Shown here in pieces: positions 1 to 64,000 of a stretch of DNA of 64,000 bases. Under the pieces are notes generated by a model. It saw nothing but the letters and a program-made list of their open reading frames with translations. It made no database searches and was not told where the DNA came from. The stretch is from a virus: positions 1 to 64,000 of the IMG/VR virus record IMGVR_UViG_3300032223_000428. The stretch is one strand, 5' to 3'. The position numbers and the translations under genes are program-made. Every line of letters starts with the position of its first letter. Position 1 is the stretch's first letter.

Positions 1-774
1 CATCCAACGACCGTTTGAGTCGGTGTCAAGGTTAAACACACCAGCGGTAACTGTACCTGCTTGTGCACCTGGTTTAGCAACTTGATAGATTGTGCGGATA
101 ACTTCACGGTTGATCTCAGCAAGAATTTCTGTAGAAAGAATGTTGCTTAGTTCGCCTTCAGCGTCAAGACCATGAACTGATTTCAAGTCTTGTGCCAATT
201 CGATAGAGTATTCTGCCTTCAAAGCACGAGTCTTTGCAGTAACAGAACGCTTTTCGATGCTGAATGCCATTTGTTGCATTGTAGTACCACCACCGAAATC
301 TTCACCAGTGGAAGTAGAAACGCCAACACCAGTTGCGACGTTACCAGCCATTGGAGTGCCAGAGTTTGCAGTAGAGTCACCAGAGAAACCAGCGTTTACT
401 TCGTTGAACAACGCTTCAGTACCACCTTGGCTGGTGTAACGTGATTTCATTGCGAAGATCAAACCAGTTGGTTGAGTCATTGGTTGTACACCAGCAACAT
501 CATAAGCGATAAGTTGTGGCATTGCACGACGAACCAAGCTGATCAATACTGGATCAAACTTAGCGATACCGCCAGTGTCAGCATAAGAACCAACAGCGTT
601 AGCTGGAGCAGTTTCGTTAAGAGCACTTAATTGCTCGCTATACTGCATTTGCTCACGTTCTTGGTTTTCTAATAGAACAGCAGTAACTTCTTTACGATAC
701 TGGTCTTTAATTGGGGCAGAACCTTCGTGTTCTAGGATTGGTGCCCATTTTTTAACTAAATCTTTGCGATCCAT
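1..774 (-). CDS. gp23: Major capsid protein gp23, N-terminal 258 residues (cut by window edge)
   Basis: This is the precursor of the hexameric capsid shell protein of T4-like heads. The visible part starts MDRKDLVKKWAPILEHEG and contains the conserved stretch AMPQLIAYDVAGVQPMTQPTG, typical of gp23. The gene runs off the window at its C-terminal side, and all 258 codons to the edge are open. The start ATG at 774 follows an AAAGGA ribosome site. It lies just downstream of the scaffold gene gp22, the usual 21-22-23 order. In T4 the N-terminal arm is removed by the gp21 protease; the cleavage site was not assigned here. Identification rests on sequence resemblance and gene order. Confidence 0.95.
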   Translation of the reverse strand, partial: MDRKDLVKKWAPILEHEGSAPIKDQYRKEVTAVLLENQEREQMQYSEQLSALNETAPANAVGSYADTGGIAKFDPVLISLVRRAMPQLIAYDVAGVQPMTQPTGLIFAMKSRYTSQGGTEALFNEVNAGFSGDSTANSGTPMAGNVATGVGVSTSTGEDFGGGTTMQQMAFSIEKRSVTAKTRALKAEYSIELAQDLKSVHGLDAEGELSNILSTEILAEINREVIRTIYQVAKPGAQAGTVTAGVFNLDTDSNGRWM

Positions 775-785
775 TTTGGATTCCT

Positions 786-1862
786 TTATTTGTTGAGTGC
801 GGATAGATATTTTGCCATGACAGGATCCATAGCTTGTTGCTTTGTTTCTGTCAAGACTTCTACTGGAGCATCAGTTACTACTGATTTAACTTCAGTTAAC
901 TGTTTAGCGCTGAAATAACTTTCACGAATAGTTTTCATTTTTGTTTCGAAAGAATCAGAATCTTCAAAAGCGATTTCATTTGCCAATGTCAAAAACTTTT
1001 CAGTTTCTGTATCAGTCAAACCTTCGCTGATAGACTTAACGATTTCTGCACGTTTTGCTTCTGAAAGAGTTTTTGTCAACTCAACATTAGCTTCAACTTG
1101 CTCATCAAGTTTAGATTTTAATTCATCAATAGTATTTTCCATCTCACCAAGAACATCGAAACGCTCTTCTGGGATATCAATATAATGTTCTTCGAATAGA
1201 CCTTTCAGTCCATTAATGAAACCTTCGATAATCTCTGATTTCATGCCTTGCTCTAGGGCGATTTCATTCTGTGCAATCCACTGCTCGGCAATATAGCCAA
1301 GGTATCCATCAACTTGTTCAACAATTCCCTGTGTATTCTGCTCAACTTGCTCAGCAAGTTTTGCTTCGAATTCTTCTTCAATACGTGCAACTTCAGCAGT
1401 AACACGTGACATAACAGCAGCTTCAAAAATTGTAGCTGCTTTATTCTTAAATTCTTCTGTCAATTCTTCGCCATTTAACATAGCGTCAATGTCTACTTGT
1501 AGACTTTCAAAAGCAACATGTTCTTTACCTTTGGAATTTTGTCCAACGATAGCATTTTTTGATTTAGTGATTGGTTTCTGATCGCCAGCATTAGCATTTT
1601 GTGTTGCACGATTTGCTTGCTTTGATGTAGCATTTGCTGCATCATCTTCATGAGTTACGTTATTACGCTCAACATCTGGATTTGGTGTTTCACCGCCATT
1701 TGGTACGCTGTTAGTAGCAGTACGCATGACAGATTGGTCGCCATTAGATCCACTTGGTTTAGCAGAATTGCTACCACCTTCTTTGCCTGCAACTTTAAAT
1801 TCGTCTAATTGTTGTTTCTTAGACTCTGCTAAAATTTCAGCGATTTTTTGTTCGATTGACAT
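786..1862 (-). CDS. gp22: Prohead core scaffold protein gp22
   Basis: This is the internal scaffold on which the capsid shell assembles, degraded by gp21 in T4. The 358-aa protein has a low-complexity Ser/Asn/Ala-rich N-terminal third (about 25-115). A long acidic, helical, coiled-coil-like body follows, rich in Glu, Lys and Ala, with repeated EEEFEAKLAEQVEQ-type segments. It sits between gp21 and gp23 as in T4. T4 gp22 is about 270 residues, so this one is longer, mainly in the N-terminal linker. A late-promoter-like GATAAATA box lies 39 nt upstream of the ATG, and an AGGAG ribosome site precedes the start. Confidence 0.9.
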   Translation of the reverse strand: MSIEQKIAEILAESKKQQLDEFKVAGKEGGSNSAKPSGSNGDQSVMRTATNSVPNGGETPNPDVERNNVTHEDDAANATSKQANRATQNANAGDQKPITKSKNAIVGQNSKGKEHVAFESLQVDIDAMLNGEELTEEFKNKAATIFEAAVMSRVTAEVARIEEEFEAKLAEQVEQNTQGIVEQVDGYLGYIAEQWIAQNEIALEQGMKSEIIEGFINGLKGLFEEHYIDIPEERFDVLGEMENTIDELKSKLDEQVEANVELTKTLSEAKRAEIVKSISEGLTDTETEKFLTLANEIAFEDSDSFETKMKTIRESYFSAKQLTEVKSVVTDAPVEVLTETKQQAMDPVMAKYLSALNK

Positions 1863-1900
1863 TTAGTTCTCCTAACTGGATAGTTCTGTTATTTATTTAT

Positions 1901-1908
1901 TATTTATC
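1901..1908 (-). promoter_or_regulatory. Late-promoter-like box (GATAAATA) for gp22-gp23
   Basis: The minus strand reads GATAAATA here, one mismatch from the T4 late consensus TATAAATA. It leaves a leader of about 33 nt before the gp22 ATG and overlaps the last codons of gp21. gp33, the late transcription co-activator, is encoded in the same window. The position is plausible, but the site is short and AT-rich, so chance occurrence cannot be excluded. Confidence 0.5.
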
Positions 1909-2560
1909 TGATTTTACTCAGGAAGTGTTGGAAAGCCTTCACCTTTGCTTCTTGAAGATCTCTAGAAGCAGTTCTTCTAATAAGAGATTTAACCTCTTCA
2001 ATATTTTGTTCCACAAACTTTCCATCAACAAAAACCCACTCTTTGTTCTCCATAATGCCACGAACATATGCGTCTGGTGCTGATGGATCTGCCACAATAT
2101 CTGCAGCAGTAGATAACATAAAGTCATCTTGAACAATCTGAACTCCCTCATTATTTGATTTGAGAGAACCCATAGCTCTACTTGAAACACCAAGGTTTGC
2201 ACCGCCTTCTAAAAGACCTCTAGCAATTAAACCATTTGGAGTTTCTAAAATCTTTGCTCTGCCAATCCAATTAGTGCCTTCTTTACGAAGGTCAGTAATC
2301 ATATGTGATACCAAATGTAAGTTAATACCTGGACCATCTGGATGACCGAGTTCACCATAAGCACGATTGTTTTGAACTTGTTCTTTCAAATAACGACCGA
2401 CTTCTTTGTCCATTGTACTTTCTTTGTACATACGACCATTACGATTTACAATTTCTGATTGAAGAAAAACACCTTCAATGAAGTATTGTTTTGGTTTTCC
2501 TAAACCTTTATCTTCAACGATAAATTTAGTATCTTGAACGTCTTCTCTGATTAGTTTCAT
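1904..2560 (-). CDS. gp21: Prohead core protease gp21
   Basis: This serine protease matures the T4-type prohead by cleaving scaffold and capsid proteins (peptidase family S80, herpesvirus-protease-like fold). The 218 residues match the family length. Visible signatures are YFIEGVFLQSEIVNRNGRMY near residues 26-45, AYGELGHPDGP at 67-77 with a candidate catalytic His73, and NLGVSSRAMGSL at 122-133 with candidate Ser126/127. The motifs and the position between gp22 and the gp67/68 genes make the call firm. Only one base separates its ATG from the stop of the upstream 150-aa gene, implying coupled expression. Confidence 0.95.
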   Translation of the reverse strand: MKLIREDVQDTKFIVEDKGLGKPKQYFIEGVFLQSEIVNRNGRMYKESTMDKEVGRYLKEQVQNNRAYGELGHPDGPGINLHLVSHMITDLRKEGTNWIGRAKILETPNGLIARGLLEGGANLGVSSRAMGSLKSNNEGVQIVQDDFMLSTAADIVADPSAPDAYVRGIMENKEWVFVDGKFVEQNIEEVKSLIRRTASRDLQEAKVKAFQHFLSKIR

Positions 2561-2561
2561 A

Positions 2562-3014
2562 TTAGCTTCCTACGGCAGCTTGGTTATCTTTAGCACCAAA
2601 ATTGGCAGTTTCAACTGTTGTATCCCAACCAGCAATTTTACGAAGAGTGATATAACCAGTTACACCACCACCAGTAATAGAAAATTGAAGATCACCAGTT
2701 GAATTTGTTGAATCAGAAAAACCATTTGATGTTAAATCAATATCAATAACAGCGGATGGCGAACCATAAAATATTGGTTGCCAAGTAGTTCCACCAGCAC
2801 CAACACCATCTCTTCTATTAATAGTTAAATTTGATGCTGATAATCCAGAACACATAATACGAACGATTCTAACTACTGGATTATCAGAATTTCTTGCTTG
2901 TGTACCAGCAGTTAATCCTGCAATTGAAATTGTACCAGTATCGTTTGCAACACCTTGAAACTTAATAATAGTTTCTTGGTTGGTGTTTCTAAGTACACTT
3001 GAAGTGAATGCCAT
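2562..3014 (-). CDS. Uncharacterised virion-type protein inserted between gp68-like and gp21
   Basis: The 150-aa product is not recognised. It is rich in Thr, Ser, Gly and short hydrophobic strands (TGTISIAGLTAG, TGDLQFSITGGGVTGYITLRK), which suggests an all-beta fold. There is no signal peptide or membrane segment. It sits inside the prohead assembly cluster, where T4 has no gene. A capsid decoration or head-fibre role is therefore an inference from context. It resembles the small beta-rich proteins near 25.5 kb in composition, but no clear homology was seen. Confidence 0.6.
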   Translation of the reverse strand: MAFTSSVLRNTNQETIIKFQGVANDTGTISIAGLTAGTQARNSDNPVVRIVRIMCSGLSASNLTINRRDGVGAGGTTWQPIFYGSPSAVIDIDLTSNGFSDSTNSTGDLQFSITGGGVTGYITLRKIAGWDTTVETANFGAKDNQAAVGS

Positions 3015-3017
3015 ATC

Positions 3018-3563
3018 TTATTCCTCTATTTGTTCAAGTACATGAATAAAGTTCTCTTTTGACTCTCTCATGTACTCGATGATATCTGTTTGGTTAGACA
3101 ATAAATTATTTAGGCGACTTTGCGTTTGCAGATTAATTGCAACAATAGAGTCATCGGCTAACACGTAATGTAATTTACCTTCAACAATTCTATCAAGTTT
3201 ATTCAGAGCACGAATGTCTTGAACAACTGGGTCTACACTAAACATATTGGAAGAAGCAAGTTTAATATATGTTTCGATTAGTGTATATGTAACTTTAACA
3301 TCGTGGTATTCTTTAATAATACTAGCGACCTTTTCGTCTGATAATTCTTCGTATGATTCTTTTGATACTTGTTCTTCTAATTTTTGTGAAATGTATTCTT
3401 GTTTAATAGAGTATCTTGCTTCTTCCAAACTCTTATATTCTGTTTCTTTACCATCAACTAAAATCTTATTCTCTATTGTTTTTTCAATTAGATGTAAGTA
3501 AGATCTAATGCTTTCAACAACATTAGATTTTTTTAAAGATTTTGTTAACGTATGATAATACAT
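3018..3563 (-). CDS. Prohead core protein, gp68-like by position
   Basis: The 181-aa protein is predominantly charged and helical (KSLEEARYSIKQEYISQKLEEQVSKESYEEL), with no membrane segment. T4 order is 20-67-68-21, and this gene lies exactly where gp68, a minor prohead core protein, is expected. Sequence similarity to T4 gp68 (about 140 aa) is not obvious by eye, so the name rests on synteny and composition. Its start overlaps the gp67 stop (TAATG), showing translational coupling. Confidence 0.6.
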   Translation of the reverse strand: MYYHTLTKSLKKSNVVESIRSYLHLIEKTIENKILVDGKETEYKSLEEARYSIKQEYISQKLEEQVSKESYEELSDEKVASIIKEYHDVKVTYTLIETYIKLASSNMFSVDPVVQDIRALNKLDRIVEGKLHYVLADDSIVAINLQTQSRLNNLLSNQTDIIEYMRESKENFIHVLEQIEE

Positions 3564-3784
3564 TACTGTTCTTCTGTTTCAATTTCAGTAGAAGAATCTT
3601 CAATAGAAAGATCTTGATCTACTTCTTGTTCTGGAGTTTTAAACATATTCTGCGATATAGTTTGACGCATATCATCTAAACGAGCAGAAATTTTCTCTGC
3701 CATTGCTGCTTGGAAAGCAGCTTCTGTTGCAATGGCATCTTTAGCCTGTATTGCAGCCACTAAGTCATTTACTGTATCATTCAT
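3563..3784 (-). CDS. gp67: Prohead core protein gp67 (PIP)
   Basis: This small internal scaffold protein is processed in T4 into an internal head peptide. The 73 residues follow the family pattern: a helical N-terminal half with AFQAAMAEKISARLDDMRQTI, resembling the FESAFAEKL..-type segment of T4-like gp67 proteins, then a very acidic tail ending IETEEQ. Its ATG overlaps the gp20 stop (ATGA), and its stop overlaps the next start. Length, composition and order agree. Confidence 0.85.
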   Translation of the reverse strand: MNDTVNDLVAAIQAKDAIATEAAFQAAMAEKISARLDDMRQTISQNMFKTPEQEVDQDLSIEDSSTEIETEEQ

Positions 3785-5385
3785 TTATTCACTCCTTGAT
3801 TTGTTGGGGTTGGTGCTACTTGATCAGTAGATGTTTCTACTGCAGCTGGTGCATTGGCTTGTAGGAAATTCTGTTGAGCAGCCTGAGAAGCTGCAGCCAG
3901 AGTACCATCCAATTCAGCATGCTGCATTTGCAAATCACCATCATTTTTCATTTGTTTATTTATTTCATCAATCTCTTCTTGGTTCATTTGTAAGATGTTC
4001 TTACGAACCCAATCCATAGAATAAAACTTACCGATATATGGATCAACTAATTGAAGAGTGGTCAATCTAGCATTAAGAATTTCATTGTCTTTAAATTCTG
4101 CATAGTGATTGTCTTCAACGAAGTCGTATCTGATTTCAGTTTTTAATTCATCCCATTCATCTGGACGAATAATATTCTTTGCTACTAACTGAACAAATAA
4201 TGCATCAGTGAATAGGTTAGAAAACTTCTTACGTAATCTTGCAACAAACTTATGAAACTTAATCTCATCACGATTAATTTCAGTTGAACGACCAATAGAG
4301 AATCCTGCTTGTTCTTGTAAACGACCAATAGGTACATTCAATGCATGGAATAATTTGTTCTGGAAATATTCAATATCTTGAATATCACCTAAATTCTGAC
4401 CACCTGGAAGTGTAGTAATCTCAGTGCCTTTACCACCTTCACGTCGTGGCATCCAGAAATCTTCCATCATTGACAAATGTTTACGATCATCTCTCACTTC
4501 ACCAGTAGTTGCATCATAAACAATCTTGTTACGGAATTTGTTCATAATGTCTGTAACATACTGTTCAGCTTTAATTTTTGGTAAGTTACCAACGTCAATG
4601 TAGAAAATTCTACGCTCAGGTGCTCGACTAATGCGATAAATGACCAAAGAGTCTTCGATCATTTTTAATTGATTAACTGGTTTAATTGCCTTATGGAGAT
4701 AAGACATCATCATACCAGTGTTAGCGTCTAGGTAACCTGATGGTACATAAACGACTGAATCTATGGATAATTTAATACCCTGTGTAGTACTTTCTGTAAT
4801 ACCTTTGTCATTATACAGATAGTATTCTTCAACAGATTTAATCACTTCAACACCTTGTGGTGTTTTTTCTTTCTTTACATTTTTGATACGACGAATTTTG
4901 CGAGGATCAATATAACGTAATTCTTGAATCCCTGCTTTTAAATTCTTTTCATCTATTAAAATATGAAAATATAAACGTCCATCGATATACCATGAACGGA
5001 ACATATCATGTCCACGATCTTCAAACTTTAATACATGTAAAATTTTATTAAATTCTTCACGAATTTTTTTCTTAATGCTTTCAGAAACTTCAACATCATC
5101 TAGATTAATCGCCACACACTTGTTGTTTTCATCAACAACAATCGCTTCATTTATAATATCTTCGATTGCCATATCGCAATCGCTGTATTGAGAAGCCTCT
5201 CTATAACGACGAATGAGGTCGTTTTCATTTTTAACGACCCCTTCTAAATCCATAACCATGCCATAATGCCCACCAGCATTAACGCCAGTGTTTATTACGG
5301 TGGATCCATCGGCAGGACTTGGAGGAATTACACTTCCAAGTGCCTGCTCTTTTTTACGAGTTATCTCGAATCCAAATAATTGCAT
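3781..5385 (-). CDS. gp20: Portal vertex protein gp20
   Basis: This protein forms the dodecameric portal through which DNA enters and which joins head to neck. The 534 residues match T4 gp20 (524). Signature segments are YREASQYSDCDMAIEDIINEA near residue 65, FNKILHVLKFEDRGHDMFRSW near 110-135, RISRAPERRIFYIDVGNLPK near 255 and LGDIQDIEYFQNKLFHALNVPIGRL near 335. It lies between gp19 and gp67 as in T4. The gene ends with a short disordered, Ala/Gln-rich tail. Confidence 0.97.
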   Translation of the reverse strand: MQLFGFEITRKKEQALGSVIPPSPADGSTVINTGVNAGGHYGMVMDLEGVVKNENDLIRRYREASQYSDCDMAIEDIINEAIVVDENNKCVAINLDDVEVSESIKKKIREEFNKILHVLKFEDRGHDMFRSWYIDGRLYFHILIDEKNLKAGIQELRYIDPRKIRRIKNVKKEKTPQGVEVIKSVEEYYLYNDKGITESTTQGIKLSIDSVVYVPSGYLDANTGMMMSYLHKAIKPVNQLKMIEDSLVIYRISRAPERRIFYIDVGNLPKIKAEQYVTDIMNKFRNKIVYDATTGEVRDDRKHLSMMEDFWMPRREGGKGTEITTLPGGQNLGDIQDIEYFQNKLFHALNVPIGRLQEQAGFSIGRSTEINRDEIKFHKFVARLRKKFSNLFTDALFVQLVAKNIIRPDEWDELKTEIRYDFVEDNHYAEFKDNEILNARLTTLQLVDPYIGKFYSMDWVRKNILQMNQEEIDEINKQMKNDGDLQMQHAELDGTLAAASQAAQQNFLQANAPAAVETSTDQVAPTPTNQGVNK

Positions 5386-5404
5386 TATATAAACCTTCGT
5401 TTAA

Positions 5405-5992
5405 TTATAAAGGAATAGTACCAACTGGTGTATCAATAGAAACATTAACTCCAAATCCACCAGAAGCACCAGTAGCAGATGTAAAGAAGTTGTATTGGAA
5501 CTCTACATCAAACTGTTCGATTGCATTTTGTTGTTCGTAATCTAAACCAATTGCAGAAATAGTAGTTGGATAAGCATCTACGAATCTGTATGTTTTAATG
5601 ATTGCGCCTGAACGATCCAATTGGTGAACTGCCATATCAACTTGATAATCAGTTGGATCTGTACGACCCAATGTAGTATCATAGTTCTGAATGCCAGATT
5701 GCCATTGCTCTAATGCATTACGAATACCGAAAGTAGTATCGTTGTAAATTGTTACAGTCCATGGTTGGAATGTACGCTCACCAGCAAAGTTAACTGGACG
5801 TCCTTTAAAGAGAACAGAAATGTTCTCTAAAGTAGACGCAGGTAACTGAGCAGCTTTACACAAAAATTGTGCACGCTGACCAGCTACTGGACCAAGTGTA
5901 ACAAATGCAGGGAAGGTTAATTCAACACGGAATTGATTAGGGCGAGCACCGCCACCAATCATCTGTGATTTGAAATCAGCAATATTTGCCAT
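5405..5992 (-). CDS. gp19: Tail tube protein gp19
   Basis: This protein polymerises as hexameric rings into the inner tail tube. The 195-aa product has the gp19 hallmarks: NQFRVELTFPAF near the N-terminus, KAAQLPASTLENISVLFKGRPVNFAGERTF near residues 46-76, and a C-terminal FDVEFQYNFFTSA strand. T4 gp19 is 163 aa; the extra length is a Gly/Ser-rich C-terminal tail. A good AGGAG ribosome site precedes the ATG, and an AATAAATA late-type box lies 24 nt upstream of it. A related tube-fold protein (gp54-like) is encoded at 56.1 kb. Confidence 0.96.
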   Translation of the reverse strand: MANIADFKSQMIGGGARPNQFRVELTFPAFVTLGPVAGQRAQFLCKAAQLPASTLENISVLFKGRPVNFAGERTFQPWTVTIYNDTTFGIRNALEQWQSGIQNYDTTLGRTDPTDYQVDMAVHQLDRSGAIIKTYRFVDAYPTTISAIGLDYEQQNAIEQFDVEFQYNFFTSATGASGGFGVNVSIDTPVGTIPL

Positions 5993-6015
5993 TTAATTCT
6001 CCTTTTGTTCTTTCT

Positions 6016-6023
6016 TATTTATT
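6016..6023 (-). promoter_or_regulatory. Late-promoter-like box (AATAAATA) for gp19
   Basis: The minus strand reads AATAAATA, one mismatch from TATAAATA. It would give a leader of about 18 nt that still includes the AAGGAG ribosome site of gp19. It lies in the short gap between gp18 and gp19. Confidence 0.5.
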
Positions 6024-6029
6024 CTCTAA

Positions 6030-8381
6030 TTAAGCACCAACTTCTGTGAAGTTAATACCAGAACGAGCAGCAACGAAATTAAGAGTGATAAAGTTGATAG
6101 AACGATTTGGTTTAACGAAGATATCAGCAACAAACTGATTAGAGTCGATAACCTCACCAGTATTATTAGATTCATCGCATTTAACACGGAAATCTGTAAT
6201 ACCACGACGACCCTGAACATCACGTAGGAATGGTTCAATCAAATTCTTAAACTGAGCACGAGTAAATCCATCGTTGAATTCGAACAATTGATACTTAGCA
6301 GCAGTAGCGATAGCCTTTTCCATAACGATGAATAGACGACGCACGTTGATGCGATCAAACGCAGATGGTTTGCTCAACAATGTTTTATCACCGTATAGAA
6401 CTGTACCTTGTCCTGGGAATGTAACAACTGGGTTAACACCAGATTTGTACAATGTATCACGATCTGTTTTAGTTGGGTTGATTGCCAACTTAACAACACT
6501 CTTAATTTGACCACGATTTAGACCACCTGGAGAGAACCATGGATCATTAGTGTAATCAGTACGAGCGCATAGACCAGCGATATCACCATTTAATGGGATC
6601 CAACGATACTTGTCGTTGTAACGATCATATTGATACTTGTAACCAGAATCAAGAACTGCGTATGAAGAACTTGGTAGTGCGTTACGATATGCAATAATAG
6701 CAGTAGTAGCATCAGAGCCATTACCAGTAATAACTGCACCAGTGCTTGTATTTTGTGGTGATGCGAACACTACGCAGTCAAGACGAGTTTCTGCCACGTT
6801 TCCGATAACGTATGTAGTTGTAGCAGCATCTGCTTTACCCATCAATACTAATGAGATGTCGTATGTAGCATCATCAGCGAATAGTGCATATGCTGATTGG
6901 ATCTGACCTGCTGTTGGAGCACTTGCACTAATACCATCAACACCACCTGAAAGAGCAAGAATCGATGCAGATGATAATGTTGCAAATGTAGTACCTTGAG
7001 CAGCATTACCCCAGTTAGTTCCTGCTGTTGTATGATCCATCCAGTAAATATATTTGGAATCACCATTAATTACATCTTTATAGTAATTATTAGTTCCATC
7101 TGATTTCTTTGCATCAGATGCTTTAGAAACGAATGCATACTTTTCTAAAACAGTACCAGCAGTTCCAGTCCATGCGCCTGTAGAGTCAACTACAACTACG
7201 TGTAATTCATCTAAAGATCCACCCAAACCAGTAGCATATGGGGATGTAGATGGCGCAGCATCAAAGTTAGCTTTGTATGTCCATGCTGCAAAAGATGCAG
7301 AGTCAGCCATAGAAACTGTTAATGAATTACCGAAAGCACCTGGAAAACGTGCAGCCCATTCTCCAACAACGGCTTCACCATTGATATAAGAAGAACTGTA
7401 AACATCATTGTTATTAATCTTTAAACCACCAACAGAGATAACAGCTGTGCCTTGAGCAGCAGCAGAAATATATGTTAGTGTGGCAGAACCGCTAGCAACT
7501 GCGCCAGATGTATGTGTTGGACCAGTAGAACCAGTTGTACCAGCAGCAGTAACTTGATACAATCTTCCACTAAAGTAAACATATGCGTTAAGAGATACAG
7601 CTGTAGTTGCTGTCCATTGTGTTCCTTGTGAAGAACCAGCAAATGCTACAGTTACTGTAGGAGCAACAGTATATCCAGATCCAGGATTAGTAATAGTAAT
7701 ACCAGTTACTGTAGAAGTAGATATTGTAATTGTACCAGCCGATGCGTTAGTTCCTGGACCGCCAAAACTAATTGTTGGAGCAGATGTATAACCAGAACCA
7801 CCACTAGTAATAGTAATGGAAGTAACCGCACCACCGCTCACTGAAGCAGTACCAGTGGCACGTACACCACCTGATACTTGTGGGTCAGAGAAAGTAATTG
7901 TTGGAGCAGATGTATAACCAGAACCACCATTACCAACTGCTGCTGCAGTAATAGATCCACCAGACATAACTGCTGTACCAGTAGCAGTAGCACCACCAAC
8001 AATCCCTGGAGCACTAAAAGTAACTGTTGGAACTAAAGTACTATCGTATAAAGTACCACCTGCTGTCATAGTAACAGAAGTAACAGTACCAGTTTGAGTT
8101 GCAACAGCATTTCTTGCTAATGTAGAATCAGCACGAACAACCATTAAACTATTAGTATATGACAGGAAGTTTGCTGCAGTGAAAAAAGATGTTGCATTAA
8201 GATCAGATGGTTTACCGAAAGTACGAACCAATTCGTTTTCAGAACTAATCATTGTAGGAGCCATTACTGGACCCCATGGGAACGCACCAGCAAACGCACC
8301 AGTAGAACTAGATACTGCTGGTACGATGGATGTGTAATCTTTTTCTACGACTGCAACGCCTGGAGATAATTGGAAAGGCAT
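6030..8381 (-). CDS. gp18: Tail sheath protein gp18 with inserted beta-module block
   Basis: This contractile sheath protein drives DNA injection. The N-terminus ([36 protein letters not shown]) and the C-terminal [39 protein letters not shown] and [15 protein letters not shown] are classic sheath signatures. At 783 aa it exceeds T4 gp18 (659). The excess is an insertion at about residues 97-311. It contains three repeats of the type [13 protein letters not shown], followed by a module with [14 protein letters not shown] and PTHTSG. These modules recur in gp8, gp14, gp53 and the 2258-aa baseplate protein, so they are probably surface decorations. A CTAAATA late-type box lies upstream. Confidence 0.96.
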
Positions 8382-8439
8382 TGTAATTCTCCTTGTTAAT
8401 AAGTTTTTACTTTAGACAGAAAATCTCGTGTCTACATTT

Positions 8440-8447
8440 TATTTAGT
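8440..8447 (-). promoter_or_regulatory. Late-promoter-like box (ACTAAATA) for gp18
   Basis: The minus strand reads ACTAAATA in the 80-nt gap between gp17 and gp18, two mismatches from TATAAATA but with the AAATA core. The leader would be about 50 nt. A weak 5-bp hairpin (AGACA/TGTCT) lies between the box and the gp18 start. Nothing else was seen in this gap. Confidence 0.35.
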
Positions 8448-8461
8448 TTTTACAAGTTTTC

Positions 8462-10039
8462 TCAAAAATTCAATGGATCTTTTTCATCCTGTCCATCGTT
8501 ATAAAACCCAAATGGTGTTAATTCCTCTTCAATAGCCTGTATTTGTTTCTTATACATAATCTCTCTAAGGTTTACATTATTTAGGTCTTTAAAATAAGGT
8601 TGGGTTGTAACCCATCCGAATAGAACCAATGGCATAACCAAGTCATCGTGATATCCTTCATCAGCAGCATAAGATCCCTTAACCTCAATGAATGTAGAAA
8701 TCTCAGAGATAGTATCTGCGTCGGTGATCAAAAGTTTGTTTTCTTCGACTAACGACTTGAAGTTGTGACATCCAATTCGTTTAATCTTTTTATCAGTATT
8801 GACACCAAGTTGAGTCTTACCTCCACCGAAACCTCCACCGATATATTGCCCCATAGTATGACGATTCACGAATAAAAGATTTTCGTATTCAAGTTCAGAG
8901 TACAGGATGTGGGCGACCTGTTCACTGGTATTAATTTCTATAAGAACGTATGCTTCGTTATATTCTTTACCAACTTTGTATATTACGTTTGGATATAATA
9001 GTGGACTAATATCATTTTTACGATATTTTGCAACAACCCTATATGGTGTTTCAGTGATATCAACAACCTGAAATGCTGAGTGATCGCCACCAACACCTTT
9101 CGCTACGTCACAAACCATACAATATGTATGTCCTGCGCTTGGTTTAATGTAAACGTCCAACCCATCTTTAGAGTGGATTATAGGATCTACTGGCATTTTA
9201 GCGATAACGTCTGCAGAGATAAGAGTTAAACTAGATCCAAGGAATTTACAAGCAACCTCTTGATTGTATTTAAGTTCACCAAGCATAGCCTTTTGTTCTG
9301 CAGCCCATTTGTCATCACGTCCTGGAATTTCCCAGTAAGGAATAAACAATGGAACAAAACCATTTCTACCATTCTCGGCATCATTCCAAAACTTCCAGAA
9401 ATGATTGTATCCAAGTGGAGTTGAAGATAGAAGAATCTTAGTAGTCTGACCAGCAGAAATTGTCGGATAAACAGATGTAAAGAATTCCTCTGCAACTTGG
9501 TTTGGAATAATCGCAGCTTCGTCAACATATAGTAAGTTAACAGATTTACCACGAATACCAGATGCAGAAGTTGCAGAAGTGAATACTTTAGATCCATTCT
9601 CTAGTTCTACGTCACCTTTATTCCAAGTAGTAACACCCTGTTGCATCCACTTTGGAAGTAGTTCATACATAGTCTGATAACGATTTAAAACTTCACGTGC
9701 TGCAGTTGCCTTGTTAGCCAAAATAGCAACAGTTTTATTTGGCTGAAAGATTGTATACCAAAGAATATAAGCAGCAGAAGTAGTTGTCTTTCCCTGCTGG
9801 CGACCTTCCATTAAAATAACTCTACGATTATTATGAATTACATCTAATTTATTTTTCTGACAATCATATAACTTGAACAACTGTAGACCATGGTCTAGTG
9901 TAACGATGTAACAATAATGTTCAATAAAGTAAATATAGTCTTGAGCACACTTAATATACTCTTGAATATTGTCTGGTGTAAATTGTACAGTAACACCAGC
10001 AGCCTTTAAGTTCGAATTCGAATTATAAATTTCAGCCAT
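8462..10039 (-). CDS. gp17: Terminase large subunit gp17 (packaging ATPase-nuclease)
   Basis: This motor protein pumps DNA into the prohead and cuts the concatemer. The 525-aa protein has a Walker A-type GRQQGKTT at 79-86, Walker B LLYVDEAA at 169-176 and coupling motif SSTP at 205-208. The RNase H-like nuclease has candidate metal ligands Asp311 (MVCDVAKG), Glu368 (VLIEIN) and Asp465/466 (GYHDDLVM). It is about 85 residues shorter than T4 gp17, mostly at the N-terminus. The small subunit gp16, adjacent in T4, is not next to it here but at 57.3 kb on the opposite strand. Confidence 0.97.
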   Translation of the reverse strand: MAEIYNSNSNLKAAGVTVQFTPDNIQEYIKCAQDYIYFIEHYCYIVTLDHGLQLFKLYDCQKNKLDVIHNNRRVILMEGRQQGKTTTSAAYILWYTIFQPNKTVAILANKATAAREVLNRYQTMYELLPKWMQQGVTTWNKGDVELENGSKVFTSATSASGIRGKSVNLLYVDEAAIIPNQVAEEFFTSVYPTISAGQTTKILLSSTPLGYNHFWKFWNDAENGRNGFVPLFIPYWEIPGRDDKWAAEQKAMLGELKYNQEVACKFLGSSLTLISADVIAKMPVDPIIHSKDGLDVYIKPSAGHTYCMVCDVAKGVGGDHSAFQVVDITETPYRVVAKYRKNDISPLLYPNVIYKVGKEYNEAYVLIEINTSEQVAHILYSELEYENLLFVNRHTMGQYIGGGFGGGKTQLGVNTDKKIKRIGCHNFKSLVEENKLLITDADTISEISTFIEVKGSYAADEGYHDDLVMPLVLFGWVTTQPYFKDLNNVNLREIMYKKQIQAIEEELTPFGFYNDGQDEKDPLNF

Positions 10040-10041
10040 AA

Positions 10042-10785
10042 TTAAAAGTTATTTTGCCAATTCTCGTTAGTTACAGTATTTGTTATTGGATTGCCCTGCG
10101 CATCGTATGTTCTAGCAGGTGCAGATAGATCTTGATTATTACCTACATTAGCATTAACCTGAGTTATAACAGACTTGTTATTGACTGGTCCAAATAGATT
10201 TAATTTCATTTCAAAGTCTAATGTCTGAACAACAGATCGTCTTTCTTGAAAACTTCCATCATAATCATCTTGTACTTGAACAGAATTTAAAATAATTGGA
10301 ACATCAGTTGATATGCCCATATCTGGTAGCATATCCAATGTTAATGTATATTCTGGTGTAAATGTTGGAAGGATTTGCTCAAGAATCTGTAATCCATCTT
10401 CTTGAGTTTTGGTTAAAATGTATAAAGATATCGATATGTTATATGGTACTGGAGTGTAAACAGTAAGTGGACTATTTCCAGTACCAGATTTAATTTGTTG
10501 CATACGATTAGTCTTACGAGAAGAATCATATTGATATCCAGTAATCTCAAAAGACATTCTTGGTAATGTTGTTTGTACAGCTGTTTCTAAATTACTATCA
10601 GAATCTAAACGAACTAACCACTTTTCTTTTGGGGCATATGCCAGTGGTATTTGCAAACGCTGTAAAGTAGTGCCATTAACAGAGTCACCCTGTTTGCGAT
10701 CGATATAGATGTCACTGAATAGACGACCGAATGCAACGATCGCTTTTCTTATTGAGCCATGATAATAGATGTTACCGTTAAGCAT
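10042..10785 (-). CDS. gp15: Tail completion and sheath stabiliser protein gp15
   Basis: This protein caps the tail tube and sheath and connects the tail to the neck. The 247 residues are close to T4 gp15 (272). Shared features are the N-terminal YYHGSIRKAIVAFGRLFSDI-type segment, RLQIPLAYAPKEKWLVRL, the central PYNISISLYILTKTQEDGLQILEQILPTFTPEYTLTL, and the late DFEMKLNLFGP strand. It lies between gp17 and gp14, interrupted only by the fibre-like gene at 10.8-12.5 kb. The C-terminus is Asn-rich and probably disordered. Confidence 0.9.
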   Translation of the reverse strand: MLNGNIYYHGSIRKAIVAFGRLFSDIYIDRKQGDSVNGTTLQRLQIPLAYAPKEKWLVRLDSDSNLETAVQTTLPRMSFEITGYQYDSSRKTNRMQQIKSGTGNSPLTVYTPVPYNISISLYILTKTQEDGLQILEQILPTFTPEYTLTLDMLPDMGISTDVPIILNSVQVQDDYDGSFQERRSVVQTLDFEMKLNLFGPVNNKSVITQVNANVGNNQDLSAPARTYDAQGNPITNTVTNENWQNNF

Positions 10786-12470
10786 TATGTTAGACCAGTT
10801 CCGCTAATATACCAAGTAGTCGCAGCAACCTTTAATAGTTTAGCAATACCAAATGCAGCAAGAGTTCTTGTACCTGTTGTACCAGCTGGACTCAAGTTTA
10901 ATGTATCAGTGGTAATTGCAATACTTGTACTAGTAGCACCAGAACCACCAACAATTGTAATTTCTGTTCCAATTGGGAATGCTACAGTTGCGTTTGCTGG
11001 GATGGTAATAGTTTGACCAGTGGCTGATACATATACGTGTTTTCCGATATCAGTTAATGCTAAAGTAATACCAACTGCAGTAGAGTTTTGTGGGTATCCG
11101 ATATATCCAACGCTTTGTGCAGTAGTAATAGCACTTGCTGCTGCTAATGTTCCGTTTAGCGTTAAGTTGGTTGTAGAACCAGAAACTGCTGAACCGATAG
11201 TAATGTTGGTAATAGAAGTAGAAACACCTGCAGTACCAATGTTAATTGCTTTAGTAGTTGCAGCTAATGTTGCACCAGTACCAATGTTATATGTTTGAGC
11301 ACCAGTAGACTGACCAAAAGTCATCGTACCAGTCGAAGATGTACCACCAATAGTAACTAATCCAGTTGATAAACCAGTACCAATAGAAATAGAACCAGAA
11401 GTAATTGATGTACCGAGAGAACAGCTACCACTACTTGTACCGCTCAGCGCAATAGTGCTATTACAAGTAAGAGTACCACCAACCAATACACCACCAGCAG
11501 CATATAAAGAATATGCGTTGGTAATGGTTACGTTGGCACCAGCAGATGGAATACCAAGATATAATGTAGTAGCACTAGTAAATGTAGTTGCGAGTGTAGA
11601 AGCAAGAATTGGGTTATTTAAAGAGTGGATCGCTTCAACAGTAGCAACAGTACCAGTTGAAGTTGTATCAGTATAAGTGGCACCTGGAGCAGAAATACCA
11701 ATACCAGTTAAACCCCAAGTGGCTGCAGAAACACCAGATAAGTTGTTAATTGATAGTGTACCACCATTAATAGCCAAAGAAGTAGCAGATGCATTACCAA
11801 GGGTTGGTGTTATAAAAGTTGGACTATTCGTAAAGGCAACAGTATTAGTACCACTCTCATCACTAAGAGCAGCAGCAAGAGTTGCAGATGTTGGATTTAA
11901 TAAAAATGCAGCAACACCAGTACCAAGAGTTGGAACAGATGCTGGAGTGAATGTAAACACACCACCAGAATAACTTAATGAACCACCACCAGAAGCAGCA
12001 GCAGTTGTAACTGATAAAGAGTTAGATTGAATTGGAGTAAAACCGAGAGCAGTGGTAACTTGTGAACTAGTAATAGAACTTAAATAACCACTAGGATTGG
12101 TAGCATTATATGGAGTATATCCTAATGCAGTAACTACCTGTGCAGAAGTAATACCAGTTAAAAAACCGCTAGTATTAGTAGAACCATTATATGGAGTATA
12201 TCCTAATGCAGTAACTACCTGTGTAGAATTTATGGAAGTTAGGTAAGTACTATTATCAAGAACCCAAGTATCAGTAGTTGATTTTTTAAGGAAACCAGAT
12301 GTTCCACTCAATAAAGCAATCGCAGTTAAATCATTGTCCGCATTTTGTAATGATCCTAATGCAGCATAAACTTCAGTAAAGTTAGTGTTAACTTTGGTAA
12401 ATGCTGTTCTTATTGGATCGCCTGTGCCATCATTGGCAACTGTTCCTAATGAAATTGTTTGTTGTGCCAT
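10785..12470 (-). CDS. Fibre-like virion protein inserted between gp15 and gp14
   Basis: The 561-aa product begins ISLGTVANDGTGDPIRTAFTKVNTNFTEVYAAL, an N-terminal pattern common in phage fibre and whisker-like proteins. It continues with two or three copies of a phage-fibre repeat (ITSAQVVTALGYTPYN, about residues 85-150). The rest is Ser/Thr/Gly-rich, low in charge and repetitive, as expected for a trimeric beta-structured fibre. The C-terminal 80 residues (VTIPANATVAFPIGTEITIVG) resemble a compact tip domain. Its start and stop touch both neighbours, so it is expressed with the neck genes. A neck whisker or collar fibre is an inference from position. Confidence 0.7.
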   Translation of the reverse strand: MAQQTISLGTVANDGTGDPIRTAFTKVNTNFTEVYAALGSLQNADNDLTAIALLSGTSGFLKKSTTDTWVLDNSTYLTSINSTQVVTALGYTPYNGSTNTSGFLTGITSAQVVTALGYTPYNATNPSGYLSSITSSQVTTALGFTPIQSNSLSVTTAAASGGGSLSYSGGVFTFTPASVPTLGTGVAAFLLNPTSATLAAALSDESGTNTVAFTNSPTFITPTLGNASATSLAINGGTLSINNLSGVSAATWGLTGIGISAPGATYTDTTSTGTVATVEAIHSLNNPILASTLATTFTSATTLYLGIPSAGANVTITNAYSLYAAGGVLVGGTLTCNSTIALSGTSSGSCSLGTSITSGSISIGTGLSTGLVTIGGTSSTGTMTFGQSTGAQTYNIGTGATLAATTKAINIGTAGVSTSITNITIGSAVSGSTTNLTLNGTLAAASAITTAQSVGYIGYPQNSTAVGITLALTDIGKHVYVSATGQTITIPANATVAFPIGTEITIVGGSGATSTSIAITTDTLNLSPAGTTGTRTLAAFGIAKLLKVAATTWYISGTGLT

Positions 12471-13495
12471 TATACGATATCCGCTGTTATAGTTGTTGAA
12501 TCTGCTTTAGCAATTAAAGAATCTGCAGTTGTAGAAAGAGCTGGTACGGTAGAAGCAATATATGTATTTGACAATTCTCCGAATGGATTGGATTCATCAA
12601 AGTTAATAATACCAATAGATTCTTTCTTAAATTTATTATTATCACCGAAATGTTCATATGTGTTATCTGTATTAACAACAATAGAACAAGTAGCAGCAGC
12701 ATTTATTCCACCACCACCAGTAAAACTAATATGTGGAGCAGTCATATATCCAGCACCACCAGATGTTATATCAACACGAATAACTTTCTGAGATAAACTA
12801 CCAGTACCAAGAACAGCAATACCACTTGCACCAGAACCACCATTAGTCGGAGTGAATACAACACTTGGTATAGATGTATATCCGCTACCTTGATTTGTCA
12901 TTGTCACTGCAACCACTGCACCTTGTCCACTTCTAGTTGTATCTGTATTGAATGTTTTGAGTGTTTCAAATGCATCAATTTCTGGGATACCAGTATCAAT
13001 TTGCTCAGAAGCATACTGAAATAATTCAACTTGTAATTTGTAAACATATAGTTTACCCAATTGATAAAATGGATCTTGATGTTTAACAAACTTAATTTCG
13101 AACATATTGTTCGAAAGTGGAAACCATATTAAATCACCTTCACATGGACGATCTGGAATGATGGTTTTACCATATCTTCCAATAAATTTTTCCCATCGTC
13201 TACGAGCAACTACCAATGTAGCCTGTTGTTCCATCATCAATCCAAATTTTTGAATAAATGCGCCATCACCACCATACGAGTCTACGTTTTCAAAATACAT
13301 CTCAATAGGATAAGATGACATAAATTTAGAAAGACGATCTTCACCAAGAATAGAATCTTTTGATACTAATGTTCGTGGAATATAATAAAACTCTTTTCCG
13401 TAAATGCGAAGAGACTCTATGATCAGATCTTGAACAAGATTCTGTTCACCTGCAGTTCCCTGCGTAAAATACGGATTAAGTGTTGAGTTAACCAT
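12470..13495 (-). CDS. gp14: Neck protein gp14 with inserted beta-modules
   Basis: This head-completion protein joins the portal complex to the tail. Residues 1-180 match the family: LNPYFTQGTAGEQNLVQDLIIESLRIYGKEFYYIPR, SYPIEMYFENVDSYGGDGAFIQKFGL and PDRPCEGDLIWFPLSNNMFEIKFV. T4 gp14 has 256 residues and this one 341. The surplus lies at about residues 185-280 and consists of two GSGYTSIP/GAGYMTAP modules related to those in the sheath. The segment FGDNNKFKKESIGIINFDESNPFG after the insert resumes the gp14-like sequence. Confidence 0.92.
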   Translation of the reverse strand: MVNSTLNPYFTQGTAGEQNLVQDLIIESLRIYGKEFYYIPRTLVSKDSILGEDRLSKFMSSYPIEMYFENVDSYGGDGAFIQKFGLMMEQQATLVVARRRWEKFIGRYGKTIIPDRPCEGDLIWFPLSNNMFEIKFVKHQDPFYQLGKLYVYKLQVELFQYASEQIDTGIPEIDAFETLKTFNTDTTRSGQGAVVAVTMTNQGSGYTSIPSVVFTPTNGGSGASGIAVLGTGSLSQKVIRVDITSGGAGYMTAPHISFTGGGGINAAATCSIVVNTDNTYEHFGDNNKFKKESIGIINFDESNPFGELSNTYIASTVPALSTTADSLIAKADSTTITADIV

Positions 13496-13496
13496 A

Positions 13497-14459
13497 TTAG
13501 CCCATTATGAAATTTAATGGTGCTGACTTATTCAGCAAGTCTTGTTCTAGTGAAGTAATCTCATTAGTGGCTTCCAGATAAAGAGAATCGCCATCTAATG
13601 TAACGCCACCAACCATTTGAATTCCTTTGAATTTCTTAAGGTTTGTTGCCCATTGTTTCTTAAACAATGCAGTTGTATATCTACGCAACCACAATTCGTT
13701 CCAAACTTTTGTGAATGCAGATGGATCTAAAACACGATATGCTTTAACGATCACATAATCACCTAAGTTAATATTCTGTTTCCAGTTAATGTCTAAGTAT
13801 AAACAACTTGACATTCTGTTGAATCTAAATGTATCTTTACCATTCAGAGTCCAATCCAACAAATCTAGGTGTTGCATTACCTGAGTGAAGTAGATAATGG
13901 ATGTAGAAGTTAGATCATACAAATCATTAAGACGTAGTTGATACTGCAGATCGAACATACTCTTAGAAGATGATGACTGTCCAATACTTAATACGTCTGT
14001 TACACCAAATACATAATCTGGTATTGTTAGATATTTGTTATCATATTCACGTAAAGTAATTGGGGTTGTGCCAAGAATTGCAGTATGACCAAGAGAACCA
14101 GTAATAGTTTCTCCTGCAATGAATGTCCCAGAAACGTCCATTACTAACAAAAGAGTTCCAGATGAAACTCTGCCTGTTTCTTTACAAACAGTGGCTTTGG
14201 CACCAGATGTTCCACCTGTGATAACTTCTGTTAAAGTGAAATTAGAGGCAACAGATGTAGTGAGATTTATTTCAGAGGCACGAATCTGCTGCTTCAGAAA
14301 CATTTCTTCAATACCATCATAATGATATAGACGCCAATAATCCAAGGCTTCGTCAATACGATCCTCCAACTGCATATCGTCCACGTTAATTTCAATAACA
14401 GGATCGCCCAGTTCTCTTAAGCAATATTCTTTTAATGTTTCTCTAGAGTTTACAGCCAT
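13497..14459 (-). CDS. gp13: Neck protein gp13
   Basis: This head-completion/neck subunit assembles with gp14. The 320 residues match T4 gp13 (309). Family segments are ETLKEYCLRELGDPVIEINVDDMQLEDRIDEALDYW at the N-terminus and QLRLNDLYDLTSTSIIYFTQVMQHLDLLDW and LWLRRYTTALFKKQWATNLKKFKG later. Between residues 75 and 130 it carries a small GGTSGAKATV...GTFIAGETITGS module, also seen in the 2258-aa baseplate protein. A perfect TATAAATA box lies upstream. Confidence 0.94.
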   Translation of the reverse strand: MAVNSRETLKEYCLRELGDPVIEINVDDMQLEDRIDEALDYWRLYHYDGIEEMFLKQQIRASEINLTTSVASNFTLTEVITGGTSGAKATVCKETGRVSSGTLLLVMDVSGTFIAGETITGSLGHTAILGTTPITLREYDNKYLTIPDYVFGVTDVLSIGQSSSSKSMFDLQYQLRLNDLYDLTSTSIIYFTQVMQHLDLLDWTLNGKDTFRFNRMSSCLYLDINWKQNINLGDYVIVKAYRVLDPSAFTKVWNELWLRRYTTALFKKQWATNLKKFKGIQMVGGVTLDGDSLYLEATNEITSLEQDLLNKSAPLNFIMG

Positions 14460-14484
14460 TTTGGTCTCTTTTTGGTTATACTTC

Positions 14485-14492
14485 TATTTATT
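14485..14492 (-). promoter_or_regulatory. Second late-promoter-like box (AATAAATA) before gp13
   Basis: The minus strand reads AATAAATA with a predicted leader of about 20 nt to gp13. It lies 9 nt downstream (in transcription direction) of the perfect box at 14501-14508, so only one of the two may be used. Confidence 0.35.
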
Positions 14493-14500
14493 AGACTACA

Positions 14501-14508
14501 TATTTATA
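14501..14508 (-). promoter_or_regulatory. Late promoter (perfect TATAAATA) for gp13-gp14
   Basis: The minus strand reads TATAAATA, the exact T4 late consensus, 42 nt upstream of the gp13 ATG. It overlaps the last codons of the 3001-aa gene, so it would restart transcription for the neck module. Confidence 0.65.
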
Positions 14509-17500
14509 TGTAGATCTCGTCGTCTATTGCAGAGTCGATAAGAGCAATATTACCATAAATTACATCAATATTATCAATGTATATTTGATCGACTGTTACA
14601 TCTATATCAGCCATAATCTTAGATGCGTCTAGGTAGAATACATCTATATCATCAAAATATATTTCATCAGAATAACTGTCAATTAACATAGAAGGTCTAG
14701 ATGAAACCAACTCATAATCCATTGGATAGAATATCCAAACAACAGTTGATTCACCAGCTACTGTAATTTCAGTAACATAAGAAGTCAATATTAATTGAGC
14801 AAGTTCTGTTTCATTTGCATTAATTTGTTCTAATATTCCAGCAGTTGCTAGTTGAGTTGCAAATTGAGCAGCAGTTAGAGAACCTGTTTCTGTTATAAAC
14901 GCTGGCAATGCAGTAACAGCACTAACAACTGCATTCAACAATTCATTGATATTAACAGCATAGAATGGTAACCCAGTTGAAGAATCAACTGCAGACAGTA
15001 TTTCTGCTGCGCTTCTATTTGAAACATTGTTACCAAAATCAGTTTCAATTGCATTTAGTGCTTCTTGAATCGAAGAAATAAATGCTGTTTGAACTGTAGA
15101 TAAATCTTGTCCAAGTAATGTCTCGACAATATTTCCAAGATCAACAGCAGAGGCTGAATCAGTGTCAGAAACATTACCAGTTTCTGTAATAGCTGGATAG
15201 AAATTAGCTTGAGATGTTTCTGAATCAGATGCATTTCCAGTTTCAGTTAATGCTTGGTTTGTAGTTATAATATTTGTTTCAGTTTCTGATGCAGAACCAG
15301 TTTCTGTATTAGAAGATACAAACGCAGCACTACTTGACTCACTCTCTGCAGCTGATCCAGTTTCTGTTCTTGTTTGAGTAGTTGTACTTGAACCTGAATT
15401 AGATTCATTACCTGTTCCAGTTTCAGTAATGACTGGATAGAAATTAGCTTGAGATGTTTCTGAATCAGATGCATTTCCAGTTTCAGTTAACACCTGATTA
15501 GTAGTAATTATGCTAGACTGAACAACTGTCTCGTTTGGATCTACGAACGCAGTTACAGAAGAACCTAGTTCTACCTGTGGTCTCCACAGATAAACAGTTT
15601 GACCAGTAAATGCAGTTCCACTATATGATCCAACCCAGAATTTAGGTCTAAATGTGGCACCAGCAATAAGTGTATATGTCATAGTGGCGAGATACCAGCT
15701 ATTACCAACAGAGGTTAGAGTTGCAGTTGCGTTAGATGCCCCTTGCAGAACTGGTGTTCCAGACATAGTGAATGTAGCAGAATGCGCTACAGGATCTACA
15801 CCAGTAGTTGATTCATTTACTATTGTGAAATATGTTGATGTACCATACTTAACATATACGGATACTGTGTATGTTCCAGGTAAAATTCCAGGAGTTATAT
15901 TGTATATGGAAGAAAACGCAAGGTTGGCAGTTAACAAGAATGCAGTTGTGTCACCATTTGGATCTGTTTGTCCAGATGTTATTGTTGAAGACCCAGCCTT
16001 AATCCAGATTGAATTTGATAGATCGCTTGGAACATAAAATAAGTTTTTATTAGTGTTTTCTAATAAAGAAGAAACAAATCCAATCTGAGTAGACTCTGTT
16101 TCAGATGCGGATCCAGTTTCTGATGAATTAGATGAAGTAGTCCAATTACCGACTGGAGAATCTGCACTAGTGCCAGTTTCTGTAATTGCTGGATAGAAAT
16201 TCGCTTGAGATATTTCAGAGTCAGATGCGCTAGCAGTTTCAGTTAACGACTGAGTAGTTGTGATAACATTAGTCTGAGTAACTGTCTCGTTTGGATCTAC
16301 GAACGCAGTTACAGAAGAACCTAGTTCTAACTGAGAACCCCAAACATAAATTCCAGATGTTCCATCACCAGTTGCAGTTCCAACACCATTTGCATCACCA
16401 AGAGATATCTGTAAGTTGGCTGGTATCATGCCAGCAACACCAAACTGCCATGGCAATTTCGTTGTACCAGTAACAGAACATCTATACCATCCATTACCAA
16501 CAGAAGTTACAGTTGTTACTGTTGGAGTGGTACCAGAAGTTGAACCATCAGTTAAGTTTATTAAAGCACCAGCACCTTGATATCCATTTGGTCCAATATT
16601 TGCAAATGGTATATCAAACCAAATAGTAGCATTGGTAAATCCAGCTTGTTTTAGATAAACGCTATACGTGTAAGTTGTGTTTTGAGTTAAATATGCACCA
16701 CCATAGTAAACTGATTTTCTTATTGTAACCCCACTATTGCCAATAATTTTATCTGCAGTTTGTGTTCCATCAGGTGCGACCGCAACATTTGTAGATAATG
16801 TAGAGTTATATGTAGTCCAAGGTGATGCTGATATATCGTTTGGATATTTTATTATGTTTGTACTAGTATATTCCCACAACTGATTTAGAGCAGATAAAGA
16901 TGTTGTCTCAGAATCAGATGCAGTTCCAGTTTCATTAGTAGACTGATTAGTAGAATTTGAACCTGAATTAGATTCATTACCTGTTCCAGTTTCTGTAATA
17001 ACTGGATAGAAATTCGCTTGAGATGTTTCAGTTTCAGTAGCTGTTCCAGTTTCTGTATTATATTGAACTTGGAATACTGTTTGAGTTTCAGTTTCAGATG
17101 CATTTCCAGTTTCATTAGTAGATTGATTGGTTGTAATTATACCAACATCAGAATCTAATGTATTATTTGCTTGATATGCAGTTAATGAACCAATTTCAAA
17201 TTGTGGTCCATATATGAATAAACCAGAAGTACCATCACCAGTATATGTAAAGTTGCCAAGATTGTCTATTAATCTAAATGTGTGGGTAACTCCAGAAAGA
17301 TTAGTTGTTGCTGTGAAAGTAAAGGATGCTCTATACCAACCATTACCTTCATTGGTTAATGTGCTACTAGTAATAGTACCAGTTCCTGTGAAATAATTTA
17401 TTTTAGTTCCTGCAATTAGGTCTAATTGCAAACCTGCTCTATTTGCACTGTTTCCTTCTTCATGAAAGAAAACAAATTTACTTCTAGTGTCAGCTTTAAC

Positions 17501-20500
17501 ATAAACAGATAATGTATAAACTGTTCCAGCAATATGAGGTGTAGTATATACCTCTCTGTGAATAGTGTTTAATGTATCTTCAGCTAATCTGTATGCACCA
17601 TTACCACCAAATGGATCTGTTGTAAGAGCAGTAGATGTAAGAGTTCCATTATTTACTGACCAACCAGAACCGAATATATCAGAATTGGCATATATGTTTT
17701 TACGAGTAGTTTCTAGATTAGATGAATACTGAACTGATTTGTTAGACTCTGTTTCTGTAGCAGTACCAGTTTCAGTAATAGCTGGATAGAAATCAGCCTG
17801 AGATGTTTCATTTTCAGTAGCTGTTCCAGTTTCTGTTAACACCTGAGTAGTAGATATTATATTTGAACCAGAATCAGTTGCACTAATACCAGTATTTTCA
17901 GTAACAGACTGACTAGTAGTAATTATATTTGATTCTTGTTCATTAGCTGAACCAGTTTCAGTAACGTCTCTAGTAGCAGTTAATGTTCTATCTTCTGTCT
18001 CATTAGCTGAACCAGTTTCAGTAACGTCTCTAGTAGCAGTTAATGTTCTATCTTCTGTCTCATTAGCTGAACCAGTTTCAGTAACATCTCTTGTTGCAGT
18101 TAATGTTCGATCTTCTGTCTCTGCTGCAGTTCCAGTTTCAGTAACGTCTCTAGTAGCAGTTAATGTTCTATCTTCTGCCTCAATAGCTGAACCAGTCTCA
18201 GTAATAGTATTAACTGCGCCTGAAGTAGATTGTGTTCCAGATTCTGTGGCACTAATACCAGTGTTCTCTGTAATAACTGGATAGAAATTCGCTTGAGATG
18301 TTTCAGTTTCAGTAGCTGTTCCAGTTTCTGTTCTATCAGAAACGAACGCTACTGTAGTAGTTTTTGTATCAGTGGCTGTAATACCTACGTTCTCATATAC
18401 AGTTTCACCTGCGCCTGGAATATTACCAATTCCAGAATCAGTGGCAGTTGTGTTACTATTCTCAGTAATATTTTTATTAATTAATAATCCACTAATAGGT
18501 GTTTCACTGGTATTAGTTGAATATTCAATTGATAGTGGTGGAACAGGATTAATATATGGATTAGTAGTAGTATCCCATGTAAAGCCAGAAGTCAATCCTG
18601 TAGTTGTACCTACAGTACCAGTACCATAATAATATGTTTTACCAACTCTGTAGCCAAACCATGCAGCAGGATCTGTTCCATTTGAATTTTGGGTTTGAAT
18701 AGACCAAGTTTTGGTGCTAGTATAATTCCAATCAGAACCTGTGGAGAATATTACTGCATATGATATTCCAGCAACTAAAACTGCACCTGATATGTTAGAA
18801 AAATCCCAAAGTGGTGCTGGACCAGTAGATGGGAAATCTGTTGCTGCAACTGGTATTGATGCAACCAATATTGTGGCAGCAGTACCAGGAGCACCAGCAA
18901 GTTGCCATAACTCTAATGCACCATTACTAACTGATGGGTTTGCATTACCATTAGAATAATTACCACTACCACCAGTACTACTTCTAACCCAACTAACTTT
19001 ACCTAATTGCCCAGTAGTAGTTGCAGTAAAACCCCAACCAGTTCTAGAATTTGCATTCATTGAATTAGCATCACCAGATATTGTACTAAACTGATAGTCG
19101 TTAAATAATGGTGCAATTCCAGAAGAAGTTTCTACAATAGCACCTGGAATTCTTTTTAAAGAAGCTGATGTATCGAGAGAATAACCAACTTCTGTTGCGG
19201 CACTTGCAGCAGAAATGGTAAATGTATTGGTGTCGCTTGGTACATACCCAGTTATCGTCCATGGATAGAGATAGTCATTTTGTAAAGTAGTATTTACATA
19301 CCAAGTATTTGAGGCTGCAGGATAACTACTGCTAAAAGATTTAGTTTTTCCTTCATAATCAGTTGTGAAATTAGAGATGCCAATATATCTTCCACGTGGA
19401 CCACATACCGTACTAGGACCACCAGTAGTATTCCAATCTGATCCATTTAAAAATACTAAACCATATGCAACTCCAGATGTTACTGATACGCCTAACGATG
19501 ACACATCAACGACTACTCTTTGATCACCACCACTAATATAAGAAGATCTTATGTCGGAAACATAAACTGGATAAGATAAAAGTAAAGATGATGGAATTGC
19601 TGATATAGAATTACTTGCAAGTTGCCACAGTTGGAAATATCCAGGATTTGTTGAATCTGAAGAACCAGAAGCAAACATTGTTAGAGATATTGTTTTGACG
19701 AGTCCTGTATAATTTGATATGAATGTTTGTCCAGCAGCATATTCTAATCCAGCACGAGGAGTGCCTGTATATGATAGCTCAGGCGACATATCAAATATTG
19801 GTTCTTCTACCCTTTCTCCTATACTTGAATTCTGACCACGAATAGTATTTAATGTGTCACTAGCAGCAGCCTGCTCACCAACAAATGGTGTTGTTACCTG
19901 AGAACTATCTGTAACATCAGCTGTGTTATATGTGCTATACACAGCCATGTTAAATTGGTAAGGTTCACTAACCAAAGCAATAGCCCAAATTCCAGTATTT
20001 GCACTTCTTGTTATTGGAGTTGAATTGTAAGGGATATATAAATTATCACTATTAGCATACACAGCAAGATACTGTGTATTAGTTAAATCCCAATCTGATC
20101 CAGCAGTAATTGCAAGCGCATATCCAACACCTGATGTTAGTGTAATGTTTAAAGAACTAAAATCAATTCTAACTGGTCCACCAGAAGTAGTAGCAATTGA
20201 TGGCATTACAGCAATTTGCCCAAGTAAAGTATTTGGTAGTGCTGATATAGAATTACTTGCAAGTTGCCATAATTGAGCATAACCAGTTTGTACTGGTGCT
20301 GGTCTTACCCCACCATAGGTATTAATTAAATCAAATTCAAGGTAACTTACTGGTCCAGTAAATCCAGCAATAAATGTTCTACCGCAAGAAAGATTTCCAC
20401 CAGTAGTACCCCAAACAGAGTACCCACCATTTCCATGAGGAGTACTAAACGTGCTTAAGAATGGAGCCTGTGATGATGTATGAACCTGTCCAGTATATGC

Positions 20501-23500
20501 TGTAACTGTGCTCTTTTGTGTTATTGAATCAGTAGCAAACAGTGGCTCATTATAACCTTGTGTTTGAGAAAGATATAATGCATCTGTTGAATCTGCTGCT
20601 ATGTTTGCATATCCAACACCTAATAATGCCAAAGTACCTAGAGCACTTCCTTGAGGATTGCCAATTATACTAGAGTAATATGCGAAATTACCAGAATTGT
20701 ATACATTAATTAAATTAATGCCATTTAAATATGCTGTTGGGTAAACCCAATCAGTTCCTTTGTAAAATCTTATTGCATATCCAACACCTGCAGTAACTGT
20801 CGCCCCAGAAACATTACTAAATCCTTCAATCAGAGTACTCTGAACTGCATCACTGCTTGTAATATAAAGAGGTTTAGAAGCCAACAGTGTTGTTGGTGTG
20901 GCAGTTACACTATTAGAAGCTAACTGCCATAATTGAATTGATCCTGCTGTTGTTCCATTACCAACAGCACCAGCACTAGGAATAATAATTGAACCAAGTT
21001 GTCCAGTTTTTGGAGCAATGAATGAAATACCCCATCCATCAGTTAGGTTTCCAGGAAATACATAACTAGAATAATTACCAGCACCAGTTCCAAGGTCATA
21101 CGCATTAACTGCAAAATTTTCTGCTGCTAATCCAAATTTTGGAATAGCTCTAACAGAAGAATCTAATGCAGATCCTGCTTCTGCATCTGCTGCGTAATAT
21201 GTGCTAGCTGCAACTACATCAATATCAGTTGCATAGGATTCTTCTGTAGAATTTACAGTGAACCTAAAAATATTATTTGTATCTGTTGATGGAGCAAACC
21301 ATGTACTTCCATTATTTGCTATTGGAGTATATACAGATCTTAAATACCAATATATTGGTAAACCATAGAAGGATCCACCTGTTAATATGTTATGATAACC
21401 AACAGCATCATGTCTATAAAGACCTAAGTAAGAAGATGCAGAAGAAGACCAATCTGAACCAGCAGTAACTGTAACTGCATATGCAACACCAGAAGTTAGT
21501 GATAGATTAGCAGAAGAAAAATCAATATTTACTGGTACATATGCATAAGGATAACCAGTTGTTTTAGAAACAAGTCTAAAACCCACATTAGTATAAGAAG
21601 TTGTTGGCCATGCACCAACTAATGCCTCCTCAGAATACACACCCCATAAAGTAGGAAGAAGCGGAAATGAACCATCGGGGAGGGTAATGCCATATCCACT
21701 AAAACTTCCACGTAAATTTGCTCCAACCTGTATATCAATTTGAGATGTATTGTTTTCATAGAACACTGCTTCCCAAAGCAGTGTTGGAGAACCAAGTGTG
21801 CCAACAGTATTAGCAGTTCCTTCAAATACAATACGATATGTTCTATTTGGAGCAGTACCCTCTGTTCCATAATATATACGTTGTGCAGAATTATCTGTAG
21901 AAGATATGCAAATTTTTGGAACTGCTGGGTTTGCTGCATCTACCGCAACATATTGAGTGGCACCAGCACCAAAAGTTAAATAACTATTAGTCCCAACAAA
22001 AACTGTGCTATAAGAATTACCAAGATAATTTACACTCCATGGTAAAGAAAGTGTCCAGTATCCATCATCATTATTACCAGCAGTTGGAGTTGTGCTAGAA
22101 GTTAAAGAAGCTGCGCCAAGTAAACTATTCGTGATAGATGACATCGATTGTATTGGCGATGGCAAATCATTTAAAGAAAAGTTTCTAGATGCTAATAATG
22201 TAGATGGATTACCAGTAAGAGTATTGTTATTTAACTGCCACAGTTCAACTTTACCTGTAGAAATAGGTGGGGTGCTAGAAGATATACTATTGTTAATTCT
22301 GTATGCATTAATTTGAATATTTGAAAGAGTCTTAGTTTTATTTGCAATAAACTTTAAACCCTTACCATATCCACCACTGGTAATTGGTTCACCAATAGCT
22401 GCTTTTGGATATGTTCCAGTTGATATAGATGTAACAATAGTATCCAAGAATGGAGAAGTATTGTTTATGTATGCACCAGCAGTATTTGTTTGAGATAATG
22501 ATTCAGATGCTGTTACAGTTTCAGTTATAGGAATAGCATTGATAGCATTTTCTACATCAACAGCAGTAGATGCATATTCAATAGTCATAATAGGGCTATT
22601 TTGGTATGTGGACCACAAAGTTCCACTAGCAATAGTTCCGCTTGCGCCTATTGGCGTTGAACTAGTAGCATAATAAATATAATAATTAGAAGAATATTTT
22701 GCAAACTCTTGATACCACTGGTCAGAGCTGGTTGTTGGATTACTAACAAATAATAATCCACCACTAGTCGCATAGTTTCCAGTATTTACCCAATCACTGC
22801 CACCAGCAAGTAATATTGCATATGATGTTCCATTAGTAAGAGATGCACCAGAAACTGTGGAAAAATCAAATAATGGCGAATAACTTCCATTTACATAACC
22901 ACCATTTATGTAAAATGGTATTGATGCAAGTAATGTTGAAGTAGCTGTAGCTGTACCAGGGGCAGCGGCAAGTTGCCATAATTCTACTGCACCTGCTGTT
23001 GTAGTTGAAGAAGTTAAACCACCATTTGGGAATGCCTGTGCAAGTGCTACTTTCCCTAATTGTGCAGTTCTAGAAGCAGTGAATGCAATACCATATTTTT
23101 GATTGGCATACAGAATTTGAGCATTACCTCCGCCAAAAACGCTTCTTACAAAATCCCATGAATCAAATAACGCATTACCATCATCACCATTGATTACACT
23201 TTTTTGATATCCTAAAAACGATTTATAAGTTGTTGAAACATCACTAGCATACAAACCTTCTAAAACAAATGCTGGCACAAATAAATCTTGTGAAGTAGTT
23301 ACTGTTCCAGATTCGTTTATTGTTTGATTAGATGATAATCCAGAAAGAGAAGAATCAGAACTAGAACCTGATTCTGTTATTGTGTATGCTTGATAAATTA
23401 CGCTTGCGGCTGCGCTGGCTGCTGCTGAGGCAGACTCTTTGATTACACTACCACGTGATAATGGTAATGCACTTAATGGTGCTGACGATAAGGGAGAAAA

Positions 23501-23509
23501 ACCTAACAT
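14504..23509 (-). CDS. Giant 3001-aa modular fibre/adhesin-like virion protein
   Basis: The protein begins MLGFSPLSSAPLSALP, an N-terminal motif seen in many phage tail proteins. Six divergent copies of a roughly 200-aa module carry an (E/Q)LWQL core (about residues 173, 420, 862, 1081, 1293 and 1534), each followed by a YAx(x)-GSDW segment. Residues about 1770-1860 are near-identical 20-aa repeats (EDRTLTATRDVTETGSANET). Three carbohydrate-binding-like beta modules (YTLSVYVK...NGWYRxS...GSSVTAFVDPNET) lie near 1936-2123, 2216-2410 and 2486-2656, joined by TETGTATETETSQANFYP linkers. The Asp/Ile-rich C-terminus has several FDDIDVFY/IDNIDVIY-type segments. A long host-contact fibre or surface adhesin is inferred; no enzyme motif was seen. 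Confidence 0.75.
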   Translation of the reverse strand: MLGFSPLSSAPLSALPLSRGSVIKESASAAASAAASVIYQAYTITESGSSSDSSLSGLSSNQTINESGTVTTSQDLFVPAFVLEGLYASDVSTTYKSFLGYQKSVINGDDGNALFDSWDFVRSVFGGGNAQILYANQKYGIAFTASRTAQLGKVALAQAFPNGGLTSSTTTAGAVELWQLAAAPGTATATSTLLASIPFYINGGYVNGSYSPLFDFSTVSGASLTNGTSYAILLAGGSDWVNTGNYATSGGLLFVSNPTTSSDQWYQEFAKYSSNYYIYYATSSTPIGASGTIASGTLWSTYQNSPIMTIEYASTAVDVENAINAIPITETVTASESLSQTNTAGAYINNTSPFLDTIVTSISTGTYPKAAIGEPITSGGYGKGLKFIANKTKTLSNIQINAYRINNSISSSTPPISTGKVELWQLNNNTLTGNPSTLLASRNFSLNDLPSPIQSMSSITNSLLGAASLTSSTTPTAGNNDDGYWTLSLPWSVNYLGNSYSTVFVGTNSYLTFGAGATQYVAVDAANPAVPKICISSTDNSAQRIYYGTEGTAPNRTYRIVFEGTANTVGTLGSPTLLWEAVFYENNTSQIDIQVGANLRGSFSGYGITLPDGSFPLLPTLWGVYSEEALVGAWPTTSYTNVGFRLVSKTTGYPYAYVPVNIDFSSANLSLTSGVAYAVTVTAGSDWSSSASSYLGLYRHDAVGYHNILTGGSFYGLPIYWYLRSVYTPIANNGSTWFAPSTDTNNIFRFTVNSTEESYATDIDVVAASTYYAADAEAGSALDSSVRAIPKFGLAAENFAVNAYDLGTGAGNYSSYVFPGNLTDGWGISFIAPKTGQLGSIIIPSAGAVGNGTTAGSIQLWQLASNSVTATPTTLLASKPLYITSSDAVQSTLIEGFSNVSGATVTAGVGYAIRFYKGTDWVYPTAYLNGINLINVYNSGNFAYYSSIIGNPQGSALGTLALLGVGYANIAADSTDALYLSQTQGYNEPLFATDSITQKSTVTAYTGQVHTSSQAPFLSTFSTPHGNGGYSVWGTTGGNLSCGRTFIAGFTGPVSYLEFDLINTYGGVRPAPVQTGYAQLWQLASNSISALPNTLLGQIAVMPSIATTSGGPVRIDFSSLNITLTSGVGYALAITAGSDWDLTNTQYLAVYANSDNLYIPYNSTPITRSANTGIWAIALVSEPYQFNMAVYSTYNTADVTDSSQVTTPFVGEQAAASDTLNTIRGQNSSIGERVEEPIFDMSPELSYTGTPRAGLEYAAGQTFISNYTGLVKTISLTMFASGSSDSTNPGYFQLWQLASNSISAIPSSLLLSYPVYVSDIRSSYISGGDQRVVVDVSSLGVSVTSGVAYGLVFLNGSDWNTTGGPSTVCGPRGRYIGISNFTTDYEGKTKSFSSSYPAASNTWYVNTTLQNDYLYPWTITGYVPSDTNTFTISAASAATEVGYSLDTSASLKRIPGAIVETSSGIAPLFNDYQFSTISGDANSMNANSRTGWGFTATTTGQLGKVSWVRSSTGGSGNYSNGNANPSVSNGALELWQLAGAPGTAATILVASIPVAATDFPSTGPAPLWDFSNISGAVLVAGISYAVIFSTGSDWNYTSTKTWSIQTQNSNGTDPAAWFGYRVGKTYYYGTGTVGTTTGLTSGFTWDTTTNPYINPVPPLSIEYSTNTSETPISGLLINKNITENSNTTATDSGIGNIPGAGETVYENVGITATDTKTTTVAFVSDRTETGTATETETSQANFYPVITENTGISATESGTQSTSGAVNTITETGSAIEAEDRTLTATRDVTETGTAAETEDRTLTATRDVTETGSANETEDRTLTATRDVTETGSANETEDRTLTATRDVTETGSANEQESNIITTSQSVTENTGISATDSGSNIISTTQVLTETGTATENETSQADFYPAITETGTATETESNKSVQYSSNLETTRKNIYANSDIFGSGWSVNNGTLTSTALTTDPFGGNGAYRLAEDTLNTIHREVYTTPHIAGTVYTLSVYVKADTRSKFVFFHEEGNSANRAGLQLDLIAGTKINYFTGTGTITSSTLTNEGNGWYRASFTFTATTNLSGVTHTFRLIDNLGNFTYTGDGTSGLFIYGPQFEIGSLTAYQANNTLDSDVGIITTNQSTNETGNASETETQTVFQVQYNTETGTATETETSQANFYPVITETGTGNESNSGSNSTNQSTNETGTASDSETTSLSALNQLWEYTSTNIIKYPNDISASPWTTYNSTLSTNVAVAPDGTQTADKIIGNSGVTIRKSVYYGGAYLTQNTTYTYSVYLKQAGFTNATIWFDIPFANIGPNGYQGAGALINLTDGSTSGTTPTVTTVTSVGNGWYRCSVTGTTKLPWQFGVAGMIPANLQISLGDANGVGTATGDGTSGIYVWGSQLELGSSVTAFVDPNETVTQTNVITTTQSLTETASASDSEISQANFYPAITETGTSADSPVGNWTTSSNSSETGSASETESTQIGFVSSLLENTNKNLFYVPSDLSNSIWIKAGSSTITSGQTDPNGDTTAFLLTANLAFSSIYNITPGILPGTYTVSVYVKYGTSTYFTIVNESTTGVDPVAHSATFTMSGTPVLQGASNATATLTSVGNSWYLATMTYTLIAGATFRPKFWVGSYSGTAFTGQTVYLWRPQVELGSSVTAFVDPNETVVQSSIITTNQVLTETGNASDSETSQANFYPVITETGTGNESNSGSSTTTQTRTETGSAAESESSSAAFVSSNTETGSASETETNIITTNQALTETGNASDSETSQANFYPAITETGNVSDTDSASAVDLGNIVETLLGQDLSTVQTAFISSIQEALNAIETDFGNNVSNRSAAEILSAVDSSTGLPFYAVNINELLNAVVSAVTALPAFITETGSLTAAQFATQLATAGILEQINANETELAQLILTSYVTEITVAGESTVVWIFYPMDYELVSSRPSMLIDSYSDEIYFDDIDVFYLDASKIMADIDVTVDQIYIDNIDVIYGNIALIDSAIDDEIYI
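17941..18190 (-). repeat. 60-bp tandem repeats inside the 3001-aa gene
   Basis: Four 60-bp units lie end to end from 17941. Units 17941-18000 and 18001-18060 are identical, 18061-18120 differs at four bases, and 18121-18180 differs mostly at its first dozen bases. A partial fifth copy follows. The period is in frame (20 codons), so copy-number change would lengthen or shorten the protein without a frameshift. The identity of two copies indicates recent duplication or gene conversion. Confidence 0.95.
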
Positions 23510-23552
23510 TTATTATTTTCGTTTTCTATTAGTATTTTCTACTAATATTAGT

Positions 23553-24515
23553 TTACCAACTTAGAATATAAACGAACCCTGGACCACCATCACCTGGTCT
23601 TGCTAATGTTGTTACAGTTGTATTTGATCCACCAGCACCGCCACCACCACATCCTGGTGCTCCATTTCCACCTGCGCCAGCAAGACCACCTGCTGTTGTA
23701 GTGGAACCACCACCGCCAGCACCACCTGTATATTGGAACATCTTTAGCATAGTGCCACCAGAGCCAGCACCAGCAGGAGTAGATGTGACTGCTGCCGCAC
23801 CACCTGCAATTGCTGGAAAACTATCACCGAATCCTGCAAGTGTGATTGCGCCACCAGCTTGTGCTGATCCACTAGCTGTACCACCTCCACCTGCTCCACC
23901 CTGAACCATAAGACCAGTTGTTGGATATGTTTGTGCAATCCCTGCTGTAGTGTTAGTACCACCTGTTGAGCCCACTTGCCCTGCATAGAACTGATATGCG
24001 CCACGACCAGCCAGTGGCATGTTAGCAATAGTGGCGATAATAGCAGCAGTACCACCACTACCGCCAGTTGATGTAGTGGCTGCTGTTGTCACAGTTCCAG
24101 GCGAAGCAAAGAGAACTGTTAATTGAGCAGACAATGTATTCCATGGCTCAAGAGCAACATAGGTAATTGTTCCAGCAACACCAACAGCAGCAGAAACTAA
24201 TGTTGCTGGTTGTGAACCACCAAGTCCTGCTTGAATATAAAGAACATCAGGTAAAAACATGGCAGGAATCATCAGTGTACTTTGAGCACCAGAGCCACCT
24301 CCTGCACCACCACCAGAGTTTGTGGCTGATGTGTTTAGACCGCAACCACCAGATGCGCCACCACCAACAGCAATCATGTAAACAAATCTTGCTCCACGTG
24401 GTTTACGCCATGTTTTCCATTCACCAGAAGATGCACCAGCAGTCGTCTGCGCTTGACCAATAAATGTTTGAACATCTATGTTTGGATTAGTTAATATATG
24501 ATTAAAGTCTAACAT
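23553..24515 (-). CDS. Glycine-rich virion protein, paralog A
   Basis: The 320-aa protein starts MLDFNHILTNPNIDVQTFIG and continues with GEWKTWRKPRGARFVYMIAVGGGASGG. The C-terminal two thirds are dominated by Gly, Ala, Ser and Thr with runs such as GGAGGGGSTTTAGGLAGAGG, and it ends GDGGPGFVYILSW. Glycine-rich folds of this kind form the tips of some T-even-like adhesins (gp38 type), where host range is set. A receptor-binding or tip role is an inference. The neighbouring 317-aa gene is a clear paralog. No signal peptide or catalytic motif was seen. Confidence 0.7.
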   Translation of the reverse strand: MLDFNHILTNPNIDVQTFIGQAQTTAGASSGEWKTWRKPRGARFVYMIAVGGGASGGCGLNTSATNSGGGAGGGSGAQSTLMIPAMFLPDVLYIQAGLGGSQPATLVSAAVGVAGTITYVALEPWNTLSAQLTVLFASPGTVTTAATTSTGGSGGTAAIIATIANMPLAGRGAYQFYAGQVGSTGGTNTTAGIAQTYPTTGLMVQGGAGGGGTASGSAQAGGAITLAGFGDSFPAIAGGAAAVTSTPAGAGSGGTMLKMFQYTGGAGGGGSTTTAGGLAGAGGNGAPGCGGGGAGGSNTTVTTLARPGDGGPGFVYILSW

Positions 24516-24519
24516 GTTA

Positions 24520-25473
24520 TTACCAACTTATTATGTAAACGAATCCGTCGCCACCGTCACCAGCACGACCTGTTGTTGTGTATCCTGGACCACTTGCGCC
24601 ACCGCCACATCCTGGTCCACCATTACCACCAGAACTACCTGTTGAGCCGTTACCAGTTGCAGCAAAAGCACCAGAACCACCACCAGATCCACCATAGAAC
24701 ATAAATGGTTTTACCATGTATCCATTAATACCGTTACCACCATTGGTACCAGATGCTGCCGCAGCACCACCAGCCAAGGTAGGAAAAGTTCCACCTAAAC
24801 CAAGACCAGTAATTGCACCGCCAGCACCACCTGCACCACCAGTGACATCTTTACCACCAGAACCTGCGCCACCTGTTACCATTAATCCTGTTGTTGGTAA
24901 TGTAATTGAACCACCAGCACCGTTCTGCGTTGCGCCAGCTGCACCACCATTCTGTCCTGCAAAATTCTGGCTCCAACCTCGACCAGCGAGTGGAAAGTTA
25001 CCAGACATTGCTGTTGCAGTTCCACCAGTTGTTGAAGCAGCACCATTGGCTAATAAGAAAAATAAATTAACAGAAGATGTAACTGTAGTCGTTGGTTCAA
25101 CTGCCACATAAGTTGCTGAACCTGCCACTGAAGCCAAAGCACTTGTTATCGCAGTACCCTGACGACCACCCAATCCTGTTTGAATGAACAATTCATTCGG
25201 AACAAACATCGCAGGTATTAAAAGCATACTTTGAGCACCAGAGCCACCTCCTGCTGCACCAGCGGCAGCAACAGATGTATTAGTAAATGTTCCACCAACA
25301 CCTGATGCGCCAGCACCAACAGCAATCATGTAAACCCAGTTTATACCACGTGGTTTAGTCCAAGTTCTCCAATCAAGTATGTTAGTTGAAGTTTGGCCAG
25401 TAGAATCCGAATCTCCAAAGAAACTCTGGATATCTACGCCAGGATTACTAACAACATGACTAAAATCTAACAT
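24520..25473 (-). CDS. Glycine-rich virion protein, paralog B
   Basis: This 317-aa product shares with its neighbour the N-terminal MLDFSHVVSNPGVDIQSFFG, the WKTW/WRTWTKPRG block, GSGAQSMLLIPAMF and the ending GDGGDGFVYIISW. The Gly-rich middle has diverged strongly. Only four bases separate the two genes, so this is a tandem duplication expressed as one unit. Conserved ends with a variable Gly-rich interior are what one expects of proteins under host-recognition selection, though that is inferred. Confidence 0.7.
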   Translation of the reverse strand: MLDFSHVVSNPGVDIQSFFGDSDSTGQTSTNILDWRTWTKPRGINWVYMIAVGAGASGVGGTFTNTSVAAAGAAGGGSGAQSMLLIPAMFVPNELFIQTGLGGRQGTAITSALASVAGSATYVAVEPTTTVTSSVNLFFLLANGAASTTGGTATAMSGNFPLAGRGWSQNFAGQNGGAAGATQNGAGGSITLPTTGLMVTGGAGSGGKDVTGGAGGAGGAITGLGLGGTFPTLAGGAAAASGTNGGNGINGYMVKPFMFYGGSGGGSGAFAATGNGSTGSSGGNGGPGCGGGASGPGYTTTGRAGDGGDGFVYIISW

Positions 25474-25476
25474 TTT

Positions 25477-25899
25477 TTAATAAGCACCAGCAACTACTGT
25501 AGCTACCCATCCTGAAGCTACGGTAGTTGCAACTCCAGCATATATTCTATAACCAGCTGGTAATGCAAGGTTTAATGGATAATCAATATCAACTGTGGCT
25601 GCTGTGTTTGAAGCTGTAGTTGCTGGTAAAGAAATTTCACCATAAAACACGTTGTTGGTTGCAGTACCATTGGTTGAGCCGTTGTTTATGTATATACGCA
25701 TTACTGTGGCGATGTTAGTACCAATTGCTTTAAATCTAATACGTTGTACAAAACCACCATTGGTTGCATCTGACGTAAAAATCAAAATGTTGTTGGCACC
25801 AATACCAGTGTAATCAGCAGTTGCCGTTAATATTGTAGTAGAACCAATACCACCGATGGCACCGATTCTTGAAAAGATTGGGGTTGTATTTCCTGCCAT
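25477..25899 (-). CDS. Small beta-rich virion protein
   Basis: The 140 residues resemble a type of short protein common in phage structural clusters. The N-terminus is NTTPIFSRIGAIGG, the middle GFVQRIRFKAIGTNIATVMRIYINNG and the end PLNLALPAGYRIYAGVATTVASGWVATVVAGAY. No function is assigned to this type that I can name. It has no membrane segment. Position between the glycine-rich fibre genes and other small virion-type proteins suggests it is part of the particle. Confidence 0.65.
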   Translation of the reverse strand: MAGNTTPIFSRIGAIGGIGSTTILTATADYTGIGANNILIFTSDATNGGFVQRIRFKAIGTNIATVMRIYINNGSTNGTATNNVFYGEISLPATTASNTAATVDIDYPLNLALPAGYRIYAGVATTVASGWVATVVAGAY

Positions 25900-25909
25900 T
25901 ATTATTCCT

Positions 25910-26278
25910 TTAAGTTAAATTCCATCCCATCGCAGTCGTTACTCCGAGTCCTATTGCATTACCCATGTTAACTGCCATCGCTGCAGGATAATCACAAAAT
26001 ACCACATAACCAGCAGATACACTGATCTTAGCCAGCGATCCTGCTGAGGATGCTAGCACAGTGTCTCGAGAAAGGGTAGTTCCAGATAATGTGTATGTAC
26101 CAATACCAACTTCCCAGTTGGCACCAGTAGTATTATCTGTTATTGTATAATATGTTTGATTGCCGTTACCAATAGCAGCAAATGACTGGTAACCAGCAAC
26201 AGCACCTTGTAGGGTTATTGTGCCAGTACCAGCAGCGTTTGTTGTCTCTTGGACACGATCAGCTAATACGAGAGCCAT
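25910..26278 (-). CDS. Small virion protein (ADRVQETT... family)
   Basis: The 122-aa product begins LADRVQETTNAAGTGTITLQGAVAGYQSF and contains YYTITDNTTGANWEVGIGTY and TLSRDTVLASS, a sequence type found repeatedly near tail-fibre genes in phages. Function is unknown to me. Its AAGGAG ribosome site lies in the 3' arm and loop of a possible 8-bp hairpin (26281-26302), which could moderate translation. Confidence 0.7.
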   Translation of the reverse strand: MALVLADRVQETTNAAGTGTITLQGAVAGYQSFAAIGNGNQTYYTITDNTTGANWEVGIGTYTLSGTTLSRDTVLASSAGSLAKISVSAGYVVFCDYPAAMAVNMGNAIGLGVTTAMGWNLT

Positions 26279-26280
26279 TT

Positions 26281-26302
26281 AATCACTCCTTGCAGAGCGA
26301 TT
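26281..26302 (-). promoter_or_regulatory. Hairpin covering the ribosome site of the 122-aa gene
   Basis: The minus-strand RNA can form an 8-bp stem (AAUCGCUC / GAGUGAUU, one G-U pair) with a 6-nt loop UGCAAG. The ribosome site AAGGAG spans the loop and the 3' arm, immediately before the AUG at 26278. Translation could therefore be damped. There is no U-run, so it is not a terminator. Confidence 0.4.
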
Positions 26303-26303
26303 A

Positions 26304-26480
26304 TTAAACCGCCTCTACTTCGCTTACTAAGAAATAGCGTTCTTGTGGAACATTATCGAAATCAGTATATTGAACTAGATACTGCATTTCGAATGTAGTA
26401 CCATCAACAGCTGCGCCAGTTACTACTCCAGTAAGAGTAGTATTTTTAATTTTAACTTGGTCGTCTTTTTTAAATGCCAT
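26304..26480 (-). CDS. 58-aa small protein (MAFKKDDQVKIK...)
   Basis: This short frame encodes 58 residues starting MAFKKDDQVKIKNTTLTGVV and ending RYFLVSEVEAV. The DQVKIKNTTLTGVVTGAAVDGTTFEMQYLVQY pattern resembles a small SH3/KOW-like beta-barrel of the kind that starts with a hydrophilic VxI segment. Spacing fits the operon: it lies between the 122-aa and 193-aa genes, and an AGGGGAUUAAA-type leader precedes its ATG. Function is unknown. Confidence 0.7.
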   Translation of the reverse strand: MAFKKDDQVKIKNTTLTGVVTGAAVDGTTFEMQYLVQYTDFDNVPQERYFLVSEVEAV

Positions 26481-26492
26481 TTTAATCCCCTA

Positions 26493-27074
26493 TTATACTG
26501 AAGCAGTGTAAGTTACGTTCAATGTATCGCCAGAAGCAACAGCTTTGTTACCACCAGTGAAAGAACCAGCTGAGTAAAGAATACCACCACCACCGTTGGA
26601 AGCAGTACCACGAGCCTGAGTTGAGCATAACAATGTACCAGCAATAGTAGCAGTACCAGTGATAGCGAATGCAGTTGCAGTAGTTGCTTTAGAACCAGCA
26701 GAAGCAGATGACCATGATGGAGTTGCTCTGTTAGTTGCGGAACCACCAGCAGTATAAGTAACAGAAGCTGCAATTTCTGACCAACCAGAGTGTGATGCTA
26801 AAGTATCACCAGCAGCGTATGTTGGAGTTGTACCACCATCAACTAGACCTAGATACCATGCTGCAGTATATGCAGAACCTGCTAGGTATTTATCTAGTAA
26901 GTCGTTTTTACCAACTGTTGTTACTAAGTTTGTATAAGTGTCTGTCCACTTTAAATTACCTTCTGAATCATAGCATGTTGCTGTATAAACACCAGATGCC
27001 TGAAGCATTTCGTCCATGCTGTTTCCAGTAGAAATACCACTAGAAACTACAGAGTTCGCATTTACTTGTTCCAT
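26493..27074 (-). CDS. Virion-type protein, 193 aa, paralog of the 155-aa protein at 43.1 kb
   Basis: Features are SGVYTATCYDSEGNLKWTDTYTNLVTTVGKNDLLDKYL at 32-70, WYLGLVDGGTTP near 73-84, then Ser/Thr/Gly-rich strands ending SGDTLNVTYTASV. The same plan (NLVMTVGKAYIAQRM, Gly-rich middle, GDSIAVTWKVTVS end) is found in the 155-aa gene next to gp8. This type is frequent in phage tail regions. I infer a beta-sandwich virion component of unknown place. Confidence 0.65.
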   Translation of the reverse strand: MEQVNANSVVSSGISTGNSMDEMLQASGVYTATCYDSEGNLKWTDTYTNLVTTVGKNDLLDKYLAGSAYTAAWYLGLVDGGTTPTYAAGDTLASHSGWSEIAASVTYTAGGSATNRATPSWSSASAGSKATTATAFAITGTATIAGTLLCSTQARGTASNGGGGILYSAGSFTGGNKAVASGDTLNVTYTASV

Positions 27075-27092
27075 TTAAATCTCCTTGTTGAA

Positions 27093-27419
27093 TTAAGCGA
27101 ATTGTGCTCTTACCTGAAATTGAAGTGTATCATAAACTGTCTGTTTAGTTCCAGAGTAATTTAACTCAACTTCGCCTTCGTAATACCCTGGATCCACATT
27201 TAATGCAGTCCCAGAAAAATTAAAAATTACTATCCCATCAGATCCACCATTTGGCTTAGTGCATGCGATTGTAGAAAGAACGGTAGTAGAACCTTTCGCT
27301 CTAAAATACATCTGAACTGTTGCCGCAGATACATCTATTGGAAGACCAGTAGCATGTTTAAGGGTGAGTCTGATATAAGGCAAATTATCGCCCTGAACCA
27401 GTTTAATCCTTTCAGCCAT
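27093..27419 (-). CDS. BppU N-terminal-domain-like small virion protein
   Basis: The 108 residues read like the N-terminal beta-sandwich of the lactococcal phage BppU family: an opening GDNLPYIRLTLKHATGLPIDVSAATVQMYFRAKG, then GIVIFNFSGTALNVDPGYYEGEVELNYSGTKQTVYDTLQFQVR. In that family the domain anchors receptor-binding proteins to a baseplate. Here it stands alone, as in many other phages. Its place in the particle is inferred. A perfect TATAAATA box lies 28 nt upstream of the start, with AAAGGAG as ribosome site. Confidence 0.65.
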   Translation of the reverse strand: MAERIKLVQGDNLPYIRLTLKHATGLPIDVSAATVQMYFRAKGSTTVLSTIACTKPNGGSDGIVIFNFSGTALNVDPGYYEGEVELNYSGTKQTVYDTLQFQVRAQFA

Positions 27420-27446
27420 CTGTACTCCTTTTATTTAGTTACTCTT

Positions 27447-27454
27447 TATTTATA
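27447..27454 (-). promoter_or_regulatory. Late promoter (perfect TATAAATA) for the 27.4-14.5 kb run
   Basis: The minus strand reads TATAAATA in the gap between the asparagine-synthase-like gene and the BppU-like gene. It gives a leader of about 22 nt containing AAAGGAG. It would drive the small virion genes and perhaps the glycine-rich and 3001-aa genes. Confidence 0.65.
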
Positions 27455-27471
27455 AACGATTGTATTTGTAA

Positions 27472-28512
27472 TTAATCGTTAAGAATATTTTGATAGTTTT
27501 TAAGAAGAAATAACCACTGTTGATTCGTAAACTGTAACACTGATGTTCCTTTAGATTTGTTTTTGGAGTAGTGTTCCTCTCCGAACAAATCTCTAAGAGC
27601 CTCTCTCATCTGCCATCTATGAGTACTAGAATCACCACGAACTTTAATAAAAGGTTCATTAGTAGTCATGGACCAAAGTTGAAAATCATCTGTAGCGAAA
27701 AATGGAATTATTCTCTCTGCCTTTTCATTATGCATCATTGTTTTATGATCGTATAAACCAGTATACCAGTTTAAATTAAATAGACAATACCATCTTAAAT
27801 CATAGATCGTTTCGATTTTCCTATGAGATGCTTTAATCATAGGATCGAAAAACTCTAACAATTCTGGATTAATATGTTTCTCATAGGATTCATAAATCGT
27901 ATCTTTATTACCTAATTTGTAGTGAAACGCCATAGATCCATCTGTATCGAACATGTCATCAGTTGGACCAAATAAATGATTGGCACACATTCCACTAACG
28001 AAGATACAATCTATTGCATTAAAAGAATGCACATTAGGTGGAGGAACCTCTATTCTATATTTAAATTCATCTTTAAGTCTTCTATCAAATAAGTCACCAG
28101 ATTCTATTAAAGAATTAAATGTACCCCAGACTCTAACTTGATCTGGATCATTTGAATAATATTTTAGAAGAAATAAAATAAAAGTGCTATCAAGTCCTCC
28201 AGACCAAAGAACATGAATAACTTTGTTTTGATTTAATAACTCTTTGGCTCTTTCTTCACAAACTTCCATAAAAGTTTTATTAAATGGTTTTATGGCAGGA
28301 AGATGATTAGATTTATCAATGTTTAAATAATGCGGTAAAATACCAGATCTATCGTAAACCATATTACTAGAATTTAATCCTAGTTTATTATAAGTTTCCA
28401 ATAATGAATCATCAAAATCTTCAGATAAAAATGGTACCAATACATTACGATGTGTTTTTATTAAAGATGGAACCTCTTTATAATTATAATATAAAATGTC
28501 TTTTTTAAGCAT
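27472..28512 (-). CDS. Asparagine-synthase-like ATP-pyrophosphatase (synthetase domain only)
   Basis: The 346-aa protein has a PP-loop SGGLDST at 104-110 (VIHVLWSGGLDSTFILFLLKYY) and a later IFVSGMCANHLFG segment matching the SG.G.DE-type motif of asparagine synthetase C-terminal domains. Such domains adenylate a carboxylate and make an amide; relatives without glutaminase include beta-lactam synthetases and lasso-peptide cyclases. No N-terminal Cys glutaminase domain is present. The first 90 residues are not recognised. It follows the DctP-like gene after a terminator-like hairpin, and its start has no strong ribosome site. The substrate is unknown; modification of a virion protein is inferred from context. 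Confidence 0.75.
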   Translation of the reverse strand: MLKKDILYYNYKEVPSLIKTHRNVLVPFLSEDFDDSLLETYNKLGLNSSNMVYDRSGILPHYLNIDKSNHLPAIKPFNKTFMEVCEERAKELLNQNKVIHVLWSGGLDSTFILFLLKYYSNDPDQVRVWGTFNSLIESGDLFDRRLKDEFKYRIEVPPPNVHSFNAIDCIFVSGMCANHLFGPTDDMFDTDGSMAFHYKLGNKDTIYESYEKHINPELLEFFDPMIKASHRKIETIYDLRWYCLFNLNWYTGLYDHKTMMHNEKAERIIPFFATDDFQLWSMTTNEPFIKVRGDSSTHRWQMREALRDLFGEEHYSKNKSKGTSVLQFTNQQWLFLLKNYQNILND

Positions 28513-28526
28513 AGAATCAAACTAAA

Positions 28527-28546
28527 AGTGGGGTTAAAACCCCACT
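28527..28546 (-). terminator. Terminator-like hairpin after the DctP-like gene
   Basis: A perfect 9-bp GC-containing stem (AGTGGGGTT / AACCCCACT) with a 2-nt formal loop lies in the 52-nt gap. On the minus strand it is followed by TTTTAG, a short U-run. It would end or attenuate transcripts of the fibre-radical SAM-DctP group before the asparagine-synthase-like gene. On the plus strand, AT-rich sequence with a T6 run follows 9 nt later. Confidence 0.65.
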
Positions 28547-28564
28547 ATAATATATTTTTTATAA

Positions 28565-29497
28565 TTAAGATTTAAGTTTATCAATAAGTCCTTCAGAAAA
28601 TACATCATTGTATTTTCCATAAACAGAAGATGTCGCCTGTTTAATTTTGTCTTTTTCTTCTTGTGTTAATTCAACTATTTCAATTCCCTCAGTTTGACAT
28701 GCAGTTTTAATAGCTTCAAGATTTGGCATAGAAACGAATGCAGCATTAGTAGAAGCAGTTAATAATGCTTCTTTAGTTTCATCATCTAATTCATCAAAGA
28801 ACATTTTATTAATTACAATGCAACCTAGCGATAGACTATGTTCAGTATCACTAACATATTTAAAAGATTTACTCTTTATTAAAGGTAGTAAATTAAAATA
28901 ATCTATTTCTGCAGAATCAATAATATTAAATTTTGCGGAAGAAACAATATTCTGATATTCGATATTATGGACTGGAGTAGATTCAATAGACTTAAACGTC
29001 TCATTAGAAACAGAGTTATTTCCTGTTTTAATTTTTTTATCTTTAAATGATGTTAATGTATCGCATTTAACTTTAGAAGCTATTACATTAGCTCCATTAG
29101 AAAACGTGAATTTTAATGCTTTGATACCAACTTTATTTTCTACACCAACCAATAGGTCAGATCCAGCTTCTCCATTTAATACAGTATAAGCATCTGAAAT
29201 GCTGTCGAAAATAAATGGTAATTGCAATGCATCAAGATCTTTATTGATATCTGCCAAGACTTCAGTTGGCAAAATACCCATAGTAATATCACCCTTACCA
29301 ATTAGGTGTAGGATATTACGTGGATTGCTGGATGAGTCTGGTGCATATTTCTCAACATATTCAGAAGAAGACATTACTTCAAAACTGAGTTTATCACTAC
29401 ACTTTTGGTCTACTTCTTTAACGAAAGAATCTGTAACATTAAAAGATACATCGAATGGATCCACAGAAACAACCCATTTTACTTTTTTAATTTCCAT
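28565..29497 (-). CDS. DctP-like (TRAP solute-binding) protein without signal peptide
   Basis: The 310 residues follow the DctP/TRAP periplasmic binding-protein plan. Matching segments are ITMGILPTEVLADINKDLDALQLPFIFDSISDAYTVLNGEAGSDLL near 72-115, a VGIKALKFTFSNGANVIASK segment near 122-141, FKDKKIKTG where the family has the DLKGLKIR substrate arginine, VINKMFFDELDDETKEAL near 227-244, and a C-terminal VYGKYNDVF helix. Two things are odd: the protein starts directly at the mature domain with no secretion signal, and the conserved Arg is Lys. Its ATG overlaps the stop of the 100-aa gene by 11 nt. A virion-borne or cytosolic ligand or peptide binder is an inference; phage membership of this family is unusual to my knowledge. 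Confidence 0.75.
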   Translation of the reverse strand: MEIKKVKWVVSVDPFDVSFNVTDSFVKEVDQKCSDKLSFEVMSSSEYVEKYAPDSSSNPRNILHLIGKGDITMGILPTEVLADINKDLDALQLPFIFDSISDAYTVLNGEAGSDLLVGVENKVGIKALKFTFSNGANVIASKVKCDTLTSFKDKKIKTGNNSVSNETFKSIESTPVHNIEYQNIVSSAKFNIIDSAEIDYFNLLPLIKSKSFKYVSDTEHSLSLGCIVINKMFFDELDDETKEALLTASTNAAFVSMPNLEAIKTACQTEGIEIVELTQEEKDKIKQATSSVYGKYNDVFSEGLIDKLKS

Positions 29498-29789
29498 TTT
29501 TTATTTCTCCTAATTTACTAGTATCGAACGACCAACTGCTTGTTTGTTGTTCTATTGTTCTTTGAGCGATCATTATCTTACTATTTATAAAGTATTTTAG
29601 TATGTCCATTGTAAACTGTTCTCTATTTTCAAAACATTCCAATGGAATCAAAGTATCTCTAGACTCATAATTTTTGTTATTAGAGTCGTAATAAAATACA
29701 TCTTTTATACAAAAATATTCAGTAGTGTGTTTTAATATTCTAGGATACTGTCTTATTTCAACCATGTATCCTTCAAAAAATGAACTCAT
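29487..29789 (-). CDS. 100-aa protein coupled to the radical SAM gene
   Basis: The product is not recognised. It has a folded-looking body (EGYMVEIRQYPRILKHTTEYFCIKDVFYYDSNN) and a helical second half (FENREQFTMDILKYFINSKIMIAQRTIEQ). Its ATG overlaps the radical SAM stop (ATGA), and its own end overlaps the DctP-like start (ATGGAAATTAA). This double overlap implies that the three proteins are made together. Small partner proteins that present a substrate to peptide-modifying radical SAM enzymes are common, but no such domain was identified here. Confidence 0.7.
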   Translation of the reverse strand: MSSFFEGYMVEIRQYPRILKHTTEYFCIKDVFYYDSNNKNYESRDTLIPLECFENREQFTMDILKYFINSKIMIAQRTIEQQTSSWSFDTSKLGEIKNGN

Positions 29790-31177
29790 GCAACCACCGA
29801 AATTGGTATAATTTTTCTTGGTTTTCTAACATTAGATGGTTTACCATTAGTCCACCAGAATATATCTTTCCTATCTTCCCTTAGTGGACCTTCGATATAT
29901 TCTGGAATGCACCCAGTAATTTCTTCTATTGCTATACTAAACATAACGATATTATCACTAAATGCATTATCGCATGATGCATCCCATAGTGGTCCAGAAA
30001 GAAACATACATGCACCTTTACATATATGAATAACAGGACAGTTAGGGCACTCTTTTCTATCACTCCAATGAGTGGCAGTATTTAATTGAGAAGAATTTAA
30101 ATCAGAGATATGTCCTATCTTATGAGACATTCCTGCAGGATTATTAGAAACTGCGCTAACATTCTGACATGTCAAAACATTACCATTTAAGTCTAATGCA
30201 ATAGAATCTGATTTATCCATACCACACTTTTGTGGTAAAGATTCTATTCTAGAACCATTCTTAATAGAATTTAAAAATGTATTAAATTTACTGCCAATTA
30301 CAGAAAATCTGCTGGCACCACCACGTCTTAATTCATCTAGAGAAAGATTTCTAAATTTATTATCCTCTTCCCCATCCAATAATGAATTGGCAAGACCACC
30401 TTCATCATAAGCATCAACGAACGCACCTTCACCAATAGTTAAAAAATCACAGTATTCTTTTCCAATATTATCAGTAATAAATTTGATAAAAAATTCTTGG
30501 ATTTTTGTTCTGCTTATATTTTTAGAGTTAATCATAGAATTAAAACTAAAACGACGTTTAGGTGCCAATCTTTTATAAAGATCTAAAATGGCTTCTTTTG
30601 ATACTGGATCGTCAAAAGGATCTGGTCCACGAACTGGTTGTCCTGGACCATCATGAGAAACTGCAATACCAAACCCTAAAGATTCTAGCCAGTCATTCTT
30701 TTCTTTATCCAATAAACTACCATTAGTGATAATACCCATATTGCAATTTGGATATTTTTGTTTAATCGCTTCAGCTAAAGGTTTTAGTGTTTTCCAATAA
30801 ACAAATGGTTCACCACCCCAAAATTCAAAGGTTGTATTTTTTCCTAATAAATCATCTCCTCCCTCAAACCATGAGGACATATTTTCTACGAAAGGGAGAA
30901 CATCATCGGGATTGGTTTGATCGGCATGAGGAACGAAACGCTGGTTGCAATAATCACACTCGAAATTGCATGAAAGACCTAGCTGTATTTTTACAGTCTT
31001 TAGGTCTTTCTTCCCATGTTCTATTTTTGCTGGAGCCAGAACATCTGGTTGTGTCATTACATTATCATAAATTGGAGTTCCATCTTCCCATGTTAATGTA
31101 CTAACACTACTATCATAAATTATCACTTTATGTTTTTGTTCTTTAACATCCCATGATTTAATTTCAAATTTTGCCAT
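29786..31177 (-). CDS. Radical SAM/SPASM protein-modifying enzyme
   Basis: The 463-aa protein has the radical SAM cluster motif C70-x3-C74-x2-C77 (LSCNFECDYCNQRF), then FEFWGGEPFVYW (GGEP at 121-124) and IITNGSLL. The C-terminal SPASM region has Cys318, Cys337 (LDLNGNVLTCQNVSAVSNN) and CPNCPVIHICKGAC at 377-390, with Cys402 beyond, to bind auxiliary Fe-S clusters. SPASM enzymes modify side chains of peptides or proteins (sactipeptide, anSME and quinohemoprotein types). The N-terminal 60 residues are not assigned. It lies downstream of a fibre gene ending in Asn-Cys repeats and is coupled to two small genes. That fibre tip being the substrate is inferred. Confidence 0.9.
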   Translation of the reverse strand: MAKFEIKSWDVKEQKHKVIIYDSSVSTLTWEDGTPIYDNVMTQPDVLAPAKIEHGKKDLKTVKIQLGLSCNFECDYCNQRFVPHADQTNPDDVLPFVENMSSWFEGGDDLLGKNTTFEFWGGEPFVYWKTLKPLAEAIKQKYPNCNMGIITNGSLLDKEKNDWLESLGFGIAVSHDGPGQPVRGPDPFDDPVSKEAILDLYKRLAPKRRFSFNSMINSKNISRTKIQEFFIKFITDNIGKEYCDFLTIGEGAFVDAYDEGGLANSLLDGEEDNKFRNLSLDELRRGGASRFSVIGSKFNTFLNSIKNGSRIESLPQKCGMDKSDSIALDLNGNVLTCQNVSAVSNNPAGMSHKIGHISDLNSSQLNTATHWSDRKECPNCPVIHICKGACMFLSGPLWDASCDNAFSDNIVMFSIAIEEITGCIPEYIEGPLREDRKDIFWWTNGKPSNVRKPRKIIPISVVA

Positions 31178-31192
31178 ATAATTTCCAAAATT

Positions 31193-31213
31193 GGCACTCT
31201 ACCATAGAGCACC
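31193..31213 (-). terminator. Hairpin with short U-run before the radical SAM gene
   Basis: The minus-strand RNA can form a 9-bp stem GGUGCUCUA/UAGAGUGCC (two G-U pairs) with a UGG loop, followed by AAUUUU. It sits in the 48-nt gap between the 306-aa stop and the radical SAM ATG. A weak terminator or attenuator would lower enzyme output relative to the fibre. The U-run is short, so strength is uncertain. Confidence 0.45.
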
Positions 31214-31225
31214 TCATAAATCTAT

Positions 31226-32146
31226 TTAGATCGTTTTAGTGAATGTGGTTTGAGCAAGCCAAAACTTAAATCCAATTTTAACTGAAACTGTATCTCCAGA
31301 ATCTAATCCTGTAGTTATAACTTTAAAAGAACCAGTTCCATTAGTTAATGGAATTTTTGTTTTTGGCAAAAATCCAGTATTTGTTTGTAAATATAAAAAA
31401 TCAATTCTTTCATCGGTTGTTACATTCACAGTAATAACATCACCAGAAATACTCGAGGTCGTGTTTATCTGAGCCATTAATTCTTCTGGAGGAGATATAA
31501 ATTCTTTTAATAAAGATAAACTAGTATCAACTTCTATAGTATGATCAGCGAAGCCAGTTCTATCTACAATATTATCACCACCTGGTCTAACAGTTTTTGG
31601 TGGATAATAATCTCTTGTGTCAGATATCGCCATTGGTTTTTGAATAACCAAAATAATGTCATCAGAAGTAGGATTATCACTTGTGACAAAGAAATTAAAT
31701 AAAGATTTACCACCAAAAATATTATTCACACCATTCCCATATGATAAAGAATATGCATTATAAATTTTATCAGATGGAATTGTGGTAGAATTAGTAGGAA
31801 GTAAAGATTCTATAAAATCCTGATCAATTCCCCATGCTGTTTGTGCTGGAGATTTTAGTAAAGGAGTGATATCAATTAAAAAATCATAAACTTTTAAATT
31901 TTCTGTAGTGTTAGTTAATACAATTTTAAATAAATTATCTTGTACGTTCTGTATTTCCCATTTAAAATGTATTGGAGTAGTCTCCCATAAAGGGTGATCT
32001 CTTAAGTCATCTTGTATTTCTTGAGAAAACTCTGATGCGTTATCCCAATCTAAATTTGGATATAATCCATGTTTCCAATTTAAACTAATAGTATTATTAA
32101 CAAAAGAATATTTTCTACTATCTGTTAGTCTTAGTGCGTATTTCAT
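31226..32146 (-). CDS. Uncharacterised 306-aa protein downstream of the Cys-tipped fibre
   Basis: The protein is not recognised. It contains no cysteine and no membrane segment. The N-terminal half (YSFVNNTISLNWKHGLYPNLDW, HFKWEIQNVQDNLFKIVLTNTTENLKVYDFLIDI) looks beta-rich. The last 90 residues (SGDVITVNVTTDERIDFLYLQTNTGF...TGLDSGDTVSVKIGFKF) look like an Ig-type beta-sandwich, as found in virion appendages. Its ribosome site (AAGGA) overlaps the stop of the fibre gene, so the two are co-translated. A fibre-associated structural or chaperone role is an inference. Confidence 0.65.
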   Translation of the reverse strand: MKYALRLTDSRKYSFVNNTISLNWKHGLYPNLDWDNASEFSQEIQDDLRDHPLWETTPIHFKWEIQNVQDNLFKIVLTNTTENLKVYDFLIDITPLLKSPAQTAWGIDQDFIESLLPTNSTTIPSDKIYNAYSLSYGNGVNNIFGGKSLFNFFVTSDNPTSDDIILVIQKPMAISDTRDYYPPKTVRPGGDNIVDRTGFADHTIEVDTSLSLLKEFISPPEELMAQINTTSSISGDVITVNVTTDERIDFLYLQTNTGFLPKTKIPLTNGTGSFKVITTGLDSGDTVSVKIGFKFWLAQTTFTKTI

Positions 32147-32155
32147 GCATATTCC

Positions 32156-33484
32156 TTAACAATTACAATTGCAGTTAATACAATTTAAATAATGGTGATG
32201 TGGGTCAAGACCTGTGCCAGTATCTAAATGTTCTCTTCCATAACAATTATATGAGTGAAAGAAATGAGAATATTGGCCATGATTACCAGATCCAGCACCA
32301 CGCCCCCAGACACTAACGAAGCTGTTTACCTTTGTATTGGCTGCTACTGCCATATCATTTGTGAACTGTGATAGATGTCCTGGTCTACCTTGAATACCAC
32401 CCCATGGTGCATGTGAAGAATGGTGAGTAAAGTCACTACTATGTGCCGCATGAGAATAAGAACTATTGAAGGCATGACTGACATTAGAAACAATAACAGC
32501 ACCAGTGTTACCCTGAACAGATGATACTGGAACAGAAACGATTACGTTACCAGTCGCACCATTAACAGATTGAACTGGCACGTTAACAATAACAGCACCA
32601 GTGTTACCCTGAACAGATGTAACTGGAACAGAAACGATTACGTTACCAGTATTACCCTGAACAGTTAATACGTTTGCATTAATAGTTGGGTTACCACCAG
32701 TACCATCACCATTCTGAACAGTAATACCTGATCCTGCAGCTATAGATCTTACCGTTGCAGTCGCTGCGCCAGTTCTAATGTAAATACCGTTAGACGAAAC
32801 ACTAGAAAGACCAGCAAGGTTATTAGCATATGCTTGGACATCTGTACCAATTGTTAAACCTAGACCAGTACGAGCAGTTGCTTGATCGGCAGACGCTTCC
32901 AATCCACGCATAAATGCAGAAGAAGTATATGTACCAGCTGTTCCTACCCCAGTAAAATATGGAACAGCACCAGCAGCAGAAGATACACTGGCCAGTGCAG
33001 CAAGTTCAGCATCATAAGCCTGAACGTCTGTGCCAATTGCCAAACCCAATGCAGTTCTTGCAGCAGGGGCATTATTAGATCCAGTACCACCAGAGCCAAT
33101 AGGTAGAGCAGTTGTAAGTGTTGTAATAGAACCACTAGTAATTGCTGCTACGCCAGTAAATGTACCAGAAAAATTCGTAGCTGTAATGGTGTTACCAGCG
33201 AAGTTACCAGAACTATCACGAACTACAACAGAACTTTTATTGACACCTGCAGGTAATGCAGAAGATGTATCTAATCCATCTAGAAAGTCAGCGTCTAGAA
33301 GAGAACCTGTACCATCAACGGTAATAAGTTTAGCCAGTACATCTGCAGCAGTATAACTAGCAGCAGTAAGACCTGTTTGAAGAGCTGTATTGAGGGCTGA
33401 GAAGTTATTATCAACTTCAGTATTAGTAAGAGGACTGCCCTTAGTACCTCTTAACGTAATGGTTGCAGCGGATATATTTGCCAT
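32156..33484 (-). CDS. Tail-fibre-like protein with His-rich, Asn-Cys-repeat C-terminus
   Basis: The 442-aa protein opens ISAATITLRGTKGSPLTNTEVDNNFSALNTAL, a fibre-type N-terminus. It has a DADFLDGLDTSSALP segment, two copies of an ALGLAIGTDVQAYDAELAAL-type repeat (about 145-245), and four VQGNTGAVIVSVPV repeats near 280-330. Residues 336-442 contain 14 histidines (SHAFNSSYSHAAHSSDFTHHSSHAP, LDPHHHY). The only five cysteines are at 414, 435, 438, 440 and 442, each preceded by Asn, ending NCINCNCNC. Metal binding, disulfides or enzyme-made cross-links at a fibre tip are possible. The following radical SAM gene makes the last idea worth testing. Confidence 0.8.
   Translation of the reverse strand: MANISAATITLRGTKGSPLTNTEVDNNFSALNTALQTGLTAASYTAADVLAKLITVDGTGSLLDADFLDGLDTSSALPAGVNKSSVVVRDSSGNFAGNTITATNFSGTFTGVAAITSGSITTLTTALPIGSGGTGSNNAPAARTALGLAIGTDVQAYDAELAALASVSSAAGAVPYFTGVGTAGTYTSSAFMRGLEASADQATARTGLGLTIGTDVQAYANNLAGLSSVSSNGIYIRTGAATATVRSIAAGSGITVQNGDGTGGNPTINANVLTVQGNTGNVIVSVPVTSVQGNTGAVIVNVPVQSVNGATGNVIVSVPVSSVQGNTGAVIVSNVSHAFNSSYSHAAHSSDFTHHSSHAPWGGIQGRPGHLSQFTNDMAVAANTKVNSFVSVWGRGAGSGNHGQYSHFFHSYNCYGREHLDTGTGLDPHHHYLNCINCNCNC
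32492..32670 (-). repeat. Tandem fibre repeats (16-aa units; 96-bp higher-order period)
   Basis: The stretch encodes four VQGNTG(N/A)VIVxVPV units. Near-identical DNA blocks beginning AATAACAGCACCAGTGTTAC start at 32492 and 32588, giving a 96-bp period (two 16-aa units). These repeats are common in phage fibre shafts and allow in-frame length change. Confidence 0.8.
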
Positions 33485-33501
33485 TTAAGGATTCCTTTAA
33501 A

Positions 33502-33738
33502 TCAATCTTTTTTATTCATAAATTCGATAATTAATGATTTTATCTCTTTTAGATCATTCTTTATATTATTTATGTCTTCTTCATGCTGAGAAATTTGACG
33601 ATTACGATCTTCAGCGATACGTCTTCTTTCCATATATTCTTGATATTCCGTTTGACTAGTATTGATGATAGCCCCAGTCGAAACATCTCGAACTAGGCTA
33701 TCATGACCAACAACTTTTAAGTAGTCCATTATGGGCAA
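33502..33738 (-). CDS. Small coiled-coil protein (78 aa)
   Basis: The protein starts DYLKVVGHDSLVRDVSTGAIINTSQTEYQEYMERRR and ends in a charged coiled coil (EDINNIKNDLKEIKSLIIEFMNKKD). The N-terminal HDSLVRDVSTGAIINTS pattern is familiar from T4-like marine phages, where function is unknown. Its ATG lies just inside the end of the 2258-aa gene, so the two are coupled. A small virion or assembly component is inferred. Confidence 0.7.
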   Translation of the reverse strand: MPIMDYLKVVGHDSLVRDVSTGAIINTSQTEYQEYMERRRIAEDRNRQISQHEEDINNIKNDLKEIKSLIIEFMNKKD

Positions 33739-36700
33739 GCAATAAGTCTAAAATCTTTAATAATTGGGACTGCAGCACTGTTTGCAGACTGCATTACTAG
33801 TTTAACCACAACAGTATCAAAAGGAATCATATTATTTAATGTATAGTCAACATCATAAAATGTGTTGTTTCCATTATCTACTTTGGTTAAACCAGTTCCA
33901 TCAGCTGTAGCTAAAGTATATTTAGTTGTGTCTAGTTGGGAAGCATCACCCAAACATGTTTTATAATATACCTTAACGTCTGCCTCACTTGGGCAATTTG
34001 CACTCAATTTAATTCTAGTGTATGTAGAAGAATTTGCAAATTTTACAGGTGTGGTTACATATTTACTAATACTATTGCTACCAACTGGAGCGATCTCGTC
34101 AAAGAATAGTTCTTTCAGAGAGATAGTTGTACCAGAAGCTGCAGCTTCCGAAGCCATAACTGCCTCTGTAGAAGCAGTAGATGATACGTTAACTGTTGCT
34201 GTTGTTCCATTATCAGAGAAACCAGTAACTATCCATGTTCCATTATTAGAAGTAGTTGTAGCACTGGCAATAACAATGTATCTACCAATACCAAGTCCTG
34301 ACAATACGCCTCTGGCTGTTGAGTTTGTAGAAGTAATAGAAGATGGATTACCAACATATCCAAGAAGAGCACTACCATGATAAGCAGTACCAAATGTATG
34401 AGATGGAGCACTAGTACTACCAGTTCCACCGATCAAACAGATGTATAATTTATTACCATAATAATACTGAGTTCCTGCAGTCAAAGATTGAGAACCAGTT
34501 AAAGTTAACAATGTTCCAGTAATGGCAAAGTTAAATGCACCAGAAGAACCTATGTGAACTTGTTTCAAATCTAATGCAGCCACGTTAGTGTTTGCTTCTG
34601 TTGGCCAGTTTAATTTATTTGAAATTAACTGAACGCTAGAACGTGCAGTATCTATAACTGGAGAGACTGAATCATTTGTAGTGGAAATCTGTGCAGTTAA
34701 TATTAAAGATGGAGAACGAGTTGAAGGATCTAATTCTGCAGCAATAAGTTTTGTCTGTTTAAAGATATTATCTTGTTTCATCAAAACTGATGTAGAAGTA
34801 TCTGTAGAATATGCAGTTTGATTACCATCCATTGATGTACCAGTAGTTGTTGTAACAGAATAACTTACTTTATTATCAGAGAAAGCCTGAACTTCCATTG
34901 TTGGGTTTAAAATATCATAAGTGATATTATGTGTGGCTCTCAATAAATTACCACCAGCATATCCAGTACTAGTTGCATTAGTAGCAGTTGTTATTGTATA
35001 ACAATGCATATCTACGTTGCTAACAGTTTTACTTCCACTAGACAAAGTTGGTGCAGAGCATATTTCTGTGTATGGAATTCCATTAAATGTTGTTAATGAA
35101 ATATATGTTAATACAGCAGTACCATTAGTTGCTTGGCCAACAGTATGAGTTGGCGCAGAAGATCCAGTGGTTCCAGCAGTTGTTACCTGATAAACTTTAC
35201 CACTTGATATTACATAAGAGTTTAATGTAACTGCAGTAGATGCTGCCCATGTTGTCGATCCATATGTAATCCATGGCACTGTAAGTTTAACAGATGATGC
35301 TGTTACAGGACTGAAACCATGGTTAGGGTGCCAGACTCTTACTGTGTTGCTTCCACTAACAGTCTGTAGAGGATCGCCATAAAGTTGATCATATGGTAAT
35401 ACGTTATTAACAAATGATACGTTGGCGATCGAATTTGTAGTAAACTTAGCACGATATAAAGTAAATTTAATATCTTGATTTTGATCTGGAGTCCATGTTG
35501 AAGCATTTTGAGACTTAAACATTACACCAGCATATGGTTGCTCAGAAATAGTTCTACTAGTTCCAGGAATCTCGTCACCCATATTAGAGATCCAAACTTT
35601 ATAATTGTTTGAATCTGATTGGATAACGAAACAATATTCTTGACCATCCATCACATAAACAGGTGCATCAAATTTAAAATTAGTTGCAACATTATAGTCA
35701 GCGTAAGAATTTCCATCCCATATTGTTACTGGATTGTATCCAGAAGCTGTAGGATCTGCACCAGCAACTGGGGCATTAACCGAATCTGATTTCAATGATA
35801 CTGTACTAAATGGAAGAACATATTTTCCTGGAGTACCATTAACTATTTCACGAATAGAAACAGTGACAGGAATATTTGCATCTTTAGTTGCAAAGAAAAT
35901 ATCAATAGATGTTAAGAATGCTCCACCTTTATTTTGAACCAAGAATGATTGTGCAAGTGGATCATACCAACCAGTATCAGAAATAACTGTTGTAACCCCA
36001 CCACCATAACTTCCATCTTTAGATAAAGTTTGGTACATATTAGGATTATTTGCATCATAATTAATCTGTTCTTGAACATATTCTGGAGATCTAATAGATT
36101 GAACTACAGATTGAACAGTCTGTAGTGTTCCAGTAGCATCATACATGCCCATAGCACGTGATGTATAGTTTCCGAATGCTGTAGAAGAATCAACTAGTTT
36201 AAGTTGAGACTTGCCAGTTCTGAAACGAATAGATTCAGTATTTGGAATATAGTATAAGAAATTAAGTTCACCAGCCTGATTAGTGGTTAAAGTAGTATTA
36301 ACTGTTGTTGATATTACAGTACCAGTAGCACTATTATTAAGAGTACCAGTGATAGTTTCGTTTGCACTGAATGTTCCAATAATATTGACTAAATCTAAGG
36401 CATATGAAGTTGTACCATCAGAATTTAATATTGTATATTTTCCAACAACTACAGCAGAAGCTGTTTGTGCCTGATTATTGATGACATCACCTTTTGTTAA
36501 ACAAACCTGTGTATCACCAGCTATTCTTCGCTTAGCATCTGTACCTGCACCACCAACATTTGTTGTAGTATCAAATAATTTATGTGTAACCAGTTTGGCA
36601 GAAGAAGTTGAGCCAGTTGGCGTATAAATCATCGTTGTTGTTGGAGTGCAATAGTCAGAAACTGCAATCTCATTAAAATATGCATAGAATCTTGTATTTG

Positions 36701-39700
36701 GTTTTAACCCTTTGGCTTGAACCAATAAATTTCTAGATCTTACATAAGGAATCATTGCTGTAGAAAGAACCTTATCGCCAACAGTGACTCTATCTGTTTT
36801 AGGAATAACAGATGTTTTAGTTCCTGTTCTAGATTTAAATCCAGTTTGTGACCATGTAGTTACACCTGTAGTAGATGTTGTTAGAGATCTAAGAGCCATT
36901 CCACCATTGGCTGACCAATTTCCACCTAGATTATTTAATTGATCTCTACTTGTACTATTTTGATTATATGATTGAATCGTTGATGGTGCAGTAGAAGATT
37001 GAACGCCATTCCAATGGTCATTCCATTCTCCCCAAATAGGGAATCCATTATTTGAATCAACCCAATTTTTAACAGCGGTATAATTATCAATATTCTCAAC
37101 CAATTCTGGCGCACGAGCAGTATCAAACCAATCATCAGATGGTGGATTAATTTGAACAGTTCCTAAGAATGTAAATATTGCAAATGGATTAACATTCTCA
37201 AGTCTAGATGCATATCCTTGTTTAATAAATTCTTGTGATGTATATGGTAAAGTTATAACATCACCAGTTAATTGATATCCTGAAGAAGTTCTAGCAGCAG
37301 TGTTAGAATTTTGTTCAATTAAATCAACATTATGGGATGTGTGCGCTGGACGTAATAAGTTATTCTTCATATCAATAGAACAAACATAGTCTTTTGACGT
37401 AGTATTTGCTAATGAAGAACCACCGAAATTGTCAACGACAAATCCGTTTTTCATTCTATCAAGACCAGTACTATCTGTAATTTTAAGTGTACTAGTTTCT
37501 GCTTCTAATAAAGATAAAGAAGTATAGTATTCTAAGTTATCAATACGTTTTTCAAGTTTACCAATATCACGCATTGTGTAGCGTTTGTTATCGACTTTAA
37601 TGACAGCTACGCTAGATGTAGTAGTACCAAATGTATATGGTTCTAATGTTAGATTATAAAGAACCATCGCATTGGCTGGTGCTGTTGGCTCTCCTGGAGA
37701 AACAGATGAAACACCAAGAACATCAAAGAATGTTCCATTTTTATCAATAGAAATTTTATCTTTTCTACCAAGATAATAGCTAAAGTCTAATGTTGTATAT
37801 TCACCTCGTTTTGGTGGATTAGACCATGAAGAGCCAGTACCAGCAAATACTCTAGTAGAAGCATTAACAGATTTATTGGCAACTCTTGGACGGAAGTCCA
37901 AAGAGTCTCTCAATAGAGGAGGAATTTGTTTATAATCTATCGAATAAGAATCTCTATCAAAATAATCTCCAGCACCATGTTCAAAATATTCATATTGAAT
38001 TTGAATTGGATTTGATGGAGCTGTATATGAAGGTAATAGATTTAATCTACCCAAATCATAATGAGTAGTTCTTTGTCCATTATCAAAACTGTAACGCTCA
38101 GAGATATCTTGTGTATAATAAGAAGGGTCTTTAGAAGCTGTACCACTAAAAGACAATGATGGAGCCATCTTAATGCTTATAATTCTAAACACATCAGCTT
38201 TATCTAATAATAGAGTTGTAGCCTGTGCAGTATCAGCAGTAATAAAGGTATCATGATCTTTTGTACCATCACTAGAGATTGGTGATACAGTTGTGGTTAA
38301 TGATTTAGTCTTTTCGAATCCTGATCCACTTTTCTTAACTGCAGCAATAACTGAATATGTTCCAGCTGATGGGACAGTTATGGTTACGTTACTTCCAGAA
38401 ACAGAAATTTTATCATATGTAATATTCTGTATACTTCCATCAGAATCTTTAGTTACAATATAATTGTCCTGATCTGCAGCTGGAGCAAATGTTCCAGCGA
38501 CACTTAAACCAAGAGATGTAGTTGCTGTTGTGACACTGGTAAATTTAACGTATGAATAGTAGTTTAAGTTATTAACACCACCACTACCAGAAGTTCTTAC
38601 ATTCTTAACAGAAGAATATGGAAGTGGGAAAATTAATGATGTATTTGTTGCTTCATTAATAGCAGTACTTGCAATTTGCATTGCACCACCACTAACTGTA
38701 ATTGCTGAATCAACAGTTATTGAAGTTTGGCTGTTAATTGCTGTAACTTTACGATAACTAGAAGCAGAGCCATCAGTGATTAAAAGATAATCATTAAGTT
38801 TAACATCAGTTTGGAAAGATGTTCCAGTACCAGTTAAAGTGGCAGAAGCAGAAGCAGTGACAGATCCAGTTATTTTAGTTAATATAGGTTGGATATCTGC
38901 TGTGAAGATAAGAGTGCCACCTGGATTATAGTATATTGATTTTACGTTTCTGCTAAAATCATAACCAGAATACATCTGAATATCAAATAAACCCAATTTG
39001 TAAATCGATGTGCTACCATATGGAAGGACACTTTGCCATTCCATAAAACGAACACGTGCGGTTCCAACTGCAGTTCCTAGATTGGATGCTGTTGTAGTTC
39101 CTCTATATGATGATCCAGATAATCCATTATACAATGTAACAATACCAGCACTGTCTACTGGTGGTGGGTTATACACGTTTGTTACATTAATGTAATTTCC
39201 GATTGTTGGTGCCAATACTGAACTTGTTGCTTGTTCATAATCTCTGGCTTTTGGCACTGTTAAGTATGATGTTCCAAGTTTTTCAATCTCAACACCTCTA
39301 ACATAAGCCTTACCAGCTTCTAAACCAATAGCCAATTTTGTTTCATCACCATCTAAATTAATACCACGATTGTATAGTGGATTTATATCATAGAACCATG
39401 TGATAGTACCATCTGATGCATTACCAGATGTATGAGTTGGAGCTGTACTACCAGAAGTTGCGCTAGTTCTAGCTGTATAAGTTAAACCAGCATTTGTTAC
39501 AACATCACCAATTATATAAGCAGTATTCTGTGTCCACTGCCCACGATTATTATTTCTATGTTCACGAACATCAATGTTAAAATCACGAACAGTGTAATCT
39601 CCAGATTCATCATAAGTACGACGTGCAAGTTCGACATCAATATCTGAATAGATCTGATTTAATGGATTATCAGGAACAATTGTTGCAACTTGTCCATTAG

Positions 39701-40505
39701 TTACACGGATAAGTTCAATAAAATTATAATCACTAGTATCTGATAATGAACGCTTTGCTAGAGTCAAATCAATATAGTAACGATGCGCTCCAGGCGCAGC
39801 AAAGTTGTAACTATTTTGAGCATTATCTAATAAAGATTCATCATCCTCTGATGTGATAATTTTCTCAGATACTTCCAAACCAATACGATAAGATGGAGTA
39901 CCAGTATATTTGTCTAATACTAAATTCTGTTTTTCAACTAATACGAAATTCTTATTGACATAATAAACACCACGTTCTACAGTGGTCATGGAACCTTTAC
40001 CAGTAGAACTAGTAGAGTATGCCTGAACATAAAGAGAGCTAGAATCAGTTGTATGAATAACTTCGTTATCAGCGAATGTTTTTGTTACTTTATCTGTTCC
40101 AGAAGCAGTATAACGAATATAAAGTGTGGCAGGATCAGTATTCTCAGCTGGCAGTGCTACGATAACTTGAGCAGTAACACCAGTAGTTCCACCAACAATA
40201 GTTTTTCCATTTAACGAATTAATAAATGTAGCAACAGCAACACCATTATAAGAATTCTGTAATTTAACATAATCTATACCTTTGGTGTTTGAGTAGGCAG
40301 TTTCAACAGAAGCCTGTCCAGGAACAACCATAGCACCTTGTTTAAATGCATTATCACCATGACGAGATATTTGATTTTGCAGAATAGTCTGCAATTGAGT
40401 CAATTCACGTGCCTGAACTGCAAAAGATGGACGAAATAGTATACGATAAAACTTTTTATCTTCACTATAATCGTCATTGTATGGTTCGGTATTAAAATCG
40501 ATCAT
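33729..40505 (-). CDS. Giant 2258-aa baseplate/virion protein, DUF4815 type
   Basis: The N-terminus (FNTEPYNDDYSEDKKFYRILFRPSFAVQARELTQLQTILQNQISRHGDNAF) and the following 300 residues match the DUF4815 type of large structural protein in marine T4-like phages. It is located after gp8, where T4 has gp9/gp10. Residues about 1050-1700 include KNLLVQAKGLKPNTRFYAYFNEIAVSDYC and a GWYDPLAQSFLVQN segment. Three modules with APTHTxGxAxxGT (near 350, 1840 and 2070) and GETITG-like modules are inserted. A perimeter baseplate or fibre-attachment protein is inferred. AATAAATA lies 33 nt upstream. Confidence 0.8.
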   Translation of the reverse strand: MIDFNTEPYNDDYSEDKKFYRILFRPSFAVQARELTQLQTILQNQISRHGDNAFKQGAMVVPGQASVETAYSNTKGIDYVKLQNSYNGVAVATFINSLNGKTIVGGTTGVTAQVIVALPAENTDPATLYIRYTASGTDKVTKTFADNEVIHTTDSSSLYVQAYSTSSTGKGSMTTVERGVYYVNKNFVLVEKQNLVLDKYTGTPSYRIGLEVSEKIITSEDDESLLDNAQNSYNFAAPGAHRYYIDLTLAKRSLSDTSDYNFIELIRVTNGQVATIVPDNPLNQIYSDIDVELARRTYDESGDYTVRDFNIDVREHRNNNRGQWTQNTAYIIGDVVTNAGLTYTARTSATSGSTAPTHTSGNASDGTITWFYDINPLYNRGINLDGDETKLAIGLEAGKAYVRGVEIEKLGTSYLTVPKARDYEQATSSVLAPTIGNYINVTNVYNPPPVDSAGIVTLYNGLSGSSYRGTTTASNLGTAVGTARVRFMEWQSVLPYGSTSIYKLGLFDIQMYSGYDFSRNVKSIYYNPGGTLIFTADIQPILTKITGSVTASASATLTGTGTSFQTDVKLNDYLLITDGSASSYRKVTAINSQTSITVDSAITVSGGAMQIASTAINEATNTSLIFPLPYSSVKNVRTSGSGGVNNLNYYSYVKFTSVTTATTSLGLSVAGTFAPAADQDNYIVTKDSDGSIQNITYDKISVSGSNVTITVPSAGTYSVIAAVKKSGSGFEKTKSLTTTVSPISSDGTKDHDTFITADTAQATTLLLDKADVFRIISIKMAPSLSFSGTASKDPSYYTQDISERYSFDNGQRTTHYDLGRLNLLPSYTAPSNPIQIQYEYFEHGAGDYFDRDSYSIDYKQIPPLLRDSLDFRPRVANKSVNASTRVFAGTGSSWSNPPKRGEYTTLDFSYYLGRKDKISIDKNGTFFDVLGVSSVSPGEPTAPANAMVLYNLTLEPYTFGTTTSSVAVIKVDNKRYTMRDIGKLEKRIDNLEYYTSLSLLEAETSTLKITDSTGLDRMKNGFVVDNFGGSSLANTTSKDYVCSIDMKNNLLRPAHTSHNVDLIEQNSNTAARTSSGYQLTGDVITLPYTSQEFIKQGYASRLENVNPFAIFTFLGTVQINPPSDDWFDTARAPELVENIDNYTAVKNWVDSNNGFPIWGEWNDHWNGVQSSTAPSTIQSYNQNSTSRDQLNNLGGNWSANGGMALRSLTTSTTGVTTWSQTGFKSRTGTKTSVIPKTDRVTVGDKVLSTAMIPYVRSRNLLVQAKGLKPNTRFYAYFNEIAVSDYCTPTTTMIYTPTGSTSSAKLVTHKLFDTTTNVGGAGTDAKRRIAGDTQVCLTKGDVINNQAQTASAVVVGKYTILNSDGTTSYALDLVNIIGTFSANETITGTLNNSATGTVISTTVNTTLTTNQAGELNFLYYIPNTESIRFRTGKSQLKLVDSSTAFGNYTSRAMGMYDATGTLQTVQSVVQSIRSPEYVQEQINYDANNPNMYQTLSKDGSYGGGVTTVISDTGWYDPLAQSFLVQNKGGAFLTSIDIFFATKDANIPVTVSIREIVNGTPGKYVLPFSTVSLKSDSVNAPVAGADPTASGYNPVTIWDGNSYADYNVATNFKFDAPVYVMDGQEYCFVIQSDSNNYKVWISNMGDEIPGTSRTISEQPYAGVMFKSQNASTWTPDQNQDIKFTLYRAKFTTNSIANVSFVNNVLPYDQLYGDPLQTVSGSNTVRVWHPNHGFSPVTASSVKLTVPWITYGSTTWAASTAVTLNSYVISSGKVYQVTTAGTTGSSAPTHTVGQATNGTAVLTYISLTTFNGIPYTEICSAPTLSSGSKTVSNVDMHCYTITTATNATSTGYAGGNLLRATHNITYDILNPTMEVQAFSDNKVSYSVTTTTGTSMDGNQTAYSTDTSTSVLMKQDNIFKQTKLIAAELDPSTRSPSLILTAQISTTNDSVSPVIDTARSSVQLISNKLNWPTEANTNVAALDLKQVHIGSSGAFNFAITGTLLTLTGSQSLTAGTQYYYGNKLYICLIGGTGSTSAPSHTFGTAYHGSALLGYVGNPSSITSTNSTARGVLSGLGIGRYIVIASATTTSNNGTWIVTGFSDNGTTATVNVSSTASTEAVMASEAAASGTTISLKELFFDEIAPVGSNSISKYVTTPVKFANSSTYTRIKLSANCPSEADVKVYYKTCLGDASQLDTTKYTLATADGTGLTKVDNGNNTFYDVDYTLNNMIPFDTVVVKLVMQSANSAAVPIIKDFRLIACP

Positions 40506-40537
40506 TCGTTTACTCTTCTCTAATTGTTAATTACTAT

Positions 40538-40545
40538 TATTTATT
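40538..40545 (-). promoter_or_regulatory. Late-promoter-like box (AATAAATA) for the 2258-aa gene
   Basis: The minus strand reads AATAAATA, with a predicted leader of about 27 nt that contains a GAGAAGAG ribosome-site-like run. It overlaps the stop region of gp8. Confidence 0.45.
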
Positions 40546-43141
40546 AGAATTTAATAACAGTTCTTAATGTTACTGTTTGGTCTGTAGTTGGTGTAAATGC
40601 CTGTTTATTATCTATAAACATAATATGACCAGAATATTTATCAACAGTCGGTGTAGTCACTCCAGCAGCTGTGAAACTATTAGCAACAGAATTTAAAAAT
40701 ACAGATCCAACTGTTGGTACAGCATTATCCAAAGATTGTAATAATACTTGAGTTGATGTTATGGCAACAATTCTAAATCTTCTTCCTGTTGTAGTACCAA
40801 CTGTTATTAGCATATCTTGAGTGAATTGATTTGTATCAATTTGTGCTGTAACAACCCAGCATGCTGATGCCAATGAACTTTTTAGGTTACCATAAGATCC
40901 ATACTGTCTTGGGTTTTTAATAATACCTAACTGACGGAAGTCATTATTTACATCAAATCCTTGATTCTTATCTTTAGATATATTTGTATAGAACATTAAA
41001 GTGCTTGCAAACATACCAGTAATAGGATCTTTACCATGACCACCATATGGAGCCATTACCGCTCTAGCCTTAGCACCATATCCAGTACCAGAGATTGTAA
41101 TATTCGCCCATCTATATCCTAGACCATAGTTATCTACCACTATTTTTTTAAGAACACCACCATCAATTACTGTATGTGCAGAAGCACCTGTTCCATCTCC
41201 ATCAATAGTTACTGTTGGTGCACCACCATATCCATATCCACCAGAGATAATTGGATACGCCATAATACGTCCGTCTGGAGTAAGCAATTCGGTATTTGCT
41301 TGTAACGTATTAATATCTCCTGGACTTAAATCGACTGTTAAAGAAGCCTCTGTCCCAGTAGTTCCACCATCACCATCACCACTAACTGTTAAGTTAGCAT
41401 ACGTATATCCAACTCCACCATCATCAATTTGTACAGAAGTAATTTGTCCATTATTAATAATAGGAATCAATTTTGCCTCTGATTTAACAGAAGAAAAATA
41501 TCCAGTCGCACCTGATCCACCAGAAACTGGAGATATAGAAATGCTAGGTAATGAAGAATAACCAGAGCCGTATTTCAAGATAGCTGTTGCAGTAGCTGGA
41601 GAACCAGCATATGTTAATACTGCAGTTCCATTTGTAACTGCGCCAGAAGTATGTGAAGGATAAATTGAGGAACTACTAGTTCCAGCTGTCGTTACAGTGT
41701 ACAGACGAGTTTGATAATATATCTGCTGTCCTAAAGTATATGCAGTACTAGTGGAAAACTGAGTTCCAAATGTTACTGTCGGTACTGATGTATAGTTCTG
41801 TCCAGCATCTGAAATGTATACTCTTTGAACAGAAGTGCCACTCATTACAACAGCACCAACGAATCCAGATCCGCTTCCACCTGTTACATTAACAGTTGGA
41901 GCAGTTGTATATCCAATACCACCAGAGGACATTGTTATATCATAAAGCATACCATTTAAGGCAATACTAGTCACTACACCAGCAGTTACAACTGGAGTTC
42001 CAGTTACTCTGGTTCCAATATATTTTAAAGCAGCTGTTCCGTTTGCAACAATACCTGATTTATGAGATGGCGCTGGAGCAGATGTAACTCCAGTAACAGT
42101 TGCTTCATATAAGTTATTGTTATATTCTACTTTTTGTCCAAGCAAAATAGAATTACCTGCAACCCAAGTGTTTGCTCCATTGAAAGGTGGAGCAAACAAT
42201 ACAGTGGCACCAGATGTATAACCAGTTCCACCATTATTAATATTAACAGAAGTCAATAGAAGAGGATCAGAAGCACGATATCCGTCACCTGAAACAGAAA
42301 TACTAGCATAAGTATAGTTTTGTCCAGGATTTTCAATAACTATGTTTAAGATCTCACCATCTGAATAGAATTGTGATTTTAAAGAGTTCACAATCGGCAT
42401 GTAAACATCTGTCAAGAATTTATTGCGTAAGGCAATTGGGATACTATACAAATATTTCCACATATATCCGTCAGGCATAATAACTGGATCTACAACAGTA
42501 CCAACTGGTTTATATGTAGAAATTGCATTATTATTGTTGTCAAGACATTTATATACGTTATATTCATCTGTCATAGCATAACAATTGGTGTCTTCTAAAC
42601 GCTGTGCACCTGAATATGCTTTACAAATAACACCAGTAGCATATGCACCTTCGCCCCCACCACCAAGAATGTTTATAGTTGGAGCAGATGTATATCCAAT
42701 TCCTCTAGAAGTAAGTTCTACAGATGTAACAACACCTTCTGTTAAATATGCAACTGCAGCAGCACCTGTGCCACCACCGCCTGTAATTGTCACAGAAGGC
42801 ACGTCTGAGTAACCATATCCACCAGAAATTAAATTTATCCCCTGCACTTCAGTGCTATACTGGTCATCATACATATCATAAATCGTACCAGAAGTCCAAT
42901 CACGTCTAATAATAACGAAAGAGCAATCAGTTGATTTGATTTCTTTCATCGTAATTATTTCATTACGTGTTTGTAATTCATAGTTGTGACTGTCCACAGG
43001 GTAGGGTGGAGATGCTTCGTCTACCCAATTGATGGTTTTACCTAAAAAATAATAGTATCTTCCACTACGATTTTGAAGTTCATCATAGATACCCTCTGCA
43101 ACAGAGTTATGCAATGGCGATTTCAGTAAAGAGGATGTCAT
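40544..43141 (-). CDS. gp8: Baseplate wedge protein gp8, expanded by beta-modules
   Basis: This wedge subunit joins gp7 and gp10 in the T4 baseplate. The core is recognisable: NSVAEGIYDELQNRSGRYYYFLGKTINW at the N-terminus, ITMKEIKSTDCSFVIIRRDWTSGTIYDMYDD, CYAMTDEYNVYKCLDNNNNAISTYKP, and MPDGYMWKYLYSIP. T4 gp8 has 334 residues and this one 865. The excess is a set of [23 protein letters not shown] modules near 105-175. A larger array of the same modules lies from about 270 to 690, with two xPSHxSGxxxNGTA modules within it. A clear gp8 ending (NFTAAG...TVTLRTVIKF) follows. Confidence 0.9.
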   Translation of the reverse strand: MTSSLLKSPLHNSVAEGIYDELQNRSGRYYYFLGKTINWVDEASPPYPVDSHNYELQTRNEIITMKEIKSTDCSFVIIRRDWTSGTIYDMYDDQYSTEVQGINLISGGYGYSDVPSVTITGGGGTGAAAVAYLTEGVVTSVELTSRGIGYTSAPTINILGGGGEGAYATGVICKAYSGAQRLEDTNCYAMTDEYNVYKCLDNNNNAISTYKPVGTVVDPVIMPDGYMWKYLYSIPIALRNKFLTDVYMPIVNSLKSQFYSDGEILNIVIENPGQNYTYASISVSGDGYRASDPLLLTSVNINNGGTGYTSGATVLFAPPFNGANTWVAGNSILLGQKVEYNNNLYEATVTGVTSAPAPSHKSGIVANGTAALKYIGTRVTGTPVVTAGVVTSIALNGMLYDITMSSGGIGYTTAPTVNVTGGSGSGFVGAVVMSGTSVQRVYISDAGQNYTSVPTVTFGTQFSTSTAYTLGQQIYYQTRLYTVTTAGTSSSSIYPSHTSGAVTNGTAVLTYAGSPATATAILKYGSGYSSLPSISISPVSGGSGATGYFSSVKSEAKLIPIINNGQITSVQIDDGGVGYTYANLTVSGDGDGGTTGTEASLTVDLSPGDINTLQANTELLTPDGRIMAYPIISGGYGYGGAPTVTIDGDGTGASAHTVIDGGVLKKIVVDNYGLGYRWANITISGTGYGAKARAVMAPYGGHGKDPITGMFASTLMFYTNISKDKNQGFDVNNDFRQLGIIKNPRQYGSYGNLKSSLASACWVVTAQIDTNQFTQDMLITVGTTTGRRFRIVAITSTQVLLQSLDNAVPTVGSVFLNSVANSFTAAGVTTPTVDKYSGHIMFIDNKQAFTPTTDQTVTLRTVIKF

Positions 43142-43147
43142 TTTTTA

Positions 43148-43615
43148 TTAACTTACAGTTACTTTCCATGTAACAGCGATAGAATCGCCAGCTGCTTTGT
43201 TTACAACAGGGAATGTTGTACGGCACATCATAGTACCACCAGAAGTACCTGCGGATGCAGGATTAAAAATACCTGCTTCAGTGATAGCACCAGTACCAGT
43301 ACCAGCTGGGAAAGTTGCAGTTGCAGTAACTTCGTTACCAGAAGTACCACCTGCAGAGAAAGATGCTGTTGCAACTCGACCAGCCTCAGAAACTAATACA
43401 GTTTGTGTTGCAGCAGGAGTTGTAGTTCCAACACCAATAGCCATGGTATTCATAATCTGAGTACCAGATCCAGTCATACGTTGAGCAATATACGCTTTAC
43501 CAACAGTCATAACTAGGTTTTTAATGCTACGTGTTTCTTTAATCTGGCCAGCGTCATCAGTAACTACGATATCTACGTGTCCTGTTACTGTTAGATCTTG
43601 TTCATTTAAATCCAT
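43148..43615 (-). CDS. Small virion-type protein (155 aa)
   Basis: The product contains VDIVVTDDAGQIKETRSIKNLVMTVGKAYIAQRMTGSG, then AIGVGTTTPA and Gly/Thr/Ala-rich strands ending DSIAVTWKVTVS. It is a shorter relative of the 193-aa protein at 26.5 kb. It lies between gp7-like and gp8, inside the baseplate cluster, with a GGAG ribosome site. A small beta-sandwich part of the baseplate or fibres is inferred; the exact role is unknown. Confidence 0.65.
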   Translation of the reverse strand: MDLNEQDLTVTGHVDIVVTDDAGQIKETRSIKNLVMTVGKAYIAQRMTGSGTQIMNTMAIGVGTTTPAATQTVLVSEAGRVATASFSAGGTSGNEVTATATFPAGTGTGAITEAGIFNPASAGTSGGTMMCRTTFPVVNKAAGDSIAVTWKVTVS

Positions 43616-43642
43616 AAAAATCTCCTATTATTGAGTAATTTG

Positions 43643-46219
43643 TTAAACTCCAGCACCAGTAAAGGTCTGGTATCCGAATCCTTGCCCATCTACATATGGA
43701 ACACCCAAATATTGACCACCATCATTCAAGAAATAGTCACCTAATACATATGGGTTTAAATCTACAGATCCACTTTCACCAGAAGTTGGTAATAAAACAT
43801 TATCATCTCCAGCGTATGTTCCACTTCCAACAATGAAGTACTGACTATTTAAAGTTGTAGTAAGAGCAAATGCTGGGTATGTTCTATTTAGGTCAGTTGC
43901 ACTTAGGGCATCAGTATCACTAATAAGTTGTGTCTCATTATCTATCGTAGTTCCATCATACAAATAATGCACAGCATCCAGCAATTTACTTGTACCAATA
44001 ACATTAACACCGATACGTGTTAAACTAGAATAACCCATTGATACCGTGTCTTCAGTAATAACCTGTGTATTATTATCTAACACATTATCATAATTAAAAG
44101 TTGTATTATCTAATGTTTTACCCACAGCGAAATAAGGAAGAGTTCTCGATAGATCATTAGTATTTCCAGTCTCATCCATTATTACAGATTCACTATCTGT
44201 AGTAACCCCATCATTAATATAGTGATCTAAAGATAGTAATTTTGTAAAATCAAATACGTTTGCTCCGAGACGAGTACTACTGTCTGCATAAGTTGCAGTA
44301 GTCTCTTGCATTGTAACATCTTGAGATTCAGCAGTTCCAAGATATGTTAATGTTGTGCTGTCAAGTGGTTTAAGTATATCAAGATATGGCATCGTTCTAG
44401 TGCCATCAAGAGCTATACCAAATTCATTTATAGTGACAGATTCGCCTAATACGTTTCCATCATAATTTAATGTAGTACCATCTAATGGTTTTGTTAAATA
44501 CAGATAGGGAACTGTTCTTTGTAAATCTGATCCAACTCCAGAAGATGTCAAAACTCCATCATTGACTGTAACAGAAAGAATCTTGATCATAGACTCAAGT
44601 GTTAACCCAATATCAAATTCATTGCGGATGTCATATTCACCAAAGATAGCCATACCAGCAGGATGAATTAAATTCTTAACTGTTGTTTTATAACTGTTTA
44701 GCGTCTCATCAATTTTAATTACATATGAATATGATTGGTAATAGTAACTATCTTGAATGTAAATAGCATCATTCAAGAAACCATCGTTATTGATGTAATA
44801 ACCTGGATATTTCGCCAGTGGACCAAGAGAAACTTTAATAATTGCTGGAGATGTAGAAGTAGCTGTTGCGTCTATACTACTAATACCGAATTCTCGAATA
44901 ACTAAACCAGCAAATGCACCATCTAAGAAATTGCCTCTGACTGATCCATATGTTGCAATATCAGCTGCTATTTCAGATGCACTTTCTAAGTTATAGTCTG
45001 CATAGTTGAACGAACCATTTTCAGAAAAACCATCTAATCCTTCTGTTATACTTAAATTAACAAAAGAGTTAACACCACCACCTGGACGAGATCTAGCAAC
45101 ACTTGTTAATCCAGAAGCAGTTGCGCCTTTGTAAGTTGTGGTTAAAACTAAAGTCGTGCTATTAGTTACACTTTGAACAGTGTAATACCCATTTGGGAAA
45201 AATAGATAATCTCCTGGGGCTACTTGACTTGTGAAAGAAGATGAACTTCCTGTAACTGTTGTTGAATTATTAGTGACAGATAATGTACCTGACAAAGTAG
45301 TATTGGTTATTGCTTGGTCAACACGTTGGACGACAGTTCCAGCAGTTCCAGCAACATCTTGTCCAGAAACGCTTGATATTGTTGTAGTAAAATCTGTGGT
45401 ATAACCAATACCATATTTAATAAATTGCGCTTGAGCGATTCCACCATTACTATCAACAGCAGAAACTTTTAAAATTGATCCATAACCATTATAGTTTTTA
45501 ACATTATAAATATCACCAACTTTAAATCCAGTTCCAGGAACCTGTACTTGTAATCCTGCAGTCGTTGTTAATATTTCACCGCTAAAATAAATCGCATTAG
45601 CATCATCACGAAAACGTATTCTATCACCAACAGAAATATTACCGAAGAAGCGACGATCTATAAAGAATTCATAAATATCGTCAGAAACAAAAACCGCACG
45701 ATCTACTTCAACTTCAACGTATTGACGACGATCAACTAAAACTCGAATAACTTTACTAGTTGTAACAATATCTACAAGTTTACCAACAATGTCGTTTGGG
45801 TGTCCCTGCAATATTTTAACGAATATAGAAACGTCTTGATTCCATTTACCGTCAGATGCACGCAGCATCTGTTTGGCAGGATAATCAACAGTAACTTCTT
45901 TATTAAAAAGAATTTTAAAAAGAAGTTTATAAGATGATTCACTACCTTTGGCAAGATAGTGATCTTTAATATGTTGTAATAAAAATCTTTGATCGACAGT
46001 ACTATACGGAAGTTTTAAAGCAAGTTCATCTTTAAAATACGTAATAAAATCATCTAATGTTTTGTCTAAATCACGTGTCGTTAATAAATCTACTTGTGTA
46101 GATTCCAAGAATTCATAGTAAGCCTGAAGAAATGTTACGAATTGATCGTAGTCTTCTCTTACGAACTCTGGTAGCTGTGACGCTATTAAAGATTTTAATT
46201 GTGGTTTAGTAATTGCCAT
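43643..46219 (-). CDS. Baseplate wedge protein, gp7-like by position
   Basis: The 858-aa protein starts TKPQLKSLIASQLPEFVREDYDQFVTFLQAYYEFLES, an opening familiar from marine T4-like phages for the gene between gp6 and gp8. It continues VDQRFLLQHIKDHYLAKGSESSYKLLFKILFNKEVTVDYP. The middle is beta-rich, with a GIGYTTDF segment near 270. The last 300 residues contain four to five repeats pairing a (K)LLDAVHYLYDG- or PLDGTTLNYDG-type phrase with a VxxxE-type strand. T4 gp7 is 1032 aa and not visibly similar, so the name rests on synteny. Its ATG overlaps the gp6 stop. Confidence 0.65.
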   Translation of the reverse strand: MAITKPQLKSLIASQLPEFVREDYDQFVTFLQAYYEFLESTQVDLLTTRDLDKTLDDFITYFKDELALKLPYSTVDQRFLLQHIKDHYLAKGSESSYKLLFKILFNKEVTVDYPAKQMLRASDGKWNQDVSIFVKILQGHPNDIVGKLVDIVTTSKVIRVLVDRRQYVEVEVDRAVFVSDDIYEFFIDRRFFGNISVGDRIRFRDDANAIYFSGEILTTTAGLQVQVPGTGFKVGDIYNVKNYNGYGSILKVSAVDSNGGIAQAQFIKYGIGYTTDFTTTISSVSGQDVAGTAGTVVQRVDQAITNTTLSGTLSVTNNSTTVTGSSSSFTSQVAPGDYLFFPNGYYTVQSVTNSTTLVLTTTYKGATASGLTSVARSRPGGGVNSFVNLSITEGLDGFSENGSFNYADYNLESASEIAADIATYGSVRGNFLDGAFAGLVIREFGISSIDATATSTSPAIIKVSLGPLAKYPGYYINNDGFLNDAIYIQDSYYYQSYSYVIKIDETLNSYKTTVKNLIHPAGMAIFGEYDIRNEFDIGLTLESMIKILSVTVNDGVLTSSGVGSDLQRTVPYLYLTKPLDGTTLNYDGNVLGESVTINEFGIALDGTRTMPYLDILKPLDSTTLTYLGTAESQDVTMQETTATYADSSTRLGANVFDFTKLLSLDHYINDGVTTDSESVIMDETGNTNDLSRTLPYFAVGKTLDNTTFNYDNVLDNNTQVITEDTVSMGYSSLTRIGVNVIGTSKLLDAVHYLYDGTTIDNETQLISDTDALSATDLNRTYPAFALTTTLNSQYFIVGSGTYAGDDNVLLPTSGESGSVDLNPYVLGDYFLNDGGQYLGVPYVDGQGFGYQTFTGAGV

Positions 46220-48051
46220 TATGAACGACTAGAAGTAAACTGATAATTATATCCACCACGTAAATCTCCAGAAGCAGTCTGATCTGCTATTGCTGTTACA
46301 TACAGATGGTCTGTTGCAATTTCTGCTATCTGAGTTAAGGCAGAAACTACGTCATTTGAAAGAGGACGAATAGAAATTTCGAAATCAACATCAGCTAATG
46401 CAACAATATTTAGGTTGCGTATATCGATATATCCTCTTGTATAGTCAATAGTTCCTAATTGATTATCAACAATGATTTTAATACCATTATCACCATATCT
46501 CCAAAGACGAACATAACTAACACCATCGTCATCAAGATAATGAATTTGATCTGAACCAGAGATATAAAAACCAGTACTACTAAATGAACTTTCTGGTAAA
46601 CCAGTGCTCAAAATTGGGTTAATCATATTAAGAATATATTGAGCACTAGTATTATATCTTGGTGACAATTTTCTACGTAAAAGGACTGTTGTAATATTGT
46701 TTACGATAGAAGGGTCAGTTTCATCTATTAGCTTGCTCAACTGAGAGTATCTAAATACACCATCAAATGTTTGTAGATGAGTATTGTTATATTCCATAAC
46801 TGCGCCACGAACTGCACTGGCAATCTCAGAAGCAGTTTTCACAGTTGACTGTTCATTATAATAAACAGTAACATTTAAAGCGATATTAATATATTCTGGA
46901 TCCACAATTTCTGGAATTACTGAAACTACGCTTCTAGAAGATAAAACGCTGGAAACAATTTCTGCTTTTTGTACAGTAGTTAGTTTAGTAGCATTTCTAG
47001 GTTTAACGCAAATAAATGTTTTTCCGTAAACAGGAGGATCGTTATCTTCCCCACCCCAAACAGTTACAGATTGTGCTTGTGGGATATTTGCATAAATTAA
47101 CGCTTTATAATCATCTGGTGTTACTGCACGATTTTGAGCAGCATATGTTCTTGGTGCATTAAATCTGATACTATCAACAGTTTCTTTATCTGCTCCATTA
47201 TTAGCATAATCTACTACAGTCACAGAAACGACTGAACCAGAAAGAAGAGTACTACCATTATATGTGAAAGATCTTGCTCCATTGGGCGCATCTAAACTAG
47301 AAACGAAATAATCTAAATGAACTATGTTACCATTAGTTAATGCACGTCCTATGTTATCATCTCCAAAAGTCATTTCATAAAGACCATCATCTATCTCTTT
47401 AACCCAATATGCATTAGAATCATTTGCTACATCTACTAAAACACCAGCTTCAGTCCATGCTTCATATACGTTAGAGTTGGAGTTTTCTTGAACTCTAACT
47501 TTTAATGTTTTAAGATCTACATTAGTATTTGGAATAATATAACGAAGTCCTTCTGAAACTGTATAGTTAAACTTTAGTGGAGTTCCTTCAACTATTTCTA
47601 AGTCATAAAATGTGTAAGTAGTTCCAATTTTATTAATAGTAACAGTACCAGTAGTATAAAACGTATATGTAGTTCCATCTACTGTAGTGGTAAATGGACT
47701 ATATGCTGGAAGTGTTAAGTTGACTGGCAAATTTGAACCACCAGAAATAGTGACAGTTACATTTGCTTTAGAACATGTGGCAGATCTTGGGCTATATCCA
47801 AGCATTTTTGATATTGATACTACGCTATTTCTTTTACGAGCAGAATCTAAAAACATCTCATTAATTGCCATATTATTGTAAAGAGCATTGTAATGAGTAT
47901 TGTAAGCCAAAATGTCCATAAGAACAGACATTGCTGATCCTTCAAAATCGTAATCTTGAAATTCTGTCTGTCCCTTTAAGAAATTTTTAAGATTAGTTTT
48001 GATGCCATCAAAATCTAATTCTGTTACTGTAATTCTTTTATTATTTGCCAT
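46219..48051 (-). CDS. gp6: Baseplate wedge protein gp6
   Basis: This protein forms the inner ring of the baseplate and is related to the gpJ family of P2. The 610 residues are close to T4 gp6 (660). Signature segments are LKNFLKGQTEFQDYDFEGSAMSVLMDILAYNTHYNALYNNMAINEMFLDSARKRNSVVSISKMLGY at 22-87, EVYEMTFGDDNIGR near 225, and RAVTPDDYKALIYANIPQAQSVTVWGGEDNDPPVYGKTFI near 310-350. It follows gp25 as expected. The stop and the next start overlap (ATG in CCATTATG context), indicating coupling. Confidence 0.95.
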   Translation of the reverse strand: MANNKRITVTELDFDGIKTNLKNFLKGQTEFQDYDFEGSAMSVLMDILAYNTHYNALYNNMAINEMFLDSARKRNSVVSISKMLGYSPRSATCSKANVTVTISGGSNLPVNLTLPAYSPFTTTVDGTTYTFYTTGTVTINKIGTTYTFYDLEIVEGTPLKFNYTVSEGLRYIIPNTNVDLKTLKVRVQENSNSNVYEAWTEAGVLVDVANDSNAYWVKEIDDGLYEMTFGDDNIGRALTNGNIVHLDYFVSSLDAPNGARSFTYNGSTLLSGSVVSVTVVDYANNGADKETVDSIRFNAPRTYAAQNRAVTPDDYKALIYANIPQAQSVTVWGGEDNDPPVYGKTFICVKPRNATKLTTVQKAEIVSSVLSSRSVVSVIPEIVDPEYINIALNVTVYYNEQSTVKTASEIASAVRGAVMEYNNTHLQTFDGVFRYSQLSKLIDETDPSIVNNITTVLLRRKLSPRYNTSAQYILNMINPILSTGLPESSFSSTGFYISGSDQIHYLDDDGVSYVRLWRYGDNGIKIIVDNQLGTIDYTRGYIDIRNLNIVALADVDFEISIRPLSNDVVSALTQIAEIATDHLYVTAIADQTASGDLRGGYNYQFTSSRS

Positions 48052-48441
48052 TTATCGTGTTCTCTCTAGAGTTAATTCAAGAGTTATTGGTTGAGATGTA
48101 TGGATAATTTTAAATTCTATAGTTACACCTATTGTGTATTCATCTGGACTTATAGAAATAATAACATCTATTAGCTCAACTCTTGGTTCAAAATTATTAA
48201 TAGTATCAATAATAACACGTTTCATTGAAGCACCCAACATTGGGGTAGCTGGTTCGAATAGAAGACGTTTTATTGGACTTCCAATTTCACTATGGAAAGG
48301 TCTTTCATAATTTGAAGTTAAAATAAGAGATTTTAAGGAAGCCTTAATAGCATCCTCATCATATCTGCGTGTTATATCTTTAGTTACTGGGTGAGCAGTA
48401 AAATTAAAATCCAGATCTGAAAAAAGTCTTGTTTTTGCCAT
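48052..48441 (-). CDS. gp25: Baseplate wedge protein gp25
   Basis: This small gpW/gp25-family subunit nucleates sheath polymerisation at the baseplate. The 129 residues match T4 gp25 (132). Key segments are DLDFNFTAHPVTKDITRRYDEDAIKASLKSLILTSNYERPFHSEIGSPIKRLLFEP at 10-65, which holds the EIG motif of the family, and a C-terminal beta strand pair (EYTIGVTIEFKII). It lies between the PAAR tip gene and gp6 with one base to the next start. Confidence 0.96.
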   Translation of the reverse strand: MAKTRLFSDLDFNFTAHPVTKDITRRYDEDAIKASLKSLILTSNYERPFHSEIGSPIKRLLFEPATPMLGASMKRVIIDTINNFEPRVELIDVIISISPDEYTIGVTIEFKIIHTSQPITLELTLERTR

Positions 48442-48456
48442 AATTCTTTATTTAGG

Positions 48457-48756
48457 TTATTCTATGAAAGTCTTTGCAGAACCTTGCGCCACAGTATCAC
48501 CATCAGCAATCCCATCATTAATTCTTGCAGCAAGATTTCCTTCAAAATAGGTTTTAGAAGCTCCAGAAGTTATTTGGCGAAGACTTGTTTGGTGTGTAGT
48601 TCTACCAACTGTATGTGCATCAAATTGATCCCCAACAACACCAATTAAACCCTCAGCAACATAACTTTTCGTGCACTGAACCAACGTGTTTAAACCAGTA
48701 GGAGATCCACCATCGGATCCTGCTGATAATGCACCTTTGTATGTCACTGCTGCCAT
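48457..48756 (-). CDS. gp5.4: PAAR-type spike tip protein (gp5.4-like)
   Basis: This protein sharpens the membrane-piercing spike. The 99-aa product has the PAAR pattern: GVVGDQFDAHTVGRTTH, ITSGASKTYFEGNLAARINDGIADGDTVAQGSAKTFI. It is the length of T4 gp5.4 (97). Cys28 and several His residues (near 43, 48 and 54) are candidate iron ligands. It sits directly after gp5 with overlapping stop and start, as expected for a tip that caps the gp5 needle. Confidence 0.88.
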   Translation of the reverse strand: MAAVTYKGALSAGSDGGSPTGLNTLVQCTKSYVAEGLIGVVGDQFDAHTVGRTTHQTSLRQITSGASKTYFEGNLAARINDGIADGDTVAQGSAKTFIE

Positions 48757-51700
48757 TATGCTGGTTTATTCTTTGGTGGTATATCTGTTAGTAGATAGAA
48801 TCCTGAAGGAATTCCTTTACTATCACGTTTGTATGTTGAATCATTCACCATCGTAAATGCCATTTTTCTGTTTCCATTGGGCTTATATCCAGTATGGATC
48901 CATACAGAAGTTGGGTTTCTATATTCAAGAATGATTTGATCGTAGGTTATTAATCTTTCCAGTTTTTGCACTAAATCATAAGTTGATTGATAACGATCTG
49001 GTGATAATAAAGCGATATCGAAACAGTGTCCTTTACAGTGATCAGAAAATGGTGATTCAGTAGGAACAACACCCTTCAAACGATAACCAGAAGAAATCTT
49101 CCACTGTTTATTGTATCCTCCGATACCACCTGGAAGTGCAGCCAAATATGGCTCTAATATGTTTTGTGCAGACATAGCCAGATTACAAACAATTTCCTGA
49201 ACAGTATATAAACGCTCTGGAGTATTTGGACCATCTTTTAACATTTGATCCACTAGTTTATGTTTACCGTTAACTCCACCATCCATACACATACCAAGAG
49301 TAAAATTCTTAGAAAGTGTATAATCATTGGTAAAGTTTTTAGTAGCGTAAATTATCTTACAATCAACTGGAACAGTCGCTCCTGTGCCACCACTTGCTGC
49401 AGGTGCTTCTTCAGTTGCTGATGGGGCAGGGGCATTAGGAATACCCTGTTGAGTCTGTTTATTAGAATTTTGACGACCTTCAGGTGTGTCATAATCTTCT
49501 GGAGTTTCTACTGCAGCTTTTTCTTCGACTTCTCGTTCAGGAGGAATTAAATATGGGATATTTGGATCTAATGGTGAACCAGCATCTGGAGGTGTTAATT
49601 TAACTGCAGTTGGACTTGTTGCACTAACACCAAAGTTACCTTTACTATAATTAACATTAGTTACTCCAGAGGAATTAATATCAATGGTTCCACTTGATCC
49701 GAGTTTCATAGCAGTATCAGCCAACTGATTAATGTTTGCTGCCTGTAGATTAAAATCACCTACAGCTTTAATATTAAAACTACCACCAATCGCAAAGTCT
49801 ACATTATTTGCAACTCCAAGGGAAACATTATTACCAACTCTTACATTTGCATTTTGTGACACTTCGATATTAGCATCAGTTCTACAGAAAATATTTGCAT
49901 TTCCATCAACTGTTAGATTATATTCACCAGCCACATGGATACATCCGTTACGTTCCATAAGGGTAAAATTATCACCAACAATATAATTAACAACTGTACC
50001 ATTGGCATCTATCTCGTAGAAAGTTCCAGCACGATGGTATGTATGGATTCTCTCATGACCTGGACTATCATCAAATTCTTGAAGATGACCAGATTCAGTT
50101 TCAAATACTTTATTGAATGGATACTTTGCACCGAATGCAGTTTTTGGTTGATCCCATGATCCCTCATCATATGCTTTTGGAACTCCAATTTTTATATTGG
50201 CATCTTTTTTCTCAACAATAGTTCCATCAATAATACCACGTGCGAGACGATTTGTATCTGGTTCATTAATGTAATCTTTTAAGGGATACTTATTATTTGG
50301 ATCTCTAAATCCTGTATTGTCACTACCACGTTTAATACTATCTGGAGATGGTCCAGGTGTTGGTGAAGAACCATCTGCTGGTGGTTGTGCAGGTGGTGAA
50401 CCAGCATCTTTTTCTACAGCACCAGTCGCTGCATCACCATAAAAATATTCATAGTATGATAATTTTCTTGCAGCAATGTCTGGAGAATTCACCCCAACTG
50501 CTTTTTTCGCTGCATAAAAATATCCTGGATGATCAGTTGATTTTACACCTGATGGTACACGATCCTTAATATAAAGTGCAGCAATGAGAGCACTGGTATT
50601 TAAATCATTATCCAGAGAATCTGGATTATTAAGAATATCAATCCCCAAACCCATCTTATTTGCTAGATCATTATATCGTTTGTAGTTTCCACGTCCAGTT
50701 AACTGAATAAAACCACGTCCATAATATTTACCACCATCTTCATCAGTTAAATTGCCAAGGAAACCTTTACCACGTTTCGTTGGTCCATAAATGACTTGGA
50801 AAAACTGCTCACGTGTAATACCTTTCTTTGAAGCATCAGAATACTGTTCTGCTTCTGCGTCAGTTAAGAAAGAGAAAATTTGTTTAATTCTAGGTTTAGA
50901 ATAACTAAATGATTCGTTCTGAGGAATCCATGTAGATTCACCTCCAGCAATTCCAAGTAATGCACACTTCTGTTCTTTTGTAGTTAATCCAACTCTATCA
51001 CATGCAGCAATAAGTGCTTTTATACCATCAGAAGATCTACCTGCATTAGGAGAAGATTTTGGTGGTGGAGTTGTTGGAATAGAAGTATTAGTGGAAGTTT
51101 GGGCAACAGGGCTGTTTCCTATTTGAACTGGTGTGCCATCAGAAGTTGTTACAGGTTTTCCACTAGAATCTGTAAGTGTAGAAGAAGCCTTACTAGAATT
51201 TACTGCATCTAAATTAGATGGTGCGTCCTTGAAAGTTATAATGTTTTCACCATAACCATTAACTTCTTGACTAATACTAATTTGAGTAGGACTATCTACA
51301 CTAGTAATAAATGTTCCATCTTTTAAACCAAATCCAATAACACGCATATTGGCTTTTAGATTTGATGTAAGATTAGTTTTACCAGTCTGTTTATCAATAA
51401 ATGTTAATTGTTTTCCAGAAACTGGACCAACAATAGTTCTAAGTTCAATGTCTTTAGTTTTTGTTGCAGAATTTATTTCTACTGCATTGTCATCATCATC
51501 AATAGATGCAGGAATCTGAGGTATTCCACCAACAGTGCCAAGCATAATGGGTTGTTGGTTATGTTCATCTGCGAACATAACAATAACAGTAGTACCTTCC
51601 ACTGGACCAAGTGGAGTGAAACCTATACCATTCATAGCAGCTGAACCAATAGGTTGCACTGGCATTGACCATGGAAGGTCATTAGTTGGGAGTTGTGTTT

Positions 51701-51791
51701 TATCGTGGGTATGTAAACCTACTATTCGAACCTGACAACGTCCAAGTTGTAATGGATCTGCTCTGTTTTCAACTACACCTGTGTATATCAT
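48756..51791 (-). CDS. gp5: Central spike gp5 with GH19-type and M15-type lytic domains
   Basis: The 1011-aa spike has an OB-fold N-terminus (residues 1-92, DPLQLGRCQVRIVGLHT and MFADEHNQQPIMLGTVGG). A GH19 chitinase/endolysin-like domain spans about 255-452, with Glu285 in GGESTW and YYGRGFIQLTGRGNY at 357-371. The gp5 beta-helix needle lies at about 585-715 (NVSLGVANNVDFAIGG). A C-terminal M15-type peptidase (about 805-990) has His918/Asp925 in SPFSDHCKGHCFDI and His966 in WIHTGY. T4 gp5 has a GH24 lysozyme and no peptidase. The two domains would cut glycan and peptide of the cell wall. Pro/Ser-rich linkers separate the domains. Confidence 0.9.
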   Translation of the reverse strand: MIYTGVVENRADPLQLGRCQVRIVGLHTHDKTQLPTNDLPWSMPVQPIGSAAMNGIGFTPLGPVEGTTVIVMFADEHNQQPIMLGTVGGIPQIPASIDDDDNAVEINSATKTKDIELRTIVGPVSGKQLTFIDKQTGKTNLTSNLKANMRVIGFGLKDGTFITSVDSPTQISISQEVNGYGENIITFKDAPSNLDAVNSSKASSTLTDSSGKPVTTSDGTPVQIGNSPVAQTSTNTSIPTTPPPKSSPNAGRSSDGIKALIAACDRVGLTTKEQKCALLGIAGGESTWIPQNESFSYSKPRIKQIFSFLTDAEAEQYSDASKKGITREQFFQVIYGPTKRGKGFLGNLTDEDGGKYYGRGFIQLTGRGNYKRYNDLANKMGLGIDILNNPDSLDNDLNTSALIAALYIKDRVPSGVKSTDHPGYFYAAKKAVGVNSPDIAARKLSYYEYFYGDAATGAVEKDAGSPPAQPPADGSSPTPGPSPDSIKRGSDNTGFRDPNNKYPLKDYINEPDTNRLARGIIDGTIVEKKDANIKIGVPKAYDEGSWDQPKTAFGAKYPFNKVFETESGHLQEFDDSPGHERIHTYHRAGTFYEIDANGTVVNYIVGDNFTLMERNGCIHVAGEYNLTVDGNANIFCRTDANIEVSQNANVRVGNNVSLGVANNVDFAIGGSFNIKAVGDFNLQAANINQLADTAMKLGSSGTIDINSSGVTNVNYSKGNFGVSATSPTAVKLTPPDAGSPLDPNIPYLIPPEREVEEKAAVETPEDYDTPEGRQNSNKQTQQGIPNAPAPSATEEAPAASGGTGATVPVDCKIIYATKNFTNDYTLSKNFTLGMCMDGGVNGKHKLVDQMLKDGPNTPERLYTVQEIVCNLAMSAQNILEPYLAALPGGIGGYNKQWKISSGYRLKGVVPTESPFSDHCKGHCFDIALLSPDRYQSTYDLVQKLERLITYDQIILEYRNPTSVWIHTGYKPNGNRKMAFTMVNDSTYKRDSKGIPSGFYLLTDIPPKNKPA

Positions 51792-53065
51792 TTCACTGCC
51801 TTATCTACGCTCATTAATAAACTATCTTTGATCAATTCCATATGACATTCATGCATTTCTCTATTGATGTCATGATTAATCGCAGAAACAATATAATTAC
51901 CAGAAAACATCTTATCAGTAATATCTGTATCTTCTTTTCTTATTGGTTCCATTTTATTTAATGTTACCTTAAATTTCTGACCAACTGTATAATCAAATCT
52001 TCCAGGAACAGTTACTGTAATTTTATTTGTTTCTGCAGCTTTTAATAATGATAATCGTTTTTGTATATTTTTATAAGTAGTGGCGTCACCATATCCACTA
52101 AAATTGGCATTGTCTCTTGGTAAATTTATAATCAAAGAATTCGTTCTAAAAATAGAATTTGTTGTACCGATATTATATTTGTTTAAATGGGTTTGCTTAT
52201 CAAAAACATCAAACATATTATAATTTTTGACATTATATGATTTTTTAGTTATATCATAAGAAATAACTTTAGAAGCAAACAATCCGCTACGAATTCTATC
52301 GATATAATCAAAACCTGTAGGGATACTTAGATCTGATATTCTTTTATAATCTTCTTTAACATCTCTAATGTCTGCTCCCATTGGAAGTTTATCACGTGTG
52401 TATCTATCATAAATTAGTTCTTGATATACAGCATTTCCATATAATGTTTCTAAACTAATAAAATAAAATCCTTCTCTATTTTCAAAAAACAAATAACTCG
52501 GTGAATTATTTTTATTTTCTGCAAATGAAGATGCATAATTAATAGATTTAACTGGTGACCAAAAATTAGAAATAAATTTACAGCTTCTTGCTGTTGGTTC
52601 GATAGTTAAAGTTTTTTCAGATTGAAGACCATCAACTTTATTAGTAACTAAGTCTTTAACAACATCTCCTACGTTACCTGTATAAACTTTACTAAGTTTT
52701 TTATTGAGATCTATAATCGCTTCAGATGAAATAAAATGTAACTGATAAACTACACTTCTATCACCAAGAAGTTCTCTATCAGTTAATTTGTATATGTAAA
52801 ATATACCTTTAATTGTTGCTTTATCAAAAGCTGGAGTACTAATTTCCATTTCTAGTTCTTCTTCACCAGAAAATGGTAATACATTTATAAAATCTAATGA
52901 TTCTTTTATAATAAGAGAGCCTGTCATAAAAGGATTGAATATATCCTCGAATATCTGTATCCTAATAACCTGCCCTGTGATGTCTTGTGAATTACCACTT
53001 CTAGTGATAATTTTAACTTTATCGATTTTTACATCGCCAGCAAATCTAATAGCTTGTTCACTCAT
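51788..53065 (-). CDS. gp27: Baseplate hub protein, gp27-like
   Basis: The 425-aa protein lies immediately upstream of gp5 with overlapping ATG/stop. It has the plan of hub proteins (gp27/gpD/gp44 type): two beta-rich domains near the N-terminus (VKIITRSGNSQDITGQVIRIQIFEDIFNPFMTGSLIIKESLDF), SSPSYLFFENREGFYFISLETLYG near the middle, and a late FDYTVGQKFKVTLNKMEPIR...MFSGNYIVSAINHDI that fits a tube-like domain. T4 gp27 has 391 residues. Identification rests on position and general pattern; the sequence is distant. Confidence 0.75.
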   Translation of the reverse strand: MSEQAIRFAGDVKIDKVKIITRSGNSQDITGQVIRIQIFEDIFNPFMTGSLIIKESLDFINVLPFSGEEELEMEISTPAFDKATIKGIFYIYKLTDRELLGDRSVVYQLHFISSEAIIDLNKKLSKVYTGNVGDVVKDLVTNKVDGLQSEKTLTIEPTARSCKFISNFWSPVKSINYASSFAENKNNSPSYLFFENREGFYFISLETLYGNAVYQELIYDRYTRDKLPMGADIRDVKEDYKRISDLSIPTGFDYIDRIRSGLFASKVISYDITKKSYNVKNYNMFDVFDKQTHLNKYNIGTTNSIFRTNSLIINLPRDNANFSGYGDATTYKNIQKRLSLLKAAETNKITVTVPGRFDYTVGQKFKVTLNKMEPIRKEDTDITDKMFSGNYIVSAINHDINREMHECHMELIKDSLLMSVDKAVK

Positions 53066-53829
53066 TACATTAAATCTTTATAATTTTTTAATATAACATT
53101 AATAAGAGAAGGAGAGATTATTTTTATTCTTCGTTTTTGTTCATTTAGATCTTGTTCATATTGCATATTAGAAACTGATGTTGCACCTGCTTGATCCGAA
53201 CTAACTACAAATCCATTTGAATCAATATAATGGTGGTCATCATATTCATTACCAGAACCATATTTGTCAGTAACATATTGTTCTAATGCTACACTTGTCA
53301 AAGGAAAATCTGCTCTATAATCATAAATGTCATTGGCCAGCATAACTATCCAATGGTAAAGAGCATTTCCATAAATCTTTTCTGCAATTATTTCTGGAGT
53401 TTCTCCATCAACAATATCATATTGATCATAAACAGAAACATTGGCTAAAACGTCTCTACGAAAACGGATATTTTTAGTGATATCTTTAAGAGCCATTAAT
53501 TTATGATATTTTTTAGTAATACCATAAGGTGAAGAGATTTCAATAGTCGGTGTTGATGTATATCCAGTTCCAGGATTTAATACAAGAATAGATGATACCT
53601 GACCACCAATAACAATAACTTTACCTGTGGCAGAAACACCCTGCGCTCCATTATCTGGTGCAGAAAATACACATGTGGCAGAAACATATCCAGAACCAAC
53701 ATTAGTTACAGTCACAGAATTAACTCCACCGCCAGCTATATCACAAACTGCAGTTGCCTGCACACCTGTTCCAGTTTTAGCTTCTATATCGAAGTCGTAT
53801 AATATGTCATCGAAATTTTTAAAATACAT
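53065..53829 (-). CDS. gp53: Baseplate wedge protein gp53 with N-terminal beta-module insertion
   Basis: This wedge protein binds gp6 and gp25 and carries a LysM-like fold in T4-type phages. The family part is RFRRDVLANVSVYDQYDIVDGETPEIIAEKIYGNALYHWIVMLANDIYDYRADFPLT at about 125-180, then QYEQDLNEQKRRIKIISPSLI near the end. T4 gp53 has 196 residues and this one 254. Residues 16-105 are a pair of VGSGYVSAT/GTGYTSTPTIEI modules inserted right after the first helix YFKNFDDILYDFDI. It is coupled to gp48 (one-base overlap). Confidence 0.9.
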   Translation of the reverse strand: MYFKNFDDILYDFDIEAKTGTGVQATAVCDIAGGGVNSVTVTNVGSGYVSATCVFSAPDNGAQGVSATGKVIVIGGQVSSILVLNPGTGYTSTPTIEISSPYGITKKYHKLMALKDITKNIRFRRDVLANVSVYDQYDIVDGETPEIIAEKIYGNALYHWIVMLANDIYDYRADFPLTSVALEQYVTDKYGSGNEYDDHHYIDSNGFVVSSDQAGATSVSNMQYEQDLNEQKRRIKIISPSLINVILKNYKDLM

Positions 53830-54971
53830 TATAGACCATCCTTAATTTTATCTTTGGTCAATAGAGCCAATTCACGGAATGCTAATGTAATGTTTATATG
53901 AGTTGGCATGCCGTTATCAAAAGTAGTGAACTGACCATTTGGAGTATAATCTACATTCATGTTAGTCAACACACAAGAAGTATGACGATGTAAATTTAAG
54001 TTTTCTGATCCATCTTGATAGTAAAAAATATCAAATTCAGAAGGATACAAATATACAAAGTTATTATCATCCTTAAACTCTGGGTGCATATGATATTTAA
54101 ATTCTTTGATAATGTTTAAAACATTCTGTGCTTCATCTCCATTTTTAGGGAAGAATGAATAATCGAAAGAGAATGTTCTAAAATCGACACCCTTAAAAAC
54201 TTGTTCTTTCTTTGGGTTGGCTGCTAGACCAAGTAGTTGAGAGTTTGCTCCAGCATTTGGTCCTTTTGAAAGAGCCAAATTTGTTATAACTGCTTGAGCA
54301 ACTCCAGTAACATCACTATCTTTGCTACTAGAAGATAATGCTTTAAGTATTTCTTCTCCACCTTTAGCAAACATCATTAATCCAGAAGTATCTTCTTCTG
54401 AGTATTGAACTCCATAACTAATGTTTAATTTGTGTGGGATATGCAGAGCAATAGCAGTTTTTAATCTTCTTTGAGAACGTAAAACCTCTGGAGACATTGT
54501 TGCAGCGATACCAACACCAACTGTTGCAACTGTACCGACAGCTGCACCTTTAACTGCGCCAGTAGTACCACCTGCTATACCGCCAGCAATCGCACCACCA
54601 ACCACGTTTGCTGAAGCATTCGCACCAACCAATCCTGCTTTGCTACTAATCATTTGACGATTATCTCCAACATCTCTAGCTGGAAAGTCATCTACTGTCT
54701 GTACAGCCTTATCCTGAAATAATTTAGAATCAGAAGCGACATTAATATAGAACAATACATAGTTGCCACCATATCTTAGATCTGTTGTTAAATCAGAAGG
54801 ATATTGGTGATTGTAAATGTCGTATTTTGTATCTTCAAAAGATGACGCAGACCCTCTTTTGTTATAAAGATTTGTGCTAGAATTTGGAGCCGTAGGTGAT
54901 GGTGGGGCTGCTTGCGTTGCTGGATCGTATTCTCCGATCGCATTGCCCAGTTCGTCGTATTGGATGGCCAT
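53829..54971 (-). CDS. gp48: Baseplate tail tube cap gp48
   Basis: This protein starts the tail tube on the hub. The 380 residues are close to T4 gp48 (364). Matches are NHQYPSDLTTDLRYGGNYVLFYINVAS near 53-80, LHIPHKLNISYGVQYSEEDT near 175-195, and FKGVDFRTFSFDYSFFPKNGDEAQNVLNIIKEFKYHMHPEF near 260-305. A Gly/Ala-rich amphipathic stretch (VVGGAIAGGIAGGTTGAVKG) at about 122-145 is as found in this family. It is the first gene of the leftward late operon, with a GATAAATA box upstream. Confidence 0.9.
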   Translation of the reverse strand: MAIQYDELGNAIGEYDPATQAAPPSPTAPNSSTNLYNKRGSASSFEDTKYDIYNHQYPSDLTTDLRYGGNYVLFYINVASDSKLFQDKAVQTVDDFPARDVGDNRQMISSKAGLVGANASANVVGGAIAGGIAGGTTGAVKGAAVGTVATVGVGIAATMSPEVLRSQRRLKTAIALHIPHKLNISYGVQYSEEDTSGLMMFAKGGEEILKALSSSSKDSDVTGVAQAVITNLALSKGPNAGANSQLLGLAANPKKEQVFKGVDFRTFSFDYSFFPKNGDEAQNVLNIIKEFKYHMHPEFKDDNNFVYLYPSEFDIFYYQDGSENLNLHRHTSCVLTNMNVDYTPNGQFTTFDNGMPTHINITLAFRELALLTKDKIKDGL

Positions 54972-54981
54972 ATATATTTTC

Positions 54982-54989
54982 TCTAAATA
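54982..54989 (+). promoter_or_regulatory. Late-promoter-like box (TCTAAATA) for the gp4-gp29 operon
   Basis: The plus strand reads TCTAAATA, one mismatch from TATAAATA. A start about 6 nt later gives a 26-nt leader to the gp4 ATG at 55021. It forms a divergent pair with the box at 54999-55006 in the 49-nt gap between gp48 and gp4. Confidence 0.5.
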
Positions 54990-54998
54990 AGTGAGGGT

Positions 54999-55006
54999 TA
55001 TTTATC
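54999..55006 (-). promoter_or_regulatory. Late-promoter-like box (GATAAATA) for the gp48 operon
   Basis: The minus strand reads GATAAATA, one mismatch from the late consensus, with a leader of about 22 nt to the gp48 ATG. It is the only visible promoter at the head of the leftward baseplate operon. Confidence 0.55.
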
Positions 55007-55020
55007 CTTATTACTTATTT

Positions 55021-55446
55021 ATGTTCCATAAAAGATTGTTCAAACCTATATTTCCAGAAAAGTATGCTGGGGATCCGACTAATATCATAATGAGATCTAG
55101 TTGGGAGACCAAGTTCGCCAATTGGTGTGACAAAAATCCCAGTATTATTAGATGGAGTTCAGAAGAGACAGTTATACCATATCGCTGTCCAACGGATAAT
55201 CACATTCATCGTTATTTCGTTGATTTTAAAATAACAACATCTAATAACAAAACATATTTGATAGAAGTTAAACCAGAAAAGCAGACAAAACCACCTGAAT
55301 ATCCTGGAAAACAAACTAAAAGATATATTATAGAATCGTTAACCTATATGAAAAATCAGGCGAAATGGATAGCTGCACGAGAATATGCAAAAGATCGTGG
55401 GTGGGAATTTAAGATACTAACTGAGTATGAACTTGGGTTGAAGTAA
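55021..55446 (+). CDS. gp4: Head completion protein gp4 (nuclease-fold)
   Basis: In T4 this protein completes packaged heads before tail joining and resembles an endonuclease. The 141-aa product aligns with T4 gp4 along its length: KPIFPEKYAGDPTNIIMRSSWETKFANWCD, WSSEETVIPYRCPTDNHIHRYFVDF, YLIEVKPEKQTKPPE and the ending WAAREYAKDRGWEFKILTEYELG-type C-terminus (here WIAAREYAKDRGWEFKILTE). The ATG at 55021 was chosen because it matches the T4 N-terminus. A GTG at 54991 would add ten residues but lies upstream of the predicted transcript start. Confidence 0.95.
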   Translation: MFHKRLFKPIFPEKYAGDPTNIIMRSSWETKFANWCDKNPSIIRWSSEETVIPYRCPTDNHIHRYFVDFKITTSNNKTYLIEVKPEKQTKPPEYPGKQTKRYIIESLTYMKNQAKWIAAREYAKDRGWEFKILTEYELGLK

Positions 55447-55459
55447 CCTAAATAACATT

Positions 55460-56059
55460 ATGCCCAAAAAACCGATACAAGACGTCTTCGAAAAGAACCA
55501 ATATGATTTAGCGACAGCTGTCAAAAAATCATCAAGTTGGTTTAATAAACAGGTTAGTTCTCTAGCCCAGCAGAACATCACCCCAAATAAAATACTCGGT
55601 GGAAATGTATCGCAAAATACAACTAATATAATGCCTGGAAATCTATACATGTATATGTATGATCCAAAAACAAAAGAAGATTTACCATACTATGATAGAT
55701 TCCCCTTAGTCTTTCCATTTAGGAAAACTGCTGATGGATTCTATGGTTTGAATATGCATTATCTACCATATGATCTTAGAATTTATCTTCTTGATGCGCT
55801 TTTAATCTATAAATCCAATTCTAGAATGGATGATACTACAAGACTGAAATACTCTTGGGCTTTAATTGATGGAGTTTCTAAATTTAAAGCAGCTAGACCA
55901 TGTGTGAAACAATATCTAATGGATCATGTTAGAAGTCCATTTAGAAAGGTAAGTTCCAACGATTGGGCGACAGCTATGTTATTACCAGTAGAAAGATTCG
56001 TTGGTGCAACTAAACAACAAGTCTGGAAAGAGTCCAGAAAAATAATTAGAAAAGCATAA
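55460..56059 (+). CDS. Conserved T4-type protein of unknown function (199 aa)
   Basis: The central part NIMPGNLYMYMYDPKTKEDLPYYDRFPLVFPFRKTADGFYGLNMHYLPYDLRIYLLDAL is of a type seen in structural clusters of T4-like phages, but I cannot attach a function. Later segments are ALIDGVSKFKAARPCVKQYLMDHVRSPFRKVSSNDWATAMLLPVERF. No membrane segment or catalytic motif is visible. The stop overlaps the next start (TAATG). Placement among gp4, tube-initiator and packaging genes suggests a head- or baseplate-assembly role, which is an inference. Confidence 0.65.
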   Translation: MPKKPIQDVFEKNQYDLATAVKKSSSWFNKQVSSLAQQNITPNKILGGNVSQNTTNIMPGNLYMYMYDPKTKEDLPYYDRFPLVFPFRKTADGFYGLNMHYLPYDLRIYLLDALLIYKSNSRMDDTTRLKYSWALIDGVSKFKAARPCVKQYLMDHVRSPFRKVSSNDWATAMLLPVERFVGATKQQVWKESRKIIRKA

Positions 56060-56781
56060 TGGCAACAATAGACAAATTTATCAGCGTAGTAAAGGGAGAT
56101 GGTCTGGCCAGAACAAACAGATTCGTTGTTATGTTCACTCCAACATTTGTACCATTGGGTGGTGGCGATTGGCCATTAGAAAATATTTTAATGTTTTGCG
56201 ATCAGGTACAAATTCCTGGAACAAACTTTAATACTACAGCGAATAGAGTATTTGGTGAAAGTAGAGAAACACCATACGAAAGATTATATGAACCAATTTC
56301 TATGTCTTTTTATGTAGACAGAGGTATGTTCGTTAAGGAATTATTTGATACTTGGATGGAAGCTATTCAAGATCCTGAAACACGTTTATTTAATTTCTAT
56401 GATAATTATACAGTTGATATTTCGATATACGTTGAAGATACACTAAACAAAAAAAGATATTTCGTAGGATTAAAAGAAGCATATCCAAAAAGTATTGATC
56501 CAATACAATTAGATACAAGTTCAAAAGATATTATGAAAATGAATGTTCATTTCGCATACAAATATTATGTAACTCAGGCGGTAGAAGGAGACTTTCATTT
56601 ACAACAGTCAGAAATAGATCAGGCTATGAAAAATAGGTATAGTCCAGATTTTACTACAAATCCTGCTCCAGTTAGCCAAACTCCACAAAATACATTCATG
56701 AGAAAACTACAAAACTTTGCGATTGGAGCCATTGGTTCTAAACTGGTAACAAAATTACCTAGTTTATTAAAAAGAAGATAA
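56059..56781 (+). CDS. gp54: Tail-tube-fold protein, probable gp54 (tube initiator)
   Basis: The 240-aa product reads like a gp19-type tube protein: ARTNRFVVMFTPTF near 16-30, FCDQVQIPGTNFNTTANRVFGESRETPYERLYEPISMSFYVD at 50-92, FDTWMEAIQDPETRLFNFYDNYTVDISIYV, and KEAYPKSIDPIQLDTSSKDIMKMNVHFAYKYY. In T4, gp48 and gp54 share the tube fold and cap the hub. gp48 is identified elsewhere in this window, so this is the best gp54 candidate. It is shorter than T4 gp54 (320 aa). A basic C-terminal helix ends the protein. Confidence 0.7.
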   Translation: MATIDKFISVVKGDGLARTNRFVVMFTPTFVPLGGGDWPLENILMFCDQVQIPGTNFNTTANRVFGESRETPYERLYEPISMSFYVDRGMFVKELFDTWMEAIQDPETRLFNFYDNYTVDISIYVEDTLNKKRYFVGLKEAYPKSIDPIQLDTSSKDIMKMNVHFAYKYYVTQAVEGDFHLQQSEIDQAMKNRYSPDFTTNPAPVSQTPQNTFMRKLQNFAIGAIGSKLVTKLPSLLKRR

Positions 56782-56791
56782 GGAACTAAAC

Positions 56792-57265
56792 ATGACACAA
56801 GAAGTTAAAAAAGACGAAGATTGGATGCAAAAGAAGTGGCGTCCAGCAATGGGTTGGATGTACATGATTGTATGTATGTGTGACATGGTTGTATTTCCAG
56901 TATGCTGGAGTATTTTACAAGCATTAACTCATACACAAATCACTCAATGGAACCCATTAACACTTCAAGGTGCTGGTCTATTTCATTTAGCAATGGGCGC
57001 AGTATTAGGTATCGCAGCATTCGGTCGCACACAAGAAAAAATTGCAGGGAGCGCAACAAATGCCACGCCAACTACTACCACACCAACAACGCCATCCTTC
57101 CCAGTTGGCATGTCAACAACATCTAGCTTACCTGCGACAAACACAAGTTCATTCGGATCACAACCCTTGGCTAGTCCAAGTAGCTTTGGAAGCGCATCTT
57201 CAACAGGTTTTGGCTCTGGGCTATCCCCAGATGATCCTCCAACAAGAAACACGAGAAACGATTAA
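56792..57265 (+). CDS. Holin-like membrane protein (3TM gene-transfer-release type)
   Basis: The 157-aa protein has WMQKKWRPAMGWMYMIVCMCDMVVFPVCWSIL near residues 11-41, the hallmark of the GTA/3TM holin type, and a second membrane segment near 60-78 (GAGLFHLAMGAVLGIAAFG). The C-terminal half is Thr/Ser/Pro-rich and disordered (TTTTPTTPSFPVG). Holins of this type form membrane lesions that release endolysin and virions. No separate endolysin gene is in the window. The gene sits in a structural operon, so lysis timing would be late. An AAGGA ribosome site precedes it. Confidence 0.7.
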   Translation: MTQEVKKDEDWMQKKWRPAMGWMYMIVCMCDMVVFPVCWSILQALTHTQITQWNPLTLQGAGLFHLAMGAVLGIAAFGRTQEKIAGSATNATPTTTTPTTPSFPVGMSTTSSLPATNTSSFGSQPLASPSSFGSASSTGFGSGLSPDDPPTRNTRND

Positions 57266-57267
57266 TA

Positions 57268-57678
57268 ATGAAAATAGATGATTCTTTATCAGAAGTCTTT
57301 GACATCCCAACGATGCCAAAGAATGAATTGGTTATATCAAATACTGAAGAAGTTAAACCCAATGAGAGGATTGAATCTGACTATGACACAGCCAGAGAAA
57401 ATCTACGTGAACTTTTAATAACTGGACAGAATGCATTAATGCATTCTTTGGAAGTTGCTAAACAATCTGAACACCCACGTGCTTTTGAAGTAGTGGGTAA
57501 TTTAATAAAACAACTTGCTGATGTTAACCAACAACTTATGGATCTACATCAGCAAAAACAGAAGTTAGATGCTCCCGTGAAAGGTGAAGCGAAAAAAGTG
57601 ACGAATAATGCTATCTTTGTGGGTAGCACAACTGAGTTGAATAAGTTTATTAAAAATAGTATGTCTAAAGGAGAATAA
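57268..57678 (+). CDS. gp16: Terminase small subunit gp16
   Basis: This protein recognises DNA and stimulates the gp17 ATPase. The 136-aa product shows the T4-like gp16 pattern: DYDTARENLRELLITGQNALMHSLEVAKQSEHPRAFEVVGNLIKQLADVNQQLMDLHQQKQKLD at about 37-100, and NNAIFVGSTTELNKFIKN near the C-terminus. T4 gp16 has 164 residues. In T4 it lies directly upstream of gp17. Here it is 47 kb away from gp17 and on the opposite strand. It starts 2 bases after the holin stop, and its end carries the AAAGGAG ribosome site of gp26. Confidence 0.9.
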   Translation: MKIDDSLSEVFDIPTMPKNELVISNTEEVKPNERIESDYDTARENLRELLITGQNALMHSLEVAKQSEHPRAFEVVGNLIKQLADVNQQLMDLHQQKQKLDAPVKGEAKKVTNNAIFVGSTTELNKFIKNSMSKGE

Positions 57679-57679
57679 T

Positions 57680-58402
57680 ATGACATTGCCAGTAATGAGT
57701 ACACCAACATATAGTTTGGTAATACCTTCCACTAAAGAATCTGTTAAGTACAGACCATTTTTAGTTAAAGAAGAAAAGGCATTATTGATAGCACAACAAA
57801 GTGAAGATGCTGTCGTTATGGTTGATACGTTAAAGAGTGTAATTAAATCATGTGTTTTAAGTAAGATAGATCCAAACTCTCTGTCTACATTCGATTTAGA
57901 ATACTTGTTCACACAAATTAGAGCTAAATCTGTGGGAGAAATTATTGAGTTATTGTTTCCATGCGATAATGATCATGGTGAACAGAACGATAAAGCAAAG
58001 GTAAAAATTTCTATCGATCTTACTAAAATTGAAGTTGATTTCCCAGAAGGGCATCAAAGTAAAATTGAGTTGTTTGGTAATGTTGGTGTTATGATGAAAT
58101 ACCCAACTATTGAGATTATGACTAAGTTAGAAAAGACTGACCATGATGATTTAGATAATATTTTTGATATTGTTGCTAGTTGCATTGATTACATTTACGA
58201 AGATGATGTTATTCATTATGCCAAAGAACAAAAGAAACAAGATCTACTAGAATTTTTATATAACTTAAACTCTGAACAATTCGTTAAAGTACAAAATTTC
58301 TTTGCTACATTGCCTAGAATTAAAAAAGAAGTTGAATATGACTGCCCAATTTGCAATTTGCACCATAAGAAAACTTTGGAGGGAATGCAAAGTTTTTTTT
58401 AA
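57680..58402 (+). CDS. gp26: Baseplate hub assembly protein gp26-like (T4_baseplate family)
   Basis: The 240-aa protein resembles the T4 gp26-type hub assembly family: SLVIPSTKESVKYRPFLVKEEKALLIAQQSEDAVVMVDTLKSVIKSCVL near 13-60, FDLEYLFTQIRAKSVGEIIELLF near 72-95, and a C-terminal YDCPICNLHHKK metal-knuckle-like motif. The frame ends AGT TTT TTT TAA. The T7 stretch forms a slippery heptamer in register, from which a -1 shift continues into the next frame. It lies two genes before the usual tape-measure position, exactly where lambda-type tail chaperones G/GT are encoded. Confidence 0.85.
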   Translation: MTLPVMSTPTYSLVIPSTKESVKYRPFLVKEEKALLIAQQSEDAVVMVDTLKSVIKSCVLSKIDPNSLSTFDLEYLFTQIRAKSVGEIIELLFPCDNDHGEQNDKAKVKISIDLTKIEVDFPEGHQSKIELFGNVGVMMKYPTIEIMTKLEKTDHDDLDNIFDIVASCIDYIYEDDVIHYAKEQKKQDLLEFLYNLNSEQFVKVQNFFATLPRIKKEVEYDCPICNLHHKKTLEGMQSFF

Positions 58403-58584
58403 TAAATCTCTGCCATGAAAGTTTGGTAAATTACTATAAAATGAATTTCGCTTTGATTCAATACCACAAATACTCTTTGGCAGAGATTGAAAATATGATA
58501 CCCTTTGAAAGAGAAATTTATGTACACATGTTAATTAACTATCTTGAAGAAGAAAAACAAAGACTAGATTCACAAAAGAGATAA
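57680..58584 (+). CDS. Predicted -1 frameshift product: gp26-like fused to 61-aa extension (301 aa)
   Basis: After Phe240 a -1 slip at 58393-58399 (T TTT TTT) continues in the frame TTA ATA AAT CTC TGC. This adds 61 residues: LINLCHESLVNYYKMNF, then YHKYSLAEIENMIPFEREIYVHMLINYLEEE, ending SQKR at 58584. The extension frame is open without a stop from the slip to the end, and its content is charged and helical as in gpT-type extensions. A shorter alternative is independent initiation at the ATG 58441 (47 aa), but no good ribosome site precedes it. The product ends two bases before the gp29 ATG. Confidence 0.8.
58393..58488 (+). other. Programmed -1 frameshift signal: slippery T7, spacer, 11-bp stem
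   Basis: The slippery heptamer T TTT TTT (58393-58399) lies in the gp26 frame directly before its TAA. After a 5-nt spacer, 58405-58415 (AATCTCTGCCA) pairs perfectly with 58478-58488 (TGGCAGAGATT), closing a 62-nt loop. The pieces and their spacing match known -1 frameshift stimulators. The loop may fold further; pseudoknot pairing was not established. Confidence 0.85.
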
Positions 58585-58586
58585 AA

Positions 58587-60365
58587 ATGCCAAAAAGAAA
58601 AAGTAAACCACAACAACCTGCTGGAATCCAATCAATTCAGCAAACCATTACCCAATCAGTAGTTGCATGGGATGATGTCGCTTTTTCTAAATTACTCGAA
58701 ACTCAAAAAGCAGCTCTTGGTGAACTTACCGCAGTTAAAACATTACTTGAACTTTCCAAAGAAGTTAAAAAAGCAGAAACCCCTGTAGCAGAAGCACCCA
58801 CTAATACTAGAAATATTTCTCCAGAGATATTAGCACTTAGAGCATTAAAAGAAAAACAAGCTAAACAAATAACACCAACTGCTGCAGCTGCTGCACCTGA
58901 TCTTGATAGAATCCAAGAAAAGATGTTTGAAATTGCTAAAGAACATTTAAAAGTTAGCAGAAAAACACTAAAAACTCAAGAAGACTTTCAAAAAGAGTGG
59001 GATGTTGAAGCAAAGAATATTGCTGAGATGGCAAAGGGTATGAAAGTATTTAAATCTTTCGGTGAAAAAGCAGCTGATAAAAAAGCAGCATTATCTGAGA
59101 AATATGGAATTGCAAATGGTGGTTTAAAGAAAACTGTACTTGGTGCAATGAATGTTGGTGGAATCTTTAATAAAACATTAGCAAGAGATGAGTTCGTTAA
59201 GAAACAACAAGCACTTGGTAGCAAAGCATCTGTTAAAGAATTGAAATCAGATTTTGAAGGTGCTCAAACAGCAACAAAAGCAATTCAAAAGAACGAAAAG
59301 AAAATCCAAGATCTAAAAGATTTAACTGGTGCGGACGAAGATGAATTAAAAGTTCATCATTCTCATCTATTCGAAGAACGCCAGACACAAACAGAACAAT
59401 TGAGTAAGTACGATCGTGGTGCTAGATTATTCAGTCCAGATAAAAAGAATGCAAAACTGGCTGGATTAATACCAACTGCTGGTGCTCCTGTTATGGGCAA
59501 AACACCTACATCTGCAGCAGCGGACGTTGGTAAAACTGCTGAATCTGAAGAAGAAAATGGAAGAGTGCAAAAAGAGCAAGAAGAAACACTCAAGAAAATT
59601 GAAAAAAATACTGAGGGGTTGGGACTTATAAGTGCCAAGAAAGAAGAAAAGAAACCAGAGCCTGTTAAAGAAGAAGGTGGTATACTTAATACCATTATGA
59701 GTTTCTTGGGTGCAGGTTTGATAGCATCATTTAAAGCGATGTTTAATCCAAAAAATATTTTGAAATTCTTAGGTAAAGCATTCGCCATTGGTGCAATTAT
59801 TGGTGCATTATGGGAAGGTATTAGTGATGGTTTCGATGAGTTTATGAAGACAGGAGATATCGGTAAAGCACTTATTGCTGGTCTTGCTGGTATTATAGAC
59901 TTCTTAACATTCGGTCTATTCGATAAAGAAAAGATTAAAGCAGTTATCGGAGATATGGCTGCATGGACTAATGAACATATCGTTAAACCAGTGACAGAAT
60001 TTTTCACATCAATGAAAGATGCTTTTATGGGTATGCTATCTAAGATAGGCATCCCAGAAATAACATTATTAGATAATAAATTAACTGGTAAAGTTACTGT
60101 TGGTCCATTCTATCCATTTAAAGATACTGCACCAACACCAGCAGGAAAAACACCAGAAGCACCAACACCAACTTCTGCAAATACAGTTGAACAAAAATCT
60201 AGTGACAACAAAGCAGCAGAAATACAGGCTGGTGGTGCCACTACTAATACAACAGTCGTTAACGCTCCAGTTAATAATAATTCTACAACAAATAGAATGT
60301 CACAACCTGCTATTCGAAATCAAGAATCTAGTGTTTCTAGGTATATCGGTTCAAGATACGCATAA
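58587..60365 (+). CDS. gp29: Tape measure / hub protein gp29
   Basis: In T4 gp29 extends from the hub through the tube and sets tail length. The 592 residues are almost the same as T4 gp29 (590). The N-terminal half is charged and helical (coiled-coil-like, EIAKEHLKVSRKTLKTQEDFQKEW). The middle has Ala/Gly-rich hydrophobic helices (NTIMSFLGAGLIASFKAMFNPKNILKFLGKAFAIGAIIGALW at about 370-412, LIAGLAGIIDFLTFGLF). The C-terminus is Thr/Asn-rich and disordered. Position immediately after the frameshift pair supports the tape-measure call. Confidence 0.85.
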   Translation: MPKRKSKPQQPAGIQSIQQTITQSVVAWDDVAFSKLLETQKAALGELTAVKTLLELSKEVKKAETPVAEAPTNTRNISPEILALRALKEKQAKQITPTAAAAAPDLDRIQEKMFEIAKEHLKVSRKTLKTQEDFQKEWDVEAKNIAEMAKGMKVFKSFGEKAADKKAALSEKYGIANGGLKKTVLGAMNVGGIFNKTLARDEFVKKQQALGSKASVKELKSDFEGAQTATKAIQKNEKKIQDLKDLTGADEDELKVHHSHLFEERQTQTEQLSKYDRGARLFSPDKKNAKLAGLIPTAGAPVMGKTPTSAAADVGKTAESEEENGRVQKEQEETLKKIEKNTEGLGLISAKKEEKKPEPVKEEGGILNTIMSFLGAGLIASFKAMFNPKNILKFLGKAFAIGAIIGALWEGISDGFDEFMKTGDIGKALIAGLAGIIDFLTFGLFDKEKIKAVIGDMAAWTNEHIVKPVTEFFTSMKDAFMGMLSKIGIPEITLLDNKLTGKVTVGPFYPFKDTAPTPAGKTPEAPTPTSANTVEQKSSDNKAAEIQAGGATTNTTVVNAPVNNNSTTNRMSQPAIRNQESSVSRYIGSRYA

Positions 60366-60366
60366 A

Positions 60367-60390
60367 AAAAGGGATCCAAAGATCCCTTTT
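60367..60390. terminator. Bidirectional terminator between gp29 and gp32
   Basis: AAAGGGATC-CAAA-GATCCCTTT forms a 9-bp-plus stem with A-run on the left and T-run on the right (AAAAAAA before, TTTT after). It is placed between convergent gp29 (stop 60365) and gp32 (stop 60411), so it can end both transcripts. The stem and flanking runs are read directly. Confidence 0.9.
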
Positions 60391-60410
60391 AATTTATAGA
60401 CAGTTAGATT

Positions 60411-61313
60411 TTATTCTTCCTGTGCAATCTTCTGGAAATAAGACATAACATCTTCGTCATCGTCCATTGATTTAACAACAGGCGCAGCTTTAGATGAAAT
60501 CTTTGGTGCAGAAGCAACTGGACGATCTTCTTCAGCAATCTGTGCAGCAGACTTGCTTGCAAAAGTATCACCAGACAAAACATCATTTAGTTTTTTCTTC
60601 AATTCATCGTATGACTTAAAGTTCTTACGATCCAAAAACTCAGACAACTTATACTGAGAATTTACGATACGTACCATTTCCTCATCATCATTCGATACAG
60701 GAGATGGGTCTTGGAATGCAGACTCATCATAGTTAGCGTAACCATCTTTCTTACGCATACGCAGTTTGAAGTTAGCACCTTCCCACAAATCAAACACGTT
60801 AACTGGCTTTTCGTCTTCGAAAGTTGGCTTTGCTTTATCCATAATCTTATCAAAGATTTTCTTACCAAACTTAAACAAGAATACCTTGCCTTCGTTTTCT
60901 GGATGTTTAGGATCAGAAACAACTAACACGTTGGCAATAAATGACAACTTACGTTTCTGTTTACGAGCAATTTCTTTGTTGGCATCAGAACCAGAGTTCC
61001 AAAGAGTGGTGTTCAATTCACCAACAGGGTCGTTCTCACCAAGAGTTGTTAGGGAGTTTTCTATATACCACTTTCCAGTTGGACCTTGGAATCCATGACT
61101 GAAGATACGAACCCATGGGAGTTCATCGCCTTCAACACGTGGTAGGAATCGGAGAGTTGATGTACCATTGCCAGCCTTGTCACCTTCAAGACGCCAAATA
61201 CGATTATCTTCGTATGACTTCTTTTCAGTTTGTGGATTAGCAATCTTATCGAATTCTCCAGAAATTTTAGAGAAGTCTTGATTGCGCATTTTGCGGAGTG
61301 TTTGAATGTCCAT
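60411..61313 (-). CDS. gp32: Single-stranded DNA-binding protein gp32, lacking zinc cysteines
   Basis: This protein coats ssDNA in replication and recombination. The 300 residues match T4 gp32 (301): N-terminal cooperativity arm (residues 1-20, LRKMRNQDFSKISGEFDK), an OB core with LRFLPRVEGDELPWVRIFSHGFQGPTGKWYIENSLTTLG, VLVVSDPKHPENEGKVFLFKFGKKIFDKI, and an acidic C-terminal tail (DDDEDVMSYFQKIAQEE). The region of the T4 zinc ligands (His, three Cys) instead reads ENSLTTLGENDPVGELN, and the protein contains no cysteine. A structural zinc is therefore unlikely. AAAGGA precedes the ATG. Confidence 0.95.
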   Translation of the reverse strand: MDIQTLRKMRNQDFSKISGEFDKIANPQTEKKSYEDNRIWRLEGDKAGNGTSTLRFLPRVEGDELPWVRIFSHGFQGPTGKWYIENSLTTLGENDPVGELNTTLWNSGSDANKEIARKQKRKLSFIANVLVVSDPKHPENEGKVFLFKFGKKIFDKIMDKAKPTFEDEKPVNVFDLWEGANFKLRMRKKDGYANYDESAFQDPSPVSNDDEEMVRIVNSQYKLSEFLDRKNFKSYDELKKKLNDVLSGDTFASKSAAQIAEEDRPVASAPKISSKAAPVVKSMDDDEDVMSYFQKIAQEE

Positions 61314-61330
61314 AGTATTTTCCTTTGTAT

Positions 61331-61552
61331 TTACTTTGTATTAGTATTATGTTGTATATTAATCTCATCATCTAAATCAATTTGATCATCAAAGTCTTCA
61401 TCGTTTAAATCATAATCTTCTTCAACATAACTATTTAGCATTCTCATACCACCAGTTTTTTTACCGTTGGTATGTCTGGCAGTTTTACCTGAACGCTTAC
61501 CAGAACCCTCATCATCATAACTCTTTGATGATTTATAATATGTCTTGCCCAT
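61331..61552 (-). CDS. Small acidic-tailed protein of unknown function (73 aa)
   Basis: The protein has a basic, Gly/Ser/Lys-rich N-terminal half (SGKRSGKTARHTNGKKTGG) and a very acidic C-terminal half (YVEEDYDLNDEDFDDQIDLDDEIN). Such a two-charge design suggests binding of nucleic acid and a basic partner, but no domain was recognised. It lies between gp59 and gp32 with only two bases to gp59, so it is co-expressed with replication genes. Confidence 0.65.
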   Translation of the reverse strand: MGKTYYKSSKSYDDEGSGKRSGKTARHTNGKKTGGMRMLNSYVEEDYDLNDEDFDDQIDLDDEINIQHNTNTK

Positions 61553-61554
61553 AA

Positions 61555-62166
61555 TTACTCAACTATTTCGTCTAGGAAATGAGAAAATATCTTATTGATT
61601 TTGATCTTATCGTATTTAACGAATCCAGTCAACTTTTTAATTCGCAATAGTTCTTGGTTCCAAATATACTTAACTGAAGTATTTGTTTCCCATTGCAATA
61701 TGATTGGGTATATGTCATCAATAATCCTAAGTGTTTCTATTCCAATCTTTCCACCGATAAACAATTCTAGCGCAACAGGGTATGCTGAGTCAAAGAAATT
61801 AAATGTTGCAGATGGAGAAAGTTTATTTGTTTCAATATGTGTTAGTATAATCGCTAAGTCATCTATGAACTTTTGTGTTATACTCTGCTTTCGTTTAATC
61901 CACTCTGTTAAATTATCTTCTGCCTGTTGCCCCTCATATATTGCAGACTCATTACAGTATGCAAAATTAGCAACAAAAAATTGAATTAGTTCTCTATCTT
62001 CGCCATACTTGTTAGCGAGTTTCTCGAATATGTATCTATCATTACGAGCAGTAAATGCCTCACGAGTGCCTTTAACATTACCTCGATTTTCGAAGACGTT
62101 AAATTTTTCTGTTGTGAAGTGAAGTTTAATTGCTAGGTAATAACGATATGCTTTAAATCCGTCCAC
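61555..62166 (-). CDS. gp59: Helicase loader gp59
   Basis: In T4 this protein loads the gp41 helicase onto gp32-coated forks. The 203-aa product fits T4 gp59 (217 aa): FKAYRYYLAIKLHFTTEKFNVFENRGNV near the N-terminus, NDRYIFEKLANKYGEDRELIQFFVANFAYC near 42-71, and YIWNQELLRIKKLTGFVKYDK near the C-terminus. It is all-helical in appearance. T4 also has gp59 beside gp32 and gp33, so order supports the call. Its start overlaps the end of the upstream 62-aa gene. Confidence 0.85.
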   Translation of the reverse strand: MDGFKAYRYYLAIKLHFTTEKFNVFENRGNVKGTREAFTARNDRYIFEKLANKYGEDRELIQFFVANFAYCNESAIYEGQQAEDNLTEWIKRKQSITQKFIDDLAIILTHIETNKLSPSATFNFFDSAYPVALELFIGGKIGIETLRIIDDIYPIILQWETNTSVKYIWNQELLRIKKLTGFVKYDKIKINKIFSHFLDEIVE

Positions 62167-62341
62167 TTAATTTCTTCCTACAGGCTTCTTTTACTTGAAT
62201 TGGAAAATCTGGTGAGATCTCAGCAATAGAACAATCATACTTTATAGTTCGTTTATCTGCTTGAACTGCAACATGCAGAATTGCTGTCATCATCAAAATA
62301 AGAATAACGAAAGGTAAAAAAAGCCAAAAATATTTAAACAT
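62153..62341 (-). CDS. Small single-span membrane protein (62 aa)
   Basis: Residues 5-28 form a strong hydrophobic helix (FWLFLPFVILILMMTAILHVAVQA), followed by a polar tail with two cysteines (YDCSIAEIS, VKEACRKK). It may be an inner-membrane-anchored protein facing the periplasm, or have an uncleaved signal. Function is unknown. The gene overlaps both gp33 and gp59 by about 8-14 bases, so it belongs to the same operon. Confidence 0.65.
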   Translation of the reverse strand: MFKYFWLFLPFVILILMMTAILHVAVQADKRTIKYDCSIAEISPDFPIQVKEACRKKLSGRI

Positions 62342-62549
62342 CTAATTTTGCCTGTTTTGGTAAATAGTTTAACTCACGAAAATCCATTTCAATTTTATCT
62401 TTAAGTGATTTATTTATCAGAGATGCAACATCATCTGGTTCCAAATAATTTTCTTTACAATATTCTAAAACAGCATCCATATAAGTGATTTTCTTATCAC
62501 GGACGATCTCTTCTATATGTAGTGAAAATTCATTTGATGATTTAAACAT
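62334..62549 (-). CDS. gp33: Late transcription co-activator gp33
   Basis: In T4 gp33 bridges RNA polymerase and the sliding clamp at late promoters. The 71-aa product has EFSLHIEEIVRDKKITYMDAVLEYCKENYLEPDDVASLINKSLKDKIEMDFRELNYLP, matching the pattern of gp33 from marine T4-like phages. T4 gp33 is 112 aa, so this one is short. The ATG at 62549 was chosen because it overlaps the stop of the preceding gene (ATGTTTAA). An upstream in-frame start would overlap that gene by far more. Its presence fits the TATAAATA late boxes in this window. Confidence 0.75.
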   Translation of the reverse strand: MFKSSNEFSLHIEEIVRDKKITYMDAVLEYCKENYLEPDDVASLINKSLKDKIEMDFRELNYLPKQAKLDV

Positions 62550-62763
62550 GGGCTTGCTGTTTAATGTAATATTGGGTGACTCTAAGTTCTCTAACGAGAT
62601 CATGATATTCTTTCGATTTAGTTTTATACAGTTTCCAAATTGGTGTATCTGTTTTATCGGGATCCATCTTTCGTTCAAATTTTTCTAAGAACATTGTAAA
62701 GAATTTATCCATCTTCATAATTTCAACTTGAAGGTTATTGTATTTAGTTTCCAATTCAGTCAT
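62542..62763 (-). CDS. Small helical protein (73 aa), unknown
   Basis: The protein opens TELETKYNNLQVEIMKMDKFFTMFLEKFERKMDPDKTDTPIWKLYKTKSKEYHDLVREL, an entirely helical, charged sequence. The phrase MDPDKTDTPIWKLYKTK is distinctive. No function can be assigned. It is translationally coupled to gp33, overlapping its start by eight bases, so it may act with late transcription or replication proteins. Confidence 0.65.
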   Translation of the reverse strand: MTELETKYNNLQVEIMKMDKFFTMFLEKFERKMDPDKTDTPIWKLYKTKSKEYHDLVRELRVTQYYIKQQAHV

Positions 62764-62772
62764 TATTATACC

Positions 62773-62958
62773 TTATTTGTCATTGCAAGACAAGTTGATC
62801 ATACTACCACCATAGAATGCAACATCTAAAGATAAAGCATCTACCTGATTCTGTAAATTATCTATCTTCAACTGCATATTTCTAATTTCTTCAAAATGTT
62901 CTTTACGAATTATTTCTAACTCTGCTTCTTTTTCAATGCATTTTGTACAGAACATCAT
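62773..62958 (-). CDS. Small coiled-coil protein with CxxC (61 aa)
   Basis: The N-terminus MMFCTKCIEKEAELEII has a CTKC pair. The middle HFEEIRNMQLKIDNLQNQVDAL is a heptad-like coiled coil, and a further Cys lies near the end. It may dimerise and bind metal, but this is inferred. Its ATG overlaps the stop of the upstream 61-aa gene (ATGA). Confidence 0.6.
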   Translation of the reverse strand: MMFCTKCIEKEAELEIIRKEHFEEIRNMQLKIDNLQNQVDALSLDVAFYGGSMINLSCNDK

Positions 62959-63140
62959 TTCTTCTCCTTAATAGAATTGATTACAAAATTGGCTTCTTTA
63001 AAATCACCTAGTTCCAAAAATCGTTCAATTATGATATCATAAATCATATCGACAGGTTTAGGTGTAGTAGAAACATAAACATATGATTGATTCAACTTAT
63101 CATAATTTACGTTATATGTAATACTTTTATAATCTTTCAT
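62955..63140 (-). CDS. Small protein of unknown function (61 aa)
   Basis: The sequence KDYKSITYNVNYDKLNQSYVYVSTTPKPVDMIYDIIIERFLELGDFKEANFVINSIKEKK suggests two beta strands followed by two helices. No family is recognised. It starts one base after the stop of the 115-aa gene and ends in an overlap with the next. Confidence 0.6.
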   Translation of the reverse strand: MKDYKSITYNVNYDKLNQSYVYVSTTPKPVDMIYDIIIERFLELGDFKEANFVINSIKEKK

Positions 63141-63141
63141 A

Positions 63142-63489
63142 TCATCTCCTCATTGAAGCAATATCTTTCGCTTCATCATCACTAAAAATTGGAACAGCAT
63201 TAGACTTATGCATAGTTCCAATACCTATAATCTTAGTACCTGTATATACTTTTTCTGGTGCTTTGGTGCATGCACCACCACTAAATGGAAGACTTGGAAT
63301 CTTAGGCGTCTCACGACGAGCAGGTTTCCCAAGTGAGTACACATCACTGAGTGATTGTTCTTTCTTTGGAACAATCGTCTTTGTGGCATACTTCTTTATC
63401 AATGCCTCCCAAGAGGCATCTAACTCACGCTGTTTAGCGTTAGGTTTTCTTTTCTTGGACTTACCAAGAGATGTATGTAGCATTTGCAT
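63142..63489 (-). CDS. Conserved-type hypothetical protein (115 aa)
   Basis: The protein begins MLHTSLGKSKKRKPNAKQRELDASWEALIKKYATKTI, basic and helical. It continues SLGKPARRETPKIPSLPFSGGACTKAPEKVYTGTKIIGIGTMHKSNAVPIFSDDEAKDIASMRR. The second half, rich in Pro and Gly with a single Cys, is of a type I associate with marine T4-like phages, but without known function. No membrane segment is present. Confidence 0.65.
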   Translation of the reverse strand: MQMLHTSLGKSKKRKPNAKQRELDASWEALIKKYATKTIVPKKEQSLSDVYSLGKPARRETPKIPSLPFSGGACTKAPEKVYTGTKIIGIGTMHKSNAVPIFSDDEAKDIASMRR

Positions 63490-63491
63490 AA

Positions 63492-64000
63492 TTATTTCAC
63501 ATAAACATTGATCATCGATACATTCTTAATTATATCGTTTTTTGCCATAAAAGTCAATGGAATTTTTTGTTCTTCTTCTTCAAAAATAAAAATAGCTGGT
63601 TGATGGTAGGTAGTTTTGTACTTATTCAACCATTTGTTTTGGATAGAATCTCCTGAAGAGATATGTTTGTAAAGAGTGGTGTTAAACAATTGTTCGTGGA
63701 GAACCACATCTTTATCATTAATCTTTCCAATTATAATAATCCTTGGAGTTTCTGGCAAGTACATAGTAGATTCTAGAGAAGAACATTTTACTGAAGAATC
63801 ATATTTTGCACCAAAACATAACATAGTATCAGTGGAATTAGTAACATGTTCTGGTTTAGTTGCAGCAAAAACCCCAATTGAAGCAATAGCACCACCAATC
63901 CCAAATTGAGACAACATAGTAGAAAATAAACTTGTAGAAAGATTATCGTGGCTATTTGTGCTTACTTTACCTTCTTGATCTATCACAGAAAGAAAAGATT
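63492..64000 (-). CDS. Hypothetical protein, probably cut by the window's right edge
   Basis: At least 164 residues are open from a GTG at 63986 down to the stop. No ribosome site precedes that GTG, and the frame stays open to the window end, so the true start probably lies outside. A short hydrophobic stretch (FGIGGAIASIGVFAATK, near 28-44) may be membrane-associated. Later segments are beta-like (RIIIIGKINDKDVVLHEQLF, AIFIFEEEEQKIPLTFMAKND). No family is recognised. Confidence 0.55.
   Translation of the reverse strand, partial: SFLSVIDQEGKVSTNSHDNLSTSLFSTMLSQFGIGGAIASIGVFAATKPEHVTNSTDTMLCFGAKYDSSVKCSSLESTMYLPETPRIIIIGKINDKDVVLHEQLFNTTLYKHISSGDSIQNKWLNKYKTTYHQPAIFIFEEEEQKIPLTFMAKNDIIKNVSMINVYVK

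Follow-up and report, generated by a model that had tools for sequence, protein, structure and literature searches.

The gp26-like gene of this phage very probably ends in a programmed -1 ribosomal frameshift, by which a short and a long tail assembly chaperone would be made. An earlier note on the DNA had proposed such a shift and a resulting pair of the lambda G/GT kind, and the proposal is now strongly supported by the phase of the two frames, the slippery heptamer, selection on the -1 protein, RNA structure and the predicted fold of the product. All features described below lie on the forward (+) strand of the window, the whole stretch of 64,000 nucleotides that was analyzed, which is part of a virus record of 76,579 bases.

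The gp26-like gene (57680..58402) encodes 240 amino acids and, judged by PF12322, phrog_150 and the predicted structure, a short tail assembly chaperone (TAC-N). Its 3' end reads AGT TTT TTT TAA, with a run of eight T at 58393-58400. The heptamer T TTT TTT stands in register at 58393..58399, immediately followed by the 0-frame stop codon TAA (58400..58402). The -1 frame (58399..58584) is open for 61 codons, which would provide a gp51-type C-terminal tail according to phrog_634, the C-terminus of phrog_150 and pN/pS; it terminates with TAA at 58582-58584, and the next ATG is found 2 nt further on, at 58587. The fusion of gp26 and the -1 tail is predicted to be a long chaperone of 301 amino acids with the junction ...MQSFF-LINLCHES..., and the predicted peptide across the slip junction is TLEGMQSFFLINLCHESLVNYYK. 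A spacer of 5 nt, TAATA (58400-58404, stop included), separates the heptamer from a stem with the 5' arm AATCTCTGCCA (58405..58415) and the 3' arm TGGCAGAGATT (58478..58488), which are complementary at 11 of 11 positions. The earlier note had located heptamer, stop, spacer, stem and the 61-codon frame, and direct reading of the sequence confirmed the locations to the base.

In the mechanism that we propose, the majority of ribosomes would terminate at the TAA that follows T TTT TTT, releasing the 240-aa short chaperone. A minority would slip back by one base at the heptamer, where both Phe tRNAs can re-pair, and would continue in the -1 frame to make the 301-aa form with the gp51-type tail. 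Upstream stimulation would probably come from a GGAGGG element that lies 9 nt ahead of the heptamer and pairs with the tail of the 16S rRNA, and downstream stimulation from the hairpin that starts 5 nt after the heptamer. For the functions, lambda gpG/gpGT is the model (PMC5009743): here too, coating of the tape measure protein would fall to the short form, and the long form would bring in tail tube subunits. That ribosomes slip in infected cells, how often they do so and what the two products do is what we infer from the observations below.

For comparison, we took 160 loci from viral contigs, a few of which are one contig sampled twice. The end of gp26 is included in 159 of them, and together with the window they form a comparison set of 160 sequences with 132 distinct junctions. 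The small frame was in -1 phase in 159/159 comparable loci and in the window, and in most comparable loci the homology of the -1 tail starts at the slip. An in-frame T TTT TTY was present near the gp26 stop in 160/160 sequences (132 distinct junctions), as T TTT TTT in 97/160 and as T TTT TTC in 63/160. The T TTT TTC sequences mostly have only six T, with frame relation and flanking signals unchanged. In three sequences the heptamer lies 8 codons upstream, in the others within 2 codons of the stop. As a control, the last 9 codons of other ORFs of at least 100 codons in the same loci were searched, and T TTT TTY was found in 2/982, which speaks against chance as the source of the junction.

The sequences were partitioned into group A, to which the window belongs and in which the slip is directly before the stop, and group B, in which one codon lies between. 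For -1 codons 2-13, which precede the first ATG of the window, pN/pS was 0.13 in group A and 0.27 in group B, versus 0.85-2.25 for the same bases in the other two frames. Across 39 codons the -1 frame contained no stops at all, compared with some 4-5 for each sequence when read in the other frames. Sequence comparison thus indicates that purifying selection acts on the -1 frame as soon as the slip is passed and ahead of any ATG; pN/pS is low right after the slip, and the -1 protein is therefore read from the slip and not from a later start. The second ORF is conserved as an extension of the first without a start of its own, as in the lambda G/GT type. The earlier note had named an observation that would refute a frameshift, namely relatives in which the small frame starts independently and the slippery run is missing; none of the 160 comparable sequences is of this kind.

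The alternative of a separate gene (gp51) in the small frame, translated from its own start or by reinitiation after the gp26 stop, is improbable. It agrees with most database annotations, which give gp51 as a separate gene (for example in P-SSM2 and S-ShM2), and in some relatives the gp26 stop is part of TGATG or TAATG; in the window itself, the -1 frame offers TTG at 58423 and ATG at 58441. However, the first eight -1 codons of the window contain no start, yet codons 2-13 are strongly purified, and the TTG of the window is replaced by TTA, CTT, CTC, CTA or other codons in a third of the group. A separate gene would also leave unexplained the in-frame heptamer in all 160 sequences and the Shine-Dalgarno-like element without a properly spaced start. 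An independent start was rejected for the window, where selection is seen before any start. As a side observation, TGATG or TAATG at the gp26 stop with the ATG in the -1 frame was found in six loci, four of which also have a slippery heptamer next to it.

Slippage of RNA polymerase on the run of eight T would yield a fused mRNA and require no ribosomal slip. RNA polymerase is known to slip at runs of about 9 A or T (PMC5009743), and the window has a run of eight T, but we consider this explanation highly improbable. The 63/160 sequences with T TTT TTC, most with six T, have the same frame relation and flanking signals, and a codon register, an upstream Shine-Dalgarno-like element and structure downstream would be expected if the ribosome slips, not if the polymerase does. 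A sequencing error or gene decay, with a lost base splitting one ORF, has a next to negligible probability, even though a T8 homopolymer is error-prone in some sequencing methods: 132 distinct junctions share the -1 phase, also where C follows after six T, both frames are under strong selection, and sequencing error is refuted by the comparison of relatives. As group B mostly has six T and then C, transcriptional slippage and homopolymer error are both poor alternatives to the programmed ribosomal frameshift.

Upstream of the heptamer, we detected a Shine-Dalgarno-like GGAGGG (58378..58383), a likely 5' stimulator based on anti-SD pairing, that was overlooked in the earlier note and is kept in both groups. 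Mean anti-SD pairing at this site was -8.9 and -7.4 kcal/mol in the two groups, compared with -5.4 and -5.2 kcal/mol after synonymous recoding, and no such excess was seen at four control positions in gp26. For a single sequence the excess is modest, as a recoded sequence equals it in 16% and 27% of draws, and what counts is the consistency across sequences. Bacterial -1 frameshifting is known to be stimulated by SD-like elements upstream and hairpins downstream (PMC4066793). In the phages studied here, SD-like element, heptamer and hairpin are appropriately spaced and conserved beyond coding need, as in a signal of the dnaX type. The dnaX layout consists of an SD-like element about 10 nt upstream, a slippery heptamer, and a hairpin 5-6 nt downstream. 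Escherichia coli dnaX has these three parts in the order seen here, but the heptamer there is A AAA AAG and not U-rich, and the shift leads to a shorter product in dnaX and to a longer one here.

The downstream stem is a candidate 3' stimulator on grounds of complementarity, fold and covariation. The junction region folds with -23.2 kcal/mol (z -3.7 against dinucleotide shuffles). The 11-bp stem is worth less than it appears, because the two encoded peptides by themselves would yield about 8.1 of the 11 pairs. Both arms sit in conserved codons, and synonymous recoding was therefore used as the control for folding; against it, the window still had a z of -5.7. In the 102 bases after the slip, structure exceeded synonymous recoding with a mean z of -2.6 in group A and -2.2 in group B, while segments inside gp26 or further into the -1 frame averaged between 0 and -1. 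RNA structure beyond the protein requirement appears, from these comparisons, to be concentrated just 3' of the slip. In group A, not in group B, a weaker excess (mean z -1.7) was also seen in the 102 nt up to the slip.

The earlier note had suggested checking the conservation of heptamer and stem in related phages. The heptamer is present throughout (160/160), but this particular 11-bp stem is limited to the clade of the window and some neighbours, and other relatives fold differently; the stem was accordingly rejected as a universal element. Within the close clade it hardly varies, so that this clade says little about it. Among 25 distinct sequences selected from group A, stem covariation was 0.238, a value not reached in any of 500 shuffles, a control that leaves the effect of relatedness in place, and the best covarying pair was U-A in 8, U-G in 8 and A-U in 7 of them.

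Profile matches assign the 0 frame to the gp26 family (PF12322, E 8.6e-58; phrog_150, E 4e-64) and the -1 tail to gp51 (phrog_634, E 1.2e-25). The tail also matches the C-terminus of phrog_150 (columns 239-276 of 282, E 1.1e-5). T4 gp26 and T4 gp51 both match PF12322 across its full length. In T4 gp51, residues 1-201 cover the family (E 4e-52), about 48 further residues follow, and phrog_150 spans residues 3-248. By its sequence, T4 gp51 is a natural fusion of a gp26-like domain and a tail; the predicted fused product corresponds to it in domain make-up, and the predicted short product corresponds to T4 gp26.

No relatives of gp26 were found in the PDB at the sequence level. In an AlphaFold2 model of gp26 (pLDDT 87.8), residues 1-94 match three solved proteins, all termed tail assembly chaperones (PMC9603447). 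After realignment, the top three PDB matches were HK97 gp13 (2ob9; Z 7.7, rmsd 4.3, 84 residues aligned), Rbstp2171 (3fgx; Z 7.4, rmsd 3.6, 85 aligned) and YqbN (3klu; Z 7.2, rmsd 3.9, 85 aligned), with Z values of 7-8 being middling according to the alignment tool's own note. The next match, a protein of a V. cholerae PICI-like element, had Z 4.5, and the remaining, unrelated chains were at or below 2.7. Foldseek alone ranked HK97 gp13 with a probability of 0.69 but an E-value of 0.7. The model supports a tail assembly chaperone fold for the N-terminal ~90 residues, in agreement with the earlier suggestion that gp26-like proteins are tail assembly chaperones. Taken with the position of the gene, the fold supports a pair of the lambda G/GT kind.

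Among named phages that were fetched, named Kyanoviridae included, a -1 tail with an in-frame heptamer was found in HTVC008M, P-SSM2, Melnitz-3, S-ShM2, S-BM3 and S-CAM1, and likewise in phiM12 (T TTT TTT), phiM9 (T TTT TTG), the KVP40-type Vibrio phage V09, Stenotrophomonas YB07 and Cronobacter LPCS28. In phiM12, phiM9, V09 and YB07 an ATG overlaps the gp26 stop, so that reinitiation is also allowed there. A -1 tail without such a heptamer was present in Ackermannviridae (Det7, Dickeya JA15), Klebsiella Croc_ER14 and Vibrio D532. In these four phages the tail of 50-59 aa overlaps the gp26 stop and there is no X XXY YYZ; three of them share GAR ATT TTC ATT TAA at the gp26 end. Genes 26 and 51 are separate in T4 and PEi20, and in T4 they are on opposite strands. 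T4 itself does not fit the frameshift: its short and long forms are two genes, each with a full PF12322 domain, whereas this phage would use one start and a frameshift. For cyanophages, gp51 was described as having about 20% of the usual length and lacking the first ~200 residues (Sullivan et al., 2010, PMC3037559). The evidence from sequence says that this short gp51 piece is the tail of a frameshifted chaperone and has no gene of its own, and both the wide occurrence of the frameshift in T4-like water phages and its mechanism seem well supported.

The proposed system resembles lambda gpG/gpGT and its counterparts in many tailed phages in having short and long products, a shift in the -1 direction and an N-terminal chaperone fold. 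It differs in the larger N-terminal protein (240 aa, PF12322), in the position of U UUU UUY directly or one codon before the stop, and in the conserved SD-like stimulator with a downstream hairpin. In the Vandenendeviridae and Andersonviridae (phage Adele, PMC12846349) the short chaperone gene also ends with a -1 shift, at a motif that contains GTTTTT, and there too the downstream part is routinely misannotated; these are different phage families from the present one. The earlier note knew of no report for T4 gp26/gp51, and in the full texts that we could search, none was found of gp26/gp51 frameshifting by name. However, Vladimirov, Gautam and Davidson (2022; Virology 566:9-15) had, according to PMC10274946 and PMC12846349, already identified the chaperones for tail assembly in T4-like phages, and PMC12846349 refers to them for poly-T slippery sequences in these chaperones. 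From these citations, we take the proteins to be probably gp26/gp51, the same protein family, and the kind of system is therefore already known. The SD-like stimulator, the selected RNA structure and the breadth may be new here.

A tentative reading, to which we give somewhat less than even weight, is that the ancestral route to the chaperone pair was a dnaX-like signal at the gp26 end, made up of three parts, GGAGGG, T TTT TTY and a hairpin. It would have been kept in cyanophages, pelagiphages, KVP40-like and rhizobial phages and replaced by gene duplication in T4 and close kin, with Ackermannviridae keeping the -1 tail without the heptamer. If so, an SD-like stimulator would be an undescribed part of tail chaperone frameshifting, and gp26/gp51 a clear case of a translational trick replaced by gene duplication. 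T4-like phages rank with the most abundant viruses of water, and where their gp51 is annotated, it is given as a short gene by itself, the "baseplate hub assembly catalyst"; reading it as a frameshifted tail would correct the annotation in hundreds of genomes. T4 gp26 and gp51, traditionally counted among the hub proteins without a clear role, would become a testable chaperone pair for the tape measure protein.

The ORF that follows the -1 frame (58587..60365, 592 aa) is likely the tape measure protein, by position and size, and a similar ORF is directly downstream in 89 relatives. The earlier note had the -1 frame ending two bases before the tape measure gene gp29. The spacing is correct; the gp29 label is drawn from position and size, since no significant similarity was found to T4 gp29, nor to the annotated HTVC008M tape measure protein, and searches of Pfam and PHROG gave no match and no significant match, respectively. 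Further upstream, a 157-aa ORF (56792-57262) matches GTA_holin_3TM (PF11351, E 1.4e-5) and a PHROG holin family, and its place between the tail tube gene and a small terminase-like gene is unusual for a holin. From 54991 to 60365 the order is head closure, DNA end protector, tail tube, holin-like, small terminase-like, gp26, -1 tail and probable tape measure, which is partly common to HTVC008M, P-SSM2 and phiM12 and unlike T4.
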